Shown one piece after another: positions 1-64,000 of a DNA stretch of 64,000 bases. A model generated the notes under the pieces. The model was not told the DNA's origin. It worked only from the letters and a program-made list of their open reading frames with translations, and made no database searches. Each line of letters opens with the position of its first letter. Position 1 is the first letter of the stretch. The stretch covers positions 1-64,000 of the forward strand of contig NZ_AJJP01000155.1 in assembly GCF_000259195.1 (NCBI RefSeq), in the 5' to 3' direction. The DNA is from Pseudomonas donghuensis (GTDB lineage Bacteria > Pseudomonadota > Gammaproteobacteria > Pseudomonadales > Pseudomonadaceae). Position numbers and translations under genes: made by a program.

Positions 1-242
1 AAAATGTCTATTGGAATGGGGGTAGTCCATGTACTGAGGCCAATAAAGCTAGGTTTATGAACATCAATCGATGAACGGCCGCATTCGTTTCGAGGACTTT
101 GAGTCCGCAATCTCCGGCCCGTGAGTGGCTTATGAACATATGAGATCGCCCACTTGTTAAACGAGGTGCCATGTTAATAATGTTCATGAGCCTCATAAGG
201 CACTGATGTGAGGATCGATAGGCACTCCAACAACAATTTGAC

Positions 243-1193
243 GTGGAGCAGCAACGCTTGGAATTGAGACAACTGCGCTATTTCGTAAAAATCCTCGAAC
301 ACGGCAGCTTGGGACGCGCAGCTCTTGAACTGGACGTCGGCGTATCAGCCCTTAGCCAACAGATCGCGAAACTTGAAAGTGAACTGTCAACCCGCCTCCT
401 TAATCGCACTACTACTGGCGTCACACCGACCTGCTCCGGTATGGCGTTCCTGCACCATGCCCAGCTATGTTTGCGGCAAGCCGAAAATGCGATCATGGCC
501 GCTCACCGTGGGCGAATGAGTGGATATGTCACCGTCGGAATGGCGCCCACGACTGCCACTGTTCTTGCCCTGCCATTGATCAATGCGATGCGAGAGCGCT
601 ACCCGGATATTCAATTGCACCTGGTCGAGATGCTGTCCGGGCATTTGGCCACGCAACTCAATGCTCGCCAGATCGACCTGGCCATTCTGTCTCAACTTGA
701 AGGTGGTAAGCGCTGGAGCGTGACACCGCTGCTCGACGAGAAACTATTTGTCATCAGCGCACCGCACCTGCCCCACGCACCACAAGGAATCAGCGTGCAA
801 CTGTCGGATCTGGGGCAACTTCCACTGGTGATGCCGAGTGCGCAACACGGTTTGCGTTCTACCCTGATGGTTGCGTTTGAACGTTCGGGATTGGCTCCCA
901 ACATCATCATGGAAGTGGATGGCCTTGCCGTATTGATGAACACCGTACGCGCAGGTCATGCTGCCACCATCCAGCCCGGTGCGGCAGCGGCGCTCAAAGG
1001 TGAGTCGGGACTTTCAGTGGTGGAAATTTCCGATGCTCACGTAGGTCGACGGAACCTGCTGGCGACACTGCCTGATGATGAGCTGTCTCCCGCTGCTCTG
1101 GCGGCGCGATTGGTCATCACCGATGTCGCTCGACAGTTGGTCGTTGATCAACAATGGCCAGGAGCGTCGTGGATTGAGGACGTCGCGTCATGA
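243..1193 (+). CDS. tcuR: LysR-family regulator, TcuR-like
   Basis: A LysR-type transcriptional regulator of 316 residues, the usual family length. The N-terminal winged helix-turn-helix (about residues 8-67) contains LRQLRYFVKILEHGSLGRAA and SALSQQIAKLESEL. The rest is the periplasmic-binding-like effector domain. It begins with GTG, since no in-frame ATG lies near the helix-turn-helix, and the ribosome binding site is weak. It lies just upstream of tcuA and tcuB on the same strand. In Salmonella the tcu genes are controlled by the LysR protein TcuR, so the symbol rests on family plus position. The effector, probably tricarballylate, is inferred. LysR identity is certain; the exact role is likely. 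Confidence 0.8.
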   Translation: MEQQRLELRQLRYFVKILEHGSLGRAALELDVGVSALSQQIAKLESELSTRLLNRTTTGVTPTCSGMAFLHHAQLCLRQAENAIMAAHRGRMSGYVTVGMAPTTATVLALPLINAMRERYPDIQLHLVEMLSGHLATQLNARQIDLAILSQLEGGKRWSVTPLLDEKLFVISAPHLPHAPQGISVQLSDLGQLPLVMPSAQHGLRSTLMVAFERSGLAPNIIMEVDGLAVLMNTVRAGHAATIQPGAAAALKGESGLSVVEISDAHVGRRNLLATLPDDELSPAALAARLVITDVARQLVVDQQWPGASWIEDVAS

Positions 1194-1366
1194 TCCCGGC
1201 GCATCCTCTTCCCGGTTTCCAATACTGGGGTATCCGCGCCAAAGCCTTTACGAAAACTAAACACCCAGATTCATTTCGCGCCTTTCGACAATAAGCTGAC
1301 AGCTCTACCTTCTCCCCACTCGCGAGGAGCACTTCGTTCATGCCTCCTTGCGATTGAGGAGTGATG

Positions 1367-2818
1367 ATGATCGATGTATTGGTGATTGGCGGTGGCAATG
1401 CCGCCTTGTGTGCAGCGTTGATGGCTCGAGAGGCCGGCGCTAGCGTCATGTTGCTGGAAGGTGCACCAAAAATCTGGCGCGGCGGCAACTCGCAACACAC
1501 CCGAAACCTGCGCTGCATGCACGACGCACCGCAAGATGTGTTGGTCGATGCCTATCCCGAAGAAGAATATTGGCAGGATCTGCTGAAAGTCACCGGTGGG
1601 ATTACCAACGAAAAGCTTGCACGTATTGTCATCCGCGCCTCGTCGAACTGCCGTGACTGGATGCGCTGCCATGGTGTGCATTTTCAGCCGTCGTTGTCGG
1701 GTGCCCTACATGTTGCGCGCACCAATGCGTTTTTCATGGGCGGCGGCAAAGCGTTAGTTAATGCGTACTTCCGCAGCGCCGAGCGGCTGGGCATCAAGAT
1801 CCGCTACAACGCTCAAGTCACTGACATTGAGTTGAAGGGCGCAGAGTTCGTCGCGGCGTACATCGGTGAACGAGAGGTCGATGGTCAGCGTTTACCCGCC
1901 GAGCGTATTCAGGCCAAAGCCTGCGTTCTGGCAGCTGGCGGTTTCGAGTCGAACCGCGCATGGCTCCGCGAAGCTTGGGGTCAAAACGAGCGCGGAGAAT
2001 GGCCCTCAGACAATTTTCTGATTCGCGGGACGCGCTTCAATACCGGCGTACTGCTTCGGCGCATGCAGAACCTGGGCGCCGATTTCATTGGTGACCCGAC
2101 GCAAGCGCACATGGTGGCCATCGACGCCCGCGCGCCCCTGTATGACGGAGGTATCTGTACCCGTATCGATTGCGTATCGCTGGGCGTGGTGGTTAATCGC
2201 GACGGCGAACGCTTCTACGATGAGGGCGAAGACTTCTGGCCCAAGCGCTATGCGATCTGGGGGCGCCTGGTCGCGGGTCAACCCGGCCAACAGGCCTACT
2301 CGATCATCGACCAACAAGCCCTCGGACGGTTCATGCCGCCGGTATTTCCGGGCACTAAAGCCAACTCGCTGGAAGATCTGGCCCGCCAGTTGAAGCTTCC
2401 CGTTACGCAATTCGTCAAAACCATCGAGCAATACAACGCCGCCTGCCGCGTCGGCACGTTCGACCACACCGCGCTGGACAATTGCCACACCGAAGGTTTG
2501 ACACCCGCCAAAACCCATTGGGCCCGCCCATTGGTAAAGCCCCCCTTCTGCGCCTACCCACTCAAGCCAGGCGTGACCTTCACCTATCTGGGGCTGGCTA
2601 CCGACGATACCGCGGCCGTTCACTTCAACGGTGAGGCTAGCCCCAACCTGTTTGTCGCAGGAGAAATGATGGCGGGCAACGTATTGGGCAAGGGCTATAC
2701 CGCCGGCATCGGTATGGCCATTGGTACCGCATTCGGTCGCATCGCCGGTGTGCAAGCCGCGGCTGCGGCCGGCTTCCTGACCCCTTCATCCACGGAGCCC
2801 CAACATGCAGCTGTTTGA
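1367..2818 (+). CDS. tcuA: FAD-dependent tricarballylate dehydrogenase TcuA
   Basis: Flavoprotein of the fumarate reductase/succinate dehydrogenase family, about 483 residues. The Rossmann FAD-binding motif [15 protein letters not shown] lies at the N-terminus, and [19 protein letters not shown] near the C-terminus closes the FAD site. TcuA oxidises tricarballylate to cis-aconitate in the cytoplasm, passing electrons to TcuB. The start region GTG-ATG-ATG offers three in-frame starts. The ATG at 1367 has the best spacing from the GAGGA motif just upstream. The 3' end overlaps tcuB by 14 bp, indicating translational coupling. Family membership is clear; the substrate follows from the adjacent TcuB-type partner. 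Confidence 0.88.
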
Positions 2819-3962
2819 TCCCAAGGCACCGGGTAATTTGATTCCCGTACTCAACCTTGATGAAAGCGAAGTTCAGCGACAGATGAGTGTTTGCAATGCC
2901 TGCCGTTATTGCGAAGGTTTCTGTGCTGTATTCCCAGCCATGACGAGGCGTCTGGAGTTTTCTCAGGCGGATATCCATTACCTGGCGAACCTTTGCCATA
3001 ACTGCGGTGCGTGCCTGCATGCCTGTCAGTACGCTGCCCCTCACGAATTCGGAATCAATGTGCCCAAGGCCATGGCCAAAGTCCGCCTCGACACTTATGC
3101 CGAGTACGCCTGGCCACAGGTGATGGGCAAGTTGTACCGGCGCAACGGGCTGGCGCTGGCGCTGGCATCCGGTGCGGGGTTGGCACTGTTCCTCTGCCTC
3201 ACGCTGATGGTGATGGGCAATCTATTTACCGCAATGCCCGGGGGGAATTTCTACGGGATCTTCCCGCATAACACCCTGGCACTGATGTTCGGTGCGGTTT
3301 TCGGTTTCTCGGTACTTGCATTGACGATTGGCGTGCGGCGCTTCTGGCGCAACGTTTCACCGGCGGATGCCCCCCGGCAGGAAAAGACAGCCGCTGCACT
3401 GGAGGCCGCGGCCAACGTCGCCCGACTCAAATACCTGGACGGGGGGCATGGCGAGGGCTGCAATAATGCCGATGATCAGTTCACCCTATGGCGGCGGCGC
3501 TTGCACCACTTCACCTTCTACGGCTTCATGCTGTGCTTCGCCGCCACCGGTGTCGCCACGCTTTACCATTTCCTGCTGGACTGGTCGGCGCCCTACCCCG
3601 TTCTGAGCTTGCCGGTGATGCTGGGCATCGCAGGTGGAGTCGGCCTGCTGATAGGCCCCGCAGGTCTGTTGTGGTTGAACCTGCGTCGCAACCCTGAGCA
3701 CGGCGACGAAAATCAGAAACCCATGGATCGTGGCTTTATCGCGCTGCTGTTTCTAGTCAGTGCCAGCGGCCTGGCACTCCTGGCGTTTCGCGAAAGCGCG
3801 GCCCTAGGCTTGATGCTGGCGATCCATCTCGGCCTGGTCATGGCGTTTTTCCTGACTATGCCCTACAGCAAATTCGCCCATGGCATCTTCCGCAGCGCCG
3901 CGCTGCTCAAGCACTCCATCGAAAAACGCCAACCCAGCCCGATCAACGGAGGTAGCGACTGA
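2805..3962 (+). CDS. tcuB: Tricarballylate utilisation Fe-S/membrane protein TcuB
   Basis: Predicted 385-residue membrane electron-transfer protein. The N-terminus carries two cysteine clusters, [11 protein letters not shown] and [12 protein letters not shown], expected to bind 4Fe-4S centres. The remainder has several hydrophobic segments (about residues 115-145, 155-175, 235-260, 265-290, 305-345), matching the cytochrome-like membrane part of TcuB/CitB proteins. In Salmonella TcuB reoxidises the reduced flavin of TcuA and delivers electrons to the quinone pool. It starts within the end of tcuA, so the two are almost certainly one operon. A decayed transporter gene follows immediately. Confidence 0.88.
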
Positions 3963-4009
3963 TCGGCGATCCACTCATTCCAAAAACAATATTGATCACC
4001 ACGGTAGCC

Positions 4010-4207
4010 ATGATGAAAACAACAACTCAAGACACCCGATCCAAGGGGTCGAAACTGGGCGCCATCCTGCGGGTCACTAGCGCGGACAATTCGACTTCTT
4101 TTTGTTCGGGTTCTATGCAACTTACATCAGGGCTGATCGTGACGCTGTCGATCATGGCCGCGGGCACGGTCTTGATCGCCTTGGTTCCGGGCCAGCATAG
4201 GCCCTGA
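4010..4207 (+). pseudogene. Remnant of a TcuC/CitA-type MFS transporter
   Basis: This stretch holds three pieces recognisable from the N-terminus of MFS tricarballylate/citrate transporters. The first is KLGAILRVTS after a short polar leader. The second, QFDFFLFGFYATYI, is read in a different frame beginning at 4087. The third, GLIVTLSIMAAGTVLIALVPG, is back in the first frame. The segments expected between them are missing and the protein ends within about 66 residues, where about 430 are usual. It lies just after tcuB, where tcuC normally sits. It is a gene broken by at least two deletions plus loss of the 3' part. Transport is presumably taken over by the CitMHS and DctA genes of the convergent run. 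Confidence 0.8.
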
Positions 4208-4228
4208 TAAGTGCTGTGCAGGACGGCA

Positions 4229-5902
4229 TCAAATTTTGAATTGCCCCAGCAAGCTTTGCAGGCGATTGCCGATCATATACATCTCATCGACTGTCTTGAC
4301 CCCGAGCTGAGTCTGACCGGCTACGCTGTCAATTGCGCGCGCGATCTGATGCACCCCGCGGTTGATCTCTTCAGCCACTGAGGTCTGCTCCTGCGCAGCG
4401 CTGGCGATCCGTGCGTTCATCGCATTGATGGTAGCAATCAGTTCGACCGTATTGCCCAGAAATTCAGCCGCCTGATTGGCCTGAGCGTTAGCGCCTTGAG
4501 CGGCTTGAGTGGATTGGCGCATGGCACTGACTACGCCACCCGTAGTGCTCTTGAGACGCTCAACCATTGCCTGGATTTCCTGGGTACTGCGCTGAGTACG
4601 ACTGGCCAGGGCTCGTACTTCATCTGCAACCACCGCAAACCCGCGCCCGGCAGCACCGGCACGGGCTGCTTCAATGGCCGCATTGAGTGCCAGAAGATTG
4701 GTCTGTTCAGCAATCGAGCGAATGACATCCAGCACGGTGACGATAGAAGCTACGTCGTTTTGAAGGCTCTTCATGGAGATACCACTCTCATCAAGCTCCA
4801 CGGTCAGCGCCTGAATTCGAGTCATGCTGCCATTGACTATTTGCCCCGCGTGTCGGGACTGTCTGTCGATTTCGACGGCTGCGTCTGCAGCATTTTGCGC
4901 ACTGACCGACACTTCCTGCGCTGCCGATGACATCTCGTTTATCGCCGCGGCCACCTGGTCGGCTTCCTGGCGCTGTTTATCCATAGTGCGGTCGATTTGC
5001 CTGCTCTGCTCGGCCACATGGCTCACAGATCCATTCAACTGCTCGCTCATGGCAACGATTTGGCTGACGAGGCTGTGAATCTTTTCGATAAACGCATTGA
5101 ACGAACCGGCAAGTTGTCCCAGCTCATCTCGACTTACAAGCGGCAGACGCTTTGTCAGATCACCCTCACCCGCAGCGATTTCGTCAAGATGGATTCGGAT
5201 CAGGGTCAGGGGACGCAAACTGCGCCTGACCAGCAGTAGAGTCAGTGCCCCAATAATGCCAATCAGTGCGGTAGCGGTGATGGCTATGCTGTACATCAAG
5301 TTGCGTACCCGTAGATCAACATCGGCCCGTACCTTGGCGACCTGAACCTCAATGCTGTCCAGGTTGACCGCGGTGACCACGATCATGTCCCACTTGGGCA
5401 AATAAAAACTGTATGCGAGCTTAGGCACCACCTTATCGGTGTTGACCACGCCACCTGAATAGTTGACGAAGTGAGTGTCATTTTTTGCCGCTGCAACCAT
5501 TTCACGGTTCAAAAAAATCCCGTTGATGTCCTTGCGATCACTCATGTTAATGCCGACGCCTTCGCTGCTGTCACCACGAAACAGGCGTACAACCTGGCTG
5601 TCATACCCAATGAAATAACCGTCATCACCATACTTCACTTTCGACAAACGACTGATCGCCAAGGCTCGGCTGGTGGGATCTCCGGGAGCTGCCCGATCAT
5701 AAAGCTCGGCTACAGAAGTGCGAGCAATGCTCGCGTAATCCTTGAGCCGTATGCGGCTGTCCTCAAGCAGTCGCTCGCGGGTGTGAGCGACTTCTTGCTC
5801 AGCCTGGGACTGCAAAGTGCCGCGGGTGCTCAAACCTAAAACCAGAGCAAACAACATCACTGGTAGTAAGGTCAGCAACAGTATTTTGGTTTTGAATGAC
5901 AT
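4229..5902 (-). CDS. Methyl-accepting chemotaxis protein, single Cache sensor
   Basis: A 557-residue transmembrane chemoreceptor. The order is an N-terminal membrane helix (about 7-27), a periplasmic sensor of single-Cache type with DGYFIGYD and the end motif [13 protein letters not shown], a second membrane helix (about 205-227), a HAMP domain ([20 protein letters not shown]) and a signalling domain. The signalling tip reads [20 protein letters not shown]. It is the last gene of the leftward run from the PrpF-like gene. A role in chemotaxis toward tricarboxylates or C4-dicarboxylates is therefore likely but inferred from context. Confidence 0.9.
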
Positions 5903-5931
5903 CGTTGAAATCCTTCACCCAATCCTATGCA

Positions 5932-5975
5932 GCCGCCACTGAAGAGGCGGCCTGCGAACATCGCGAGGCCGCGAT
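5932..5975 (-). terminator. Paired hairpins between porin and chemoreceptor genes
   Basis: Two perfect hairpins sit side by side in the 80 bp gap: GCCGCC-8 nt-GGCGGC, then ATCGCG-4 nt-CGCGAT. Neither is followed by a clear T tract, so they may stabilise or attenuate the transcript rather than end it. Confidence 0.4.
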
Positions 5976-5982
5976 CAGGGAA

Positions 5983-7236
5983 TCACCAGAGCGCGATGTC
6001 GTAGGTAAAGTAGATCCGGTTGCTGTCACGGCCACGGGAATAATCAGAGCGATAAACGTAGTTACGCAACCGCACCCCCAGACCTTTGAAGGTACCTTGT
6101 TGCACGATGTAAGCCAGTTCAGCGTCACGCTCCCACTCTTTGACCGTGGTGGTGGACTTACCATCGTTGCCGCTCAGATAACGGGTGGAGAACGTTAGGC
6201 CCGGCACGCCGAGGGCAGCAAAGTTATAGCCGTAATTAAGCATCCAGGTTTTTTCATCCTCCTCGACGAACTTACCTATCCCGGCGTTGCTGAACGAGTA
6301 GACAGTCGCGCCACTGATGAAGGGCAAACCGGCATCGCCGCTGAGGGTCTGGTACCCACCACCGAAAGTATGGCCGGAGATGGCGTAGGACAGTTGTCCG
6401 CTCAGCATGTTGTTGTCGATCTTGCCACCGTAGGCCGAGCCGGTATCGACACTGTTGAAGTAGCGCAAATCACTGGTCAGCACACCGCCGCCCAAGGGTA
6501 GGTCGTGCTGGATACCTGCAAAATTCTGACGGTAAAAGTTTTCCAGTTCGCCGTAGAAGTAACTCAAGCGGACGTTTTTCCCCAGCTTGTATTCGGCCCC
6601 TGCGTAGCTGAAGTCCCCTGATTTATCCCCGCCATAACCGTCGGGCACAATCGGCATGCTGTCGGTGGAATCGCGCAGTTTGAATCGATCCAGGTAGCCG
6701 CCGGTGAGGGTGAGGTTCTCGATGTCCACGCTACTGATCTGTGTGCCCTGATACGTTTGCGGCAACAGACGCGCATCGTTGTAGATCAGCACCGGAGTCT
6801 TGGGTAGCAAGGTGCCGTATTTGACCGTGGTCTTGGCCAGCTGGGCCTTGGCAGTCATGCCCAGACTTGCGAACTCGTCAGCCGCTCGACCGTCATCATG
6901 GACGGGCAACAAGCCCGTGCCGCTGCGGCCACGACCGGAGTCGAGCTTGACCCCGAGCAGGCCAAGGGCATCCACACCAAACCCAATGGTGCCGGGGGTA
7001 AATCCCGATTGGTAATCCAACAGAAATCCCTGGGCCCACTCGGTTCGCTCGCTCTTCGCCGTCCTTGCCGATTTGGTACTCAAGCCATGCTCGTCGCGGA
7101 AATTCTCATTGAAATAGACGTTGCGCAATTGCAGCTTGAGCTTGCTGTCGTCGATAAAACCTTCAGCGCTAACGCTGGCCAATGGCAAAAGTGCAAGAAG
7201 AGGGAATGAAACGCCACGGGTAAACAAAGTCTTCAT
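5983..7236 (-). CDS. OprD-family outer-membrane porin, OpdH-like
   Basis: A 417-residue outer-membrane porin of the Pseudomonas OprD family. It has a cleavable signal peptide ending near VSAEG, followed by LKLQLRNVYFNENF. Many alternating amphipathic strands follow, and the protein ends in an aromatic residue (YDIALW), as outer-membrane barrels do. OprD-family channels take up specific small organic acids or amino acids. In P. aeruginosa OpdH is linked to tricarballylate and cis-aconitate. The location in a tricarballylate/citrate transport run supports an OpdH-like role, but the subgroup cannot be proven by eye. Confidence 0.85.
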   Translation of the reverse strand: MKTLFTRGVSFPLLALLPLASVSAEGFIDDSKLKLQLRNVYFNENFRDEHGLSTKSARTAKSERTEWAQGFLLDYQSGFTPGTIGFGVDALGLLGVKLDSGRGRSGTGLLPVHDDGRAADEFASLGMTAKAQLAKTTVKYGTLLPKTPVLIYNDARLLPQTYQGTQISSVDIENLTLTGGYLDRFKLRDSTDSMPIVPDGYGGDKSGDFSYAGAEYKLGKNVRLSYFYGELENFYRQNFAGIQHDLPLGGGVLTSDLRYFNSVDTGSAYGGKIDNNMLSGQLSYAISGHTFGGGYQTLSGDAGLPFISGATVYSFSNAGIGKFVEEDEKTWMLNYGYNFAALGVPGLTFSTRYLSGNDGKSTTTVKEWERDAELAYIVQQGTFKGLGVRLRNYVYRSDYSRGRDSNRIYFTYDIALW

Positions 7237-7327
7237 AGCGAACTACTCATTGTTGTTATTTAGAGTGCAGGACAGCGCGCGCCTCACTGGCGAGGCACGT
7301 CAGGAAAAAGCAGGTGGTTTTGGGGAA

Positions 7328-8632
7328 TCAGGTGAAGAGACTGATCGCCCCGGTCAGCAGGGCTAGCGCGGTAATCACCAGGGAAGTGAGCACCGCCCAT
7401 TTGACGGTGGCTTTCTGGAAGTCGCCGATATCGCGATCAACCATACCCACCAGCAACAGGGTTGAAGCTACCAACGGACTCATCAGGTGTACTGGCTGGC
7501 CGAGAATCGATGCACGGGCGATCTCCACCGGATCAATGCCATAGGCCGCAGCGGCATTCGCCAAGATGGGCACCACACCGAAGTAATAAGCATCGTTGGA
7601 CAGGACGAAGGTCAGCGGCATGCTGGTAATCGCCACTACCAGCGGGAACAAATGCCCCCAGGACGGTGGAATCCAGTCAACCAGGGTTTGCGCCAGAGAA
7701 TCGACCATCTTGGTGCCCGAGAAGATCCCGGCAAAGATACCGGCGGCAAACACCAAAAGTACGACGGTCATGGCGTTGCCCGAATGGGCAAGGATGCGTT
7801 CCTTCTGAATATCCAGTTGCGGATAGTTGATCATCAGCGCCAGTACGAACCCGATCAGGAACAGGATCGCGGAATGCATGATCCCCATCACCAGTGCGAC
7901 CATCACCGCGATAACCAACAACAGGTTAACGTAGGCCAGTTTCGGTCGCTTGTGCGGAGTGTCTTCAAGAATCGCCTTGATGTAGCAATCTCCCCCGCCG
8001 CTTTCCAACTGGATATTTCCGATCCGTTTGCGTTCCGCACGGCCCAGCAAAAACGCGGTGAACACCACCCACATAGCACCGCCAATCATGGTCGGCAGCA
8101 AGGGAACGAAGTAGGCACCGGCATCCAGGCCCAACGCCGCGATCGCCCGGGTCGCTGGGCCACCCCAAGGGGTCATACCACTCATGATGCTCAGAGAAAG
8201 CATGGCAATGGTCGCCAGAATCATCGGATTCATCCCGATACGTTTGTATAGGGGAAGCATTGCCGCGCAGGTAATCATGTAGGTGGTGGTGCCATCACCG
8301 TCCAGGGCAACCAGCAGCGACAGCAACGCTGTGCCGACAGCGATTTTCATCGGGTCGCCGTTGACGCGCTTGAGGATCTTGCGAATCAGCGGGTCGAACA
8401 GGCCGGCGTCGATCATCAAGCCAAAAAACAAGATCGCGAACAGCAGGAGAGCGGCCGAAGGAGCGACCATTTTCAAACCATCGAGCATCATCTTGCCGGT
8501 AGTGCCACCGAAGCCTCCAATGACGGCAAAGACAATCGGCACCACCGTCAGAGCGACTATCGGTGACAACCGTTTGGTCATTATCAGGACGGTGAAGACC
8601 ACCACCATGGCCAAGCCAAGCAATGCGAGCAT
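7328..8632 (-). CDS. CitMHS-family citrate/tricarboxylate transporter
   Basis: A 434-residue inner-membrane transporter with about 12 hydrophobic segments. It matches the CitMHS family (metal-citrate:proton symporters) in the N-terminal LGLAMVVVFTVLIMTKRLSP and in DGDGTTTYMITCAAMLPLY, LSNDAYYFGVVPIL and GQPVHLMSPLVASTLLLVG. The family imports divalent-cation complexes of citrate or related acids. It lies between dctA and the porin gene. The MFS transporter expected with tcuAB is decayed, so this protein probably carries tricarballylate or aconitate into the cell. That substrate is inference; family assignment is firm. Confidence 0.88.
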   Translation of the reverse strand: MLALLGLAMVVVFTVLIMTKRLSPIVALTVVPIVFAVIGGFGGTTGKMMLDGLKMVAPSAALLLFAILFFGLMIDAGLFDPLIRKILKRVNGDPMKIAVGTALLSLLVALDGDGTTTYMITCAAMLPLYKRIGMNPMILATIAMLSLSIMSGMTPWGGPATRAIAALGLDAGAYFVPLLPTMIGGAMWVVFTAFLLGRAERKRIGNIQLESGGGDCYIKAILEDTPHKRPKLAYVNLLLVIAVMVALVMGIMHSAILFLIGFVLALMINYPQLDIQKERILAHSGNAMTVVLLVFAAGIFAGIFSGTKMVDSLAQTLVDWIPPSWGHLFPLVVAITSMPLTFVLSNDAYYFGVVPILANAAAAYGIDPVEIARASILGQPVHLMSPLVASTLLLVGMVDRDIGDFQKATVKWAVLTSLVITALALLTGAISLFT

Positions 8633-8691
8633 AGGTAAGTTCTCTTGTTCTTATGAGTAGCGTGGCCGACGCACAGGCGCACGACCCCGTA

Positions 8692-8726
8692 CCCGCCAGA
8701 CGGCACGATCAACGGTGCCTGGCGGG
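8692..8726 (-). terminator. Strong hairpin between dctA and the CitMHS gene
   Basis: CCCGCCAG and CTGGCGGG form the outer stem and GGCAC and GTGCC the inner stem, in the 140 bp gap downstream of dctA. No long T run follows on the minus strand. It may partly terminate or process the mRNA, allowing dctA to be expressed more than the downstream genes. Confidence 0.5.
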
Positions 8727-8772
8727 GGTATTCATTGAGGTATTTAGGGGGGCTTGATTCAGCCGTGACCGG

Positions 8773-10092
8773 TCAGACGTGTTCCGTAACCTTCAGGCCA
8801 TCCCAGTTTTCGCTCTGGGCTTGGGTTGGGGTCGCTGCGGGCGAAGGTTTGCCGTCCAGTGTCCGCATCAGTGTTTCGCGATCGCAGGCATTCTCCGAGA
8901 TGGACATCACTACGGTGGCCACGGCGTTGCTTGCCAGACTGGTCAAAGCCCGGGCCTCTGACATGAAGCGGTCGATGCCGATCAGCAGGGCAAGGCCGGC
9001 CAAGGGAATGTCATGGATGACAGTCAGTGTCGAAGCCAGCGCGACAAAACCGGCGCCGGTGACGCCTGCCGCGCCCTTCGAGGACAACAGCATGATTGCC
9101 AGCATGGTCACGGTCTGCGTCAGGCTCAGCTCAATGTTGCAGGCCTGAGCAATGAACACCGCTGCCAGCGAGAGGTAGATCGCCGTACCGTCGAGGTTGA
9201 ACGAATAACCCGTTGGCAGCACCAGCCCCACCACACCTTTTTTGCAACCCAGGGCTTGCAGCTTTTCCAACATCCGTGGCATCACAGGCTCGGTGGAGGA
9301 AGTCCCCAGCACCACCAGGAATTCTTCGCGCAAGTAGCGCAGCAACTTCCAGAGACTGAAGCCATTCGCCCGGCAAATGCTCCCCAGCACCACAAAGACG
9401 AAGAAGGCACAGGCGATGTACAAGGTCATGATCAGCTTGGCCAACGAGCCCAACGAGGTAATACCGTACTGGCCTACGGTGAAGGCCAAAGCGCCAAAGG
9501 CACCGATCGGAGCGAAGCGCATCAAGTAGGAGAAGATCTTGAACACCATGTGCGAGGCGGATTCCAGTACATCCAGTACCGGCTTGCCACGCTCACCTAT
9601 GGCCGAAAGCGCAAAACCGCAAAGCACCGCGATGAACAACACCGGCAGCACTTCACCTTTATTGAAAGCACCGATGAATGTGTCGGGGATGATGTGCATG
9701 AAAAACTCGACCACGCCCAGCTTCGCGGCGGAATCGGTGTACTGCGACAGGCCCTTGGTGCTCAACTGGGTGGGGTCAATGTTCATGCCCACACCGGGCT
9801 TGAACAGGTAGACCGCCACCAGGCCGATGATCAGACTGATCACGGTTAGCGCCAGGAACAACAGCATGGTCTTGCTCAACAGACGCCCGAGGGAGTGTTT
9901 GTCGCTCATGCCGGCGATACCCGTGACGATGGTGCAGAACACCACCGGAGCGATCATCATCTTGATCAGCTTGATGAAGGCATCACCCAGCGGTTTCAAG
10001 GCAATGGCCTGTTGCGACCAAAAATGCCCAACCAGCACACCCAACAGCACGGCGAAGAGAATCTGGAAGTAGAGCGATTTTACAACTTTCAT
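8773..10092 (-). CDS. dctA: C4-dicarboxylate:cation symporter DctA
   Basis: A 439-residue member of the DAACS family, imported substrates being succinate, fumarate and malate. The start MKVVKSLYFQILFAVLLGVL matches the family N-terminus exactly, although the frame stays open about 60 codons further upstream. Recognisable motifs include GTSSTEPVMPRMLEKL, LPTGYSFNLDGTAIYLSLA and LLSSKGAAGVTGAGFVALA, the substrate and cation binding parts of the family. About eight membrane helices plus re-entrant loops are expected. It is the second gene of the leftward run, 55 bp after the PrpF-like gene. Pseudomonads usually have a main dctA elsewhere, so this may be a substrate-specific paralogue. Confidence 0.9.
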   Translation of the reverse strand: MKVVKSLYFQILFAVLLGVLVGHFWSQQAIALKPLGDAFIKLIKMMIAPVVFCTIVTGIAGMSDKHSLGRLLSKTMLLFLALTVISLIIGLVAVYLFKPGVGMNIDPTQLSTKGLSQYTDSAAKLGVVEFFMHIIPDTFIGAFNKGEVLPVLFIAVLCGFALSAIGERGKPVLDVLESASHMVFKIFSYLMRFAPIGAFGALAFTVGQYGITSLGSLAKLIMTLYIACAFFVFVVLGSICRANGFSLWKLLRYLREEFLVVLGTSSTEPVMPRMLEKLQALGCKKGVVGLVLPTGYSFNLDGTAIYLSLAAVFIAQACNIELSLTQTVTMLAIMLLSSKGAAGVTGAGFVALASTLTVIHDIPLAGLALLIGIDRFMSEARALTSLASNAVATVVMSISENACDRETLMRTLDGKPSPAATPTQAQSENWDGLKVTEHV

Positions 10093-10147
10093 GGCATCAC
10101 CCATTTTTAGAATTGTGCTGATGCAATAACGGCAATGACTAGGGAAA

Positions 10148-11230
10148 TTATCCGGCAAGTCGTTGGGAAGCCGCGGCGTAGACAAAACCGGAGAACAACC
10201 GGCGCGATGTACGCACCACCGAAGCACGAATTGTCTCACCCTGATCGCCGGTGTAGGACAATACGACATCTATCCCGCCACTTGGATGTTCAATGCGTAC
10301 TTGCTTCAAGCGTGGCTCGCTAACCCCGCCGAGCAATTGCGCGACCACACTGCCTTCAGTGACACAAGCGGTGGCAAGGCCGATGGAGCCGGTGATCGCC
10401 AAGGCCCGGTGGCAGTTGTGTGGCATGAAGTAGCGCACTTGGATTGTGCCGCCAGCCTTGGCCGGTGACACCAGTACTGGCTTGGGAATCACTTTGTCGC
10501 TGACATCACCCAGGCCCATTGCCAGGCCGGCTTGCAGTCGCAAGGACTCCAGGCGACGCAGGAACTCTTTGTCGGCATCCAATTCAGCAGGACTTTCATC
10601 ACCACGTTTACCCAGTTGGCCGGCTTCGACAATCATCATTGGCATCGCCATGTCGATGCACGTCACCGCAATACCGTCGATCACATCCTGTGTTTGACCC
10701 GTCGGGAACAGTTTTCCGGTCTTGCTGCCTGCAGCGTCGAGAAAGGTCAGTTGCACAGGCGCGGCGGTACCTGGCACACCATCGATGGCGGTATCGCCTT
10801 CATAGCTGACCTTGCCGCCTGGGGTCTGGACTTCGGCGTTCACAAACGTCCCGGTGTTGAGGTTGCGAATACGCACGCAGGTCAGGTCTTTGCCGGCCTT
10901 TACCAACCCCTGCTCGATGGCGAAGGGGCCAACAGCGCAGAGCATGTTGCCGCAATTGGGCGCGGTGTCGACTCGACGCTGGGAAACCATAACTTGAACG
11001 AACAGATAGTCGACATCGGCGTCGGGATGCAGCGACGGGCTGACGATCGCCACCTTGCTGGTTTGTGGGCTTCCGCCACCGATGCCGTCAATTTCCAGCT
11101 CATGGCCGGAACCCATCAGGTTGAGCAGCAGCTCATCACGTTCTTCGATCGCAACAGGTAGATCCCAGGCGAGAAATACCGGGCCCTTGGAAGTACCACC
11201 GCGCATGAGCACACAGGGAATTCGTTGCAT
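10148..11230 (-). CDS. PrpF/GalD-family isomerase or tautomerase
   Basis: A 360-residue protein of the PrpF family (diaminopimelate-epimerase fold). It begins IPCVLMRGGTSKGPVFLAWD and contains IDGIGGGSPQTSKVAIV and DTAPNCGNMLCAVGPFAIE; the cysteine there is the likely acid/base residue. Family members isomerise 2-methylaconitate (PrpF), 4-oxalomesaconate (GalD/LigU) or aconitate. There is no gallate or propionate gene nearby, whereas TcuA, which makes cis-aconitate, is in the same module. A cis/trans or delta aconitate isomerase is therefore a reasonable inference. It heads the five-gene leftward run and is divergent from a LysR gene. Confidence 0.82.
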   Translation of the reverse strand: MQRIPCVLMRGGTSKGPVFLAWDLPVAIEERDELLLNLMGSGHELEIDGIGGGSPQTSKVAIVSPSLHPDADVDYLFVQVMVSQRRVDTAPNCGNMLCAVGPFAIEQGLVKAGKDLTCVRIRNLNTGTFVNAEVQTPGGKVSYEGDTAIDGVPGTAAPVQLTFLDAAGSKTGKLFPTGQTQDVIDGIAVTCIDMAMPMMIVEAGQLGKRGDESPAELDADKEFLRRLESLRLQAGLAMGLGDVSDKVIPKPVLVSPAKAGGTIQVRYFMPHNCHRALAITGSIGLATACVTEGSVVAQLLGGVSEPRLKQVRIEHPSGGIDVVLSYTGDQGETIRASVVRTSRRLFSGFVYAAASQRLAG

Positions 11231-11396
11231 GAATACTGACTCTTATTGATCAATCGGGGTAATTGATGTGCTGAGAGCAAGAGTCGCAGGCTTTGAAAAT
11301 TGTTTCCAATGCAAATATCAGCCTGATTATTGCGTTTAACGAATGAAGATTCTAGGATTCCCAGGCGCAACCACCCCCGTCTGCTGAGATAAAAAA
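11231..11396. promoter_or_regulatory. Divergent control region with ATTGATCAAT palindrome
   Basis: This 166 bp gap lies between the PrpF-like gene and the divergent LysR gene. It contains the perfect 10-bp palindrome ATTGATCAAT at 11245-11254, followed 8 bp later by another TTGAT. LysR proteins usually bind a T-N11-A dyad in such gaps. This is the natural operator candidate, though the exact site is not proven. Confidence 0.45.
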
Positions 11397-12287
11397 GTGA
11401 ATTATGAACTCAATGACATCCGATCTTTCGTGAAGATCGCAGAGCTTGGCAGCTTTCACGAAGCTGCCGATGCATTGCATCTCTCTCAACCGGCGTTGAG
11501 CCGGAGAATGAAAAAACTGGAAGAGGGATTGGGAACAGCGCTTCTTGATCGCACCACCAGAAGGGTCAGCCTCACCAGCGTGGGGCGAGATTTCCTGCCC
11601 AAGGCACGACGCTTACTGGATGATTTCGATGACTCGATACTCAACATCCGAGAGCTGGCGGAGCGCCAGAGCGGCCGGGTAACCCTCGCCTGCATCCCCA
11701 CCGCAGCCTTCTACTTTTTGCCATCGGTCATCCGCCTCTACAACGAGCGCTATCCACAAATTCGCATTCGCTTGCTTGACCTGAGTGCGAACGAAGGACT
11801 GGAGGCTGTCCTGCGTGGCGAAGCCGACTTTGGCATCAACATGATGAGCGGCCAGCACCCGGACATAGAGTTCGTACCTTTGGTCAACGAACCTTTTGTC
11901 CTGGCGTGTCGACGCGATCATGAGTTGGCCAAACGAAGCGCCGTCACCTGGTCTGAACTCAGTAATTACCGCCTGATCGGAGTCGGTCGTCTGAGCGGCA
12001 ACCGCATGTTGCTTGACCATGCTTTGTCGGGCTTGAGCTGGCGTCCACAGTGGTTCTATGAGGTGCAACACCTATCAACGTCGCTGGGTCTGGTAGAGGC
12101 TGGATTAGGCGTATCGGCAATGCCGAGCCTCGCAATGCCTGCTGTGGATCATCCAACATTGGTGAGCGTCCCGTTGATAGAGCCCGTGGTTAACCGATCG
12201 TTGGGACTGGTCTACCGAAGAGGCGCCTCCCTCTCCCCGGCTGCGGAAAAATTCGTCTCGATACTGCTGGAACAGTGGGAGAAATAA
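11397..12287 (+). CDS. LysR-family regulator of the divergent transport operon
   Basis: A 296-residue LysR-type regulator. The N-terminal helix-turn-helix contains LNDIRSFVKIAELGSFHEAA and LSQPALSRRMKKLEEGLG. The remaining part is the effector domain. It starts with GTG, as the nearby ATG is out of frame. It is divergent from the PrpF-like gene and most likely controls that gene and the four transport, porin and chemoreceptor genes behind it. Its inducer is unknown but probably aconitate, tricarballylate or a related acid. The 3' end abuts debris of an ars operon. Confidence 0.88.
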   Translation: MNYELNDIRSFVKIAELGSFHEAADALHLSQPALSRRMKKLEEGLGTALLDRTTRRVSLTSVGRDFLPKARRLLDDFDDSILNIRELAERQSGRVTLACIPTAAFYFLPSVIRLYNERYPQIRIRLLDLSANEGLEAVLRGEADFGINMMSGQHPDIEFVPLVNEPFVLACRRDHELAKRSAVTWSELSNYRLIGVGRLSGNRMLLDHALSGLSWRPQWFYEVQHLSTSLGLVEAGLGVSAMPSLAMPAVDHPTLVSVPLIEPVVNRSLGLVYRRGASLSPAAEKFVSILLEQWEK

Positions 12288-12296
12288 CCTCACCCT

Positions 12297-12389
12297 TCCC
12301 GCTGGCCTGAGTTGAGATAGGTGATTGAACATTGCTTCGCACACTATGCTGCGGCAGCTATTGGCGGTGCAGATAAAAAGAACTTTCAT
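12297..12389 (-). pseudogene. arsC: Remnant of arsenate reductase ArsC (N-terminus)
   Basis: The fragment reads MKVLFICTANSCRSIVCEAM then FNHL, the N-terminus of thioredoxin-type arsenate reductases, including the CTANSCRS phosphate-binding loop. Homology stops after about 25-30 residues, against a usual length near 156, and the sequence runs into the end of the LysR gene. It lies about 20 bp downstream of the arsR remnant in the same direction. These are the leftovers of one ars operon with arsB and the rest of arsC missing. Confidence 0.75.
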
Positions 12390-12409
12390 CGAATCGTCCC
12401 AACTGTTGA

Positions 12410-12626
12410 TTAGCAGCAGGTGGCAATACGCTGAGGACGATCACCCATGTCGTCTAGACAGGTGGAGCTGTCACTCAGCCATTGACGATTAGCTTCCAAT
12501 GTCGCCATCAGGATCTCGCGCACCCAATTCGGCAGGCTCGGATGCAGCCGGCAATAGACCCATTGACCTTGGCGACGATCCTCCAGCAAACCACAAATGC
12601 GCAGTTGGGCCAGATGGCGAGATACC
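12410..12626 (-). pseudogene. arsR: Remnant of arsenic repressor ArsR (C-terminus)
   Basis: Read on the minus strand this encodes VSRHLAQLRICGLLEDRRQG, then QWVYCRLHPSLPNWVREIL, and ends in a stop at 12410. This is the recognition helix, wing and C-terminal tail of an ArsR/SmtB repressor. The N-terminal 40-50 residues with the start codon and the arsenite-sensing cysteines are absent. The reading frame is cut exactly where an IS66-type end (GTAAGCG) begins, so the element insertion or a later deletion truncated it. Confidence 0.75.
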
Positions 12627-12663
12627 GTAAGCGTCTACCCAAGTCACCTTGCGTGACTCAGGT
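12627..12663 (-). repeat. IS66-type right end, copy A
   Basis: The stretch begins GTAAGCGTCTACCCAAG, the GTAA start typical of IS66-family terminal repeats. It contains a hairpin AGTCAC-CTTGC-GTGACT at 12642-12658. A second, diverged copy lies 500 bp to the right in the same orientation. Copy A has no transposase next to it and truncates arsR. Confidence 0.65.
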
Positions 12664-12708
12664 AAGAACCCGCTGAATCGGCAACCTCATCAGCGCAGAG
12701 GTCGAAGG

Positions 12709-13104
12709 TCAGTCAGCGCTGTGACATACACAACATATTTTGTTGCCATCGGGGTCTCTGATGTAAGCACCGTAATAATCCGGAGAGTACTGAGGACGCA
12801 GCCCTGGTGTGCCTTCGTCTGATGCCCCGTTAGCCATAGCGATCGCGTAGAAGTCATCAACCTGCGCCCGCGTTTGGGCTTCGAACGCAACCATCAACCC
12901 GTTACCTGGTGTCGCGCGTTCGCCATTTAGCGGGCTATAGATACAGAACGCCGTACCTGAGTCAGTCGTACTTTGGGTAAATAGAGCGCGTTCAGGATTG
13001 TGCTTGAGGGCAAGCAACGTGATGCCTAGCGGTGCGAGTAGCCGCCCATAGAAGATTGTCGCACGGGCGAGGTCGTTAGTGCCGATTGTGACATGGCTGA
13101 ACAT
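12709..13104 (-). CDS. VOC-family (glyoxalase/bleomycin-resistance fold) protein
   Basis: A 131-residue vicinal-oxygen-chelate protein, full length for a single-domain member. It opens MFSHVTIGTNDLARATIFYG and closes with YYGAYIRDPDGNKICCVCH, both typical of the glyoxalase-like group. A GGAG motif lies 6 bp before the ATG. VOC proteins include lyases, dioxygenases and drug-binding proteins, and the substrate cannot be told. The gene is intact although it sits between two IS66-type ends in a region of pseudogenes, which suggests it arrived with the mobile element. Confidence 0.8.
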   Translation of the reverse strand: MFSHVTIGTNDLARATIFYGRLLAPLGITLLALKHNPERALFTQSTTDSGTAFCIYSPLNGERATPGNGLMVAFEAQTRAQVDDFYAIAMANGASDEGTPGLRPQYSPDYYGAYIRDPDGNKICCVCHSAD

Positions 13105-13126
13105 GAGGCGCTCCGATGGAATTAGG

Positions 13127-13163
13127 GTATGCGTCTACCCAACTTACCTTGTGTAAGTTAGGC
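13127..13163 (-). repeat. IS66-type right end, copy B
   Basis: The stretch begins GTATGCGTCTACCCAAC and contains a 7-bp hairpin AACTTAC-CTTGT-GTAAGTT at 13141-13159. The hairpin arms differ from copy A, but pairing is kept by matched changes on both sides. The stop codon of the broken IS66 transposase lies inside this end. Confidence 0.65.
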
Positions 13164-13500
13164 CGGCACCCATTGATGCGGTAAAAGGTTACCGATTTCA
13201 CTCGCTCGCTGGTCGGCACGCGCGTAAGGACGTCCTTCAAATAGGCGTACGGTTCATGCCCGTTGAGCCGCCCCGACTGGATCAAACTCATGATCGCCGC
13301 TACCCGCTTGCCGCTGCGCAACGATCCTACAAAGAGCCAGTTCTTGCGTCCCAACGCCCACGGCCGGATCTGGTTCTCCGCTCAATTATTGTCAATGGAT
13401 ACGGCCTCGCCATCGAGATGGCGCGATAGCGTCGTCCAACATTTCAGGCTGTAATCCAGTGCTCTGCTGATAGAGGCGTGGTTCTTGTGCTGACGAAGCG
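13158..13500 (-). pseudogene. IS66-family transposase remnant (C-terminal part)
   Basis: The minus strand encodes the C-terminal 110 or so residues of an IS66 transposase: ISRALDYSLKCWTTLSRHLD, then IDNN, then AENQIRPWALGRKNWLFVGS, SLRSGKRVAAIMSLIQSGRL and NGHEPYAYLKDVLTRVPT. The expected tail LLPHQWVPA is found only in another frame. Two lesions are visible. A TGA stands between IDNN and AENQ (13381-13383), probably from TGG. One base is lost after VPT (near 13216), shifting the frame. The N-terminal part and the accessory genes are absent, so this element cannot move by itself. Confidence 0.88.
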
Positions 13501-13577
13501 TCACCGCCGCTCCGCCCTTGATCGGGGCTGAGGGAGTCGCAGCACACTAAGCCTCCATCGTAAGGAGACGACCCCAC

Positions 13578-13905
13578 ATGAAGGACACACCTAGCCTCCC
13601 CCCTGATTATCCTCGATGTTCAGGATGCCATTGATCGCCCGGTTTGGGATGGCAAAAGCCATCCTGGTTATTTGTCCGTGATCCAACGTCTTCTGCGCCA
13701 CTGGCGATCAAATGGCTGGTCAGTCCTTCATGTAAAGCATGATGAAAAGAATCCCACCTCCAGCTATCACGTTCATGGCCCCTGGAATGGAATCAAAAAA
13801 GAGGTGGCTCCGGTAGAAGGCGAGGCTGTCATCATCAAGCATGAGAACTGCGAATTCATAGGTAACTACCCCTACGTTGAAGCACAGAGAAACTCATTTG
13901 CTTGA
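13578..13905 (+). pseudogene. Frameshifted, truncated isochorismatase-family cysteine hydrolase
   Basis: An ATG at 13578 opens MKDTPSLP, and after a run of six C the family core continues one frame over: LIILDVQDAIDRPVWDGKSH, then SVIQRLLRHWRSNGWSVLHV, KHDEK and PVEGEAVIIKHENCEFIG. The aspartate in LDVQD and the lysine in IIKHEN correspond to two catalytic residues. The third, the cysteine in the usual GVxTNxCV motif, is missing because the frame stops about 75 residues early. The gene therefore has a one-base change in the C tract and a lost 3' end. The downstream part could also be read from a TTG at 13672 as a 77-residue peptide, but this is unlikely to be functional. Confidence 0.75.
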
Positions 13906-13914
13906 AACACCGAC

Positions 13915-13932
13915 GGAGTACATTTGTACTCC
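13915..13932. promoter_or_regulatory. Palindrome GGAGTACA-TT-TGTACTCC
   Basis: Perfect 8-bp arms surround a TT centre, with the core GTAC-N4-GTAC. A 17-base identical copy occurs at 36488-36504. The GTAC-N4-GTAC spacing resembles the binding motif described for LexA2-type repressors of pseudomonads and xanthomonads, but no target gene remains beside this copy. A simple hairpin role cannot be excluded. Confidence 0.4.
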
Positions 13933-13935
13933 TTC

Positions 13936-14274
13936 TCATGTGGCGTCATCGTCACATGAGTTTTGCCACTCTTTCACCGATCCATTGGCTTCGATCGAGG
14001 TGCGCAGTGCTCCGAGCTCTGCCTCAGACCGTTCGAGTTGCACCTGCAAATCCCCCTCCCTGCGCTGTGCTACTGCTGCGACCAAATGGGCTTCGATCGC
14101 CTCTTTTGTCTTCGTCTCAAGCTGCTGGGCGATCAACTCCCTTGCACCTTCTGCGCGCGCAGCCGTAGAACTGAGCCATCGATGTGGAATGCGTGTACCA
14201 GAATCAAGAGTCGTTACTGAACCCAAACCAGAAGGAACAGTCGCCTCATAACTAACGCCGTTCACAGGCAGCAA
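13936..14274 (-). CDS. Hypothetical coiled-coil protein or fragment
   Basis: An open frame of 112 codons whose middle (about residues 38-95) is strongly helical and charged, with heptad-like segments such as ARELIAQQLETKTKEAIEAH and GDLQVQLERSEAELGALRTS. I do not recognise a family. KfrA-like plasmid proteins and chemoreceptor pieces look similar only because they are coiled coils. It lies in a stretch of broken genes with a regulator downstream on the same strand, and no strong ribosome binding site is visible. It may be the surviving piece of a longer gene. Confidence 0.4.
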   Translation of the reverse strand: MLPVNGVSYEATVPSGLGSVTTLDSGTRIPHRWLSSTAARAEGARELIAQQLETKTKEAIEAHLVAAVAQRREGDLQVQLERSEAELGALRTSIEANGSVKEWQNSCDDDAT

Positions 14275-14412
14275 TCGGCCGATTCTGTTGAAAAAGTCGG
14301 ATTTTCAGATCGCCTGAACCCGGGCACGACCACCTCCGGAGAACCGATTCACCACATTGAGTGGTTTTTCGGACCTTCGTTGGAAACGAGAAATATTGCA
14401 GCCTGCGGCGAC

Positions 14413-15801
14413 TCAGTAGTAACGTCGCGGATCGGAATCGATCAGGCTGGCCAGTTTGGTCAGGGCAAAGCGCAGTTCGTCCTGGCTGGTGGGCGACATC
14501 AACACCAGTCGCACACAACGGGTGCTCCCGGACCGTTCAGCCTGGAACTGGGTGCCACTGAGCACTAGCACACCGTTGGCCCGGGCGAGCATGCTGAATT
14601 CGTCACTGGTCCAGGGTTCGGGCAGCGTCAACCAGACGTGGTACGAATAGGGCTGGGTCTTGAGCTCGAAATTGGCAAAAATTTCCCGGGCAATCGCTTG
14701 CCGCCCGGAGGCTTCGTTGCGCTGGATGCGGATCAGCTTTTTGTCCAGGCCCTCGGTGATCACATTGCTGGCCAGTTGCGCAGTCAACGGCGACGGCATC
14801 CAGACGCTGCTGCGCACCATCGAGGTCAGGCGCGACAGCAGTTTCGGCGGACTATAGATATAGCCGATGCGAAGCGCCGGCATGACCGACTTCGACAGGC
14901 TGGTCAGGTACACCGAACGATCCGGCGCAAACGCCGACAGCGGCTTGATCGACGGATCGGTGGCGAGGAAGCCATAAATGTCATCGTCCAGGATGATGAA
15001 ATCGAACTCTTCGGCCAGTGCCGCAATTTGGGCCCGACGTTTTTGCGACATGATCGCCGCCGTCGGGTTCTGGCAGGTCGCCACGCAAACCAGCATCGCC
15101 GGTTTCTCTCGCAGGCACAGTTCGCGCAACGCTTCGGGAATGATGCCTTCGTCGTCCATCGGCACACCACGCAGGCGGCGCTCAAGGCCATGGGCCATGG
15201 AAATGATGCCGGGGTAGCAAAGCTCTTCACAGAGCACCAGGTCACCGGCGTTGGTCAGGGCGCTCATCGCGACCATCAAGCCATGCTGGGCCCCGGCCGT
15301 AATCACCACTTGCTGCCATTGCGCATCGGGAAACGAATGGCGCAACCACTGCGCACCCGCCTCGCGATGTGCCGGATGACCGCCGTCCGGCGCGTAATCC
15401 AGGGTTCTAGCGAAATCGGTGCTCTTGGCCATATCCACCAGAGCGCCGCGCAACCAGTATTCCAGGGTTTCGCCGTAGGGCTTGATGATTGAAAGATCGA
15501 TTAATTCGGATTGCCCCAGATTCAGCGGCGCGGCGCTATTGCTCGCCGGCAGTTCCAGCTGCTTCTGGTTGAGCACATAAGTACCACGCCCCACTTCCCC
15601 CTGAACCAGACGACGTCGATGGGCTTCGCTATAGGCCCGACTGATGGTGCCCGGTGTGACATTCAGCGTGGTGGCCAGCTCCCGAAGGGTCGGCAGGCGA
15701 TCACCTTCGTTCAACACGCCGTTGCTGATATCGCGCGCCAACGCGTCGGCAATCGACAAGTACATCGGCTGGCTGAACTCGCTTAGCTGGGGAACCCACA
15801 T
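14413..15801 (-). CDS. MocR-type regulator (GntR DNA-binding + aminotransferase fold)
   Basis: A 462-residue chimeric regulator. Residues 1-75 form a GntR winged helix (MYLSIADALARDISNGVLNE, LPTLRELATTLNVTPGTISR). The rest has the fold of class I aminotransferases with ITAGAQHGLMVAM, CQNPTAAIM, LDDDIYGFLATD and the PLP lysine in LTSLSKSVMPALRIGY. MocR proteins bind PLP or PLP-amino-acid adducts and usually control a divergent gene. Here that is the BenE-type transporter and the glyA-type gene across a 349-bp gap full of ATTGARTC repeats. Family assignment is secure; the ligand is unknown but an amino acid is likely. Confidence 0.92.
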   Translation of the reverse strand: MWVPQLSEFSQPMYLSIADALARDISNGVLNEGDRLPTLRELATTLNVTPGTISRAYSEAHRRRLVQGEVGRGTYVLNQKQLELPASNSAAPLNLGQSELIDLSIIKPYGETLEYWLRGALVDMAKSTDFARTLDYAPDGGHPAHREAGAQWLRHSFPDAQWQQVVITAGAQHGLMVAMSALTNAGDLVLCEELCYPGIISMAHGLERRLRGVPMDDEGIIPEALRELCLREKPAMLVCVATCQNPTAAIMSQKRRAQIAALAEEFDFIILDDDIYGFLATDPSIKPLSAFAPDRSVYLTSLSKSVMPALRIGYIYSPPKLLSRLTSMVRSSVWMPSPLTAQLASNVITEGLDKKLIRIQRNEASGRQAIAREIFANFELKTQPYSYHVWLTLPEPWTSDEFSMLARANGVLVLSGTQFQAERSGSTRCVRLVLMSPTSQDELRFALTKLASLIDSDPRRYY

Positions 15802-15888
15802 GAATGATCACTGCCAATCGTAGAAATGATGAATATGCGAGCATATCACATGGAGGTTAGGCAATTAATAAATCGGTCAAATCAAGAC

Positions 15889-16106
15889 ATTGAGTCGATT
15901 GAATCGATTTTTGAATCGCTATGCATCGTAATGGAAATATATTTCTATTTTAGTAAATAAGCATATAAATCAATTGTTTAGCTACACCATAGCCAAAAAA
16001 AAGGCGCTGATAGCAAAAATATGCCTCGCAACAATCACCCAGCCTATTGAATCAACTCAATTCTTTCAAATACACTCGCCTCGAATCGCATCAATCGAGT
16101 CAATCC
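15889..16106. promoter_or_regulatory. ATTGARTC repeat array, probable MocR operator region
   Basis: The AT-rich 349-bp gap between the divergent MocR and BenE-type genes carries repeated octamers. Direct copies ATTGAGTCG, ATTGAATCG and TTGAATCG are packed at 15889-15918. ATTGAATCA followed by the inverted TCAAT lies at 16046-16061. Inverted-like copies (TCAATCGAGTCAATCC) lie at 16091-16106. Direct and inverted repeats in the shared promoter are the usual operator form for MocR proteins. Which copies are bound is not shown. Confidence 0.6.
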
Positions 16107-16150
16107 TCCCCTGATAACTGCGCGCCTCTGCCGCGCCAAGTCGAGACATC

Positions 16151-17356
16151 ATGGACGCACTCAGAAAGGATCTATCCCTGTCAGCCGTCATTGCGGGCTT
16201 TATCGCCGTGATCATTTCCTATGCCGGCCCCCTAATCATCGTGTTTCAGGCAGCCAAGGAAGCGCACCTGCCCAATGACGTGGTGTCTTCGTGGATCTGG
16301 GCCATTTCCATTGGCAGCGGGATTACCGGCCTGCTCCTGAGCTGGCGTCTGAGGATTCCGGTGATCACGGCGTGGTCGACACCGGGCGCAGCATTGCTGG
16401 TGTCGATGCTGCCCACCGTCACCCTGCCCCAGGCCATAGGCGCCTATGTGGTGGCGTCGGTGATCATTGCCTTGATCGGTTTGTCCGGGGCGTTCGACAA
16501 ACTGATGAGTCGCCTGCCCAAAGCCATCGCAGCAGCCATGCTCGCTGGCATCCTGTTCCGCTTCGGCGCTGAACTGTTCACTTCGATCAAGCTGCAACCG
16601 GCGCTGGTGCTGTCAATGATCGCGGTTTACCTGATCTTCAAACGCTTTTCGCCGCGCTACGCGATTCTGTCGGTACTGATTGTCGGCTGCGCCGTGGCCG
16701 CCTCGTTCGGTGAACTCAACAGCAGCTCGATCACCATCGTAGTGGCCCACCCAGTCTTCATCGCCCCTGAATGGAGCTGGCACGCAATCATCAACATTGG
16801 CCTGCCGCTGGCACTGGTGACCTTGACCGGTCAGTACGTGCCGGGCATGGCCGTGTTGCGCACCTCGGGCTACAACACGCCGGCGCGCTCGATCATTTCG
16901 GTCACCGCGATTGGCTCGATCCTGATGGCACCGTTCGGCTCCCACGGCTTTAATTTGGCAGCCATTACCGCCGCGATCTGCACCGGCCGCGAAGCCCACG
17001 AAGACCGCGACAAACGCTACATCGCCGGGATCGCCTGCGGGGTGTTCTACATTCTGATGGGCACCTTCGGCGCGACCCTGGCCTCAGTGTTTTCCGCGCT
17101 GCCGAAAGAGTTGATTGCTTCCCTCGCTGGCTTGGCCTTGTTCGGCGCGATCAGTGCCGGGCTGACCGGCGCCATGGTCGACGAAAAACAACGGGAAGCA
17201 GCGCTGATCACTTTTCTGGTGACGGCCTCGGGCATGAGTTTCCTAGGCTTGGCCGCCGCGTTCTGGGGGTTGATCTTCGGCCTTGTGGCGCATTTCGTAC
17301 TGACCTACACCCGGGAAAACAAAGCGGCCGCCATCGCCGAGGGCAGCCGACCATGA
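16151..17356 (+). CDS. BenE-family (benzoate/H+ symporter type) transporter
   Basis: A 401-residue inner-membrane protein with about 12 helices. It carries the BenE family hallmarks SLSAVIAGFIAVIISYAGP at the start and VITAWSTPGAALLVSMLP, plus APFGSHGFNLAAITAAICTG in the middle. Characterised relatives move benzoate with protons, but most BenE-like proteins are untested. No aromatic degradation genes are nearby. The neighbours are a MocR regulator and an SHMT-type enzyme, so an amino-acid-like substrate is equally plausible. The start MDALRKDLS is 350 bp from the divergent regulator. Confidence 0.88.
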   Translation: MDALRKDLSLSAVIAGFIAVIISYAGPLIIVFQAAKEAHLPNDVVSSWIWAISIGSGITGLLLSWRLRIPVITAWSTPGAALLVSMLPTVTLPQAIGAYVVASVIIALIGLSGAFDKLMSRLPKAIAAAMLAGILFRFGAELFTSIKLQPALVLSMIAVYLIFKRFSPRYAILSVLIVGCAVAASFGELNSSSITIVVAHPVFIAPEWSWHAIINIGLPLALVTLTGQYVPGMAVLRTSGYNTPARSIISVTAIGSILMAPFGSHGFNLAAITAAICTGREAHEDRDKRYIAGIACGVFYILMGTFGATLASVFSALPKELIASLAGLALFGAISAGLTGAMVDEKQREAALITFLVTASGMSFLGLAAAFWGLIFGLVAHFVLTYTRENKAAAIAEGSRP

Positions 17357-17542
17357 CGGCACAAACAGGAACAGCAACTGGCCTATCACACCACTGGCCG
17401 TTCGGCGGCAATCTCGATGGAAAGCTAGCGGCTTGAAAGACACCTCCATTTTTCTCTCCGGCTCGACCGCAAGCCAGTCACGAGGGCTGCGGCATCACGT
17501 GCCTGCGCCGTCGGCCGAAGCACTTACTTAAGGAATCACACC

Positions 17543-18781
17543 ATGAGCCTGCAAAATTTCGACCCCGCCATCGCACGCCTGATCGACCGCGAACGCAATC
17601 GCCAGGAAACCCACCTGGAGCTGATCGCTTCAGAAAACTATGTCAGCGAAGAAGTGCTCCAGGCACAGGGCTCGGTGCTCACCAACAAGTACGCCGAAGG
17701 CTATCCAGGTAAGCGGTACTACGGGGGTTGCAAGGTCGTCGACGAGATCGAAAACCTGGCCATCGAACGCGCCCGCAAACTGTTCAACTGCGAATACGTC
17801 AACGTTCAGCCGCACTCCGGGTCCCAGGCCAACCAAGCGGTTTTCCTGGCGGTACTTGACCCCGGAGACACGATTCTAGGCATGTCCCTGGCCCACGGCG
17901 GTCACCTGACCCACGGCGCCTCCGTGAATTTTTCCGGCAAATTCTACCGGACGTTTTCCTATGGACTGGAGAAGGAAACCGAGACGCTCGATTACGAAGA
18001 AATGGAAGCCCTGGCCAGGGAGCACCGGCCGAAGATGATCATCGCCGGGGCCTCGGCGTATTCCCGGACCATCGACTTCCAACGCTTTCGCAACATCTGC
18101 GATGAAATCGGCGCTTACCTGATGGTGGACATGGCGCACTACGCCGGACTGATCGCTGCGGGCGTATACCCGTCGCCGGTCGGAATCGCTGACTTCATCA
18201 CCTCCACCACCCACAAAACCTTGCGCGGCCCGCGCGGCGGTTTAATTCTGGCCAAGGCGCAATACGCCGCCCTGCTCGACAAGACGATTTTCCCGGTTTA
18301 CCAAGGTGGCCCGCTGATGCACGTCATCGCCGCCAAAGCCGTGGCGTTCAACGAAGCCTTGGACGATGGGTTCAAGTTTTACCAGCAGCGGGTGATCAAC
18401 AACGCCAGGACCATGGCCGACATCCTGACCCGGCGGGGGTTGCGAGTGGTGTCCGGCGGCACCGACTGCCACATGTTCCTGCTCGATCTTCGCTCGATGA
18501 ACATCACCGGCAAAGATGCCGAAGCACTGCTGGAAAGCGCCCACATCACGCTGAACAAGAACGCGATTCCCAATGACCCGCAGAAACCGGCGATCACCAG
18601 CGGCATTCGCATCGGCACGCCGGCGCTGACCACGCGTGGCTTTGGTGAAGCGGAATGTGCCGAAGTGGCGAACCTGATCGCCGACCTGCTGGAACAGCCG
18701 AACAACGCGACGCGGCTGGATAACACCCGGCGCCGGGTAATGCATTTGTGTGAATGTTTTCCGGTGTATACGCTGAGCTGA
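17543..18781 (+). CDS. glyA: Serine hydroxymethyltransferase-type PLP enzyme
   Basis: A 412-residue SHMT. Motifs include [45 protein letters not shown], the PLP-aspartate region [17 protein letters not shown] and the PLP lysine in [13 protein letters not shown]. The enzyme swaps a hydroxymethyl group between serine and glycine using tetrahydrofolate, and it also cleaves 3-hydroxy amino acids. Pseudomonads have several glyA copies. This one is linked to a transporter and a MocR regulator, so it may be inducible and catabolic. An RBS-like AAGGA lies about 8 bp before the ATG. The enzyme looks complete. Confidence 0.92.
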
Positions 18782-18944
18782 TTGCTGGAGGAGTCCGCGG
18801 TTTACCTAGCCAAGAGACTCTGGCGATCACGCTTGACGACATCTGAAAATTTCTCGACGGCCGGTTATGCCGCTGGCCTGGCGCGCGCCGCTGCTTACGT
18901 CGTAACTGGCCACCTGGGTAGCGAGCCTTCCGAGACACTGGCCT

Positions 18945-19226
18945 GCGTCATTGACGTCCCAGCAATGCGATGTCGGCTACGGCCTGGTTTGCGATGCTGA
19001 GGGCAAGCTCATCGACGGGCTTCAGTTGCGCTCAGCCAACCAAGAGCACGGTGTGGCGTCTTTCGAGGAAGGCCAAAAGGTAGAAATCGAGCAGCAGTTT
19101 CCTATTGGAACCCGGCTGCGTATTCTGCCCAACCATGCCTGCGCCACGGGTGCTCAATACCAAGCCTACGAGGCTTTGGAGGAAAATGGAGAGATCAGCC
19201 ATTGGTCTCGCCTAAACAGATGGTGA
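18945..19226 (+). pseudogene. C-terminal remnant of a D-threonine aldolase-like enzyme
   Basis: About 90 codons read LTSQQCDVGYGLVCDAEGKL, then NQEHGVASF and LRILPNHACATGAQYQAYEA. This matches the C-terminal domain of the D-threonine aldolase/D-serine dehydratase-like family, where EEHG and the metal-binding PNHAC motif are conserved. The PLP barrel, about 280 residues, is absent. The upstream 160 bp contains no recognisable continuation. The remnant directly follows glyA in the same direction, so the locus once encoded two PLP enzymes acting on 3-hydroxy amino acids. Confidence 0.7.
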
Positions 19227-19385
19227 GGATCAATTACACAGATCTGAATCCGTTACAGCCGACAGCCGACAGCCGCAGCCGGCTACGGCCATTTTTGGAG
19301 TTATCAGGTGCGCACAGCTTGCTGCGGAGTAATGCCGCCTCCAGGATGATATTAAGATCTGTGAAGCCGCAGAGCGCGGGAGGGA

Positions 19386-19733
19386 TCAAGCGCCAACCTG
19401 GCTTTGCTGATTTGCTGTGCCAGCCTCTTCCAGCACTTTGCCGTACCATTCCAGCAGCATTTTGCCTCTCTCACATGCCATACGCTCATGCCTAGACATC
19501 TGAGCGAGAATCTCAACCGCTGCAACCTCAGGCTCTTCTGTCGCTCGATAGGTCAGATAACCAACGAGGAGTGCGTGCACCTCCTGCTGAAGGTCATCGT
19601 AGAAGGCGGAAAGCTGGCCACCAGAGCTGTACCATCGGCCCTGCCCCTGACTTCCATCCTGAAACGTTAATACGGGAGTTTGGAAAATCTCACCTCCCCA
19701 ACTGAATCCGGGCGATATGCCATTCTTGATCAC
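19386..19733 (-). CDS. Hypothetical protein, 115 aa
   Basis: A soluble, mostly helical protein I do not recognise. The N-terminal 30 residues are glycine- and aromatic-rich (GISPGFSWGGEIFQTPVLTF). The C-terminal half is helical with SRHERMACERGKMLLEWYGK. Codon use looks coding, and an AAGG lies 8 bp before the ATG. It is downstream of the DUF4041/GIY-YIG nuclease gene on the same strand, 169 bp away, and could be an accessory of it, but nothing in the sequence proves this. The 169-bp gap itself shows no gene. Confidence 0.5.
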   Translation of the reverse strand: MIKNGISPGFSWGGEIFQTPVLTFQDGSQGQGRWYSSGGQLSAFYDDLQQEVHALLVGYLTYRATEEPEVAAVEILAQMSRHERMACERGKMLLEWYGKVLEEAGTANQQSQVGA

Positions 19734-19902
19734 CTAAGCCTTCTTGAAGGACATCCAGTGGATGGGGCTTAGCGCTGCAGTCCTCTAGCGGCAAGCCCGT
19801 AGCCCCCGATGGGTTTCATCTAACTCCCAAGAGTACATCGTCATACGTCGTACCGGAGGTTACTGGAGTGATGAATCCTTTTCCGATGTTGGCAAGGAGC
19901 GT

Positions 19903-21594
19903 TTAGGCTGAAGCCAAAGCTTCCTCCTCCGAGTGATCAATGGCTTCTTCAATCTCAAGCTGATGGCGCGTCCACTCTGCGGCGATGGCAGGATTCTCGA
20001 GGATCTGCTGCTCGATGCGCTGAGTCTCTTTGAACTCAAGCGCCTTGGCGCTCATCGTCCATTGCGTCTCGACTCGCAATTGCTCGAGCTCAGCGCGGAT
20101 GGCAGGCAGCCCAATGCGGAAGAATTCCTTGCGCGGATTGACCTTGTTCACCTGCTCCCGCAGGAAGTGACGGTGCAGCTGTTTTTCAAGGCCAGGTGCA
20201 TCGTCGCTGAAGATCATGGCGTGGACGTCGAACTCGAAGGGCACGCTGGCATCGCCGAGCTCGCGCACCCGGTCCAGCGGTTCGAGCCGGCGCGTCATGC
20301 CGATTTTGAACACCTGCTCTCCGAACGAGCCGATGTTGGAAATGATGTAAACATGGCCTGCACGTGTTTGCTGCGCCATGGAGAGCGCGCGCTGGTTCTT
20401 GTCCTCGGCAGCCTGTAACTGCTCTTGGAGAAGAGCCAGCCGAGCCTCGAATTCGGCACGCTCAACGGCGCTGGCGGCGGCAACTTGCTCCTGTGCTTTC
20501 TCCAGGGCTTTGCGCAAGGTGGCCTCTTCTTTAGCGGCATCCTTGATCGCTCGCTCATACTCCCGGCGAGCCTTCTCTTCCTCGCGGATCTGCTCGCGCA
20601 GTTGACGTTGCTCTTCACGCTCCTGGTCTTTGAGCAGCTTTGTCGTTACCGCCCAACGCAGCTCCTCCAGGCGGGAGTTCATATACTCCTCTGTGATCCG
20701 CGCGTTGCGAAACGGTGCTCCATTGAGGTTGACCAAGGCAGCGGCATCGCGGATCTCTTGCTCAAGCTTGCCGTGATTGTCAGATTTGGAACGAGAAAGG
20801 ATGGAGTCGACCTTTCCGTTGAATGCGTCTACGACGAACCGAACCGCGGTATCGCGACGGTTTGCCTCAACATAATCACACGCAGCCGCCCTTCCCGCCT
20901 TGACCATGAAACGCGTGAAGTCCCGAGCTGCTTTGAGCTTCTGGCCAGCCTCAGTGAAGCCGAATTCTTCCGCCAGGTCGTCCAGGAGGTTGTAGGTCGG
21001 CACGATGTACGCGTCGCCATACCCTTCTACGACATTCTTCATGGCCTGGGCTGCATCAGCGTAATGTTTGGCTTTGCCCATAGCGGCCAAGGCATCCCCA
21101 GCCACCTGCTCGGCACGTTCTTGGGCATCGGCAATGATCTTGGCGGCATCAGCAATGGCCTGCTGCAGTCGGCTCTCAGCTTGATTCACCTTTGACTGTG
21201 CTTGCTGCAAGAGCTGATCGCGCTCCAGCCTGGTTTTCCCCAGGATCTGAGATTTCTCAGCTTCCGCATCTGAAATGGCCTGTTTCAGGCGGTTTTCGGC
21301 CTCCTGCACTTTTACCTGGGCTTGCTGCAGGAGTTGATTTCGCTCAGACCTTGTCTCGCCCAAGATCCTCGCTGCTTCAGCCTCAGCATCTAGGATGTCT
21401 CTGAAGCGCTCCAACTCACTGAGCGTTTGCTCCAGTCTCGACTTCAGCGCAGCTGATGCCTCTTCGATAACTTTTATGTCGTGTTGTCTGGCCGCCAGCT
21501 CCATTTTGAGCTGGCTGATCAATCCCTTGGCCTTGATGCTTTGAACGAGGAACACGCAGGCGCTTATCCCTGCGACTAATGCTAGAAGCTCCAT
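19903..21594 (-). CDS. Membrane-anchored DUF4041/GIY-YIG nuclease, SNIPE-like
   Basis: A 563-residue protein. Residues 2-20 form one membrane helix (ELLALVAGISACVFLVQSI). Residues about 30-170 are a long coiled coil containing a 40-residue tandem repeat that starts ILGETRSERNQLL and ILGKTRLERDQLL. Residues about 175-330 match DUF4041 (NVVEGYGDAYIVPTYNLLDD). A second charged coil follows. Residues about 414-506 are a T5orf172-type GIY-YIG nuclease domain with HVYIISN, FKIGMTRR and the acidic LEKQLHRHF. This architecture is that of SNIPE, a reported inner-membrane nuclease that cuts phage DNA during injection. Anti-phage function here is inferred from domains and from the surrounding gene debris. 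Confidence 0.85.
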   Translation of the reverse strand: MELLALVAGISACVFLVQSIKAKGLISQLKMELAARQHDIKVIEEASAALKSRLEQTLSELERFRDILDAEAEAARILGETRSERNQLLQQAQVKVQEAENRLKQAISDAEAEKSQILGKTRLERDQLLQQAQSKVNQAESRLQQAIADAAKIIADAQERAEQVAGDALAAMGKAKHYADAAQAMKNVVEGYGDAYIVPTYNLLDDLAEEFGFTEAGQKLKAARDFTRFMVKAGRAAACDYVEANRRDTAVRFVVDAFNGKVDSILSRSKSDNHGKLEQEIRDAAALVNLNGAPFRNARITEEYMNSRLEELRWAVTTKLLKDQEREEQRQLREQIREEEKARREYERAIKDAAKEEATLRKALEKAQEQVAAASAVERAEFEARLALLQEQLQAAEDKNQRALSMAQQTRAGHVYIISNIGSFGEQVFKIGMTRRLEPLDRVRELGDASVPFEFDVHAMIFSDDAPGLEKQLHRHFLREQVNKVNPRKEFFRIGLPAIRAELEQLRVETQWTMSAKALEFKETQRIEQQILENPAIAAEWTRHQLEIEEAIDHSEEEALASA

Positions 21595-21843
21595 GTGCCG
21601 CTATCCATGTCGGAGACGAAACCTGAATCGTACATTGCCGTCATGGCTAACCGCCACCACCCTTGATCGGAGAGACCCAACGGGGAACATCCATTCCCCT
21701 CAGTGCCATCGCCAGGCAATTGCTGGAGATCAAGCATGTTATTGCTTTTATCGGCGCCGCCGTATCTGCTTGGAGCGGCATTTCCACCCATGATCACCAC
21801 ACAGTTCGCTACACCGATCGGCGCAGAGGGTTTGTTCATTACC

Positions 21844-21920
21844 ACTGATGCGTATAAGTCGCCGTCAACACCGTACCCGGCGCTGGCAGGTGGCTGGTGT
21901 TGTTGCTGTTACGCATCAGT
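21844..21920. repeat. 11-bp inverted repeat ACTGATGCGTA / TACGCATCAGT
   Basis: A perfect 11-bp inverted repeat has arms at 21844-21854 and 21910-21920, separated by 55 bp. It lies between the nuclease gene and a FecI remnant. The roughly 370-bp stretch around it (21595-21962) contains no gene I can support. It may be a recombination scar or the end of a small element; no transposase is adjacent. Confidence 0.4.
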
Positions 21921-21962
21921 TGACTGTAGAGCGGATCTGGCGTCGACGCTCGCTACGGAGAC

Positions 21963-22100
21963 CCGTTCACCGAAACGTCGGCGAACATGATCCACCAGCT
22001 CGTCATAATGGCGAACCAATGTTGCCAGGAGTGGGGGTTTGCTAGGCTCGACCTGCGCGAAGGGGGGAGCGAATGCCTGGAAGGCGTGCTCGCGCAGCAT
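21963..22100 (-). pseudogene. N-terminal remnant of a FecI-like sigma factor
   Basis: The minus strand from an ATG at 22100 encodes about 46 residues ending LLATLVRHYDELVDHVRRRF then GER, the typical start of region 2 in Pseudomonas FecI-type extracytoplasmic sigma factors. Homology then stops, and the frame runs into unrelated codons and a stop. FecI proteins are about 170 residues and normally precede fecR and a TonB receptor gene; neither remains. This is the broken start of a lost iron-responsive operon. Confidence 0.6.
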
Positions 22101-22176
22101 AAATGCGAATACTTTACATTTAAAGCAAATACAACAATCTCTGCTCAACGATGTCCATCATCACTCGGAAACCGCC

Positions 22177-24030
22177 ATGCTTCAGATTTTTGAACGACGC
22201 CTCGACCCTTTCCCGCCCGACGAAGTACCACCCCCGCCGGTGGGCCTGTTGCGCTTTATGTGGGCCTGCACGCGCGGCGCGCGTGGCTATGTGCTTGCGC
22301 TCGCGCTGCTCAGTGCCAGTGTGTCGATTTACGAAGCCTGGTTGTTCTCCTTTCTTGGCCAGGTCGTCGACCTGCTCTCGTCCTGGCAGGCAGGCGGCGC
22401 TGCCGACGGCCAGGAACGTCGCGTGCTCTGGGGTATCGCTATCGTGCTGTTTAGCAGCATCGGGCTGGTGGCGCTGCGCACCCTGGTGCAGCACCAGATA
22501 CTGGCGATCAATCTACCGCTGCGATTGCGCTGGGACTTCCATCGCCTGATGTTGCGGCAAAGCCTTTCGTTCTTTTCCGATGAGTTCTCCGGCCGGGTGA
22601 CCACCAAGGTGATGCAGACGGCACTCGCCGTGCGCGAAGTGCTGTTCACGGTGATCGAGATCGCCCCCGGGATCGGGGTGTATTTCATCGCCATCATCGC
22701 CCTGGCCGGTGGCTTCGCCCTGAAGCTGATGCTGCCTTTCATTGCCTGGGTCGCGTTGTTCGGGCTGGCCATGCTGTACTTCGTGCCGCGCCTGGGGCAA
22801 GTCGGGCAGGAACAGGCCCATGCGCGGTCATCGATGACCGGTCGCATCTCGGACGCCTACACCAACATCACCACGGTGAAACTGTTCTCCCACTCCAAAC
22901 GTGAGGCGCACTTCGCGCGTGCGGCGATGGAGGATTTCAAGCAAACCGGCTTTCGCCAGATGCGCCTGGTCAGCCAGTTCGAGATCGTCAACCAGATGCT
23001 GGTGGTAGCACTGATTGTGGGCGCAGGCGGCTATGCCCTGTGGTTGTGGCACCAGGGTGAAGTCGGTACCGGGGCGGTGGCGGCGATTACCGCCATGGCC
23101 CTGCGCATCAATGGCATGTCGCACTGGATCATGTGGCAAATGACTTCACTGTTCGAGAACATCGGCACCGTTCAGGATGGCATGGCCACCCTCACCCGTG
23201 GCCCCAAGGTGCAGGATGCGCCGAACGCGGGTGTGCTGCAGACACGCGGCGGCGCGGTGAGCTTCGACAATGTAAGCTTCAACTACAACGGTGAGCGCCA
23301 GGTGCTCGATGGCCTGAGCCTGAAGATACGCGCAGGTGAAAAGGTCGGCCTGGTGGGTCGCTCCGGCGCCGGCAAGTCCACGCTGATCAACCTGCTACTG
23401 CGCTTTTACGACGTGGACAAGGGGGTGATCCGCATCGATGGACAAAACATCGCCGAGGTAACGCAAGACAGCCTGCGCAGCGCCATCGGCATGGTCACTC
23501 AGGATACCTCCCTGCTGCATCGCTCCATTGGCGACAACATCGCCTATGGCCGTCCCGATGCAACCGATGTGCAAATTCGCACTGCCGCGATCCATGCCCA
23601 GGCCGATGGCTTTATCAACCAGCTGAGCGACAAGCAGGGTCATCGCGGCTACGACACCCTGGTGGGTGAGCGCGGCATCAAGCTTTCGGGCGGCCAGCGC
23701 CAACGCATTGCCATTGCCCGGGTGATGCTCAAGAACGCCCCGATCCTGCTGCTCGACGAGGCCACCAGCGCGCTGGATTCCGAGGTGGAAGTCGCTATCC
23801 AGGACAGTCTCGGCGAAATGATGGAGGGCAAGACCGTCATCGCCATCGCCCACCGGCTGTCCACCATCGCGGCTATGGACCGACTCATCGTCATGGATGA
23901 GGGGCGCATCATCGAGCAAGGTACGCACGCCGAATTGCTCGGCAGGAACGGCACCTATGCTCGCCTGTGGCAGCACCAGAGTGGTGGGTTTCTGGGCGAG
24001 GATCAGGGGCTGGCCCAAGCCGTGGAGTAG
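22177..24030 (+). CDS. ABC exporter, fused membrane and ATPase domains
   Basis: A 617-residue half-transporter of the MsbA/ATM1 type. Residues about 30-320 contain six membrane helices. The ATPase domain follows with Walker A GRSGAGKST, signature LSGGQRQR, Walker B ILLLDEATSALD and the switch histidine in AIAHRLS. Two copies would form an exporter of lipids, drugs or peptides in the inner membrane. The frame is open further upstream, but the ATG at 22177 (MLQIFERRLDPFPPDEVPPP) gives the expected N-terminus. No dedicated substrate gene is adjacent, so the cargo is unknown. A bidirectional terminator follows. Confidence 0.92.
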   Translation: MLQIFERRLDPFPPDEVPPPPVGLLRFMWACTRGARGYVLALALLSASVSIYEAWLFSFLGQVVDLLSSWQAGGAADGQERRVLWGIAIVLFSSIGLVALRTLVQHQILAINLPLRLRWDFHRLMLRQSLSFFSDEFSGRVTTKVMQTALAVREVLFTVIEIAPGIGVYFIAIIALAGGFALKLMLPFIAWVALFGLAMLYFVPRLGQVGQEQAHARSSMTGRISDAYTNITTVKLFSHSKREAHFARAAMEDFKQTGFRQMRLVSQFEIVNQMLVVALIVGAGGYALWLWHQGEVGTGAVAAITAMALRINGMSHWIMWQMTSLFENIGTVQDGMATLTRGPKVQDAPNAGVLQTRGGAVSFDNVSFNYNGERQVLDGLSLKIRAGEKVGLVGRSGAGKSTLINLLLRFYDVDKGVIRIDGQNIAEVTQDSLRSAIGMVTQDTSLLHRSIGDNIAYGRPDATDVQIRTAAIHAQADGFINQLSDKQGHRGYDTLVGERGIKLSGGQRQRIAIARVMLKNAPILLLDEATSALDSEVEVAIQDSLGEMMEGKTVIAIAHRLSTIAAMDRLIVMDEGRIIEQGTHAELLGRNGTYARLWQHQSGGFLGEDQGLAQAVE

Positions 24031-24081
24031 GCATGGCGCGGCCATGACTGGCTAGCTTTGACCGCTTATCCGCAAGCAATG

Positions 24082-24107
24082 AAAGCCCGGCATTGAAGCC
24101 GGGCTTT
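24082..24107. terminator. Bidirectional terminator between convergent genes
   Basis: AAAGCCCGGC-attgaa-GCCGGGCTTT forms a 10-bp perfect stem with A/T ends on both sides. It lies between the ABC exporter and the convergent chitinase gene and should terminate transcription from both. Confidence 0.88.
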
Positions 24108-24117
24108 GCATAGCGCT

Positions 24118-25584
24118 CTAAGCGCGCCGTTTGATTGCGACCTTCGACCACAGGGTAAAGGCGACTGGTGGTGTCCAGCCTGAGTTTGATACGTGCTCTT
24201 GCAGGCACACGTAATGATTGCCTTCGTAAGTCACGCCATCCTCCTTGCGATACCGATGGTTCAACTGCCACTCGGGGAACTCTGGATCAGGGATGTCTCC
24301 AGCAGTTCGAACGCTCAGGCTCTTGCTCGGCAGCGACTCATTTCCCTGAGAGTCTGTTGCCGTGACAAAGTAGCTGTACTGAGTGTTCGGCGTTAGGCCT
24401 GAGTCCTTCAGCGTTAAAGCTGCCGCATGGCCTATCGCAGCCCCATTTCGGTATAGCGTGTATGTCTCGATCGGACGAGGGCCGCTTGAAGCCCCCCAAC
24501 TCAAGGTCAGACTGATCTCGGTTACGTCCCTGGCGGACAGGTTCGCCGGCGCCGTTGGCCGGTCACCAGGCGCCGACCCGCCGTGAATCAACGGGGAGTA
24601 ACGATCGTAGAACTCCCAGTTGTAGGGAACATTGTGCTTGGTAACGCCGTCGTCCCAGTTGATAGACCACGTCATCAGCCCTTTGATGGAATGGCCGGCA
24701 GCGTCGAGACGCTTGAATGCATTTACAACTGCAGCAGGATCGATCACATAGCCAGTGGCCGCAGCGTCATTATTGGCCGGTAAGCCAATGACAAATTTAT
24801 CTGCGGGGATGGCGATGTAGTCCCGAATGCCAGTCACCAGGCTTTCGGTCAGGTAGTAGAGGAAATCCTCTTTCATCTCATCATTGTTCTGTGCAATCCA
24901 GGCACCTTGACCACCGTTGGCCTCCTGCACCCAGATCCCATCGCCACCTTGGTTGTAGTACTGAGGCGCGATGAAGTCGTAGTACCCCTCAAGGGCCTGA
25001 ATGTAACCAACGTACTTGCCACCAACTCTGAGATAGGGAAACTCAGGTGCCATGCTGATGATGAAATGTTTCCCTTCGCCCTTGTAGTGATCCTTCACCA
25101 GTTTCAAGGCCGCCGGCAGCACCGTCTTGTTGTCAGCAAAATCAATGGCGCTTTGCTCCAGGTCGATATCCAACCCATCAAAACCGTAGACTTCAACCAA
25201 GCGAATGATCTCATTCGCCAGTGGCTGCTCATCCCCCTTGTGCAACTCAATATGAGCGTCGGCGCCGCCCAATGAGATCAACACCGCCCGTCCCTGGCTG
25301 TTCAGCACGCCTACCTGACGGCGAAACTCTTCATCGGAGAGGTTGTAAGGTCTGAAGGTAGGAATACCTTGGCCTTTCATGAACGCTACAGCAACAACGT
25401 TGTAGTCCTTGGGTACATCCACCAAATTCAGATTGGCAAACTGCCCACCTTGATAGCCATCACTATGGCCGGCTGGCCAGTTATGCCAGAAACCCATGAG
25501 GATTTTTTTATTGGCAATACTAGGCATCAATGATGCTGAATCATTTACGTTGGACTTCAGTAATGAAAAATCAATCGTAGACAT
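24118..25584 (-). CDS. chiC: ChiC-type chitinase, GH18 + FnIII + chitin-binding domain
   Basis: A 488-residue glycoside hydrolase family 18 enzyme that cleaves chitin. The catalytic motif DGLDIDLEQ supplies the general-acid glutamate, and SLGG and MTWSINWD complete the barrel. A fibronectin type III domain (about residues 338-425) and a C-terminal CBM5/12-like domain with aromatic residues (WQLNHRYRKEDGVTYEGNHY) follow. There is no signal peptide: the protein starts MSTIDFSLLKSNVNDSASLM. That fits P. aeruginosa ChiC, which is released without a classical leader. It likely helps attack fungi or insects. Family and architecture are certain. Confidence 0.93.
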   Translation of the reverse strand: MSTIDFSLLKSNVNDSASLMPSIANKKILMGFWHNWPAGHSDGYQGGQFANLNLVDVPKDYNVVAVAFMKGQGIPTFRPYNLSDEEFRRQVGVLNSQGRAVLISLGGADAHIELHKGDEQPLANEIIRLVEVYGFDGLDIDLEQSAIDFADNKTVLPAALKLVKDHYKGEGKHFIISMAPEFPYLRVGGKYVGYIQALEGYYDFIAPQYYNQGGDGIWVQEANGGQGAWIAQNNDEMKEDFLYYLTESLVTGIRDYIAIPADKFVIGLPANNDAAATGYVIDPAAVVNAFKRLDAAGHSIKGLMTWSINWDDGVTKHNVPYNWEFYDRYSPLIHGGSAPGDRPTAPANLSARDVTEISLTLSWGASSGPRPIETYTLYRNGAAIGHAAALTLKDSGLTPNTQYSYFVTATDSQGNESLPSKSLSVRTAGDIPDPEFPEWQLNHRYRKEDGVTYEGNHYVCLQEHVSNSGWTPPVAFTLWSKVAIKRRA

Positions 25585-25870
25585 TGTTCTATTCCTTCAG
25601 AACTGTATGAGGGCCGTACATGGCCCGCGCTGACTCAAAGTTCACATCAAACGCCTGATGGAGTGCAGTGCCGGTATCAGCACCACGCCAAAGCACGGCA
25701 TTGATCTGCTCCCTAGAGGAGAACTTTCAGGCTAGCGCAAGGTTTTGGATTGTCCACCATGAAAAGACGATTACAAAAGCAGAAGAACACACGCTAATGA
25801 AACGCTCCCACCCCCCGCCACTTCACCCTCCCCGCCGAAAATAAACGGACCCGCCGGGGCTCGCGCCCCC

Positions 25871-26731
25871 TCAAGGCGCGCCGAACAGCATCGTCCAATA
25901 CACGCCCTCGTCGCTACGCGAGTTCGCGGCATAGGCCGCGCCCACCTGGGTAAACATCGGGTTCATCAGATTGGCGCAATGCCCGGGGCTGGCCAGCCAA
26001 CCTGCCATCGCCTTGCTCGGTGAGCCCTGCCCTGCGGCGATATTCTCGCCGATCTGACGGCCACGGTAGCCCGCATCCCACGCCCGATCTGCCGGCAAAT
26101 CACCGTTGGGGGCACGATGCGCGAAGTAATTGCCGTTGGCCATCGCCCGGCTGTGTCTCTGCGCCGCCGTCCCCAAGGCGCTATTCCAGGTCAACGGACG
26201 TGCCGCGGCGAAGCGCTGGCGACCACACAGGCGCGGCTTCGCCCGTGCTGCGTTGACCTGTGCCAGCAACGCTGTGCTCGCAGATCGCCCATCGCCAAGC
26301 TGAGCATCGAGCAAGGGGCGCGCCAGCACCACCCGCCACTCGTTCCGGGCGCGACTGACGCCGATATCGGCAAATTGGCTATCGAGCAGGGCCGCGCAGT
26401 AGTCGCTCTGGAGCATGTCAAAGGCCTCCTCGGCATCTTGCGCGCCGACCAGGCGGATGGTTCGCACCGTCACCGCCTGATAGCCGGCAGCCTTCAACCT
26501 TTCCCGCAAACCGCCGCTATAGCCGATCGGCAACGCCAGGTTCGACTTCAACGTCAGCGGCGTCGAGACCCGAACCACGCGCCTCTCGCAGCGCTGGGGC
26601 TGGGCGCGGTAATCGTTGATGGCCTCCACCAATTGCCTTTCTCCGCTGGCATGGGCGGGGCTGGCGAGCAAGGGGAACAAAGGCATGAGGCAGAGCGAGA
26701 CAAAGCGGGAGCAGCGGACGGCTTGGCGCAT
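25871..26731 (-). CDS. Secreted CAP/SCP-domain protein with two CAP units
   Basis: A 286-residue exported protein. The chosen ATG gives a signal peptide, VSLCLMPLFPLLASPAHA. The C-terminal half is a canonical bacterial CAP domain (YkwD type): LLAQVNAARAKPRLCG, HSRAMANGNYFAHRAPNG, GENIAAGQGSPSKAMAGWLA and SPGHCANLMNPMFTQVG. The first half begins LVEAINDYRAQPQRC and repeats the pattern without the histidine motifs, so it looks like a degenerate first CAP unit. The role of bacterial CAP proteins is poorly known. The next 285 bp upstream of the chitinase start (25585-25870) contains no gene. Confidence 0.82.
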   Translation of the reverse strand: MRQAVRCSRFVSLCLMPLFPLLASPAHASGERQLVEAINDYRAQPQRCERRVVRVSTPLTLKSNLALPIGYSGGLRERLKAAGYQAVTVRTIRLVGAQDAEEAFDMLQSDYCAALLDSQFADIGVSRARNEWRVVLARPLLDAQLGDGRSASTALLAQVNAARAKPRLCGRQRFAAARPLTWNSALGTAAQRHSRAMANGNYFAHRAPNGDLPADRAWDAGYRGRQIGENIAAGQGSPSKAMAGWLASPGHCANLMNPMFTQVGAAYAANSRSDEGVYWTMLFGAP

Positions 26732-26918
26732 GGGGCGAACAGCTCTGATGGGATGACGGCGGTAATGCCGAAAAAAGGGCTCGGCTAAGACTGCGATCCT
26801 CAACACAAGGTTCACGCGCAAAGGGTACAAATTTATTGTTGGAGCAATGCCTCCATTCCAGGCTGACGCCTTCTAGTCGGACCGGTACAAAAAGCGGCCG
26901 TAGGCCCTGTCCGTTTCC

Positions 26919-27530
26919 CTAACGAAGGACGCTATAAATCTCAGAAACCACCTGCATCGTTGCGTCTTCGACCGTTCCTTCATTACGGCATAAAACCCAG
27001 CCGTGATCTGCAACTGCTCGCTCGAACGCCTTGGTACTAGCCACATGTTCCTCCAGCTTATGCATCACCGTACTGTTCAGCCCACGGGTACGTGCCGCTG
27101 CCCTCGCCCATGAAACCTCAGGGGGGGTGACGACCCCGACATGCAGGTCTGGCACTCGCACGTTGCGATCCATGTTCAACTGTAGAATCTCTGCAAACGG
27201 GACCATCCGGCGAAACGCGGCATCGGACGGGTACCAGCGATCGATCAGGATGATGCTGTCCGCTGGTTGTTTGGTCAGCACGTGCTGGGAAATCCAGGTA
27301 CGGCTATCAGCAAAGCGCTCACACACCCCCAACTCCAGATCCCGGCTGGGATTTCTGACGAGCGTGTTAACCAGGGCCATTGTTTCACCCCGATAAGGGT
27401 CGCTTTTTTTCTCGCAGAGTCGGATCACCTTTTTGTTGTCTGCCCGCAGTACTTTCGTCACGGCCTCCAACAGTGTGGTTTTGCCGGTGCCCTTGGGCCC
27501 ATCGAGAGAAACAAACAGCGGACGATTCAT
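26919..27530 (-). CDS. Thymidylate kinase-like P-loop protein
   Basis: A 203-residue P-loop kinase. Walker A is GPKGTGKTTL, followed by DRWYPSDAAFRR, the counterpart of the DR(Y/W) motif of dTMP kinases. The arginine-containing lid segment SWARAAARTRG also fits. It differs from the housekeeping Tmk in the lid and C-terminus, and it lies alone among unrelated genes. It may phosphorylate a nucleotide or another small molecule. A conserved orphan kinase is the safest description. Confidence 0.75.
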   Translation of the reverse strand: MNRPLFVSLDGPKGTGKTTLLEAVTKVLRADNKKVIRLCEKKSDPYRGETMALVNTLVRNPSRDLELGVCERFADSRTWISQHVLTKQPADSIILIDRWYPSDAAFRRMVPFAEILQLNMDRNVRVPDLHVGVVTPPEVSWARAAARTRGLNSTVMHKLEEHVASTKAFERAVADHGWVLCRNEGTVEDATMQVVSEIYSVLR

Positions 27531-27768
27531 TCTTCAAACAACGCTTGATATACAGTTTTTTGCCCAGTTCGCTCGCTGCACGCGCTTGGCGCGACTATGC
27601 GAATCGAATGAAGGGCCGTGATGAACAGACAGTGATGAACACTCTACTGGTTTCTGGCTGACAGGTCTCAAAATCTCGGGCTACAGCCGCTTATGAGCAT
27701 CGCCTCGCCCAAATGAGGCGACAGCAATTATGATGCTTACCCGTCAGACAACTGGAAGTCCGATCCTC

Positions 27769-28800
27769 ATGCTCAAGCCCTTGGCCGTACTGACCCTCGC
27801 TTGTGCTTCTGGCTACGCGAACGCCGCGCCCACCGACCTCACCGGCGTCTGGAAAGGCACCCTCGGCAAGGCCCCGATCACCGCCTGTTTTAACGCCGCC
27901 CCCGACAGCAACGGCAGCTACTACTACCAACGCTTCCTCACGCCGATCCAGCTAACCCGGGAAAAGTCCGGCGAACCCTGGGCCGAAGACGGCAAGACCG
28001 GGTTCTGGCAACTGGACGCCCTCCAGGGCGAGACGCTGACCGGAACCTGGACCAAGGCGGCAGGCGGCACGCCGTTGCCCTTGGCGCTGACGCGGTCGAG
28101 TGCCGAAGGTTGTGGTGGCGACGCCTATAACGCGCCAATGGAAGCGGCACCGTTGCCCGTCAAGGTAGAGAAAAATACCTTCGGCGAACACGCTTATCAG
28201 GTCAGGACCCAAGGCGCCCAGGTCACCTTGAAGCTGGAGGGAGATGGCCCAGCCATCCACAAGATCAATCGACACCTGGCACGCCTAGCCGTCAGCCCCG
28301 AGGGCCAGCAAGCGTTCTTCAGCGAGCGACGCGAATACCTGGGCCGCGGCGGCTCCGCCGAAACCAGCGAGATCAGCGTTACCCCCACGTACTGGTCGTC
28401 TCAGTGGATCACCGTCAAGTTCTACCGCTGGACCGCAGGCTATGGTCGCGGCGGCATCAGTTGGGGCCTGCACACCTGGAACCTGCAGACCGGTGAAAGC
28501 GTCGATCCCTGGACCTGGATCGGTACGCGCTTTGAGTGGTACAGCCCGTTCTCCGGGCATGTCAACCTGCCGAAAAAATTCGCCACCTGGCTCCAGACCC
28601 AGGCCACAGCGGACAGCGACTGCCCCGGCGTGGCGAGCTACGCCTCCTACGACCTGAGCTTCGACACCCAGGGCATGCGCCTGGCCAACCAGGCCACCGG
28701 CGATGGCTGTGACGTAGATGTGACCTTCAGTTGGAAGCAGGTGGAGCCGCTGCTCTCGGCACAGGGTCGGGCAGCGCTGCCAAGCTTGCAGGTGCCGTGA
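27769..28800 (+). CDS. Secreted protein of unknown function
   Basis: A 343-residue exported protein with a clear signal peptide (MLKPLAVLTLACASGYANAA), which is why the second in-frame ATG is chosen. The mature part starts with a small beta domain (LTGVWKGTLGKAPITACFN). A larger aromatic-rich region follows (TYWSSQWITVKFYRWTAGYG, WGLHTWNLQTGESVDPWTWI) with several cysteines. I do not recognise a family. Similar two-part periplasmic proteins of unknown function occur in pseudomonads. Its 3' end overlaps the convergent M50 gene by 74 bp. Confidence 0.75.
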   Translation: MLKPLAVLTLACASGYANAAPTDLTGVWKGTLGKAPITACFNAAPDSNGSYYYQRFLTPIQLTREKSGEPWAEDGKTGFWQLDALQGETLTGTWTKAAGGTPLPLALTRSSAEGCGGDAYNAPMEAAPLPVKVEKNTFGEHAYQVRTQGAQVTLKLEGDGPAIHKINRHLARLAVSPEGQQAFFSERREYLGRGGSAETSEISVTPTYWSSQWITVKFYRWTAGYGRGGISWGLHTWNLQTGESVDPWTWIGTRFEWYSPFSGHVNLPKKFATWLQTQATADSDCPGVASYASYDLSFDTQGMRLANQATGDGCDVDVTFSWKQVEPLLSAQGRAALPSLQVP

Positions 28801-29893
28801 GCAACGCCTGGATGTAACCGGCCAGCCGTTCTTCACGCGGGCCCTGGGACCGATCCTGACTGTTACCGGCCAGGCGCACGGCCTGCTCAACAGGGTGCGC
28901 CAGGTGGTTGGCATCGCCGGCAAGAGCAGCGCGCAGTGCCAGGCAGCGCGGCCGGAAGCTTGGGGCGTACCAGTCGGTTTCTTCGTTGAACAAATGGTCA
29001 TGCAGCTCGCGGGCATCGCGCTCAAGCATGGCTCGGGAGAAGGCCAGCTCCGCCCGCAGAATCGCCAGCAGCACCATGCACTGCTTGAGCACCAGGGATG
29101 GCGACGCCAACATGGCCTCCAGCTCCTTCCCAAGCGCTACGGCGCCCGCCCAATCCGCCTGATTCTGCCGGGCATACAAGCGATAGCCCAGCGCACTCAA
29201 CGGCGCCGGCATCGGCTGGGTACTCAGGTGATCAAGATCGGCGCCGGGCAGGTCTTCGGCTTGCATACCCGCAGCCCCCAAGGCCATCAGGCGCACACCG
29301 GCCAGTGCCTGCCCCTGTTCATCAGGCTTGTAGAGCCAGGCCAGAAATACCGCCCCATCACTGACCCGGCCCGGCGCGACCGTGGGCAGCAGATTGGCAA
29401 GGCCGGTGGTCAGATTGCACACCCCGAGCGCCAGTACCAGCGCCGCAAACTCGCCGCCCAGCAGCGGATACAGCACCAGGCACAGGCCCGCGAACAACAG
29501 GTTGAGCAACGGCCCCATCAGCGTGAAAACCAGCATGGGCCGACGCAATGGCTGGTGCGGGGCATGCGCTGCCATGACATAGCCGGCCAGTGGCTGGCCT
29601 TTGCCAAGGCGCGACCAGCGAGCCTTCCAGCCACGCTGCAGCGGCTGAATCTCCAAGGCCAGCACCCGCGCCGCCAGCACCGTCATGCCAACCCATTTGG
29701 CGCCCAGATAGTGCCCGCCTTCGTGCACGCAGAGGCTGACCACGCCCAGGATGCAGGCCATGAACATGGCTGAAAACGGCTGCAAACCGACCTTGATGCT
29801 CTCGCCAAGGATGAGCGCCGACAGTAAAAAACCCGCAATGCCGATGGCCAGTTGCAGCAGTACCAACAGCCGATGTATTCCTCTGAGCAGCAT
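28727..29893 (-). CDS. M50-type membrane metalloprotease with helical C-terminal tail
   Basis: A 388-residue multi-pass membrane protein. The zinc motif HEGGH is at residues 57-61 in a membrane segment. A second motif region, NLLPTVAPGRVSDGAVFLA, supplies the aspartate expected from site-2 proteases. After residue about 210 the protein is a soluble helical tail resembling tetratricopeptide repeats, with no recognised family. The ATG at 29893 is preferred over the one ten codons upstream because AAGGA lies 7 bp before it. It is convergent with the secreted protein gene, and the two 3' ends overlap. Proteolytic activity is inferred from the motifs. Confidence 0.75.
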   Translation of the reverse strand: MLLRGIHRLLVLLQLAIGIAGFLLSALILGESIKVGLQPFSAMFMACILGVVSLCVHEGGHYLGAKWVGMTVLAARVLALEIQPLQRGWKARWSRLGKGQPLAGYVMAAHAPHQPLRRPMLVFTLMGPLLNLLFAGLCLVLYPLLGGEFAALVLALGVCNLTTGLANLLPTVAPGRVSDGAVFLAWLYKPDEQGQALAGVRLMALGAAGMQAEDLPGADLDHLSTQPMPAPLSALGYRLYARQNQADWAGAVALGKELEAMLASPSLVLKQCMVLLAILRAELAFSRAMLERDARELHDHLFNEETDWYAPSFRPRCLALRAALAGDANHLAHPVEQAVRLAGNSQDRSQGPREERLAGYIQALLTAPASLAALPDPVPRAAAPPASN

Positions 29894-30022
29894 TATCCAG
29901 TCCTTGATAAACGGGCCGCGCATTGAAGCACCGGTTCTGGACCGACATCAATGTTCATTCGCAGCCTGCAACGACGCGGCGTTGACGCCCATTCAAGCAC
30001 AACCTGAACGAGGTAGCTTGCA

Positions 30023-30050
30023 CCCGCGAACCCGTTTCCAGGTTCGCGGG
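30023..30050. terminator. Hairpin CCCGCGAACC / GGTTCGCGGG
   Basis: A 10-bp perfect stem with an 8-base loop lies in the 193-bp gap downstream of the first autotransporter gene and upstream of the M50 gene. It is GC-rich without a marked T run. It most likely ends or stabilises the autotransporter transcript; a REP-like repeat is the alternative. Confidence 0.55.
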
Positions 30051-30086
30051 GCGGGTACAACACCTTGCATGTCTGTTGCCGGGGCT

Positions 30087-33000
30087 TCAGAACGCCCAGT
30101 CCAGGGTCAGGCCGACCCCGTGGCTCTTGTCGCGACTACCCAGCAGTCCGTTGTAGTCCAGGTTGACCCGGGCCTGGCGACCCAGCGCGATCCCCGCCCG
30201 TGCACCGACCACCGCCGCATCACGATCCAGGGACAGCGCCTGGACCGTGTAGGTATCGCCCTGGCCAGCGAAGGCCAGGTGCTGGTCGGCCCCGGTGGAA
30301 CTCAGGTTGTGCTGCCAGCCCAGGGTGGCGGAAAGCTCCACCGCCTGGCCGCCGGACAATTGCAGTTGCTTGCCGGCGCGCATGCCCAGGGTCGAGAGCC
30401 AGGCATCCCGGTTATCCTGCCCACCCTTGAGCGCAGCAGCGCCGCCATGTTCCTTGAAACTGTCGCTGGCTATATGCACATAGGCCAGGTTGGCGAACGG
30501 CTCCAGCGCCATGCTCGGCAGTGCGACCTTCCAGGCGGCCTCGCCGAACACCTGAGTGCTCTGGGCATCGCGCTTGCTCTTCTGGCGATCGCTGACCTCG
30601 TTGTACTGCAGCTCGCGCTTGGTCTCGATCCGGTGCCAGCTGTGGCTGCCGCCCAGGCTCAGGCGCATCTGCTCCAGTTCCTTGCCTGCATAGGCACCCA
30701 GATGGTAGCTATCGACGCTGGCCGAGGAATGACGACCATCGCCCATGCTCAGCGAACTGTCGCTGTAGCCGGTGAAGACCCCGACGCGAGTGTCCTCGCT
30801 CATCTGCCCGTCGATCCCCAGCAACATGCCGCCAATGGAACTGCTATAGCGCGCCCGAGCGGAATCACCCTCGGCCTTGCCCCAGGCCCCCAGGGCCTTG
30901 ACCCACAGGCCGTTGCCCTGGCCTTCCACGGCCGGCGCGGCGGCGACGCCCTGCTGGCGGGTACGCTCGCCCACGGCGTCGCGCAACTGGCGGCTGTCGT
31001 TGAGCAGCAGGTTGCCCACCGCCGGGTGAATTTCCCCGGACAGTTGATCGAAAGCCTGCTGGGCGCTGCCGGCATTGGCCGACAACAGCAGGCTCTCGTA
31101 GACCGGGTTGCCCGCGCCGAGCTGATCGGCGGCCGCGGCCACCGAACGCTGGTTGGCGTTCAAGCCGACACTGGCGAAAGAAGTGGCGTTACGCTGCACT
31201 GCCAGCTGCACCCCGCTGCCGGTATAGGCCAGGCCACCACCGAGGAACAGTGAGTTGGACTGCACACTGGCGAAACCGCCCTGCACGCCGCCCGCGGCCT
31301 CCAGGATGTCGTACTGACGCCCCACCAGGCTGGTTGTCCGCTGGGACTGCAGCGAAACCCCGGGGTTCTGCAGATCCAGGGCCAGGTTCGCACCGTCCAG
31401 GAAAGCCTTGCCATCGCTGACCAGGCGGTCGCTGCCAGCGGCATCCACCTCCACGGCATAGGTCGAGCCCGGCTGGAAGGTCACATCGGAACTCACGTGC
31501 AAGGTGCCGATGGAGTTGCCTGGCGCCACCACGCCGCCGGCGTTGGCCACCAGCGCGCCGATCCGGCCATTGCCGCCCAGCACGCCGCCGTCATTGACCG
31601 TCACCGCCGATTGCAGTGAACCATTGACCGCCAGCCGTCCCTGGTTGACCAGGGTCGGGCCGGAGTAAGTGCTGTCACCGGTAAGCACCAGGGTACCGAT
31701 GCCCTGCTTGGTCAGGCCGCCATGGCCAGCGATATCGTTGCTCCACAGGTCCAGCCCGCAGCCCAGGTCGTTGCAGCGCCGCTGGGTCGGCTTGCCGGCA
31801 TCCACCAGGGCGCCGATACCCGGCAGATCGACCACGAACTGGCTCGGCCCGTAGCCACCGGCGATGCGGAACGCCAAGGGAATGTCCTGTTCGGTGACCA
31901 ACATGCCCGGGCCCCGCAGACCCTTGTCCAGGTCGATCATGCCCCAGCCGTACAAGGCATCGATGCCGGGTGCGCCCATGTCGGTGGCGGTGGTGCGCAG
32001 CACGCTGGCGATCTGTGCGCCGCTCATGTAGGGGAAGCGCTCCATCAGCACCGCCGCCGCACCGGCGGCATGGGGCGCGGCCATGGACGTACCGTTCTTG
32101 TTGGCATAGCCCTGGGTCAGGTCTTCCAGGCTGGTGCCGCCAATCACCGCGCTGTAGATCCGGGTGCCGGGGGCCGATACGCAGAAGCTTGCGGTATAGC
32201 CGCAACGGGAAGAGAACGTGCTGATCAGGTACGGGTTGGCGCTGCTGGTGTCGGGGTTCTGCTGCAACGCCGCCACGGTCAGCCAGTTGGGGGCAATCTC
32301 CGGGACGAAATAGGCCAGCCCGGCAATCGCATCGGGGTTGTTCAGGTTGTAGTCGTTGCCGGCGGCGAAGATCGTCATGACCCCGCTGCGGGCGGCGGCG
32401 ATGGCCCCGTCATAGGCGCCACCGGGCATGGTGCCCAGCAGTGGCTGGATCTGCGCGAACTGCGCCCGGGCATCGTCCACGGTGAAATGCGGGAACTCCG
32501 GATTGCGCCCACCCTTGGCGAAGCGATCGGTGATGCCGATGCCCCAGCTGTTGTTGATGATCCGCGCGCCGCTGGCCACCAGGCTGTCCCAGCCGGCCTT
32601 GTACACCGCGCCATCGTTGCCCAGGACGATGCCATCCTCGGGGCCGGGGTCGCCGTTGTCGGCGCTGATGATCTGCGCATCGAAGGCCACGCCGTGCATC
32701 GACACGCCGTCACGGTTGCCGGCGGCGATCCCGCCGACGTGGGTGCCATGGGAACCGAGCTTGCCATCCGAGCCCACCGACGGGCTGCCGTCATAGCGGA
32801 AAACATCGCCGACCTTCACCGGGATGTAGGGGTCGGTGTACTGGCGGATACCGGTGGTGACCAGGGTCACCATCTTGTCCTTGCCGGCAAACTCCGGGTG
32901 CTGGGCGTATACCGGCTGGTCGAAGATCCCCAGCTTCACCCCCTTGCCGCTGTAGCCGGCGGCATAGGCGCTGTCGGCGTGGATCGCCCCAAGCCCCCAA

Positions 33001-33197
33001 TCGGCCTTGAATTCGCTGCTGCGCCAGCTGCTGGCGTCGCCGAGGCGCCCACTCTCCACGTAGGGTGCGGCCTGGGCCGTGCCCATCAGCGCCGCCCAGC
33101 CCACCAATGCGCGACCCAGTGGGGCCAGGGGCCAGCCCTGCCCGAGCACGCTGTCATCCTTTCTGACTTGCTTCACTACGACCTTCCTTAGTTGCAT
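30087..33197 (-). CDS. Subtilisin-type autotransporter serine protease (copy 1)
   Basis: A 1036-residue type Va autotransporter of the EprS/SphB1 kind. An extended signal region ends near GTAQAAPYV. The S8 protease passenger has Asp93 (GIFDQPVYAQHPEF), His150 (LGSHGTHVGGIAAGN) and Ser in NGTSMAAPHAAGAAAVLMER. A passenger-associated repeat segment (STYSGPTLVNQGRLAVNGSL) precedes a 280-residue C-terminal beta-barrel ending in LDWAF. The start at 33197 gives the usual long leader. It cleaves extracellular or surface proteins. It lies 80 bp downstream of a paralogue on the same strand. Confidence 0.92.
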   Translation of the reverse strand: MQLRKVVVKQVRKDDSVLGQGWPLAPLGRALVGWAALMGTAQAAPYVESGRLGDASSWRSSEFKADWGLGAIHADSAYAAGYSGKGVKLGIFDQPVYAQHPEFAGKDKMVTLVTTGIRQYTDPYIPVKVGDVFRYDGSPSVGSDGKLGSHGTHVGGIAAGNRDGVSMHGVAFDAQIISADNGDPGPEDGIVLGNDGAVYKAGWDSLVASGARIINNSWGIGITDRFAKGGRNPEFPHFTVDDARAQFAQIQPLLGTMPGGAYDGAIAAARSGVMTIFAAGNDYNLNNPDAIAGLAYFVPEIAPNWLTVAALQQNPDTSSANPYLISTFSSRCGYTASFCVSAPGTRIYSAVIGGTSLEDLTQGYANKNGTSMAAPHAAGAAAVLMERFPYMSGAQIASVLRTTATDMGAPGIDALYGWGMIDLDKGLRGPGMLVTEQDIPLAFRIAGGYGPSQFVVDLPGIGALVDAGKPTQRRCNDLGCGLDLWSNDIAGHGGLTKQGIGTLVLTGDSTYSGPTLVNQGRLAVNGSLQSAVTVNDGGVLGGNGRIGALVANAGGVVAPGNSIGTLHVSSDVTFQPGSTYAVEVDAAGSDRLVSDGKAFLDGANLALDLQNPGVSLQSQRTTSLVGRQYDILEAAGGVQGGFASVQSNSLFLGGGLAYTGSGVQLAVQRNATSFASVGLNANQRSVAAAADQLGAGNPVYESLLLSANAGSAQQAFDQLSGEIHPAVGNLLLNDSRQLRDAVGERTRQQGVAAAPAVEGQGNGLWVKALGAWGKAEGDSARARYSSSIGGMLLGIDGQMSEDTRVGVFTGYSDSSLSMGDGRHSSASVDSYHLGAYAGKELEQMRLSLGGSHSWHRIETKRELQYNEVSDRQKSKRDAQSTQVFGEAAWKVALPSMALEPFANLAYVHIASDSFKEHGGAAALKGGQDNRDAWLSTLGMRAGKQLQLSGGQAVELSATLGWQHNLSSTGADQHLAFAGQGDTYTVQALSLDRDAAVVGARAGIALGRQARVNLDYNGLLGSRDKSHGVGLTLDWAF

Positions 33198-33277
33198 TGA
33201 TGAAAAACCGCGTTGGTCAAACTCCGTATTGCAACGCCTGGCCGGCGAGCCCTTGGCACCACCAGCGCCACGGCGCT

Positions 33278-36277
33278 TCAGAAACGCCATTGCAGGTTGA
33301 GTCCCGCGCCATGCTGTTGCTCACGACTGGCCAGGCGCCCCTGGTAGTCCAGGCTCAGGTCCAGGTCGCGGGTCAGCCCCACCCGTGCCTGGAGCCCCAC
33401 CAGCGCGGCATCGCGCAAGGCCGGCGCAGTCTCCACCCGGAACGGCAGGTCGCTACCGGCAAAGGCCAGGTGCTCGCGATCCTGGGTCCCGCTCAGGCGG
33501 TGCTGCCAGCCCAGGCTTGCCGCCAGTTGCAGGTCCTGCTGCGGGCCCAGTTGCCATTGCTGGCGCCCACGCAGGCCCAGGGTGCTGAGCCAGGCATCAC
33601 GCTGCTCGTCGCGAGCCTGCAGCGCCGCAGCGTCGCCCTTCTCATGGAAGGCATCGCGATCCAGGTGCTGGTAGGTCAGGTTGGCGAAGGGCTCCAACTG
33701 TACCGCTGGCAAAGCCAGGCGATAGGCCGCCTCGGCGAACAGCTGCTGGCTGCGGGCATCGACCCGTGCGCGCTGGCGGCTGGACACCTCGGCATAGGCC
33801 AAGTCGCGCCGGACCTCGGCACGGTGCCAGCTGTAGCTGCCGCCCAGGCTCAAGCGCAGCTGGTCCAGGTCGTGGCGGGCATAAGCGCCCAGGTGGTAGC
33901 TGTCGACCGTGGCCCGGGAGTGGCTGCCACCCATGCCCAGGGAGCTGTCGCTGTAGCCTGCGGCCAGGCCGGCGCGGGTCTGCTCGTCAAGGTCATGGTC
34001 CAGGCCCAGCAGCATCCCGCCCAGGGAACTGGTATAGGACTCGCGGCCCTGCACGCCCTCGATGCGTCCCCAACTGCCCAGGCCCTTGAGCCAGAGCTGG
34101 GTCGAGCCTGGCTCGCTCGCAGTCGTTCCAGGCGCGTTGGCATTCAGTGCAGGACCTTGCACACGCTCGCCCAGGGCATCGCGCAAGACCGAGCCCTGGC
34201 TGAGCAGCATCGAGTCCAGCGCCGGGTAGATCTCCCCGGACAGCTGCCGCAGGCCGTCCCGGGCCTGGTCCACAGAGGTCGAGAGCAGCAGGCTTTCATA
34301 CACGCGATTGCCCGGTCCCAGCCGCTCCACGGCGCCGCCGCTGGAGCGCTGGTTGGCCGTGGCACCGACACTGGCGAACGTCGTGCCGCTGCGCGTCACG
34401 TCCAGCTGCACGCCGTTGGCCGAATAATCGAGTACGGTCCCCAGAAACAGGTAGCCGGGCTGGACCTGGGCGAAGCGCCCGTTGACGCCACCCGCTGCCT
34501 GCAGGATGTCGAACTGGCGCCCCACCAGGCTGGATACCGGGCCACCGGCCAACAGGTTCGGCTGAGCCTGGGGCACCAGGCTGAGATTGGCGCCACCGAC
34601 ACTGGCCTGGCCGCCCACGACGAGCCGGTCGCTGGCCGTGGGCGACAGTTCCACCCGATAGGTCGAGCCCGGCTGCAAGTCCAGGTTGCCGGCGACATTC
34701 AAGGTACCGATAGAGTTACCCGGGGCCACCACGCCCCCGGCGCTGGCGGTCAGGGCACCGATCCGGCCGTTGCCGCCCAGGGTACCGCCTGCGTTGACCG
34801 TCACCGCTGATTGCAGGTTGCCGTTGACCGCCAGCAACCCGTCATCGACCCGGGTCGGGCCGCGGTAGCTGCTGTCACCCGTGAGCACCAGCCAGCCGGC
34901 CCCGGACTTGACCAGGCTGCCCTGGTAGACCCGCTGCGCGGCAGCCGCGTCCCGGGCCATGCCCAGGGCATAGTCGCTGCGATCCTGCTGGCTGGCTCCC
35001 GGTGCCAGGCCATTCTCCCAGCCGCGATCCTTGAGGGTCTGCTGCCAGGCTTGGCGTTCCGCGGCGTCCTCGGCCTGACGCTGCACCAGGGCCTGGTCGG
35101 AGATGCCGTTGATCCAGATATCGCCCTGCCCGCGCCCCAGGTTGACGTCGAACTCACCCAGTAGCTGCCCGGGGCCGTGCAACGCCCGGCTCAGGTCCGG
35201 GACGCCCCAGCCCACCCGGTCGCTGGGCCCTTGGGTCGGCGAGCCATCGAGCTGGCGCGAGGTGGTCAACAGCACTTGCAGGGCCTGCTGGTTGTTCAGG
35301 TAGGGATAACGCTCCATGACCAGGGCCAAGGCCCCGGTGGCATGGGGCGCGGCCATCGAGGTGCCGTTGTAGGTGGCGTAGCCGCCACCGGGCACGGTAC
35401 TGGTGATCGCCGCACCCGGGGTCGCCAGGCACCAGTACTTGGCGATGCCGCACTGGTTGTATTTCTGCTGGTTGTTCTTGTCCAGGCCCGACACCGCCAG
35501 CCAGTGGCCTTCCAGCTCCGGCTGGAAGTACGGCAGCGCCGAGCGCACGCTGGCATTGGCATACCCGCTGTTGCCGGCGCTGAACACGTTGATCACGCCA
35601 CGGCGCGCCACGTCGCCGGCGGCGTCGAGCCAGGTGTCCTGCTGGAAATGCTGGGCGTAGGCCGCGCGCAAGTCGCCCAGGGTCTGGTAGCTGACCCCCT
35701 TGGGCTGGCTGCCCCAACTGTTGTTGATGGCCCGTACCCCGGCATCCATCAGGGCACCGTAGACCGCCTTGAAATACCGCGGATCGGGGCCGGTGCCGAA
35801 CTGGAAACTGTCGTTGTGGTTGGTGTTGCCCACGTAAACCTGGGCATTGAAGGCCACGCCCTGCATGCCAACGCCATCACGGGCCGCGCCCATGGTGCCG
35901 GTGACATGGGTGCCATGGCTGTCGTTGGCGCCATTGAGCACCCCGGACACACTGAACGGGGTGCCGTCCAGGTACTGGCCGGTGGCGGTAACCGAGTGAA
36001 AACGTCCGGGGCTGGCCTCGGGATGGGCGGCATCGAACCCGGAGTCCAGGGCGCCGATGCTGACCCCGGCGCCGGTGATCCCGGCGGCATAGGCCTGGCT
36101 CGCCTGCATGCGCTCCAGGCCCCAGTCCTGCTGGTATTCGGCCGACCGCCAGCTGGCGGGGTCGCCCGGGCGGCCGGTCTCCTGATAGGCCGCCGCAGCC
36201 GACAGCGGCAGTCCGGTGGCGAACGCCAGGCACAGGGTGCCCGTCAGCGTCTTGAGCTGATCACATCTCACATCCAT
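33278..36277 (-). CDS. Subtilisin-type autotransporter serine protease (copy 2)
   Basis: A 999-residue autotransporter with the same architecture as its downstream neighbour. A signal peptide ends near LPLSAAAAYQ. The S8 triad shows Asp in GALDSGFDAAHPE, His in DSHGTHVTGTMG and Ser in NGTSMAAPHATGALALVMER. A repeat segment (DSSYRGPTRVDDGLLAVNGN) leads to a barrel ending LNLQWRF. Its linker contains an additional 80-residue helical insertion (QRQAEDAAERQAWQQTLKDR) not present in copy 1. The pair arose by tandem duplication and then diverged. This is the promoter-proximal gene of the pair. Confidence 0.92.
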   Translation of the reverse strand: MDVRCDQLKTLTGTLCLAFATGLPLSAAAAYQETGRPGDPASWRSAEYQQDWGLERMQASQAYAAGITGAGVSIGALDSGFDAAHPEASPGRFHSVTATGQYLDGTPFSVSGVLNGANDSHGTHVTGTMGAARDGVGMQGVAFNAQVYVGNTNHNDSFQFGTGPDPRYFKAVYGALMDAGVRAINNSWGSQPKGVSYQTLGDLRAAYAQHFQQDTWLDAAGDVARRGVINVFSAGNSGYANASVRSALPYFQPELEGHWLAVSGLDKNNQQKYNQCGIAKYWCLATPGAAITSTVPGGGYATYNGTSMAAPHATGALALVMERYPYLNNQQALQVLLTTSRQLDGSPTQGPSDRVGWGVPDLSRALHGPGQLLGEFDVNLGRGQGDIWINGISDQALVQRQAEDAAERQAWQQTLKDRGWENGLAPGASQQDRSDYALGMARDAAAAQRVYQGSLVKSGAGWLVLTGDSSYRGPTRVDDGLLAVNGNLQSAVTVNAGGTLGGNGRIGALTASAGGVVAPGNSIGTLNVAGNLDLQPGSTYRVELSPTASDRLVVGGQASVGGANLSLVPQAQPNLLAGGPVSSLVGRQFDILQAAGGVNGRFAQVQPGYLFLGTVLDYSANGVQLDVTRSGTTFASVGATANQRSSGGAVERLGPGNRVYESLLLSTSVDQARDGLRQLSGEIYPALDSMLLSQGSVLRDALGERVQGPALNANAPGTTASEPGSTQLWLKGLGSWGRIEGVQGRESYTSSLGGMLLGLDHDLDEQTRAGLAAGYSDSSLGMGGSHSRATVDSYHLGAYARHDLDQLRLSLGGSYSWHRAEVRRDLAYAEVSSRQRARVDARSQQLFAEAAYRLALPAVQLEPFANLTYQHLDRDAFHEKGDAAALQARDEQRDAWLSTLGLRGRQQWQLGPQQDLQLAASLGWQHRLSGTQDREHLAFAGSDLPFRVETAPALRDAALVGLQARVGLTRDLDLSLDYQGRLASREQQHGAGLNLQWRF

Positions 36278-36652
36278 GTCGATGACTTCTCTTGTTTTTG
36301 TTGTCGGGTCGCCCGTCCTGGGTCAACCGGTGTGTCGCTGCATTGCTCGGCCGCAAGCCTGCGGCTGCAAATATTGCTCCCACGTCAAATATTTGTGCAA
36401 CACCTACCGTGCACGAGCGTTCAACCTAGAGCTGAAACAGCATACAAACGCTCGCGGTGGCGATTCGAACAGGAAGCGCAGCGCAAAGAGTACATTTGTA
36501 CTCCATGCAAACAACTGGATAGCGCTCTCCCCCTTCACTCACCCCGGCTGACCTTAACGGATCAACAGAGTGCTAACGAATGCGGATGTAAGAAGGTATG
36601 GGCTGGCATTTTTTACACTCACACCGCACTATCCGTTTTTTTGGAGTTTCAT
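36278..36652. promoter_or_regulatory. Divergent intergenic region with GAGTACATTTGTACTCC palindrome
   Basis: This 375-bp gap lies between the divergent autotransporter and acetyltransferase genes. It contains no gene. Two features stand out: a REP-like hairpin GCCGCA-AGCC-TGCGGC at 36350-36365, and the palindrome at 36487-36504 whose core is GTAC-ATTT-GTAC. A 17-base identical copy is found at 13916-13932. The palindrome is 149 bp before the acetyltransferase start and 210 bp before the autotransporter start. Confidence 0.45.
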
Positions 36653-37114
36653 ATGCATATCATCGAATGCAGCCTCAAGGACGTGGAACAGGCCGCCGTT
36701 CTGTTCAACCAATACCGGGTCTTTTATGAGCTGCCGGACGATCTGGAGAAATCCCGCGATTTCCTCCAATCAAACCTGCACAACAACCTCTCGCGAATAT
36801 TCCTCGCCCTCGACAACGAGCAAAACCCCGTAGCCTTCGCTCAGATTTACCCAGCCATGTGCTCCCTGGCAATGAAGCGCTTCTACTGGCTCTACGACCT
36901 CTTCGTCGCCCCGCACGCGAGAAAAGCCGGCTACGCCCGCCATCTCATGAACCACCTGACCACCCTCCTCGGCGCCGAAGGCGCGGACCGCATCAGCCTG
37001 GACACCGCTACCTCGAACAAGGCCGCGCAAGCCCTGTACGAGTCACTGGGCTATCAACGGGAAGGCGAATTCGTGACTTACCACCAATACCTCGCAAACA
37101 CCGCCCCCCATTGA
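36653..37114 (+). CDS. GNAT-family N-acetyltransferase
   Basis: A 153-residue acetyltransferase. The acetyl-CoA binding region is WLYDLFVAPHARKAGYARHL, with the usual tail ALYESLGYQREGEF. Family members acetylate small amines, amino acids or proteins, and the substrate is unknown. Only the last 153 codons of a long open frame are coding; the real start is the ATG at 36653, preceded by TTGGAG. It is divergent from the autotransporters. Confidence 0.88.
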   Translation: MHIIECSLKDVEQAAVLFNQYRVFYELPDDLEKSRDFLQSNLHNNLSRIFLALDNEQNPVAFAQIYPAMCSLAMKRFYWLYDLFVAPHARKAGYARHLMNHLTTLLGAEGADRISLDTATSNKAAQALYESLGYQREGEFVTYHQYLANTAPH

Positions 37115-37182
37115 CGCTGTCGAGCCGTGACAGGTTCGGCCCGCCATCCCCAACGCCAGCAAACACCGAGGCACCGCAGTCG

Positions 37183-37908
37183 ATGGACCCGACGCACATC
37201 CAGGCCCTTCAACAGCTACGCAGCGTGCTCCCCATCAGCCTGCGCCACGCCCAGGCCCTGCTGGAACACTGCGCAGGCAACCCCCAGCAGGCCGCCGAGC
37301 GCTACAAGACCGAGCTGCTGCAGGTGCTGGTGGACAAGTCCGGTCTGCCCGCCGATCAAGCCCAGGCGCATCTGCACAACGCAGGCTATGACCTGAATCG
37401 CGCCTTGAGCGCGGTAGAGCAAGCGCGCTTCACCCTGACCCAGCGCATCCTGCGCACACATCACCAGGACAAGGCCCGGGCCCTGGACCTGATCGCCCAG
37501 GCGATAGAAACCGCCGAGCAACTGCCGCGCCAGTACTGGCTGGCCTTCGAGCGGCTGGAACAACTGGCCCCGGCACCGCGTTGCTTCATGGTGCTCCACG
37601 AATGGCTGGCCTTTGAGGACTGGGAAGGCTTTGACAGTGCCCTGCACTTTCATCTGCCGCAGGCCATCGCCCAACTCAGGCACCTGCAACTGGATGCCCT
37701 GGCGGACACCCTGGAACAGGCCGATCAGCACCAGCAACGGCTACGGGCAGCCCATACCGAGCGCGAAAGCCCCATTGAGCTGGCCGTGCGGGTCAATCAG
37801 GATCCGTTGTTCAACGCCTGCCAGGACAGCTTCAGCCAGCAGCGGCCGCAGCTCGACGAGCGCCTGTACGAATGGGTGGAGCAATACATAGAGCAGTTCC
37901 CAGCCTGA
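37183..37908 (+). CDS. Hypothetical protein with two UBA-like helical motifs
   Basis: A 241-residue soluble protein I cannot place. The N-terminal 80 residues contain two similar three-helix segments: LPISLRHAQALLEHCAGNPQ with QAAERY, and SGLPADQAQAHLHNAGYDLN with RALSAVE. The spacing and the alanine/glycine turns recall UBA/TS-N-like domains. The remainder is helical and acidic and ends in LDERLYEWVEQYIEQFPA. The start at 37183 follows from the first N-terminal motif, and there is no strong RBS. It follows the acetyltransferase by 68 bp and could be cotranscribed. Confidence 0.65.
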   Translation: MDPTHIQALQQLRSVLPISLRHAQALLEHCAGNPQQAAERYKTELLQVLVDKSGLPADQAQAHLHNAGYDLNRALSAVEQARFTLTQRILRTHHQDKARALDLIAQAIETAEQLPRQYWLAFERLEQLAPAPRCFMVLHEWLAFEDWEGFDSALHFHLPQAIAQLRHLQLDALADTLEQADQHQQRLRAAHTERESPIELAVRVNQDPLFNACQDSFSQQRPQLDERLYEWVEQYIEQFPA

Positions 37909-37929
37909 GCGGCGAGTTCGCTTCAGGTG

Positions 37930-39006
37930 TCACTGGATATCCTTGCCCAGACAATGCGCATTGACGAACGTCGCGGTGTGTCGCAGCGCTTCGCGGATAT
38001 CCGGTTTGGCAATGCCATGCCTGCCAGCAAATTGCTCGACCGCCGCGGTATCAAAACGGGTGGTCTGGATGAAGTCCAAGGCCTCGACGTTTGTATTCAA
38101 CAACCGCGCAATGGGACGAACGCTGAGTAGCAACTTCATCAGTCGCAGCGGCATGTGATGCTTCGGCGCTTTCACGCCAAGCGGGTGTGCCGCCTGGGCC
38201 AGGAGTTCTCGCAAATTGGGCGTCTGGTCATCAAGCGCCAGCAGTTCCTGCCCCACCATGGCGGGATCAAACGCACAGGCCGCCACCAGTTCGACCAGGT
38301 AATCCACGCTGACCAACGGCAGCCAGTGCTCGGGGGTCCCCGGCACTGCCGCCAGCTTTCCTTGCACCAGGTTGCGTATCAGCTCCATCAGGGGCTGCCC
38401 CTCGAGGATGTGTCCGGTGCGGCTGTGGCCGCAGACTGTCGCAGGGTGGACAACGGTAATCTCCCCGCCCTGGGCCGCCATAACCTGCAGGGTCGCAAAA
38501 TGCGCCTCCAGCTTGCTTGCCTCGTAACCACCGACCTTGCGGTAAACGGCGGGCCAGTTGGTCAGCTCTGGACGACGGGGATCAATACCGATGTTGCGCA
38601 GATGCTGGTGATTCTTCAGCATATAGCCGCCGATCAACACCAACCGGCTGTTTTGTTCAGCGGCCAACAGCGCCACCTGCCTCGCCCCCTCGACGTTCAC
38701 TGCCCGTGACTGTTGCAGCGAAAGCCCCCAGGCGAAGTGGGCCCCCAGATGAAACACGATGCGGGCACCTCTTAGCACGGCTCGGTCGACATGACTCAGG
38801 CCAAGGTTATCCCGCTGCAGATCGCCAGATACGGCGAACACCTGGGCGGCATTTCCCCCCAGGCTGGCGACGTGCTCACGCAATGCGGCCAGTCGCTCCG
38901 GGCGCCTCATCAAGACCCGGACCGTATGCCCTTGTGCACTCAAGAGCGCCACCAGATGCTGACCGATGAAGCCGGTACCCCCTGTGACAAAGCACTCCAC
39001 GCTCAT
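37930..39006 (-). CDS. NAD-dependent epimerase/dehydratase (extended SDR)
   Basis: A 358-residue extended short-chain dehydrogenase. It has the nucleotide-binding TGGTGFIGQHLVALLSAQGH near the N-terminus. Residues YEASKLEAHF give the catalytic Tyr-x-x-x-Lys (YEASK), and VHPATVCG fits the family. The group oxidises or reduces sugars, isoprenoids or aldehydes using NAD(P). The gene is divergent from a merR gene and shares its operator, so it is the likely target of that regulator. The 3' end is only 21 bp from the preceding convergent gene. Confidence 0.88.
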   Translation of the reverse strand: MSVECFVTGGTGFIGQHLVALLSAQGHTVRVLMRRPERLAALREHVASLGGNAAQVFAVSGDLQRDNLGLSHVDRAVLRGARIVFHLGAHFAWGLSLQQSRAVNVEGARQVALLAAEQNSRLVLIGGYMLKNHQHLRNIGIDPRRPELTNWPAVYRKVGGYEASKLEAHFATLQVMAAQGGEITVVHPATVCGHSRTGHILEGQPLMELIRNLVQGKLAAVPGTPEHWLPLVSVDYLVELVAACAFDPAMVGQELLALDDQTPNLRELLAQAAHPLGVKAPKHHMPLRLMKLLLSVRPIARLLNTNVEALDFIQTTRFDTAAVEQFAGRHGIAKPDIREALRHTATFVNAHCLGKDIQ

Positions 39007-39043
39007 TTTCCTGCTCCTTGGTAAGGTGAGAAATCAAGCGTAA

Positions 39044-39068
39044 ACTATCGACCCAACTCTACAGTCAA
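39044..39068 (-). promoter_or_regulatory. Candidate MerR operator/promoter dyad
   Basis: In the 73-bp gap between the divergent SDR and MerR genes there is an imperfect dyad ACTATCGA-6 nt-TCTACAGT (6 of 8 matched). On the minus strand TTGACT at its edge acts as a -35, with TTTAC sequences about 18 bp further on. MerR proteins activate promoters whose -35/-10 spacing is unusually long with the dyad in between, which fits this layout. Confidence 0.5.
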
Positions 39069-39079
39069 GCGGTGTTTTC

Positions 39080-39469
39080 ATGAGAATCGGCGAACTGGAG
39101 GCCCGTAGCGGAGCAAGTCGGCACACCCTTCGTTACTACGAACAAATCGGCTTGATCTCGCCCCAGCGGCGGACTAACAACTACCGCGTCTACACCACGC
39201 AAACACTGCAGGACCTGGACTTTATCCAGCGCGCACAGGGCATGGGGTTTTCCCTCGGGGAAATTGGCGAGATTCTCGATGCGCAGCGCAACAAGCTGAT
39301 CGACTGTGCGGCCGGCGCGAAGCTGATTGAAAAGAAGATGGCAGAGATCAAACAGAAAATCGTCAGCCTCCAGAGTATTTATCAGTATCTCGATGAGGAG
39401 CGCATCAACCTTGAACGCAGTGCCGCCGAGCAAATTGAGCTGCAGAAGCTGAACAGCTCTCCCAACTGA
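39080..39469 (+). CDS. MerR-family transcriptional regulator
   Basis: A 129-residue regulator. The N-terminal MRIGELEARSGASRHTLRYY with QIGLISPQRRTNNYRVY is the MerR winged helix. A dimerisation helix about residues 75-115 follows. The only cysteine, in LIDCAAG, is not in a metal-binding pattern, so a metal sensor is unlikely. It probably responds to an organic or redox signal. It lies 73 bp from the divergent SDR gene, which is its probable target. Confidence 0.9.
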   Translation: MRIGELEARSGASRHTLRYYEQIGLISPQRRTNNYRVYTTQTLQDLDFIQRAQGMGFSLGEIGEILDAQRNKLIDCAAGAKLIEKKMAEIKQKIVSLQSIYQYLDEERINLERSAAEQIELQKLNSSPN

Positions 39470-39526
39470 GAGAAAACCTGTAGGTAACGCCTTCTCACGC
39501 AAGAACAAATCAAGGATTGGAACACC

Positions 39527-40090
39527 GTGCATAGGGAAATCATCTTGATGCGTCATGGTCAGCCAGACCTGGCCACCTCCGGCAAGATTTCAGCGCTCGA
39601 GATGCAGCGCTGGATCGAGCAGTACGAACGCTCCGAAGTCAAAAACCAGCCCGCACCACAGGTTAGCGTTGAGCTGGCGGCTACCGCCAAAGTGATTGTC
39701 TCGAGCACCGCGCCCCGGGCACTGACCTCCGTGCGAGCGCTGGGCTTGCAGCCCATTCTGGTCGACGCGGTTTTCTGCGAGGCGCAACTGCCTCATGGCC
39801 GCTGGGCGCTGCCGCGTCTTTCCCCCTTCACCTGGGCATTCATTCTTCGTGTCTTATGGTTGTGCGGTTTCTCAGGCACGGTTGAGTCTGCCCGCAAGGC
39901 CAAACTGCGGGCCAACCAAGCAGCGCAACGACTTCAATCCCTTGCGGATGAGGGGCCCGTACTACTGCTTGGCCACGGAATCATGAATCAGCTGATCGCC
40001 AAGCAGTTGGAAGCTGCCGGCTGGGTTCGCCAACAGCGCAATGGCAATAGCTACTGGAGCGCCACGACCTATCGCATGAGGCAGGCGTAA
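39527..40090 (+). CDS. Histidine phosphatase-family protein
   Basis: A 187-residue member of the phosphoglycerate mutase-like superfamily. The phosphohistidine motif is EIILMRHGQPDL at the N-terminus, and the second histidine is in VLLLGHGIMNQLI. STAPRALTS resembles the SxxxRAxQT pattern. It starts with GTG at 39527. Such proteins dephosphorylate metabolites or proteins. It follows merR by 57 bp on the same strand. A hydrophobic stretch in the middle (TWAFILRVLWLCGFSG) is unusual for a soluble phosphatase. Confidence 0.8.
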   Translation: MHREIILMRHGQPDLATSGKISALEMQRWIEQYERSEVKNQPAPQVSVELAATAKVIVSSTAPRALTSVRALGLQPILVDAVFCEAQLPHGRWALPRLSPFTWAFILRVLWLCGFSGTVESARKAKLRANQAAQRLQSLADEGPVLLLGHGIMNQLIAKQLEAAGWVRQQRNGNSYWSATTYRMRQA

Positions 40091-40100
40091 GTTCGCTGGC

Positions 40101-40400
40101 ATGCCGGGGATCCATTGCGCAACGCCGGATGCTGCCATCTATGCCTTTGCCAGCTGCGCGGCGCTGATCGGCAAGACCACCCCGGCTGGCCGTTATCTGG
40201 CCAGTGATGAAGACGTGGCGCTGGCCTTGCTGGAAGAGGCGCAGGTTGCCGTGGTGCATGGCAGCGCCTTCGGCCTTGGACCTTACTTGCGCATTGCCTA
40301 CGCCCTGGACGCCCCATCGCTGCTCGCAGCGTGCGCGGCGATGGCGCGGTTCTGCCGAGCGCTCATAAGGCAGTCGTCGATGCATCTTCACTTGACGTAA
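40101..40400 (+). pseudogene. C-terminal remnant of a class I aminotransferase
   Basis: The 99 codons read GIHCATPDAAIYAFASCAAL, LASDEDVALALLEEAQVAVV and AFGLGPYLRIAYALD. This is the small domain of aspartate/alanine-type aminotransferases. The arginine that binds the substrate carboxylate is kept in YLRIAY, but the PLP domain with its lysine is absent. The piece starts right after the phosphatase stop. It is the leftover of a gene removed by deletion; the phosphatase junction is the likely breakpoint. Confidence 0.75.
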
Positions 40401-40405
40401 ATCAA
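40392..40405 (+). promoter_or_regulatory. Anr/Dnr box upstream of an acetyltransferase
   Basis: TTGACGTAAATCAA matches the FNR/Anr consensus TTGAY-N4-RTCAA. Its centre is about 78 bp before the acetyltransferase ATG, leaving room for activation at -41.5 and a short leader. Confidence 0.75.
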
Positions 40406-40476
40406 ACACGCAGCTTGTGACAGGTGTAGACAAGGGAGGTGCTTTCCAACCTCTCGATCGCTTCGGAGTAACCCCC

Positions 40477-41046
40477 ATGGCACCCCAGCCCTCTGCGCAA
40501 ACACCCTCTACCCCCGCCTTTGCGCCTGTACAAGGCGAACACTGGATCGAGCCGCTAAAGGAGGGTGGACATGTCCTCATCAGGCCGTTGCGCGCCGAGG
40601 ATCGCGAGCGAGAAAAAGCCTTCATCATGCGCCTTTCTCCAGAGTCGCGGCACTTTCGCTTTTTGTCGCAAATCACAGAGCCGGGGCAAGCGATGCTGGA
40701 TCAGTTGATGACCATCGACATGCGTCAGCATGTGGCGTACGTGGCGTTGGCACACGTCAATGGCGAACTCCTGGAGGTCGGTATCAGTCGCTATGCAGCC
40801 AGCCCTGAAGCGGATGAGTGTGAATGCGCGGTTACCGTTGATGATCAATGGAAGCATCGCGGCCTGGGGTCACTGCTACTTGGCCACCTCATCGACAAGG
40901 CGCGGGCGAACGGCTACACAAGCCTGTTCTCGATCGACTCGGCGGCTAATACGGCGATGCGCGATCTGGCTCGCGAGTTTGGTTTCTCGACCGTGCGTGA
41001 CCCCAGCGATGCGTGCCAGGTTATCCATCGGCTTTCATTGCTGTGA
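40477..41046 (+). CDS. GNAT-family N-acetyltransferase (putative Anr regulon)
   Basis: A 189-residue acetyltransferase with LIRPLRAEDREREKAFIMRL and the acetyl-CoA loop VTVDDQWKHRGLGSLLLGHL. It resembles the stand-alone acetyltransferase domain of protein lysine acetyltransferases. The ATG at 40477 is taken because GGAG lies 8-9 bp upstream. An Anr box precedes it, and an Anr-controlled stress protein and alcohol dehydrogenase lie nearby, so it probably acts under oxygen limitation. The substrate is unknown. Confidence 0.85.
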   Translation: MAPQPSAQTPSTPAFAPVQGEHWIEPLKEGGHVLIRPLRAEDREREKAFIMRLSPESRHFRFLSQITEPGQAMLDQLMTIDMRQHVAYVALAHVNGELLEVGISRYAASPEADECECAVTVDDQWKHRGLGSLLLGHLIDKARANGYTSLFSIDSAANTAMRDLAREFGFSTVRDPSDACQVIHRLSLL

Positions 41047-41100
41047 TGAGCGTTGCCAGGCAGCATCCGGGCCGCGGAACCACGCTGAGGTACGCCGTTG

Positions 41101-42027
41101 TCAGGCCACCGGAACATCCGGCGTGATCACCAGGACACTGCTGGGCATCTTGTAGAGTACCCTTTCAACCGTGCTACCAATGTACTTGGCCAAACCACGG
41201 TGGTGCACCCGCCCCATCACCACGATATCGGTGCCGTGATCCCGGCAAAAGGCACTCAAGACTTTTGTCGGGTCGCCCATGATCATGTGGCAACTCTCTG
41301 GATCGATACCATTGCGCGCGGCCAGCTGGCGAAAGGCATCGCTTTGGGCTTCATGCAGACGTTCGGCCACATTGGAGCCAAACACAAAGGCGCTACGCCC
41401 CAGGTTTTCTGCATCCGTTTGCATAGCGGTCAGGTCGTAGGCATACAGGATTTCCACTTGCGCCTGGCATTGCATGGCCAATTTCAACGCTTCATTGATG
41501 ATACGGTCATTGAACCCTTGGAATTGATCCTCAGGGCGTGACAGATCAACCGCTGCCAGTATTTTGCGCGGTAGGGCGTGGCTGGCCTCGCTGACAAAGT
41601 GCAACGGTGTTCTGCTTTCGCGCAACAGCCGGATATCCAGCGTGCTGAACATCGCCCGCATCAGGCGCGATTCCTGCTCGATATCCTTTACCAGCATGGT
41701 AAAGGGCTGTTCTTTCAAGTGAGTCAGCATTTCCTCCAGGACATTCTCTACCCACACGACTTCAGTTGTGACCGTAAGCCCATTTCTACGCAGGGGAGCG
41801 GCTTGGGCTTCAAGCCATTGATGATGTTTCTCGACATAGGCCTGGCGCATCACCGCCAGCGCCTGTTCATTGACCAGGCCCGCAGTCGCAAGCCCTTCAA
41901 GGTAATCAAACGCCACTATATGCAGCGCACTACCTTTAGCCTTGGCCAAGGCTGCAGCACGGTCATAAGCGTCAGTGCGACGCATCAGGGACGGAGCAAT
42001 CAGCAACAAGCGTTGAACGTCAGACAT
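41101..42027 (-). CDS. Tandem universal stress protein
   Basis: A 308-residue protein with two Usp domains, like UspE. The second carries the ATP-binding pattern DIVVMGRVHHRGLAKYIGST followed by VERVLYKMPSSVLVI. The first (RLLLIAPSLMRRTDAYDRAA) lacks the glycine-rich loop. Usp proteins help survival under starvation and low oxygen; in P. aeruginosa several are Anr-controlled. A perfect Anr box lies 65 bp upstream, supporting the same control here. It is divergent from the zinc alcohol dehydrogenase. Confidence 0.9.
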   Translation of the reverse strand: MSDVQRLLLIAPSLMRRTDAYDRAAALAKAKGSALHIVAFDYLEGLATAGLVNEQALAVMRQAYVEKHHQWLEAQAAPLRRNGLTVTTEVVWVENVLEEMLTHLKEQPFTMLVKDIEQESRLMRAMFSTLDIRLLRESRTPLHFVSEASHALPRKILAAVDLSRPEDQFQGFNDRIINEALKLAMQCQAQVEILYAYDLTAMQTDAENLGRSAFVFGSNVAERLHEAQSDAFRQLAARNGIDPESCHMIMGDPTKVLSAFCRDHGTDIVVMGRVHHRGLAKYIGSTVERVLYKMPSSVLVITPDVPVA

Positions 42028-42091
42028 GACTCACCTCGGGCGAAGTAATGAGCAGGTACATACCATCCTGCATCCGTCCAACGCTGAACGA

Positions 42092-42105
42092 TTGATTTGC
42101 ATCAA
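42092..42105 (-). promoter_or_regulatory. Perfect Anr box for the universal stress protein gene
   Basis: TTGAT-TTGC-ATCAA matches the FNR/Anr consensus exactly. The centre is about 71 bp from the stress protein start, on the correct side for activation at -41.5. Confidence 0.85.
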
Positions 42106-42213
42106 GCTCGCGATGCAATGCAACGCGCAATGGCCCACTGCGTTGCTGAAGGCCATACCAGGCGATGTCGTCCGACGCACGGTAACCCGACTAGTGAAAA
42201 TAGCCTTGGATCC

Positions 42214-42227
42214 TTGATCCGGGTCAA
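42214..42227 (+). promoter_or_regulatory. Anr box for the alcohol dehydrogenase gene
   Basis: TTGAT-CCGG-GTCAA has the TTGAT/GTCAA arms common in Pseudomonas Anr/Dnr sites. Its centre is about 76 bp before the alcohol dehydrogenase start. With the other box in this gap it gives divergent oxygen control of two genes. Confidence 0.85.
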
Positions 42228-42296
42228 TCGATTCGCTGGTTTTGCGCGCAGGCTAAACCAAGGTGAATGCCACGCTCCCGAAGAGGAACCGATGCC

Positions 42297-43370
42297 ATGG
42301 CGACCATGAAAGCTGCAGTTTTTGTGGAGAAAAACAGGATAGTGCTGGAGCAAAAGCCTATTCCCGACATCGGCCCGAGTGACGCGTTGGTGCGCCTCAC
42401 AACCACCACCATCTGTGGCACCGATGTCCACATCCTGCGCGGTGAATACCCTGTCGCCAAGGGTTTGACCATCGGTCATGAGCCCGTTGGCATCATTGAA
42501 AAGCTCGGCGCCCAGGTTCAAGGCTTTAGCGAAGGACAGCGGGTCATTGCCGGCGCAATCACCCCAAGCGGCTATAGCAATGCCTGCCTGTGTGGGTGCT
42601 CTTCCCAGGATGGGCCCGGCACCCTCCATGGCTTCAAGGCCATCGGTGGCTGGAAGTTCGGCAACACCATCGATGGCTGCCAGGCCGAGTATGTTCGGGT
42701 ACCCGACGCCATGGCCAACCTGTCGTTGATACCCGATAACCTCAGTGATGAACAGGTTCTGATGTGCCCGGACATCATGTCCACCGGGTTCAGCGGTGCC
42801 GAACGCGGTGATGTGAAAATCGGCGATACGGTCGCGGTCTTTGCCCTGGGCCCTATTGGCTTGTGTGCGGTCGCCGGTGCCCGCTTGAAAGGTGCCGGCA
42901 CGATTATCGGTGTTGATAGCGTGAGCGCGCGCATGAGCGTGGCCCGCCAGCTTGGCGCTTCACACCTGGTCGATTACACCCAGGGCAATGTCGTCGAGCA
43001 GATCATGGCGATAACTCACGGCCGTGGTGTCGAAGTCGCGATTGAAGCACTTGGCAGCCAATCGACGTTTGAATCCGCGCTGCGGGTGTTACGGCCCGCA
43101 GGCACCTTGTCCAGCCTCGGTGTCTACGCTTCAGACTTGCGCATTCCCCTCGATGCCTTTGCGGCCGGCCTGGGTGACTACAACATCGTTACCACGCTGT
43201 GCCCCGGTGGCAAGGAGCGTATGCGACGCTTGATGGAAGTCATCGCCAGCGCACGCATTGACTTGGCGCCATTGGTGACCCACCGCTTCAAGCTGGACGA
43301 CATTGAAGCCGCCTACGACCTGTTTGCCCATCAACGCGACGGCGTCATGAAGGTCGCCATTACGCCCTGA
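42297..43370 (+). CDS. Zinc-dependent alcohol dehydrogenase
   Basis: A 357-residue medium-chain dehydrogenase. The catalytic zinc cysteine is in TTICGTDVHILRGEYP and the GHE motif in TIGHEPVGIIEKLG. The nucleotide-binding GPIGLCAVAGARLKGAG is followed by an acidic residue (GVDSV). It resembles the microbial secondary alcohol dehydrogenase group (isopropanol type). The ATG at 42297 is favoured by GAGGA upstream; ATG 42306 is three codons later. The Anr box upstream suggests a fermentative or redox-balancing role in low oxygen. A 64-residue protein gene follows 18 bp later. Confidence 0.9.
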   Translation: MATMKAAVFVEKNRIVLEQKPIPDIGPSDALVRLTTTTICGTDVHILRGEYPVAKGLTIGHEPVGIIEKLGAQVQGFSEGQRVIAGAITPSGYSNACLCGCSSQDGPGTLHGFKAIGGWKFGNTIDGCQAEYVRVPDAMANLSLIPDNLSDEQVLMCPDIMSTGFSGAERGDVKIGDTVAVFALGPIGLCAVAGARLKGAGTIIGVDSVSARMSVARQLGASHLVDYTQGNVVEQIMAITHGRGVEVAIEALGSQSTFESALRVLRPAGTLSSLGVYASDLRIPLDAFAAGLGDYNIVTTLCPGGKERMRRLMEVIASARIDLAPLVTHRFKLDDIEAAYDLFAHQRDGVMKVAITP

Positions 43371-43388
43371 ATGAACGGAGTAGCCTCA

Positions 43389-43583
43389 ATGAACATCTAC
43401 ATTGAAAGCCATCCACGTCAGAACCGTTGGTGGGTGCACCTGGATGTCTGGAGGGTGAGTTTTCAAAGTCTTGAAGAAGCGACAACCTTCGTCGATCGCC
43501 TCCATGCTCGAGTCAACGCCCCGCACTCCCTGACGATGCTAGCTGAGCGTGCGCAGGTAGTTGGTAAGTCAACGCTACGGTGA
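43389..43583 (+). CDS. Small hypothetical protein, 64 aa
   Basis: A small protein starting MNIYIESHPRQNRWWVHLDV, then VWRVSFQSLEEATTFVDRLH. It has the beta-beta-alpha pattern seen in small DUF families, but I do not recognise it. CGGAG lies 8 bp before the ATG, and it follows the alcohol dehydrogenase closely, so it is probably in that Anr-controlled transcript. Confidence 0.6.
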   Translation: MNIYIESHPRQNRWWVHLDVWRVSFQSLEEATTFVDRLHARVNAPHSLTMLAERAQVVGKSTLR

Positions 43584-43676
43584 AGGCCCGGCGACAACGC
43601 TATAATCCGGGAAGGACTGCAGCTCAACCCAAGCGGTTAGCACGCCTGCCCTCCCCTGTGCCTCGATGCCGCCATC

Positions 43677-44918
43677 ATGCTTGAAACCCTGGACATTACG
43701 CACCTCGCTGCAGCCTTGGGCATAGGAATGCTGGTTGGCCTTGAGCGTGAACGCAAGAAAGGCAGCGGCGAGCATCGCGCATTTGCCGGCCTCAGGACCT
43801 TTGCCATCACCTCGGTGCTGGGCTACGTCTGCATGGCCGTCGCGGGGGCGATGTTAGTGGCTGTCATGAGTATCGCGCTGGCTCTCATCATTGCCGTCGC
43901 CTACTGGAAACACGCTGGCAAGGATCCAGGCATCACCAGTGAAATCGCCCTGCTGTTCGTCTTGCTGCTCGGTGCCTTGTGTCATGAGCAGCCAGAATTG
44001 GCGATCGCCATCGGCGTGGTGCTTACGGTTGTTTTGGCGCTCAGGCAAGAACTGCACCGTTTTGCCCTCCAGCAATTGACCGAAACCGAAGTTCGCGACG
44101 GGTTGATCCTGCTGACTGGGGCATTGGTCATCCTGCCCTTGACGCCAGATCGCTTCTTCGGCCCGTTTGGCGCCATCAATCCGCGCACCATCTGCACCCT
44201 GACCGTGCTGCTGATGGGGGCCGGGGCACTGGGCCATATTGCCATGCGCATGGTGGGCGAGCGCTATGGCTATACCTTGAGTGCCATTGCATCAGGATTT
44301 GCTTCTGGCTCGGCGACCATCGCCCTGATGGGGCATTTAGCCCGAAGGGAACCATCATCTGTCAAAGCGCTCAGCGCTGCAGCGCTGTTTTCCAACCTGG
44401 CGACTGTTGCCTTGCTCGGTCTGGTGCTGGGGGCCGTCGACCCGGCGTACGTGGGGGCGTTATGGGCGCCGATGCTGTTGGCGGCATTGACGACAGTGGT
44501 CTGCGGTTCCCTGCTGCTAGCCCCCTGGAATCCTTCGCTTGTGCCGGCTGCAAGCAAGGTTGGGGACGGCGCTTTCAATCTCAAGGTCGCCCTTGTGGTC
44601 ACGGCGGCAGTGACCGGCATCACCCTGCTCTCATCGGCGCTTCTAGCCAGCCTTGGACACAAAGGTGTACTGATCGCCGCGTTGCTGAGCGGCCTGGCCG
44701 ATGCGCATGCAACGGCAGCGTCGATCGCCTCGGTGGTGAAGTCAGGGCAACTGCCAGTGGCAGACATCGCGATCCCCGCACTGACAGCCATGAGCAGCAA
44801 TACGCTGACCAAGTGCGTGCTGGCCTGGACCAGCGGTGGGCCCAGGTTCGGCGCTTATGTCATTGTTGGACAGCTGCTGATTATCACCTCGATGTGGGCA
44901 GGCCTGCTGTTGCAATAG
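43677..44918 (+). CDS. MgtC/SapB-family membrane protein with DUF4010
   Basis: A 413-residue inner-membrane protein. The N-terminal part is MgtC/SapB-like (AALGIGMLVGLERERKKGSG, AGLRTFAITSVLGYVCMAVA). The C-terminal part is the DUF4010 domain (LTGALVILPLTPDRFFGPFG, SAIASGFASGSATIALMGHL). About 12 hydrophobic segments are visible. MgtC proteins influence ATPase, phosphate and magnesium homeostasis; the two-domain version is uncharacterised. It is next to the Anr-controlled genes but no Anr box lies just before it. Confidence 0.88.
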   Translation: MLETLDITHLAAALGIGMLVGLERERKKGSGEHRAFAGLRTFAITSVLGYVCMAVAGAMLVAVMSIALALIIAVAYWKHAGKDPGITSEIALLFVLLLGALCHEQPELAIAIGVVLTVVLALRQELHRFALQQLTETEVRDGLILLTGALVILPLTPDRFFGPFGAINPRTICTLTVLLMGAGALGHIAMRMVGERYGYTLSAIASGFASGSATIALMGHLARREPSSVKALSAAALFSNLATVALLGLVLGAVDPAYVGALWAPMLLAALTTVVCGSLLLAPWNPSLVPAASKVGDGAFNLKVALVVTAAVTGITLLSSALLASLGHKGVLIAALLSGLADAHATAASIASVVKSGQLPVADIAIPALTAMSSNTLTKCVLAWTSGGPRFGAYVIVGQLLIITSMWAGLLLQ

Positions 44919-44919
44919 A

Positions 44920-45339
44920 TCAGCGCGTACGCCGGCTTTCCAGGGCATTGAAAAGCACCATGCCCGCCAGCATCGCGAGCACAAAAATAATGATTTGCCA
45001 GTGGCCGCTCAGTAACAGCGCCAGTGATGGCCCGGGGCAAATACCGGCAATCCCCCAACCGATGCCGAACAGCAGGCTGCCGCCCACCAACCTGCGGTCC
45101 AGGGTCCGCGACGTCGGCATGCACATCGGCGCGCCCAGCAGCGAGCGTGTTTGCTTGCGGCCCCATTGCATGGGGATCAAGCCAATCCCGATCGCACCGA
45201 GCATGACCATCCCGAGTGATGGATCCCATTGCCCGGCCAGATCCAGAAAACCCAGCACCTTGGCCGGATTGACCATGCCTGACAGCAACAGGCCAAGGCC
45301 AAACAGTACGCCGCAAATAAAGGCCATAAGCCGTAGCAT
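44920..45339 (-). CDS. YeeE/YedE-type membrane protein (DUF6691)
   Basis: A 139-residue membrane protein with four hydrophobic segments. It carries the motif LSGMVNPAKVLGFLDLAGQW and IGWGIAGICPGPSLALLLSG. It is the second half of a split YeeE/YedE transporter and follows its partner by 2 bp, so the two are translationally linked. Such pairs (PmpA/PmpB type) are linked to sulfur compound transport. The ATG at 45339 gives the expected N-terminus. Its stop is adjacent to the convergent MgtC gene stop. Confidence 0.85.
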   Translation of the reverse strand: MLRLMAFICGVLFGLGLLLSGMVNPAKVLGFLDLAGQWDPSLGMVMLGAIGIGLIPMQWGRKQTRSLLGAPMCMPTSRTLDRRLVGGSLLFGIGWGIAGICPGPSLALLLSGHWQIIIFVLAMLAGMVLFNALESRRTR

Positions 45340-45341
45340 GA

Positions 45342-45776
45342 TCAGGCTCCGAGCAGATGACGAACGATGAACACCACAGCAAAGCCTGCGGACATGAAAC
45401 ACAGCGTGGCCAGCAGTGAACGAGGCGCTAGCCGCGCCACGCCGCAGACACCGTGCCCGCTGGTGCAACCGGCGGCGTAGCGGGTACCCACCCCGACCAG
45501 AACGCCGGCCACCAGCAAGCCAAGCCAACCGGTCTCAAACTGCACGACCGGCCCCTCGGCGAACACCCACCACAGCAAGAGCGATAGCACCACCCCGAGG
45601 AGGAACAGCGCTTTCTCCCCTTTGCCTTCGCCGTGTTTTTCCAGAAGGCTGCCGAGCATCCCGCTGATACCCGCCACGCGCCCATTCAAGAGCATGTACA
45701 AATTGGCCGCGCCACCGATCAACAGACCGCCGAGCAATGCCGTCCAGGGGGTGAAGTTGCTCCAATCGATGGTCAT
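45342..45776 (-). CDS. YeeE/YedE-type membrane protein
   Basis: A 144-residue membrane protein with four hydrophobic segments. It has the family signature GTRYAAGCTSGHGVCGVARL, whose cysteines are thought to handle thiosulfate or sulfane sulfur in TsuA/YeeE relatives. It is the upstream half of a two-gene transporter. AGAGGA precedes the ATG at 45776. The companion starts 2 bp after its stop. Substrate is inferred from the family only. The 177-bp upstream gap shows no gene. Confidence 0.85.
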   Translation of the reverse strand: MTIDWSNFTPWTALLGGLLIGGAANLYMLLNGRVAGISGMLGSLLEKHGEGKGEKALFLLGVVLSLLLWWVFAEGPVVQFETGWLGLLVAGVLVGVGTRYAAGCTSGHGVCGVARLAPRSLLATLCFMSAGFAVVFIVRHLLGA

Positions 45777-45953
45777 GCGCATTCCTCTCTGCCAGTTAGA
45801 AACAAGGTGGCCGCCACATGCTCGATCCATGCATGTGCCTGGCGCTTGGCTAGCATACGCTTGAGCATAGATCCAAACACATCCCAAACCGCAGGCCCGC
45901 TTGCACAACCGTGACGTTGGCGGGCTGCGGGTTACCCTAGTGTTCTGACGGGC

Positions 45954-47372
45954 CTAGCCGGGCTGGTTGATACACACGACCTTGGGCTGGGTCATGTCCT
46001 CGTAAGCAAACCGTACCCCCTCGCGGCCCAGGCTGCCGTACTTGAAGCCACCAAACGGCATGGCGTCGAAGCGATAGTCCGACGAGTCATTGATCATCAC
46101 CCCGCCGGCTTGCAGCTGGCGGGCCAGTTGCAAGGCTTTGGACAGGTCGCGGGTGAACAGGCCGGCATGCAGGCTGTACTCCGGCGCGTTGGCCAGGGCG
46201 ACGGCATCCTCCAGCATATCGAACGGTTCGAGGATCACCACCGGCGCGAACACTTCCTGCTGCCAGATCCGGCTGTCGTGGCTCACCTGTTCAAGCACCG
46301 TCGGCGCATAGCTTGACCCCTGGCGCAGGTGCCCGCACAGCAACTGAGCGCCCTCAGCCAGCGCTTCATTGACCAACTGCTCGGTGCGCCGCGCCGCATG
46401 CTCGCTGACCATCGGGCCTACATCGGTTTCCCGCTTGGCCGGATCACCCAGCACCAGGGCACGCGACAAGGCGACAAAGCGCTCGCGAAACGCCGGATAG
46501 ATCGAGCGCTGTACAAAAATGCGCTGGGTGCCAATGCAGTTTTGTCCCGCCGCCCAGAACGCCCCGGACACACAGGACTCTACCGTCGGTGCCAGGTCGC
46601 AATCGTCCAGCACCAGTACCGGGGCATTGCCGCCCAGGTCCATGGCGAGTTTTTTCAAGCCGGCGCTGCGGGCGATGGCCTCACCTGTGGCAAAGCCGCC
46701 GGTGAAGGAAATCATCCGCACCTCGCGCAGCTCGACCAGGGCCTGGCCCAACTCGACGCCACCGGTGGCAACGGTGACCACCGAGGCAGGCAAGCCGGCC
46801 TGGACCAGGCACTCCACCAACTTCAAGGCCGACAGCGGCGCCAGTTCCGAAGGTTTGAGGATCACCGCGTTACCGCCGGCAATCGCCGGGCCCAGTTTGT
46901 GCGCGACCAGGTTGAGTGGGTCGTTGTAGGGGGTAATGGCAACGATCAGCCCCAAGGGTTCGCGGCTGAACCACCCCTGACGCGACTCGGAGCCCTCGTA
47001 GGCGTCGAACGGCAGCACCTCGCCGGCGTTGCGCCGCGCCTCTTCGGCAGACAGCTTCAGGGTGTTGACGCAGCGTTTGACTTCCTTCTCGGCCTGACGC
47101 AGGGTCTTGCCCGCTTCGGCGACGATCAGCCCGGCAAAGGCGTGCGCCTGTTCCTCGACGCGCCGGGCCGCGGTTTCCAGCACCCGTGCCCGGGCATGCC
47201 GAGGCATCGCCGCACTCTCGCGTACGCCCAGACGGGCACGTTCGAGAATGCCAGGCACGGCGCTGGCATCGAGGTTGGCAACACTGCCGACCCGGCGACC
47301 GTCGAAAGGGCTGAAGACATCGATCTGCTTGGCATCGACCAGCTTGACACTGACTTGCTTGGATACGCTCAT
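45954..47372 (-). CDS. Aldehyde dehydrogenase, probable aspartate-semialdehyde oxidiser
   Basis: A 472-residue NAD-dependent aldehyde dehydrogenase. The catalytic cysteine lies in [19 protein letters not shown]. The usual catalytic glutamate motif ELGG reads [11 protein letters not shown], with aspartate in that place. NAD contacts include [20 protein letters not shown] and [12 protein letters not shown]. It is the last gene of the eight-gene run, 13 bp after a homoserine dehydrogenase. The likely reaction is aspartate-4-semialdehyde to aspartate, completing homoserine breakdown. The reaction is inferred from context; the family is certain. Confidence 0.85.
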
Positions 47373-47385
47373 GACGGTGCTCCGC

Positions 47386-48426
47386 TTACTGACGGTCGGT
47401 GGTGTGCAGGGCGATGATGTCCGACAGCAGGGCGAAGGCGGTTTCGATCCGCCCTGCCCCCGGGCCTGACACCGTCACCGCACCCACCAGCGCGGTGTTG
47501 AAAGACACGGCATTGGTCGCGCCGTTGATGGCCGCCAGCGGATGGGCAGCAGGCAACAGCCGGGCCTCGACACTGGCGCGAATCGAGCCATCCGCCTCGC
47601 GCTGCGCCGCCCCGATCAGTTTCCAGCAGTGACCGTTCTCGCTCGCCTGGGCGATATCGCGGGCAGTGATTGCGCTGATGCCGGAACAGGCAACGTCGCT
47701 GACCCGCAACTGCGCGTTGAGCAGTTCGTTGGCCAGGATCACCACCTTCAGGCGCACGTCGTAGCCCTCCACATCGGCGCTGGGGTCAGCCTCGGCATAG
47801 CCCAGTTGCTGCGCCTGGGCGACCGCCGCGTCGAAGCTCAGGCCCTCTTTCATGCACGTCAGCACGTAATTGGAGGTGCCGTTGAGAATGCCCTCGAAAC
47901 CTTGGATCTCGGCACCCGCCAGGGCTTGCCGGGCCAGGCGGATCACCGGCGTGCCGCTCATGACCGCGCCTTCATACTCAAAGGCCACATTGTGACGCCG
48001 GGCCAGGGCCTTGAGCTCGCTGCCGTGCAGGGCGATCGGGCCCTTGTTGGTGGTCACCACATGAATGCCGCTTTCCAGTGCCCAGCGGCAGAAGGTGGCA
48101 GCCGGCTCGCCGTCGACCGGGTTGGTGAAGGTGGCCTCCGCGACGATGTCGGCGCCGGACTGCTTGATCACGGTCTCGTTGAAGGCCTCGGCAGTACCGC
48201 CCGGCAGCCTTGCGAAGGCACCCTTTTCGGCCGGCAGCGCAACCAGTTGCCCGGCATCCAGGCCATTGCGATCAACGATGGAGCCAAGGAACAGGTCGGT
48301 GACGCCGACGATCTTCAGGCTCAAGCCCAGGGCGGCTTGCCAGGCCGCATTGCGCTCGGCAATCAATTGGGCCAGGCCCCGGTTCACCCCACCAAAACCC
48401 ACCAGTGCAATTTTATATTCAGTCAT
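47386..48426 (-). CDS. Homoserine dehydrogenase lacking the ACT domain
   Basis: A 346-residue NAD(P)-dependent homoserine dehydrogenase. It has [20 protein letters not shown] at the N-terminus, the substrate-binding [15 protein letters not shown] and [20 protein letters not shown]. The housekeeping enzyme of pseudomonads is about 430 residues with a C-terminal ACT domain for threonine feedback, which is missing here. This fits a catabolic role, converting homoserine to aspartate semialdehyde. The ATG at 48426 gives the family N-terminus [12 protein letters not shown]. It follows the Lrp gene by 123 bp and precedes the aldehyde dehydrogenase by 13 bp. Confidence 0.9.
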
Positions 48427-48549
48427 GACAGCTCTCGTCTCAGGCGTTGTTTGATGGAACCAGCCTAAGAGGTCGGCCTGGGCAGTTGAATAGGGCAAAG
48501 TGCTGTATTCGTTGGTCAATCTGCACCGCGACGCGCAGCTGTGCCGCGC

Positions 48550-48987
48550 CTAGTGCTCGGCAGACAGCACGAACGAAGTCACGGTGTTTTCAACGCCGGC
48601 CATGGCGGCGATTTCTTTCCAGACCCGGTGCACACGCTCGGGTGATGCCGCGTTGACGCGCAGCATCAGGTCGAACTCACCGCTGAGCACCTCGCACTGG
48701 ACGATCTCGGGGATCGAGCGCAACCCGGCCAGCACCTCTTCACCGCGCATGCGGTCATGGCGGTAGACGAAGATCACCGCGCTGATCATCGAGGCCGCCC
48801 GCCGCGAATCGCCCAGGCGCAGCGTATACCCCTGGATCGCACCGTCGCGCTCCAGGCGTTCGATACGCTGGCGCACGGCATTGCGCGACAGGTTGACCTT
48901 GGCGCCGAGCTCGGCATGGGCAATGCGCGCATTGGCGCTGAGCTCGGCCAGGATGCGTTCGTCCAGCGGGTCGAGGATGCGTTTCAT
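48550..48987 (-). CDS. Lrp/AsnC-family regulator
   Basis: A 145-residue Lrp-type regulator. The N-terminal helix-turn-helix reads LDPLDERILAELSANARIAH with LSRNAVRQRIERLERDGAI. The C-terminal RAM domain binds amino acids and forms octamers. The start overlaps the stop of the threonine-synthase-like gene by 4 bp (ATGA). It probably senses an amino acid, perhaps homoserine or threonine, and controls the surrounding genes. The ligand is inferred. Confidence 0.9.
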   Translation of the reverse strand: MKRILDPLDERILAELSANARIAHAELGAKVNLSRNAVRQRIERLERDGAIQGYTLRLGDSRRAASMISAVIFVYRHDRMRGEEVLAGLRSIPEIVQCEVLSGEFDLMLRVNAASPERVHRVWKEIAAMAGVENTVTSFVLSAEH

Positions 48988-50372
48988 GCGCCCTCCTGTT
49001 GGCTCACGCACAAGGCCTGGCGCAGGCCCGCCAGGTCCCCCGGCAGCAGGTACGGTGGTCGCGCCAGGGCTTCGGGCGGCGCGGCCACGCTGTCGCGCCA
49101 GGCGCCCAGCTCTGCCAGCAGCGCCGCTGATCTGGCCGGGGCGATTTGCCCCAGGGTGACCATTGGCGCCCCCAGGCTGCGCCGGTGCAGGCGCCCTGCC
49201 AGGGCACCGACGGCGGTATGCGGGTCGACCGCCGCGCCGGTTTCATGGAACAGCTTGAGCACTTCTTCGCGCACCTGTGCCTCCTCGACCGCGTGGGAGT
49301 CGAACAGCACGCGGGCGCGAAGCCATTGAGGATTGCCGATACTCAGTTCGCCGCACGCTTCAAAATGCTCCATCAACGACCTGACCGCAGCGCCGTCGTG
49401 TTCATACAGTTCCCAGATAAAGCGCTCCAGGTTGGAGTACAGCGAGAAGTCCATGGCCGGCGCCAGTGTCCGGTTGCTCTGGCGCATGGAGTAGCGGTTA
49501 CGCTGGATAAAATGATGCAGGGCATCGTTGCTGTTGGTCGAAACGATCACCTGATTGATCGGCAAGCCCATTTTCTGCGCGATGAAGCCTGCGTAGATCT
49601 CGGCAAAGCTGGCCGCCGGCACACTGAAGGCGACAGGACGGGTGCCGCCGCCCAGTTGCAAGGCGGCATGGAAGTAATAAACGATCTGCGCCAGCACGCC
49701 GACCCAGTTGCTGGAGTTGAAGCACACCGGTATCAGCCCGGGCAATGGCCAGTCGCGCAGCAGGCGCGACAGCAGGGTCTGGCAATCGTCAAAACTGCCC
49801 TCCACCGCCAGCAACTGCACCTGCTCCGGGTTTGCCCGCTGCAGGGCGTGCAGCTGTTGCGCCGGCACCCCGTGACACGGGTACAGCACCGCCAGGCGCA
49901 TGCCTGGGTAGGCGGCGAATGCCTCGATGGCAGCAAGCCCGGTATCGCCGTTGGTGGCACCGACCACCAGCGCCCTGGCGCCAAGCTCCTGGAGAAAATG
50001 CGCCGCGAGGCGCGCAAGCAGCTGCGCGGCAAAGTCCTTGGAAGACTGGGTCGGGCCGTGAAACAACTCAAGAATCCATTCGTTGTGGCCAATTTGCTGA
50101 AGCGGCGTAATGGCGCGGTGGCTGAAGTCGCGGTAGCTGTCGCTGAGCAACGCCCGTAACGTGCCTTCGTCCAGGGACTCGCCAACGAACGGCGACACCA
50201 CACGCCAGACCAACTCATCGAACGGCAGCCAGGACCAACTGGCAATCTGCTCCTGGGTGAACACTGGAACCGTTTGCGGGACATACAGCCCGCCGTCAGT
50301 GGCCAGCCCCGAGAGGACCACACTGCGAAAATCCGCCGCGGGCGCTGCGCCCCGTGTGCTTACATAGTGCAT
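48984..50372 (-). CDS. Threonine synthase-like PLP enzyme, divergent paralogue
   Basis: A 462-residue fold-type II PLP enzyme that matches threonine synthase from the first residues (MHYVSTRGAAPAADFRSVVL). The PLP lysine is Lys112 in FHGPTQSSKDFAAQLL; the housekeeping enzyme has FHGPTLAFKDF. GATNGDTGLAAIE replaces the usual GATSGDTG. The ATG at 50372 is chosen over the GTG two codons before because GGAG lies 5 bp upstream. In a homoserine catabolic run it may act on homoserine-derived or unsaturated amino acids rather than O-phosphohomoserine. The exact reaction is unknown. Confidence 0.85.
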   Translation of the reverse strand: MHYVSTRGAAPAADFRSVVLSGLATDGGLYVPQTVPVFTQEQIASWSWLPFDELVWRVVSPFVGESLDEGTLRALLSDSYRDFSHRAITPLQQIGHNEWILELFHGPTQSSKDFAAQLLARLAAHFLQELGARALVVGATNGDTGLAAIEAFAAYPGMRLAVLYPCHGVPAQQLHALQRANPEQVQLLAVEGSFDDCQTLLSRLLRDWPLPGLIPVCFNSSNWVGVLAQIVYYFHAALQLGGGTRPVAFSVPAASFAEIYAGFIAQKMGLPINQVIVSTNSNDALHHFIQRNRYSMRQSNRTLAPAMDFSLYSNLERFIWELYEHDGAAVRSLMEHFEACGELSIGNPQWLRARVLFDSHAVEEAQVREEVLKLFHETGAAVDPHTAVGALAGRLHRRSLGAPMVTLGQIAPARSAALLAELGAWRDSVAAPPEALARPPYLLPGDLAGLRQALCVSQQEGA

Positions 50373-50384
50373 GTTCACTCCAGA

Positions 50385-51281
50385 TCAGTACGACAGATGA
50401 CGATGCGCTTGCGCCACCAACCAGGTGGAGAACGCCGCGGCATCGGCTGACAACGCCTCGCCTTGGGCGCGCACCAGATAAAAGGACTCGCTGGCTTCTA
50501 TGCGGTAATCGAAGGGGGCGACCAGTTGTCCGGCCTTGAGCTGATCTTCCACCAGCGACGACCGCGCCAGGGCCACGCCCTGGCCCAGTTCCGCCATGCG
50601 CAAGGTCGAGACCAGGGTGTCGAACTGCAGGCCTCGGGAGTAATCCACCTCATCGGCACCGACCCGTTTCAACCAATAGCCCCAGCCTTCTTCGTAGCCC
50701 AGTACATGCAGCAAGGCATGCCGGGCCAGGTCGCGAGGTTGATGGATCGGTGACTGGGCCATCAGCGCCGGTGAGCACACCGGCTGCAGCACATCCCAGG
50801 TCAGGCGCTGGGCAATCAGCCCGGGCCAGCTGCCACAGCCCCAGCGAATCTCCAGGTCGTCCTCGCCATCGGGCGCCTTGACCCAGAGGTTGCTGATAAA
50901 ACGGATGTCGATGTGCGGGTATTCGCGACAAAACTCCGCCAGCCGCGGCGCCAACCAGTACTGAAGAAAACTCAGGCTGCCGCGCACCTTCAGCGGCCGG
51001 CGGTGGTGCTGGCCGAAGATCTCATTGGTACCCACTGCCAGGCGGCTGATGGCGTCCTGCACCACGGGCAGGTACGACTGCCCTTCTTCGGTCAGGCCCA
51101 GGCCACGCGGCAGGCGCTTGAACAGCGCCACCCCCAGGTGCCCTTCAAGCTGACGAATCTGCTGGCTCACCGCGCCTTGGGTCAGAAACAGCTCTTCTGC
51201 CGCATGGGTGAAGTTCAGGTGGCGCGCCGAGACCTCGAACGCCCTCAGCCAGTTCAGCGGCGGTAGGGATTTTTGACTCAT
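50385..51281 (-). CDS. LysR-family regulator (GcvA-like)
   Basis: A 298-residue LysR regulator with the GcvA-type opening LPPLNWLRAFEVSARHLNFT and helix-turn-helix LTQGAVSQQIRQLEGHLGVA. The ATG at 51281 is preceded by GAGG. Unusually, it is inside the run, transcribed in the same direction as the genes it may control. The next gene begins 12 bp after its stop. It probably responds to the amino-acid substrate of the cluster, which is inferred. Confidence 0.88.
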   Translation of the reverse strand: MSQKSLPPLNWLRAFEVSARHLNFTHAAEELFLTQGAVSQQIRQLEGHLGVALFKRLPRGLGLTEEGQSYLPVVQDAISRLAVGTNEIFGQHHRRPLKVRGSLSFLQYWLAPRLAEFCREYPHIDIRFISNLWVKAPDGEDDLEIRWGCGSWPGLIAQRLTWDVLQPVCSPALMAQSPIHQPRDLARHALLHVLGYEEGWGYWLKRVGADEVDYSRGLQFDTLVSTLRMAELGQGVALARSSLVEDQLKAGQLVAPFDYRIEASESFYLVRAQGEALSADAAAFSTWLVAQAHRHLSY

Positions 51282-51330
51282 CAAGGCAACCTCATCGGCA
51301 ATTATCGGCGCTCACTATGGCCCCGGCCGC

Positions 51331-52770
51331 TCATGCCGCGCCAGCAGAACCCTTGACTGCAGCGCTGATGCCCAGGCGTTGTTCACGCTTCTTGCGCGTG
51401 ACCCAGTAGACGAAATAGCACCAGGCAATGAACGGCAGGCCGAAGTACAGGGCGATTCGCTGGGCCGGGTCGAAGGCAATGCCGACGCACGCCAGCAAGC
51501 AGCACAGCAAGGCGCCAAGCGGCACCCAAGGGTAGCCACGCACGCGAAAGTGCAGATCTTCCACCCGGCCGCCGCCGGCGATGTACTGCCGCCGGAAGGC
51601 CATCTGGCTGGCGGCAATGCTCATCCACACCACCACGACCGCAAGCCCGGAGATCGAGACCAGGGCCAGGTACACGGTGTCCGGGGCAAGCACGCTGCTG
51701 AGCAACGAGGCCAGCGCCCCGGCCATGCTCAGGATGATCGCGTTGACCGGCGTACCGCGCTGGGACAGGCGCGCATAGCACTTGGGCATGTGGCCCTGGT
51801 CGCTCAAGGTCCAGAGCATCCTCGATGCGGCGTACAGGCCAGAGTTGGCGGCAGACAGCAAGGCGGTGATGATCACGAAGTTCATGATGTCCGCCGAATA
51901 GGGAATGCCGATCAGCTCGAACACCACCACGAACGGGCTTTCCACCAGGCCGGCCTGCTCGCGCGGCAGCAGCGTGGCGAGGACGAAGATCGTGCCGACA
52001 AAAAACAGCGCCAGGCGCAAGATGGTGGTGCGAATGGCCTTGGGCACGCTGGTTTGCGGGTCCTGGGCTTCACCGGCGGCAATCCCGATCAGCTCGGTGC
52101 CGGAGAAGGCGAACGACACCGCCAGCAGGGTCATGGCAATCGGCAAGAATCCGGTCGGGAACAACCCTTCGCGGGTGAAGTTGCCAAGGCCAACACCCTG
52201 TAGCTGCTGAACCTCGAAGACCCCGCAGATGGCCCCGCCGCCGATGACGATGAAGGTCAACACGGTGATGACCTTGATCAGCGACAGCCAGAACTCGGTT
52301 TCGGCAAACAGGCGCACCGACACCACATTGCTGACGAACACGGCGATGGCAAACAGCGCACTCCAGCTCCATACCGGTGTGTCCGGGAACCAGCGCACCA
52401 TGAGGATCCCCGCCGCAGTGAACTCCGAACCGATTGCCACGGCCCAGGTCAGCCAGTACAGCCAGGCCACGGTATAGCCGGTGCCGGGGCCCAGGTAGCG
52501 GGTGGCGTAACTGCTGAACGAGCCGGTTTCCGGCATTTGTACTGCCAGCTCGCCCAGGCAGACCATCACCAGGTAGACCATGACGGCGCCAATGATGTAG
52601 GCAATCACCGCGCCGAGTGGCCCTGCCTGGTTAACCGTGTAGCCGGTGGTCAGAAACAGGCCGGTGCCGATGACGCCACCCAGGGCCAGCATGACGATGT
52701 GACGGGTCTGCATCTGCTTGTGAAACTCGGCCCCGCATGCGGGCTGGCCTTCTTTGAGCTGAGTCTGCAT
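51331..52770 (-). CDS. APC-family amino acid permease
   Basis: A 479-residue membrane transporter of the amino acid-polyamine-cation family, AAT subgroup. It has 12 helices. The first helix motif [20 protein letters not shown] and [19 protein letters not shown] are diagnostic. This subgroup imports lysine, GABA, arginine, S-methylmethionine and similar compounds. It sits between the PLP gamma-enzyme and the LysR gene and probably imports the cluster's substrate. The start at MQTQLKEGQ is chosen for family length; MRTRK five codons earlier is the alternative. Confidence 0.9.
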
Positions 52771-52905
52771 TTTTCTTGTTCTCATGAAAGGGACATTCGC
52801 TGCCACCCCGGACGGGGCAGCAGGCGTTGAATGGCCGTCAGGTTTTATTGTTTTGAATTTTCATGAAGAGACCGAGCGACGGTTAGATCGAACGTCTTCG
52901 CTCAA

Positions 52906-54165
52906 CTAGGCTTCAACCCCGGGGCACTGAGCCTGCGGCTGTACCGGTTTACCCTGGCCTTGCTCGCGGCGCACCGCAGCAAAGGCATTGCGCAAGTCGG
53001 CCAGCAGGTCGTCGGTATCTTCGATACCGACAGAAATGCGTACCAGCCCTTCCGAGATGCCCAGGGCCTGGCGCTCCTCCAGGGTGTTTTCCACATGGCT
53101 GGTGGTGCGCGCCGGCCCGTAGATGGTCTCGACCGCGCCCAGGTTACCGGCGCGGTGGGCGTACTTGAGGTGTGGCAGCAGACGCACCACCGTTTCCATG
53201 CCACCCTTGAGCACAAAGCTGACGATCGCCCCAAAGCCGCGCATCTGCGCACAGGCAATGGCGTGCCCCGGATGCTGGGCCAGCCCCGGATAATTCACCG
53301 ACTCCACCAGCGCTTCGCTGCACAGGTACTCGGCCAGCACCTGCGCGCTGGCCTGTTGCTGACGGACACGCAAGGCCAGGGTCTTGATGCCACGGATGAT
53401 CAGGTAGGCCGAGAACGGGTCCAGCGCGGCGCCGTTGATCTCGCGATAATGGCGGACCTGGGCCATCAGCGGTTCGGCGCCGCAGACGACGCCACCCAGC
53501 ACATCGCCGTGGCCGGAAAGGAACTTGGTAGCGCTGTGCACCACCACGTCGACGCCAAGCGCCAGGGGGTTCTGGTTCAGCGGCGTGGCAAAGGTGTTGT
53601 CGGCCACCACCAGCGCCCCGACACGCTTGGCGGCTGCGGCCAGGCGCTGGATATCGAGGACCTTGAGGGTCGGGTTGGTCGGCGTTTCCAGGTACAGCAG
53701 CGCGCAACCACGCGCAACTTCGCGCTCGATGGCCTGGGTATCGAGGGTGTCGACCAGCGTCACCTCAACGCCCATGCGTGGCAGGAACTCTTCGAAAATC
53801 TTGTTGGTACCGCCATAGCTGTCGCGGGTCGACACCACGCGCTGGCCCTGGCGCAGGAAGCTGTGCAGCACGCCGCTGATCGCTGCCATCCCGGAGCTGA
53901 ACGCCACCGCCGCTTCGGCCGCTTCCAGTTCGCAGAGCTTGTCTTCCAGCACGCAGACCGTGGGGTTGCTCATGCGGCTGTAGATAAAGCCCGGCGCCTT
54001 GCCCAACGCCACGTCATACCAGGCATCGATGTCCTGATAGCCATAGGCGGCGCTCAACACAATGGGCGTCTGAGTAGCGTTGTAGGGGTGCCCGCCCTGC
54101 TCGCCACCCCACACCACCCGGGTTCCGGATCCTGCGCCCTGATCGAGCTTTGTCTTGTTGTTCAT
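52906..54165 (-). CDS. Cystathionine gamma-synthase-family PLP enzyme, candidate canavanine gamma-lyase
   Basis: A 419-residue PLP enzyme of the Cys/Met metabolism family (gamma-synthases and gamma-lyases). The PLP lysine is Lys214 in VVHSATKFLSGHGDVLGG. YSR at residues 62-64 contacts the phosphate, and SYGGTNKIFEEFL carries the tyrosine that stacks on the cofactor. The methionine gamma-lyase cysteine (YGCT) is glycine here, so methionine gamma-lyase is less likely. The neighbours (permease, homoserine dehydrogenase, aldehyde dehydrogenase) fit release of a gamma substituent to yield homoserine, as in the reported canavanine gamma-lyase pathway. The family is certain; the substrate is a hypothesis. 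Confidence 0.85.
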   Translation of the reverse strand: MNNKTKLDQGAGSGTRVVWGGEQGGHPYNATQTPIVLSAAYGYQDIDAWYDVALGKAPGFIYSRMSNPTVCVLEDKLCELEAAEAAVAFSSGMAAISGVLHSFLRQGQRVVSTRDSYGGTNKIFEEFLPRMGVEVTLVDTLDTQAIEREVARGCALLYLETPTNPTLKVLDIQRLAAAAKRVGALVVADNTFATPLNQNPLALGVDVVVHSATKFLSGHGDVLGGVVCGAEPLMAQVRHYREINGAALDPFSAYLIIRGIKTLALRVRQQQASAQVLAEYLCSEALVESVNYPGLAQHPGHAIACAQMRGFGAIVSFVLKGGMETVVRLLPHLKYAHRAGNLGAVETIYGPARTTSHVENTLEERQALGISEGLVRISVGIEDTDDLLADLRNAFAAVRREQGQGKPVQPQAQCPGVEA

Positions 54166-54300
54166 AGTGGTCTCGCATCGAAGAAGCACCGCAGTGCTCC
54201 GATTGGGGATGCGAGGACTATAGGGAAGCCCGGTCAGGCTGAAAAACGATCTAATCCGGGCCTGAGGCACGGTTTTTTTAATGGCTGGCGGCCCCTGGAT

Positions 54301-54711
54301 TCAGACCGGGGCATGGGTACTGTGCTGGTAGTGGTGGCTGATGCCGATGTCGTCCCGGTCGAGCGGGCAGTCCAGCTCCAGCACCAGACCGCCGGGCAGG
54401 CTGACAAAGACCTGGCAGACACGTTCTTGCGGCAACACCGCGACCTGGTACGGCAAGCCGCTGGCACGCACCCGCTCAAGCACGGCCGACGCGGGATGCG
54501 CGGTGCGCAAGGCCAGGTGGTTGAAGCGCGTGTGCTCACCTTCGATCAGGTGCACCAGCGCCTGGCCACCCTGGTACAACCAGTGCCCCGGGAACGGAAA
54601 CGCCGGCCTCGGCCCAGGCTCGACGCCCAGCAAGGTTTGCAGCGCAGCCTGAAGATCGCCGTCGGCGGATGTGTTGAAGGCTAAATGATCGAACTGAAAA
54701 TCAAGGGACAT
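54301..54711 (-). CDS. VOC-family protein, first gene of the amino-acid cluster
   Basis: A 136-residue VOC-fold protein: FQFDHLAFNTSADGDLQAAL at the start, HTRFNHLALRTAHPASAVLE in the middle and FVSLPGGLVLELDCPLDRDD near the end. The two His and the Glu typical of the metal site can be placed. It is the promoter-proximal gene of the run and lies 278 bp from the divergent mechanosensitive channel gene. It may bind or transform an intermediate (VOC proteins include lyases and isomerases). The role is unknown. Confidence 0.78.
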   Translation of the reverse strand: MSLDFQFDHLAFNTSADGDLQAALQTLLGVEPGPRPAFPFPGHWLYQGGQALVHLIEGEHTRFNHLALRTAHPASAVLERVRASGLPYQVAVLPQERVCQVFVSLPGGLVLELDCPLDRDDIGISHHYQHSTHAPV

Positions 54712-54989
54712 GCTGAGCACCTCGCAAGGCCTGGGACGGATGTCGAGATGATCGGTTATTGAAAGTCCCTGATAAACGGGGCTAAAAGGACATGACTTAT
54801 TAATATTTTTTACAAGCTGGCGTGGTAGCCCTGGCCAACGCCGTGGTGGCGGTTGAACGGCGCTCTCATACCCGCAAGCCCTCACAGCAGCGCCAATGAA
54901 GGCTTTCCCTCAACCGATGCCCCGCGCAAATACCTTGTAATGACCTACCCTCAAAAGCTGGGAGATCAATTACCGAACCGGGCATTACC

Positions 54990-57374
54990 ATGCGCAATGC
55001 TTTTAAGATCATCGGCATCATCACCCTCGCCCTGCTGCAGCTGAGTGCCCTTGGGCAGGCCGCCGAACCACCCGCGCCTGCAACCGCCACGGCTGCCGCG
55101 CCGGCCGTCAAGGTGACGCAGAACGACCTGCAAGCCTTGCAACTGCGCCTGGACAGCCTCAAGCAGCAGATTTCCCAAGCCAACAACTACAACCAGCTCG
55201 AAGGCCCGCAGGATCGACTGCAGGCGCTGATCGTCGATATCGACCGCCTGTCCACTGCGCTATTACCTGAACAGGCGCAGTTGCGCGCGCAGTTGGAGGT
55301 GCTGGGCCCGGCGCAGGTCGACGCCCCGGTAGCGAGCACCTCGGACATTGCCGCGCAACGCAAGGCACTCACCGAACAGAAGGACAGCCTGGATGCCACC
55401 CTCACCACCCTGGCGACGCTGAAGGAAAGTGCCACCAACCTGCTGACGCAAATTGCCGGCATTCGCCGCACCATGCTCGAAAGCGAACTGACCCTGAGCA
55501 CCCACAGCCTGCTCAACCCGGCATTCTGGTTGCCGGTGTTCAACCCCTTGCCCGACGACCGCCAGCGCCTGCAGGCGTTCTTCGCTGAGCTTGGCAGCAC
55601 CGCCGGGGCCGTCTGGCAACCCGGCCAGCGCGTCTCCACCGTGGTGCTGGTGTTGCTCGCCCTGTTGGTCTGGACCCTGGGCCGCCGGCTGGTGGAGCGC
55701 TGGCTGGCCTGGGCCTGCATGAACCGCGTGCCCGAGGGCCGCTTGCGCCGCAGCTCGCTGGCCCTGGCCTCGGTACTGGCAACCCTGCTGGCCACCGGCG
55801 TTGCCCTGGAGCTGCTGTTTTACGCCTGCACCCGCCACCTGCCGTTGCCTGCCATGCTGGCGACATTCTCGGAGGAATTCGAAAAGCTCGCGTATACCTG
55901 TGTGCTGATCACAGGGTTGAGCCGGGCGTTGCTGTCGACCCAGCATCCCTCCTGGCGGCTACCCGATATCGCCGACCCGGTAGCGCTGGCCTTGCAGCCG
56001 TTTGCCCGCTGGCTGGCGGGCGCCCTGCTGGTGCTGGTGACCCTGGTGCAGATTTGCAACGCCGCCGGCATGAGCAACCCGTTGGTCATTGCCGGGCGCG
56101 GCATCGCCGCCTCGGTGATCACCGGCCTGATCATCGCCCTGCTGGTGCGCACCAGCAGCACCCGCCGGGCGATGGCTGCCGCCGGTGACGCGCCGGAAGC
56201 CGCCTCGACCATGGCCGGGGTGATCTACACCATCGCCAGCATCGCCATGCTCACCTCGGTGATTGCCCTGCTCACCGGCTATGTGTCGCTGGCGCGCTTT
56301 GTCACCTATGAGGTGGTCTGGGTGTTTATCCTGCTGGCCGGTTTCTACCTGCTGATGCAGGCGTTCAAGGACGGCTGCGAATACCTGTTCTCGCCCAGGC
56401 AGGCCAGCGGCAAGGCGCTCAAGGAATTGCTGGGCATCGGTGACCGGCGCCTGGATCAGATCGAGACCCTGATTTGCGGTTTCGGTCGGGCTGGGTTGTT
56501 GTTGCTGGCGGTCATCACCCTGTTCGTCGGTGGTATCGGGACCACCCTCGGCCAACTGATCAGCAACATCGCCGCGTTTCTCAGCGGCGCCGGCTTGCGC
56601 CAGTTCAACATCATTCCGGGGCACCTGTTCAATGCGGCGCTGGCCCTGATGCTGGGCATCTACCTGATCCGCACCCTGCGCCGCTGGCTGGATAACGAGT
56701 TCCTGCCCAAGACCGACATGGACCCGGGCATGTGCGCCTCGCTCAGCACCCTGTTCGCCAACATCGGCTATGCCCTGGTGATCCTCCTGACCCTGTCGTC
56801 GCTGGGGGTCAAATGGACCAACCTGGCCTGGATCGTCAGCGCGCTGTCGGTAGGCATCGGTTTCGGTCTGCAGGAGATCGTCAAGAACTTCGTCTCCGGC
56901 CTGATCCTGCTCACCGAGCGCCCGGTCAAGGTTGGCGACCTGATCAGCATCAGCGGGGTCGAGGGCGACATCCGCCGCATCAACGTACGCGCCACCGAGA
57001 TCCAGCTGAGCGACCGCTCGATCGTCATCGTGCCCAACTCGCAACTGATCTCGCAGAACCTGCGCAACGTCACCCTCGGCGGCAGTGCCCAGGGGGTGGC
57101 GACCCTGGAGCTGGTGTTCCCCCTGGACATCGACCCCGAGCAGGTGCAGACCCTGCTCTACGACACCTACCTGGAGCACGAGACGATCCTCGACAAACCT
57201 GCGCCGTTCGTACGCTTCAGTAACCTCACCGCAGAGGGCATCACCTTGAAGGTCACCGGCTACGTCAGCAGCCCGCGCATTGTCGCCACGACCAAGAGTG
57301 ACCTGTTGTTCGAGATTCTCAAGCGGCTGGCGGCGGCGGGCATCCAACTGGCCAAGCCTGCGGCTACAACCTGA
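54990..57374 (+). CDS. Large MscS-family mechanosensitive channel with DUF3772
   Basis: A 794-residue channel of the MscS family. A signal-like first helix is followed by a periplasmic coiled-coil region (LRLDSLKQQISQANNYNQLE) of DUF3772 type, then about ten membrane helices. The MscS pore and beta domain follow: ALSVGIGFGLQEIVKNFVSG and LILLTERPVKVGDLISISGV. It opens when membrane tension rises and protects against osmotic downshock. Larger relatives with periplasmic parts (MscM/YjeP and YbiO types) are often stress-specific. It is divergent from the VOC-led cluster. Confidence 0.9.
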   Translation: MRNAFKIIGIITLALLQLSALGQAAEPPAPATATAAAPAVKVTQNDLQALQLRLDSLKQQISQANNYNQLEGPQDRLQALIVDIDRLSTALLPEQAQLRAQLEVLGPAQVDAPVASTSDIAAQRKALTEQKDSLDATLTTLATLKESATNLLTQIAGIRRTMLESELTLSTHSLLNPAFWLPVFNPLPDDRQRLQAFFAELGSTAGAVWQPGQRVSTVVLVLLALLVWTLGRRLVERWLAWACMNRVPEGRLRRSSLALASVLATLLATGVALELLFYACTRHLPLPAMLATFSEEFEKLAYTCVLITGLSRALLSTQHPSWRLPDIADPVALALQPFARWLAGALLVLVTLVQICNAAGMSNPLVIAGRGIAASVITGLIIALLVRTSSTRRAMAAAGDAPEAASTMAGVIYTIASIAMLTSVIALLTGYVSLARFVTYEVVWVFILLAGFYLLMQAFKDGCEYLFSPRQASGKALKELLGIGDRRLDQIETLICGFGRAGLLLLAVITLFVGGIGTTLGQLISNIAAFLSGAGLRQFNIIPGHLFNAALALMLGIYLIRTLRRWLDNEFLPKTDMDPGMCASLSTLFANIGYALVILLTLSSLGVKWTNLAWIVSALSVGIGFGLQEIVKNFVSGLILLTERPVKVGDLISISGVEGDIRRINVRATEIQLSDRSIVIVPNSQLISQNLRNVTLGGSAQGVATLELVFPLDIDPEQVQTLLYDTYLEHETILDKPAPFVRFSNLTAEGITLKVTGYVSSPRIVATTKSDLLFEILKRLAAAGIQLAKPAATT

Positions 57375-57392
57375 GCTGCGCACAGACCAGGA

Positions 57393-57665
57393 TCAGTACT
57401 CCCTCTCATCCTTGGTGATCTTGCCGCTGTTGGCATCGACGTTGAATTCATACTTCATCCCGTCTTGCTTGATGCCCTCGCCCTCCCAGTGGTCCTCTTC
57501 GGCCTCAATCTTGATGATCCTGGTGTAGCCGGCGGCTTTGAGGGTCGCCTCGGCTTCGGCCTGGTCGACTTTCCAGTCGTCGCCAGGCTGCTGGGCCCAC
57601 ACTGGCGTGGCGGCCATTGCGCCGAGCAGGGCCAGGCCGGCAAACATCGTGGTCAGCGGTTTCAT
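57393..57665 (-). CDS. Exported PepSY-domain protein
   Basis: A 90-residue periplasmic protein. A signal peptide ends TPVWAQQ. The mature part is a single PepSY-like unit: DDWKVDQAEAEATLKAAGYT, IIKIEAEEDHWEGEG and KYEFNVDANSGKITKDEREY. PepSY proteins are thought to inhibit proteases or bind metal; the real role is unknown. The ATG at 57665 fits the signal peptide. Its stop is 18 bp from the convergent channel gene. Confidence 0.85.
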   Translation of the reverse strand: MKPLTTMFAGLALLGAMAATPVWAQQPGDDWKVDQAEAEATLKAAGYTRIIKIEAEEDHWEGEGIKQDGMKYEFNVDANSGKITKDEREY

Positions 57666-57747
57666 CGCAGGGTTTCCTGTGTGGCATGCAGGTAGTCGAT
57701 AGACCTCTGGCTCGCGAGTGGGTTCGAACTGCTCGCCCAGCGACGAC

Positions 57748-57894
57748 TTATTTGTCGGTGCCGGGCTCATGCTGGCGGGCTATGCGCTCCTCACGCCGCC
57801 GTCGCCGGACCACCGCAGCGCCCCAGGCCAGCACGCCGGCAGAGGCGATCAGCATCGCCGCCAATAACAAGTAGCCCCAGTGAACCTTTATCAT
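57748..57894 (-). CDS. Small single-pass membrane protein, 48 aa
   Basis: A 48-codon open frame reads MIKVHWGYLLLAAMLIASAG, followed by VLAWGAAVVRRRREERIARQ and a short acidic tail. One membrane helix is followed by a strongly basic stretch, a typical inner-membrane topology with the C-terminus inside. It lies upstream of the PepSY gene on the same strand. No family is recognised, but coding is supported by the clean pattern and lack of rare codons. Confidence 0.55.
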   Translation of the reverse strand: MIKVHWGYLLLAAMLIASAGVLAWGAAVVRRRRREERIARQHEPGTDK

Positions 57895-57983
57895 GCTGCG
57901 CCACCTGGGGCCCCGAACAAGCCCTCACTGATCGATATTCCTGGATCCGCGCTACTTCGACCGGTGAGCCAGTACCTTGATGT

Positions 57984-58715
57984 TCAAGTATAGCCAATGC
58001 CGCTGGCCACTTTGATCAGGGCCAGATGCAATGGATAGAACCAGTAGCCCCAGCGGCCGACGCGCCACAGGTGCTGCCGCACCTCCAGCCGTAACAACGC
58101 CAGCCCCAGGGGCGCAGAGACGAACGCTGTGCCCAGGGCCATGAGCGCGATCAATTGCAGCGGGTGCTCGCGCAACCACAGGTTGGTCAGGTTCGCTGCC
58201 AATGCCAGCACCGCGGGCAGCAGCCAGGTCAGCGACCGGTAGCGCATGGCCAACAGAAAAGCGCCCGGCAACAACACCCCGGGCAACCCGTACATCAACC
58301 ACTCCGACAGCAGCGCCGCGGCCGCTACCGTCGCCAGTGCAACCAGCCCGCTGCTGCGGGTGCGATGGTGCAGCCCCCAGGCGACCAACAAGCCCAGCGC
58401 CAGGGTCGGCATCACGTTGAGCGTCGGCGACGGGCCATTGAGCCAGCGATAGGGCCACTCCGAGAGCAGCGCGAAAACCACCAGCCCTTGCACGTAGCGG
58501 GCATTGGCGGCGGTATAGGCGTGCCCGGGCGTGTTGCGCGCCAGGTTGGCGGCAATTGCCAGGCAGAACCAGGGGAACGCCAGGCGGCCGACGACAAACA
58601 GCCAGTGCGCGGCGGGCCAGATAAACCGCAGGTGATCGGCGACCATGGCGATGATCGCCAGCCACTTGAGCAGGTCCAGGCCAATGTTGCGCGGGGCGGT
58701 GCGCTGTTCGCTCAT
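57984..58715 (-). CDS. TraX-family membrane protein
   Basis: A 243-residue membrane protein of the TraX family: GLDLLKWLAIIAMVADHLRF at the N-terminus, LSEWPYRWLNG in the middle and GRWGYWFYPLHLALIKVASG at the end. TraX of the F plasmid acetylates pilin; chromosomal copies are of unknown role and may acetylate surface molecules. ATG at 58715 or 58721 could be used. It is divergent from a LexA-boxed small gene, 105 bp from that box. Confidence 0.88.
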   Translation of the reverse strand: MSEQRTAPRNIGLDLLKWLAIIAMVADHLRFIWPAAHWLFVVGRLAFPWFCLAIAANLARNTPGHAYTAANARYVQGLVVFALLSEWPYRWLNGPSPTLNVMPTLALGLLVAWGLHHRTRSSGLVALATVAAAALLSEWLMYGLPGVLLPGAFLLAMRYRSLTWLLPAVLALAANLTNLWLREHPLQLIALMALGTAFVSAPLGLALLRLEVRQHLWRVGRWGYWFYPLHLALIKVASGIGYT

Positions 58716-58819
58716 GTCCATTCCGGGTAAAAACGCTGCTGCTTTGACAATGCCACACCCGGGTGCCCAGCACTCGCAGTTTGTCGGCTGGGCTGGCAAA
58801 AGGTTGCAAACATGGATTA

Positions 58820-58835
58820 CTGTATATGCATACAG
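58820..58835. promoter_or_regulatory. LexA (SOS) box
   Basis: CTGTATATGCATACAG matches CTG-N10-CAG with the TATA-rich centre typical of Pseudomonas LexA sites. It ends 15 bp before the first ATG of the small downstream gene, so it could overlap that promoter. TraX starts 105 bp away on the other strand and is a less likely target. Confidence 0.75.
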
Positions 58836-58850
58836 CATCAACGAGTACAC

Positions 58851-59159
58851 ATGATGAACGACTACGATGAAGACTTCGCCGCGCCTGATTCACCGACCCT
58901 GGTGGAAATGTGGAAGCATCAGGTGGTACTGATGACCAACGAAGCCGAGTACCTCAACACCGAGTTGCTCAAGGCCCGGCAGAACATTGCCAAGCTGGTG
59001 GCGATCAATGCCGAGCTTGCGGACCAGTTACGTGGTGTGCGCAGCGCGGACATCCTGACGCCACCGAACCTGTGGGAGTCGGCCTTGCCGGCGATCGAGC
59101 GCGCAGCGCTCGCAAATCCAGGCGCCGCCGCACACTTCACTGCGCCTCCTCGACCTTGA
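58851..59159 (+). CDS. Small hypothetical protein, probably SOS-controlled
   Basis: A 102-residue protein. It is acidic at the N-terminus ([17 protein letters not shown]). A long helix follows: [20 protein letters not shown], then [20 protein letters not shown], a probable coiled coil. The C-terminus is proline- and alanine-rich. Two ATGs (58851, 58854) are possible. No family is recognised. A LexA box lies just upstream, so DNA damage should induce it. It converges with the PtrR-like gene; the 3' ends overlap by 23 bp. Confidence 0.65.
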
Positions 59160-60030
59160 GCACCTCGCCCCGCGCCTCCAGCAACTGCACAAAAGTCCTC
59201 AGGCTGCGCGACACCGTGCCCCGCCGCCACACCAGCCAGGTACGCAGGTAGCGAAAGCGTTGCGACAACGGCCAGACACTGACCGTACTGCACCCGGGCA
59301 TGCTTTCGAGCATGCTGCGCGGCATCAGCGCCAGGCCTGCACCGGCGCTGACGCAGGCGAGCATGCCATGGTACGACTCCATTTCGATGATCTTGCCCGG
59401 CACCGCCTCGTCCTGGGCAAACCAGTTTTCGAAATGATGCCGGTACGAGCAGTTGGCGCGAAAGGCGTAAATGGTCATGCCATTGACCTCGCTGGCGCGG
59501 GTGATCGGCGCATGGTTGAGCGGCGCGATCAGCACCATCTCTTCGACGAACACCGGCACGCCCTCCAGCGCCGGATGCAGCACCGGCCCATCGACAAACG
59601 CCGCACTCAAGCGCCCGGCGAGTACGCCATCGATCATCGCGCCTGAAGGACCGGTGGTCAGGTCCAATTCGACCTTGGCGTAGGCCTGGTTGTACGCCGC
59701 GAGCAACGTCGGAATACGCACAGCGGCGGTGCTTTCCAGCGAGCCGAGGGCGAAGGCGCCTTGCGGCTCGTCACCGGCCACGGTCAGCCGCGCCTCAGCC
59801 ACCAGGTCAAGAATGCGCCGTGCATAGTCGAGGAAGTTCCAGCCCGCTGGCGACAGGCGCAAGCGGCTTTTCTCGCGAATGAACAGCTCGGCACCCAGCT
59901 CCTGCTCCAGCTGCTTGATCCGCGTGGTCAGGTTCGACGGCACGCGGTGGATATGCTGGGCCGCAGCGCTGATGCTGCCTTGTTCGGCCACCGCCTTGAA
60001 CATCTCCAGTTGCACCAGGTCCATGCTCAT
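59137..60030 (-). CDS. ptrR: LysR-family regulator, PtrR-like
   Basis: A 297-residue LysR regulator with [20 protein letters not shown] and [20 protein letters not shown] in the helix-turn-helix. It is divergent from the succinate semialdehyde dehydrogenase gene, the same arrangement as ptrR-sad (yneJ-yneI) in E. coli, where PtrR controls sad. The effector is probably related to putrescine/GABA breakdown. The start is MSMDLVQL at 60030. Confidence 0.85.
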
Positions 60031-60127
60031 TCTCTCTACGTGAATGTTTTGCTCAGTATTATTCAGTTTCAGGCAAAGATACAACGCAGTAGTCTGAAGC
60101 CGTTCTTCTCCCCTCAGGACCGCCGTG

Positions 60128-61519
60128 ATGACCGCGATCAACTTCCAGACCCATGCTTTGTCGATCAACCCCGCCAGCGGCGAGCAGATCGGCCACTACG
60201 CCTATGAAAGCGACGCCGTTCTGGATGCCGCCCTGGCCCGGGCTGCCCAAGGTTTTGCCGCCTGGCGCCGCACGCCGGTAGCGGCCCGCACCGAGCGCTT
60301 GCTGGCCTTGGCCGGCGCCCTGCGCGACAACGCCGTAGCCATGGCCCGAATGATCACCGACGAAATGGGCAAGCCGGTCACCCAGGCGCGGGGTGAACTC
60401 GAAAAATGCGCCCAGTTGTGCGAATGGTACGCCGCCAACGGCCCGGCCATGCTCCAGGCCGAGCCTGCCCAGGTACCCGCTGGCAAGGCCCGCATCGAAT
60501 ACCGTCCGCTCGGCCCGCTGCTGGCGGTAATGCCGTGGAACTTCCCGATCTGGCAGGTGCTGCGCGGCGCCGTGCCGGCGCTGCTGGCCGGCAACACCTA
60601 TGTGCTCAAGCACGCACCGAACGTGATGGGCAGTGCCTACCTGCTGCTCGAGGCGTTCAAGCGCGCCGGCTTCCCTGAAGGGGTGTTCGAGGTGATCAAC
60701 GTCACTCCCGATGGCGTCTCCAAGGCCATCGCCGACCCGCGCATCGCCGCCGTGACCCTGACCGGCAGCGTGCGGGCCGGCACCGCCATCGGCGCTCAGG
60801 CCGGCGCCGCGCTGAAAAAATGCGTACTGGAGTTGGGCGGCTCCGACCCGTTCATCGTGCTCAACGATGCCAACCTCGATGAAGCGGTAAAGGCCGCGGT
60901 GATCGGCCGCTACCAGAACACTGGCCAGGTCTGCGCCGCCGCCAAGCGGCTGATCGTCGAGCAAGGCGTGGTCGAGGCGTTCACCCGCAAGTTCGTCGAC
61001 GCCACCAAAGCCCTGGTGATGGGCGACCCGCACGCCGCCGACACCTACATCGGCCCGATGGCGCGCTTTGACCTGCGCGACGAACTGGACCAGCAAGTCC
61101 AGGCGACCCTGGCCGAGGGTGCAACACTGCTGCTGGGTGGAGGCAAGGTCGAAGGCAATGGCAACTACTACCAGGCGACGGTACTGGCAGACGTCACCGA
61201 CCAGATGACCTCGTTCAAGCAGGAGCTGTTTGGCCCGGTGGCCTCGATCATCACCGCCCGCGATGCCCGCCATGCCCTGGAGCTGGCCAACGACAGCGAG
61301 TTCGGCCTGGCCTCGACCCTTTACACCAACAATGCCGCGCTGGCCGAACAACTGGCCGCTGAGCTGGACACCGGCGGCGTGTTCATCAATGGCTACTGCG
61401 CCAGTGACCCACGGGTGACCTTTGGCGGCGTGAAGAAAAGCGGTTTTGGCCGTGAGCTGTCGCACTTCGGCGTGCGCGAGTTCTGCAACGCGCAGACGGT
61501 GTGGATCGATCGCAATTGA
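60128..61519 (+). CDS. sad: NAD-dependent succinate semialdehyde dehydrogenase
   Basis: A 463-residue aldehyde dehydrogenase of the YneI (Sad) type. It has [20 protein letters not shown], the catalytic glutamate in [16 protein letters not shown] and the catalytic cysteine in [19 protein letters not shown]. It oxidises succinate semialdehyde to succinate, the last step of GABA and putrescine degradation. The ATG at 60128 is preferred over the GTG one codon before. Its regulator PtrR is divergent, 97 bp away. Family and synteny both support the call. Confidence 0.9.
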
Positions 61520-61548
61520 TCGCCGCCAGCACGAGCGCACGCGCCCGG

Positions 61549-62961
61549 CTAAAGGTCCATCGCCAGGCGTAACCGCCTGGCCAGCTCAGCGGCTTGCTCG
61601 CGGCTGCTGACATTGGTAAAGCCGATCAACAGGCCGTGCCGTTGCCCGTGCCCGCGATACCAGCTGGAAAGGGGTTCAATCGCCAGGCCAAGGTGGTGCG
61701 CGCGCCTGGCGATCGTGCAATCGTCAAGGCCGCCGGCCAGATGTGCCACCAGGTGCATGCCACCCGCCCTGTCGTCCAGTTGCAGGTGCTCGCCCACCTC
61801 GGCCTGCAAGGCGTCGACCAGGTACCTGCGCCTGTCGGCGTAGAGGCCACGCATCCTCCTCAAGTGCCTGGCAAAGTGCCCCGCTTCGATAAATGCGCTC
61901 ACCGTCGCCTGCAAAAGCTGCGGGCAGTGGTTCTGCATGTCCCCTGCCACCGTGGCGAAGCGGGCCACTTGAGCCTGCGGTACCACCAGGTAAGCCAGGC
62001 GCATGCCTGGCGCCAGCACTTTACTGAAGGTGGCGCAGTACAGGACCCGCCCCTGCGTGTCGAGGCTCTTCAGTGCCGGCACCGGACGACCGCGGTAACG
62101 GTATTCGCTATCGTAGTCGTCCTCTATGACCCAGCTGCCTTGGCTGCTGGCCCATTCCAGCAGGCGTTGGCGCCTGGGCAGCGTGAGCGTGACCCCAAGG
62201 GGACTTTGGTGATGAGGCGTGACCAGGGCGAAGCGCGCGTCACCCGCCAGCGCCATGCCGGCTTCGACATCCAGGCCGTCGGCATCCACCGGAACCGCAA
62301 TCAACTGCGCCCGGGCTTGCTCAAGAAAGCGCCTGGCCTGGAAGTAACCCGGGTCTTCGAACCAGCAGCGATCACCATCGTGCAGCAGGCTGCGGCATAT
62401 CAGGTCGAGGCAGGCACGGTATCCGGCGCAGATAAAAATCTGCTCCGCTGTACAGGAAATCCCCCGCGATACCCCCAGGTAGCTCGCTAACGCACGGCGT
62501 AGTGCAAGGTCCCCCTGAGGGTCCGGGTATACCAGGCCATCCAGGCCGCTCTGGCGCAAGGTGCGACCGAGCAGGCGCGTCCACAGTTTGCGCGGGAACG
62601 CGTCCAGCGCCGGCAGCCCCATCTGCAAAGGCATTGGCGCAAGCGCTGCAGGCTTAGGGAATGTCTGTGGCGGGTCAAGCCGCCGCTCACCGGCATCAAC
62701 CGGGGTCGGGCTCAGCAACGGCGCTACCACCGTACCAGCCGGCCCTCGGGTCTGCACATAGCCTTCACCGGCGAGCATCTGGTAAGCCGCCTCGACCGTA
62801 CCGCGCGCCAGGTTAAGTTCCGCCGCCAAGGCCCGAACCGACGGCAGACGCTCGCCAGGCTGAAGGCGCCCGGCACTGATGGCGTGGCGAAAACGCAGAT
62901 AAACCTGACGATAGATCGGCGTTGCCGCATGCGGGTTGGGTGGCGGGCAGGAATTCGGCAT
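61549..62961 (-). CDS. MocR/PdxR-type regulator (GntR + aminotransferase fold)
   Basis: A 470-residue MocR protein. The GntR winged helix is IYRQVYLRFRHAISAGRLQP with LPSVRALAAELNLARGTVEA. The aminotransferase-like part has VYPDPQGDLALRRALASYLG, VIEDDYDSEYRYRGRPVPAL and the PLP lysine in YCATFSKVLAPGMRLAYLV. It is divergent from the acetyltransferase and oxidoreductase genes and probably controls them. PdxR-type proteins often regulate vitamin B6 synthesis; no pdx gene is visible here. The ligand is therefore open. Confidence 0.92.
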   Translation of the reverse strand: MPNSCPPPNPHAATPIYRQVYLRFRHAISAGRLQPGERLPSVRALAAELNLARGTVEAAYQMLAGEGYVQTRGPAGTVVAPLLSPTPVDAGERRLDPPQTFPKPAALAPMPLQMGLPALDAFPRKLWTRLLGRTLRQSGLDGLVYPDPQGDLALRRALASYLGVSRGISCTAEQIFICAGYRACLDLICRSLLHDGDRCWFEDPGYFQARRFLEQARAQLIAVPVDADGLDVEAGMALAGDARFALVTPHHQSPLGVTLTLPRRQRLLEWASSQGSWVIEDDYDSEYRYRGRPVPALKSLDTQGRVLYCATFSKVLAPGMRLAYLVVPQAQVARFATVAGDMQNHCPQLLQATVSAFIEAGHFARHLRRMRGLYADRRRYLVDALQAEVGEHLQLDDRAGGMHLVAHLAGGLDDCTIARRAHHLGLAIEPLSSWYRGHGQRHGLLIGFTNVSSREQAAELARRLRLAMDL

Positions 62962-63048
62962 GTCCTAGTCATTTGTGCATTTTTTGGACCTATAAGGTAG
63001 TCCGTCGCGGCCGTAAAGTAACGCCTCAAATTGATCAGGGAGATACCC

Positions 63049-63510
63049 GTGGGCGAACAGGCAACCATCCGATACCTGCAAGAAGGTGCCGAACAGCAGG
63101 CGGCATTCGAGCTCATGCGCGAGCTGCGGCCGCACCTGGTTGACGCCGACGCGTTCGCTCAGCAAGTCAGGCGCCAAGCGCAGCAAGGCTACAGGCTGCT
63201 CGGGGCTTTTTATGGTAAGCAACTGCTGGGCCTGGCCGGTGTGCGGATCAGCGAAAACCTGCTCTATGGGCGCTTTACCTACGTCGACGATCTGGTCGTT
63301 GCCCCCGCAATGCGCGGCCTGCGCGTGGGCGCAGCCTTGCTCGATGCGGCACGCGCAGAGGGCCTGCGTTACGGCCATGCGTACCTGGTGCTGGATACCG
63401 GCTTGCATATGCCGTTGGCTCAGCGCTTCTACTATCGCGAGGGACTGCTGGCCAAAGGCATGCATTTCGTCCAGGCATTGCCCGCAGCCGAGGGGCAGCG
63501 CCATGGATAA
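63049..63510 (+). CDS. GNAT-family N-acetyltransferase
   Basis: A 153-residue acetyltransferase. The acetyl-CoA site is YVDDLVVAPAMRGLRVGAAL, and AQRFYYREGLLAKGMHF closes the fold. GTG at 63049 is taken as the start because GGGAG lies 6 bp before it; a TTG six codons upstream lacks such a site. Its 3' end overlaps the next gene by 8 bp, so the two are cotranslated. The MocR gene is divergent. Confidence 0.85.
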   Translation: MGEQATIRYLQEGAEQQAAFELMRELRPHLVDADAFAQQVRRQAQQGYRLLGAFYGKQLLGLAGVRISENLLYGRFTYVDDLVVAPAMRGLRVGAALLDAARAEGLRYGHAYLVLDTGLHMPLAQRFYYREGLLAKGMHFVQALPAAEGQRHG

Positions 63511-64000
63511 CCTGCTGCTGATCAATGCCAGCATGCGTGGCAGCGCCTCGATTGGCTTGCGCCTTGCCAGTGAAATGGTCGACTGTATCCGCCAACGGCA
63601 CGCTCAGCTCAAGGTCACCCTGCGTGACCTGGCTGCAGCGCCACTGGCGCCGCTGAGCGCGGGTTACGCGACTGCACTGACCCGGCTGACGCCCGCACAC
63701 GACCCGGTATTTACCCACTCCGAGGTACTGGTCAGCGAGTTGGAACGGTGTGAGGTACTGCTGATCGCAACCCCCATGCATAACTTCAGCGTACCGGCAG
63801 CACTCAAGCTATGGATCGATCATGTGCTGCGAATCCACCGCACCTTCATTGCCGGCCCTGACGGCAAGGTCGGCCTGCTGGGGGATCGGCCAGTCTACGT
63901 GATCGTCAGTTCAGGTGGTTTTCATCGGGGCGCGCGGGCCCGCCAGCCGGATTTTCTCAGCCCCTACCTGCGCCATGTGCTCGGTACACTGGGCCTGCAG
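63503..64000 (+). CDS. NAD(P)H-dependent flavin oxidoreductase, azoreductase-like (cut by window end)
   Basis: The frame opens MDNLLLINASMRGSASIGLR and runs past the window edge, 166 codons so far. It has the flavodoxin-like fold of FMN-dependent NADH-azoreductases: NASMRGSASIG binds the flavin phosphate, ATPMHNFSVPAALKLWIDHV is the conserved second motif, and the strand with SSGGFHRG is the third. The enzyme reduces quinones or azo compounds with NADH. It is translationally coupled to the acetyltransferase. The missing part is about 30-40 residues judged from family length. Confidence 0.88.
   Translation, partial: MDNLLLINASMRGSASIGLRLASEMVDCIRQRHAQLKVTLRDLAAAPLAPLSAGYATALTRLTPAHDPVFTHSEVLVSELERCEVLLIATPMHNFSVPAALKLWIDHVLRIHRTFIAGPDGKVGLLGDRPVYVIVSSGGFHRGARARQPDFLSPYLRHVLGTLGLQ

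Follow-up and report, generated by a model that had tools for sequence, protein, structure and literature searches.

Seven neighbouring genes of Pseudomonas donghuensis appear to form a homoserine funnel, in which a gamma-substituted amino acid would be taken up, converted to homoserine, and passed on to aspartate. Leaving the identity of the substrate aside, and with reactions, directions, and substrate all read from the genes, we put the probability of this funnel at about 0.7. The permease would import the amino acid, a PLP enzyme of the PRK08249 family would take off the gamma substituent and add water to give homoserine, a homoserine dehydrogenase (HSD) without an ACT domain would convert homoserine to aspartate semialdehyde, and an aldehyde dehydrogenase (ALDH) would carry this on to aspartate. 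The LysR and Lrp proteins would act as regulators, perhaps together with a threonine-synthase paralogue (ThrC-like protein). Open-reading-frame and family assignment of the window (the whole stretch analysed, 64,000 nucleotides) places eight genes at 45954–54711, all on the minus strand (Table 1), with the PLP enzyme gene as the probable first gene of the unit. A preliminary description made from the sequence had also read the eight genes in one direction, and its family assignments agree with the Pfam and NCBIfam results for the PLP enzyme, permease, LysR, ThrC-like protein, Lrp, HSD, and ALDH; it was likewise right that the HSD lacks the ACT feedback domain, as none was listed in the domain search of this protein.

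Table 1. Genes of the studied run, with positions in the window and family evidence
Feature	Position	Strand	Evidence and remarks
ALDH, presumed aspartate-semialdehyde dehydrogenase (to aspartate)	45954..47372	-	PF00171; substrate inferred
HSD without ACT, presumed catabolic	47386..48426	-	PF00742; NF004912, 468.5 bits (cut-off 373)
Lrp/AsnC regulator	48550..48987	-	family match
ThrC-like, threonine-synthase paralogue	48984..50378	-	TIGR00260, 183.9 bits (cut-off 167.1, passed)
LysR regulator	50385..51284	-	family match; best model GcvA
APC amino-acid permease	51331..52806	-	AA_permease; best model NF008484, score under cut-off
PLP gamma-family enzyme, presumed homoserine-forming gamma-lyase	52906..54165	-	Cys_Met_Meta_PP; NF006097 (PRK08249), 717.8 bits (curated cut-off 600, passed)
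VOC/glyoxalase-fold protein, neighbour outside the conserved unit	54301..54711	-	annotated relatives; low-confidence fold

Seven of the eight genes are a real unit, beyond chance adjacency, since 61 of 63 Pseudomonas neighbourhoods keep them together as a block. The genes for the PLP enzyme, permease, LysR, ThrC-like protein, and Lrp stand in one order, with the PLP enzyme gene first, in all 63 neighbourhoods fetched, and those for HSD and ALDH come next in 61; in one locus (L046), HSD and ALDH are absent from the fetched stretch. Median dN/dS is 0.045–0.095 for the block genes (pairs from 14 of the conserved loci), with the ThrC-like gene at 0.095, and the start codon of Lrp overlaps the stop of the ThrC-like gene in the sequence ATGA, as it does in 27 of the 63 relatives. 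Close to the PLP gene, a LysR relative at 66% also occurs in locus L199, from a different family of the order. An additional gene in the long Lrp–HSD gap of relatives was rejected, with tandem repeats occupying much of the gap in four of five examined. The run of eight genes first described thus holds for seven and fails for the VOC gene, which is ruled out as a pathway member because none of the 63 relatives has a credible match next to the block (eight weak hits, E 0.005 at best). Pfam gave no match for the VOC protein, its relatives are annotated as glyoxalase or lactoylglutathione lyase, and a single-sequence structure model (mean pLDDT 60, low confidence) matches mostly glyoxalase/dioxygenase-type structures.

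The proposal that a gamma-family PLP enzyme feeds a catabolic route from homoserine through aspartate semialdehyde to aspartate is supported by the likeness of HSD and ALDH to those of rhizobia and by the Pseudomonas canavanine loci. The HSD is 63–69% identical to three rhizobial HSDs of homoserine- or canavanine-type loci, the ALDH 66–69% identical to six ALDHs from rhizobial loci of homoserine, canavanine-type, or aminotransferase-linked kind, and the Lrp 52–55% identical to the Lrp proteins of two rhizobial loci. The pRL8 homoserine locus of Rhizobium johnstonii 3841 resembles the block (HSD 63%, ALDH 66%, and Lrp 52% identical), but has a homoserine kinase and an ABC transporter in place of the ThrC-like protein and the APC permease; searching NCBIfam at 1e-80 yielded no model for the class V PLP enzyme annotated there. 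Sections of PMC10228743 assign the pRL8 HSD pRL80071, presumably the HSD gene in locus L008, to a group that favours homoserine oxidation. ThrC-like, Lrp, HSD, and ALDH genes are common to the block and the Pseudomonas canavanine loci, where 8 of 12 stretches (L201–L208) have them in this order ahead of the canavanine gamma-lyase and the remaining four have rearranged or partial sets. Genome G131, outside the sets of genomes carrying one or the other lyase, has these four genes plus a permease with no gamma-lyase beside them. Because the same four-gene set recurs in the canavanine loci and in G131 without a lyase alongside, the predicted catabolic route from homoserine to aspartate is well supported. 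The gamma-lyase would be an exchangeable front end, with canavanine gamma-lyase in other operons and PRK08249 here. A second HSD and a ThrC lie together on contig C27 of the genome, and this HSD is presumed to be the housekeeping hom.

The canavanine gamma-lyase pathway, reportedly described by Hauth et al. 2022 in Pseudomonas canavaninivorans and rhizobia, follows the same logic, in that a PLP gamma-family enzyme gives homoserine and HSD and ALDH act next. The preliminary description had named canavanine as a possible substrate here, with the downstream module of the Pseudomonas canavanine loci in its favour, and the PLP enzyme would then be a second type of canavanine gamma-lyase. Lyase family, tree, genome content, and co-occurrence all speak against this, and we regard it as very improbable; the wider wording of another gamma-substituted amino acid stands. 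Family-model scores, pocket residues, and the tree rule out a place in the canavanine gamma-lyase clade: rhizobial canavanine gamma-lyases reach 284–289 bits on NF006097 (cut-off 600), the PLP enzyme is 37.5% identical to the rhizobial lyase and has a different pocket, and the two fall on separate branches, each marked 100, in a rapidly built tree that carried a warning about long branches. The block is also unlike the canavanine pathway in having no CtdA, SMR gene, or ABC transporter, and an APC permease instead. No canavanine gamma-lyase was found in this genome, and no standalone B3/4 deacylase CtdA (canavanyl-tRNA deacylase) was found in the operon or elsewhere in the genome, whose single B3_4 match lies within an open frame of 798 residues, the form expected of PheT; nor is there a CtdA match near any of the best 80 of 485 PRK08249 relatives. 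Of 18 sampled Pseudomonas genomes with canavanine gamma-lyase, 13 also carry a PRK08249 gene against 3.0 expected, uncorrected for genome kinship, an association that could be read in favour of canavanine but that speaks against redundancy of the two enzymes. The Hauth et al. 2022 canavanine work is cited in PMC10018355.

What, then, would the PLP enzyme act on? It has K214, which we take to be the Schiff-base lysine, and Y62, R64, D189, and R376, presumably further PLP-site residues. Neighbours of its relatives (best 80 of 485, ectoine genes within about 10 kb) point to 2,4-diaminobutyrate. An ectoine catabolic gene match lies near 63 of these 80, or 51 of the 57 with at least 5 kb on both sides; of the 17 without such a match, six have at least 5 kb on both sides. 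HSD and ALDH occur together near 44 of the 80, all ectoine-linked. No DoeD match at 35% identity or more lies near any of the best 80, while the same reference finds DoeD at 55–57% in 15 of 15 Pseudomonas ectoine loci; weak class-III aminotransferase matches (24–28%) occur in 3 of 82 loci. DoeA, HSD, and ALDH are present with EutB and EutC absent near 23 of the best 80, so that no candidate other than the PLP enzyme was seen there for the bridge from diaminobutyrate to homoserine; in 11 of the 80, DoeA, HSD, and ALDH lie nearby without a match to EutB, EutC, or a deacetylase. We tentatively propose, at somewhat under even odds, that the ectoine-linked enzymes are lyases of L-2,4-diaminobutyrate (or a gamma-N-acyl form), with ammonia (or an amide) leaving. 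In many Bacillota the route would run from ectoine to diaminobutyrate, homoserine, aspartate semialdehyde, and aspartate without a transaminase. Three Zoogloeaceae loci continue after the PLP gene with PDH-type genes, an arrangement that would fit 2-oxobutyrate rather than homoserine.

Ectoine-locus PRK08249 genes are found in many Bacillota, some Proteobacteria, and Klebsiella plasmids. The Bacillota operons, like the block, combine HSD and ALDH with a homologue of the PLP enzyme (60% identity in Priestia), but they carry ectoine hydrolase genes, and the Priestia HSD and ALDH are only 43% and 50% identical; ThrC-like, Lrp, and APC permease genes have no match near any of the best 80 of 485 relatives. 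PMC13188858 describes putative Bacillota ectoine operons pucR-eutBCD-atf-abgB-thrA-adh and proposes no gamma-lyase step in the sections seen; the part seen of PMC10203224, on ectoine genes of Aquibacillus, names no lyase. The DoeABCD pathway also ends at aspartate semialdehyde and aspartate, but uses the transaminase DoeD, and no gene of the block is DoeA, DoeB, or DoeD. Titles and abstract beginnings among the matches listed, with most subscription papers outside, held no description of a diaminobutyrate lyase or ectoine-to-homoserine steps, and those on diaminobutyric acid in Pseudomonas did not describe these steps.

For the Pseudomonas enzymes the diaminobutyrate reading is weakened, because ectoine linkage is missing and all 15 Pseudomonas ectoine loci examined have their own DoeD. 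DoeA (E up to 1e-60) occurs in 16 of 67 Pseudomonas genomes with the cluster and 62 of 331 without (Fisher p 0.32). With no association between the two, we reject the reading of the Pseudomonas cluster as an ectoine operon; no DoeA was found in this genome. In the tree the Pseudomonas clade sits on a long stem of 0.60 changes per column, and two residues, M65 and Y349, are particular to it; these features could mark a changed substrate. Ten PLP-site and pocket residues are the same in Pseudomonas-type and ectoine-linked enzymes, and because they recur in the 17 relatives that lack ectoine neighbours, we read them as the family pocket and dropped them as proof of a common substrate, which slightly lowered our odds for diaminobutyrate in Pseudomonas. 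L-2,4-diaminobutyrate (or a gamma-N-acyl form), in our view the likeliest substrate of the family, is thus a doubtful assignment for the Pseudomonas clade, where PRK08249 would stand ahead of the homoserine funnel.

The main rival is S-methylmethionine. Soil bacteria cleave this compound to homoserine and dimethyl sulfide, and here a MmuP-like permease would import it for the PLP enzyme to free dimethyl sulfide and leave homoserine. The permease, kept in 63 of 63 Pseudomonas loci, has the S-methylmethionine permease NF008484 as its best NCBIfam model (656.9 bits, next model 381.8), and the sulfonium charge equals a gamma-ammonium charge, so E242 could serve either. However, the cut-off of 716 is reached in none of the 67 genomes with the cluster, and the pocket residues are common to ectoine-locus enzymes, where S-methylmethionine is unexpected, though these residues are family-wide. 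We consider this substrate improbable. The listed titles and abstract beginnings on S-methylmethionine or dimethyl sulfide and on Pseudomonas homoserine catabolism did not describe these steps. A second MmuP-like permease lies on contig C39 of the genome (L240).

The long stem and clade-specific residues leave room for a different gamma-substituted analogue of homoserine, for example canaline or a legume compound with an O-acyl, O-oxalyl, or gamma-N-acyl group, again with homoserine as product. The 11 of the best 80 relatives lacking EutB, EutC, and deacetylase matches would fit direct use of gamma-N-acetyl-diaminobutyrate, but a deacetylase may sit elsewhere in those genomes, and no gene of the block singles out any such compound, which leaves this group of substrates rather unlikely. 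Least probable is a role in sulfur metabolism, with the PLP enzyme being a methionine or cystathionine gamma-lyase (or synthase) that happens to lie beside a homoserine operon. Methionine gamma-lyase (MGL) is the next-best NCBIfam model, but its 382.7 bits are far under the cut-off of 549.7, G119/R241/E242 replace MGL C116/K240/D241 (compared with L214, presumably MGL-like, in the MGL numbering we assume), five other Cys_Met_Meta_PP family members over the Pfam cut-off are present in the genome, and the block has no recognised sulfur gene.

The ThrC-like protein, 44% identical to housekeeping ThrC in alignment, keeps the Schiff-base lysine K114 in 64 of 64 aligned window-type sequences, and all 64 have A-S-[FS]-A at positions 256–259 where the canonical GNFGD, which we take to be the PLP-phosphate loop of threonine synthase, is absent; the presumed housekeeping ThrC (L218) has this loop. 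In one type of ThrC-like protein the lysine is replaced. Judged by these residues, the ThrC-like proteins have altered cofactor sites, and such paralogues, with sites lost or altered, may not catalyse at all and would act as sensors of homoserine or homoserine phosphate for the neighbouring Lrp. If so, the ThrC-like protein would be a conserved PLP-fold protein beside an Lrp gene, a role not described in the titles and abstract beginnings on ThrC pseudoenzymes.

Taken jointly, an undescribed homoserine-forming diaminobutyrate gamma-lyase in PRK08249, a transaminase-free ectoine route in many Bacillota, and non-catalytic ThrC-like sensors are unlikely to hold in every part. If the diaminobutyrate reading is true, it would provide the step for which Gram-positive ectoine operons lack DoeD. 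The PRK08249 family, currently named only "cystathionine gamma-synthase family protein", is now offered a testable function, and the canavanine pathway would become a modular scheme, in which differing gamma-lyases feed a single homoserine-to-aspartate module.

The eight-gene run reported in the preliminary description is confirmed in the window, with all eight genes at the place described and on the minus strand, and its homoserine dehydrogenase (HSD) was rightly said to lack an ACT domain, none being listed among the protein's domain matches. The window's genome (5.65 Mb, 64 contigs) carries a second HSD gene and a second threonine synthase (ThrC) gene close to each other on contig C27; these are presumed to serve housekeeping. 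The genome also has five further Cys_Met_Meta_PP genes above the Pfam cut-off.

Window genes with start positions or coordinates
Feature	Position	Strand	Remarks
PLP enzyme	start best read at 54165	-	419 aa
HSD	start best read at 48426	-	346 aa
Lrp	start best read at 48987	-	ATG overlaps the ThrC-like stop codon
Large membrane protein	54990-57374	+	just upstream of the VOC gene, opposite orientation; product presumably a mechanosensitive channel

Across Pseudomonas, the PLP gamma-family enzyme exceeds the NF006097/PRK08249 cut-off (600 bits) in 67 of 398 genomes, and neighbourhoods were compared for 63 of the 66 besides the window's own (G096, G150, and G293 were left out). The genes for the PLP enzyme, permease, LysR, threonine-synthase paralogue (ThrC-like), and Lrp keep the same order and strand in all 63, and those for HSD and aldehyde dehydrogenase (ALDH) come next in 61; one exception, L045, stops at a contig end, and the other, L046, has neither gene within the stretch examined. 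The VOC gene had been counted as a pathway member, a claim that falls here, as none of the 63 neighbourhoods shows a credible match next to the block. Over pairs from 14 chosen loci, six block genes have a median dN/dS of 0.045–0.077, and the ThrC-like gene has one of 0.095. The ThrC-like gene is incomplete in at least two relatives, as a 244-residue fragment (L077) and with one internal stop (genome G145). The gap between Lrp and HSD ranges from 107 to 1703 bp across the 61 loci, and tandem repeats with units of 200–460 bp were found in four of five long gaps examined (e.g., L055, L065, L079, L054). The repeat motifs in long gaps recall Pseudomonas REP sequences.

The pathway proposed earlier, from a gamma-lyase through homoserine to aspartate, is partly supported: the downstream homoserine module stands, and a canavanine gamma-lyase as first enzyme does not, on family-model score, identity, and tree placement. 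Rhizobial proteins, termed canavanine gamma-lyases from their position beside the canavanyl-tRNA deacylase CtdA, as in the available part of PMC10018355, score 284–289 bits against NF006097 versus 717.8 for the window enzyme, and two of them are 37.5–37.7% identical to it. A quick LG+G4 tree was built from 94 of the 167 sequences in the alignment, with a program warning of long branches among outgroups; in it, 75 PRK08249-type rows lie on one branch (100*) and 15 canavanine gamma-lyases on another. No canavanine gamma-lyase was found in the window's genome, where the one B3_4 match sits inside a frame of 798 residues that fits PheT. Among the 398 Pseudomonas genomes, 18 have an orthologue of the canavanine enzyme (70–75% to its rhizobial counterpart), and 13 of these also have PRK08249 against 3.0 expected (hypergeometric 1.3e-7, kinship ignored), so neither enzyme seems to stand in for the other.

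At positions equivalent to those of methionine gamma-lyase, the window enzyme has Y62, R64, Y117, G119, K214, R241, E242, and R376, where we take the methionine gamma-lyase residues to be, in the same order, Y59, R61, Y114, C116, K211, K240, D241, and R375. These eight residues, K122, and I243 are shared by all 65 Pseudomonas-type, 45 HSD-linked ectoine-type, and 20 further ectoine-type sequences, and likewise by the 17 relatives with no ectoine neighbours. Canavanine gamma-lyases have A119, R122, and A-L-V at 241–243 in 15 of 15. Since the ten residues are family-wide and those at 119, 122, and 241–243 differ from canavanine gamma-lyase, the pocket separates the families; alone, it names no substrate. 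E242 could hold a gamma-ammonium or sulfonium group. At position 65, Pseudomonas sequences have M and the 65 ectoine-linked sequences without exception N; at position 349, the former have Y and the latter mostly V. Given these residues and a stem length of 0.60 for the Pseudomonas clade, the substrate may have shifted there.

The window HSD is 63–69% identical to three rhizobial HSDs (one from the pRL8 homoserine locus, one from Rhizobium acidisoli, and one encoded near a B3/4 protein and canavanine gamma-lyase) and 57% identical to a Streptomyces HSD. The available part of PMC10228743 ascribes a strong bias to homoserine oxidation to the HSD group of RLV_0467 and pRL80071, its orthologue on pRL8, with reference to studies of an Arthrobacter enzyme, and reports induction of pRL80071 in the rhizosphere of pea; the HSD of our pRL8 locus (L008) is presumed to be pRL80071. 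We examined 12 Pseudomonas canavanine stretches from 11 of the 18 genomes. Eight (L201–L208) have the order DapA-like, ThrC-like, Lrp, HSD, ALDH, canavanine gamma-lyase, SMR, and ABC transporter, with CtdA upstream in six and an additional permease-like match ahead of the lyase in L204 and L205; L209–L212 hold related gene sets, rearranged or partial. Genome G131, absent from the lists for PRK08249 and for canavanine gamma-lyase, has ThrC-like, Lrp, HSD, and ALDH genes and a permease gene (product 34% identical to that of the window) with no gamma-lyase adjoining (L243, 4465–10608), probably a homoserine-only locus. A window-type ThrC-like protein (at least 54% identity) was found in 36 genomes of a 211-genome sample, 34 of them among the 67 with the PLP gene, the remaining two being G131 and G154, which has canavanine gamma-lyase. 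Because the module thus occurs also in canavanine loci, in G154, and in G131, homoserine is what it is tied to, and the lyase in front of it changes from case to case.

The ThrC-like paralogue comes in two forms. Judged against one C27 ThrC sequence and alignments with threonine synthases of known structure, 64 of 64 aligned window-type proteins (the L077 fragment left out) retain the Schiff-base lysine and have A-S-[FS]-A where C27 ThrC has the G-N-F-G loop; those of canavanine stretches L209, L210, and L212 are also of this type. All eight from L201–L208 keep G-N-F-G and have Gln in place of the lysine. From these residues it is plausible that the ThrC-like proteins, above all the Gln type, are non-catalytic. 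In three rhizobial canavanine-type loci, an annotated homoserine kinase/phosphotransferase gene occupies the ThrC-like gene's place ahead of Lrp.

Outside Pseudomonas, most of the relatives kept lie near ectoine catabolic genes. A phylum sample had PRK08249 in 3 of 398 genomes, the window's among them, and a wider search of genome contigs with a Klebsiella-Priestia-window alignment gave 485 stretches with a relative, of which the best 80 were kept, the ranking by the Klebsiella sequence favouring ectoine-type relatives. Within ~10 kb, 63 of these 80 have a DoeA, EutB, EutC, or DoeB match (51 of the 57 with at least 5 kb on both sides), 44 have HSD and ALDH, all 44 ectoine-linked, and 43 combine DoeA, HSD, and ALDH; 17 lack any ectoine match, including six with at least 5 kb on both sides. 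No DoeD match at 35% identity or above, and no ThrC-like, APC permease, LysR, Lrp, or CtdA match at 30% or above, lies within ~10 kb of the 80, and weak class-III aminotransferase matches (24–28% identity) appear in 3 of 82 loci at E 1e-5. EutB and EutC are missing from 23 of the 43, and 11 of these also have no recognised deacetylase nearby (L142, L149, L152, L153, L159, L166, L168, L172, L187, L191, L194); in these loci gamma-N-acetyl-diaminobutyrate might itself be the substrate of the PLP enzyme. Bacillota clusters of this sort, pucR-eutBCD-atf then abgB-thrA-adh, are called tentative in PMC13188858, whose available part proposes no gamma-lyase step for them; by position, its 'atf' may be the PRK08249 enzyme. 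Two IncFIB plasmids, of Pluralibacter gergoviae (L006) and Klebsiella variicola (L007), carry the PRK08249 gene after genes for importing and hydrolysing ectoine; neither stretch has a match to DoeD or HSD, and the only ALDH match, at 30% identity, lies downstream in L007. Three Zoogloeaceae loci (L120, L121, L125) have dihydrolipoyl dehydrogenase, AceE-type E1, and E2 genes downstream of the PRK08249 gene, which suggests 2-oxobutyrate as the product of that branch.

Ectoine is rejected as the source for the Pseudomonas block. DoeA is found in 16 of the 67 block-carrying genomes versus 62 of the 331 others (Fisher p 0.32), and all 15 ectoine loci examined from those 16 genomes (L225–L239) are full, with EhuABCD, EnuR, EutBC, DoeAB, an ALDH, and their own DoeD match at 55–57%, away from the block. 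The best model for the block's permease is S-methylmethionine permease, at a score below its cut-off. Candidate substrates in Pseudomonas are S-methylmethionine, diaminobutyrate imported unchanged, and further gamma-substituted amino acids. The block is read as a known kind of pathway, in which a gamma-lyase is followed by conversion of homoserine to aspartate, and it differs in using another, uncharacterised lyase family and in its conserved, odd ThrC paralogue.
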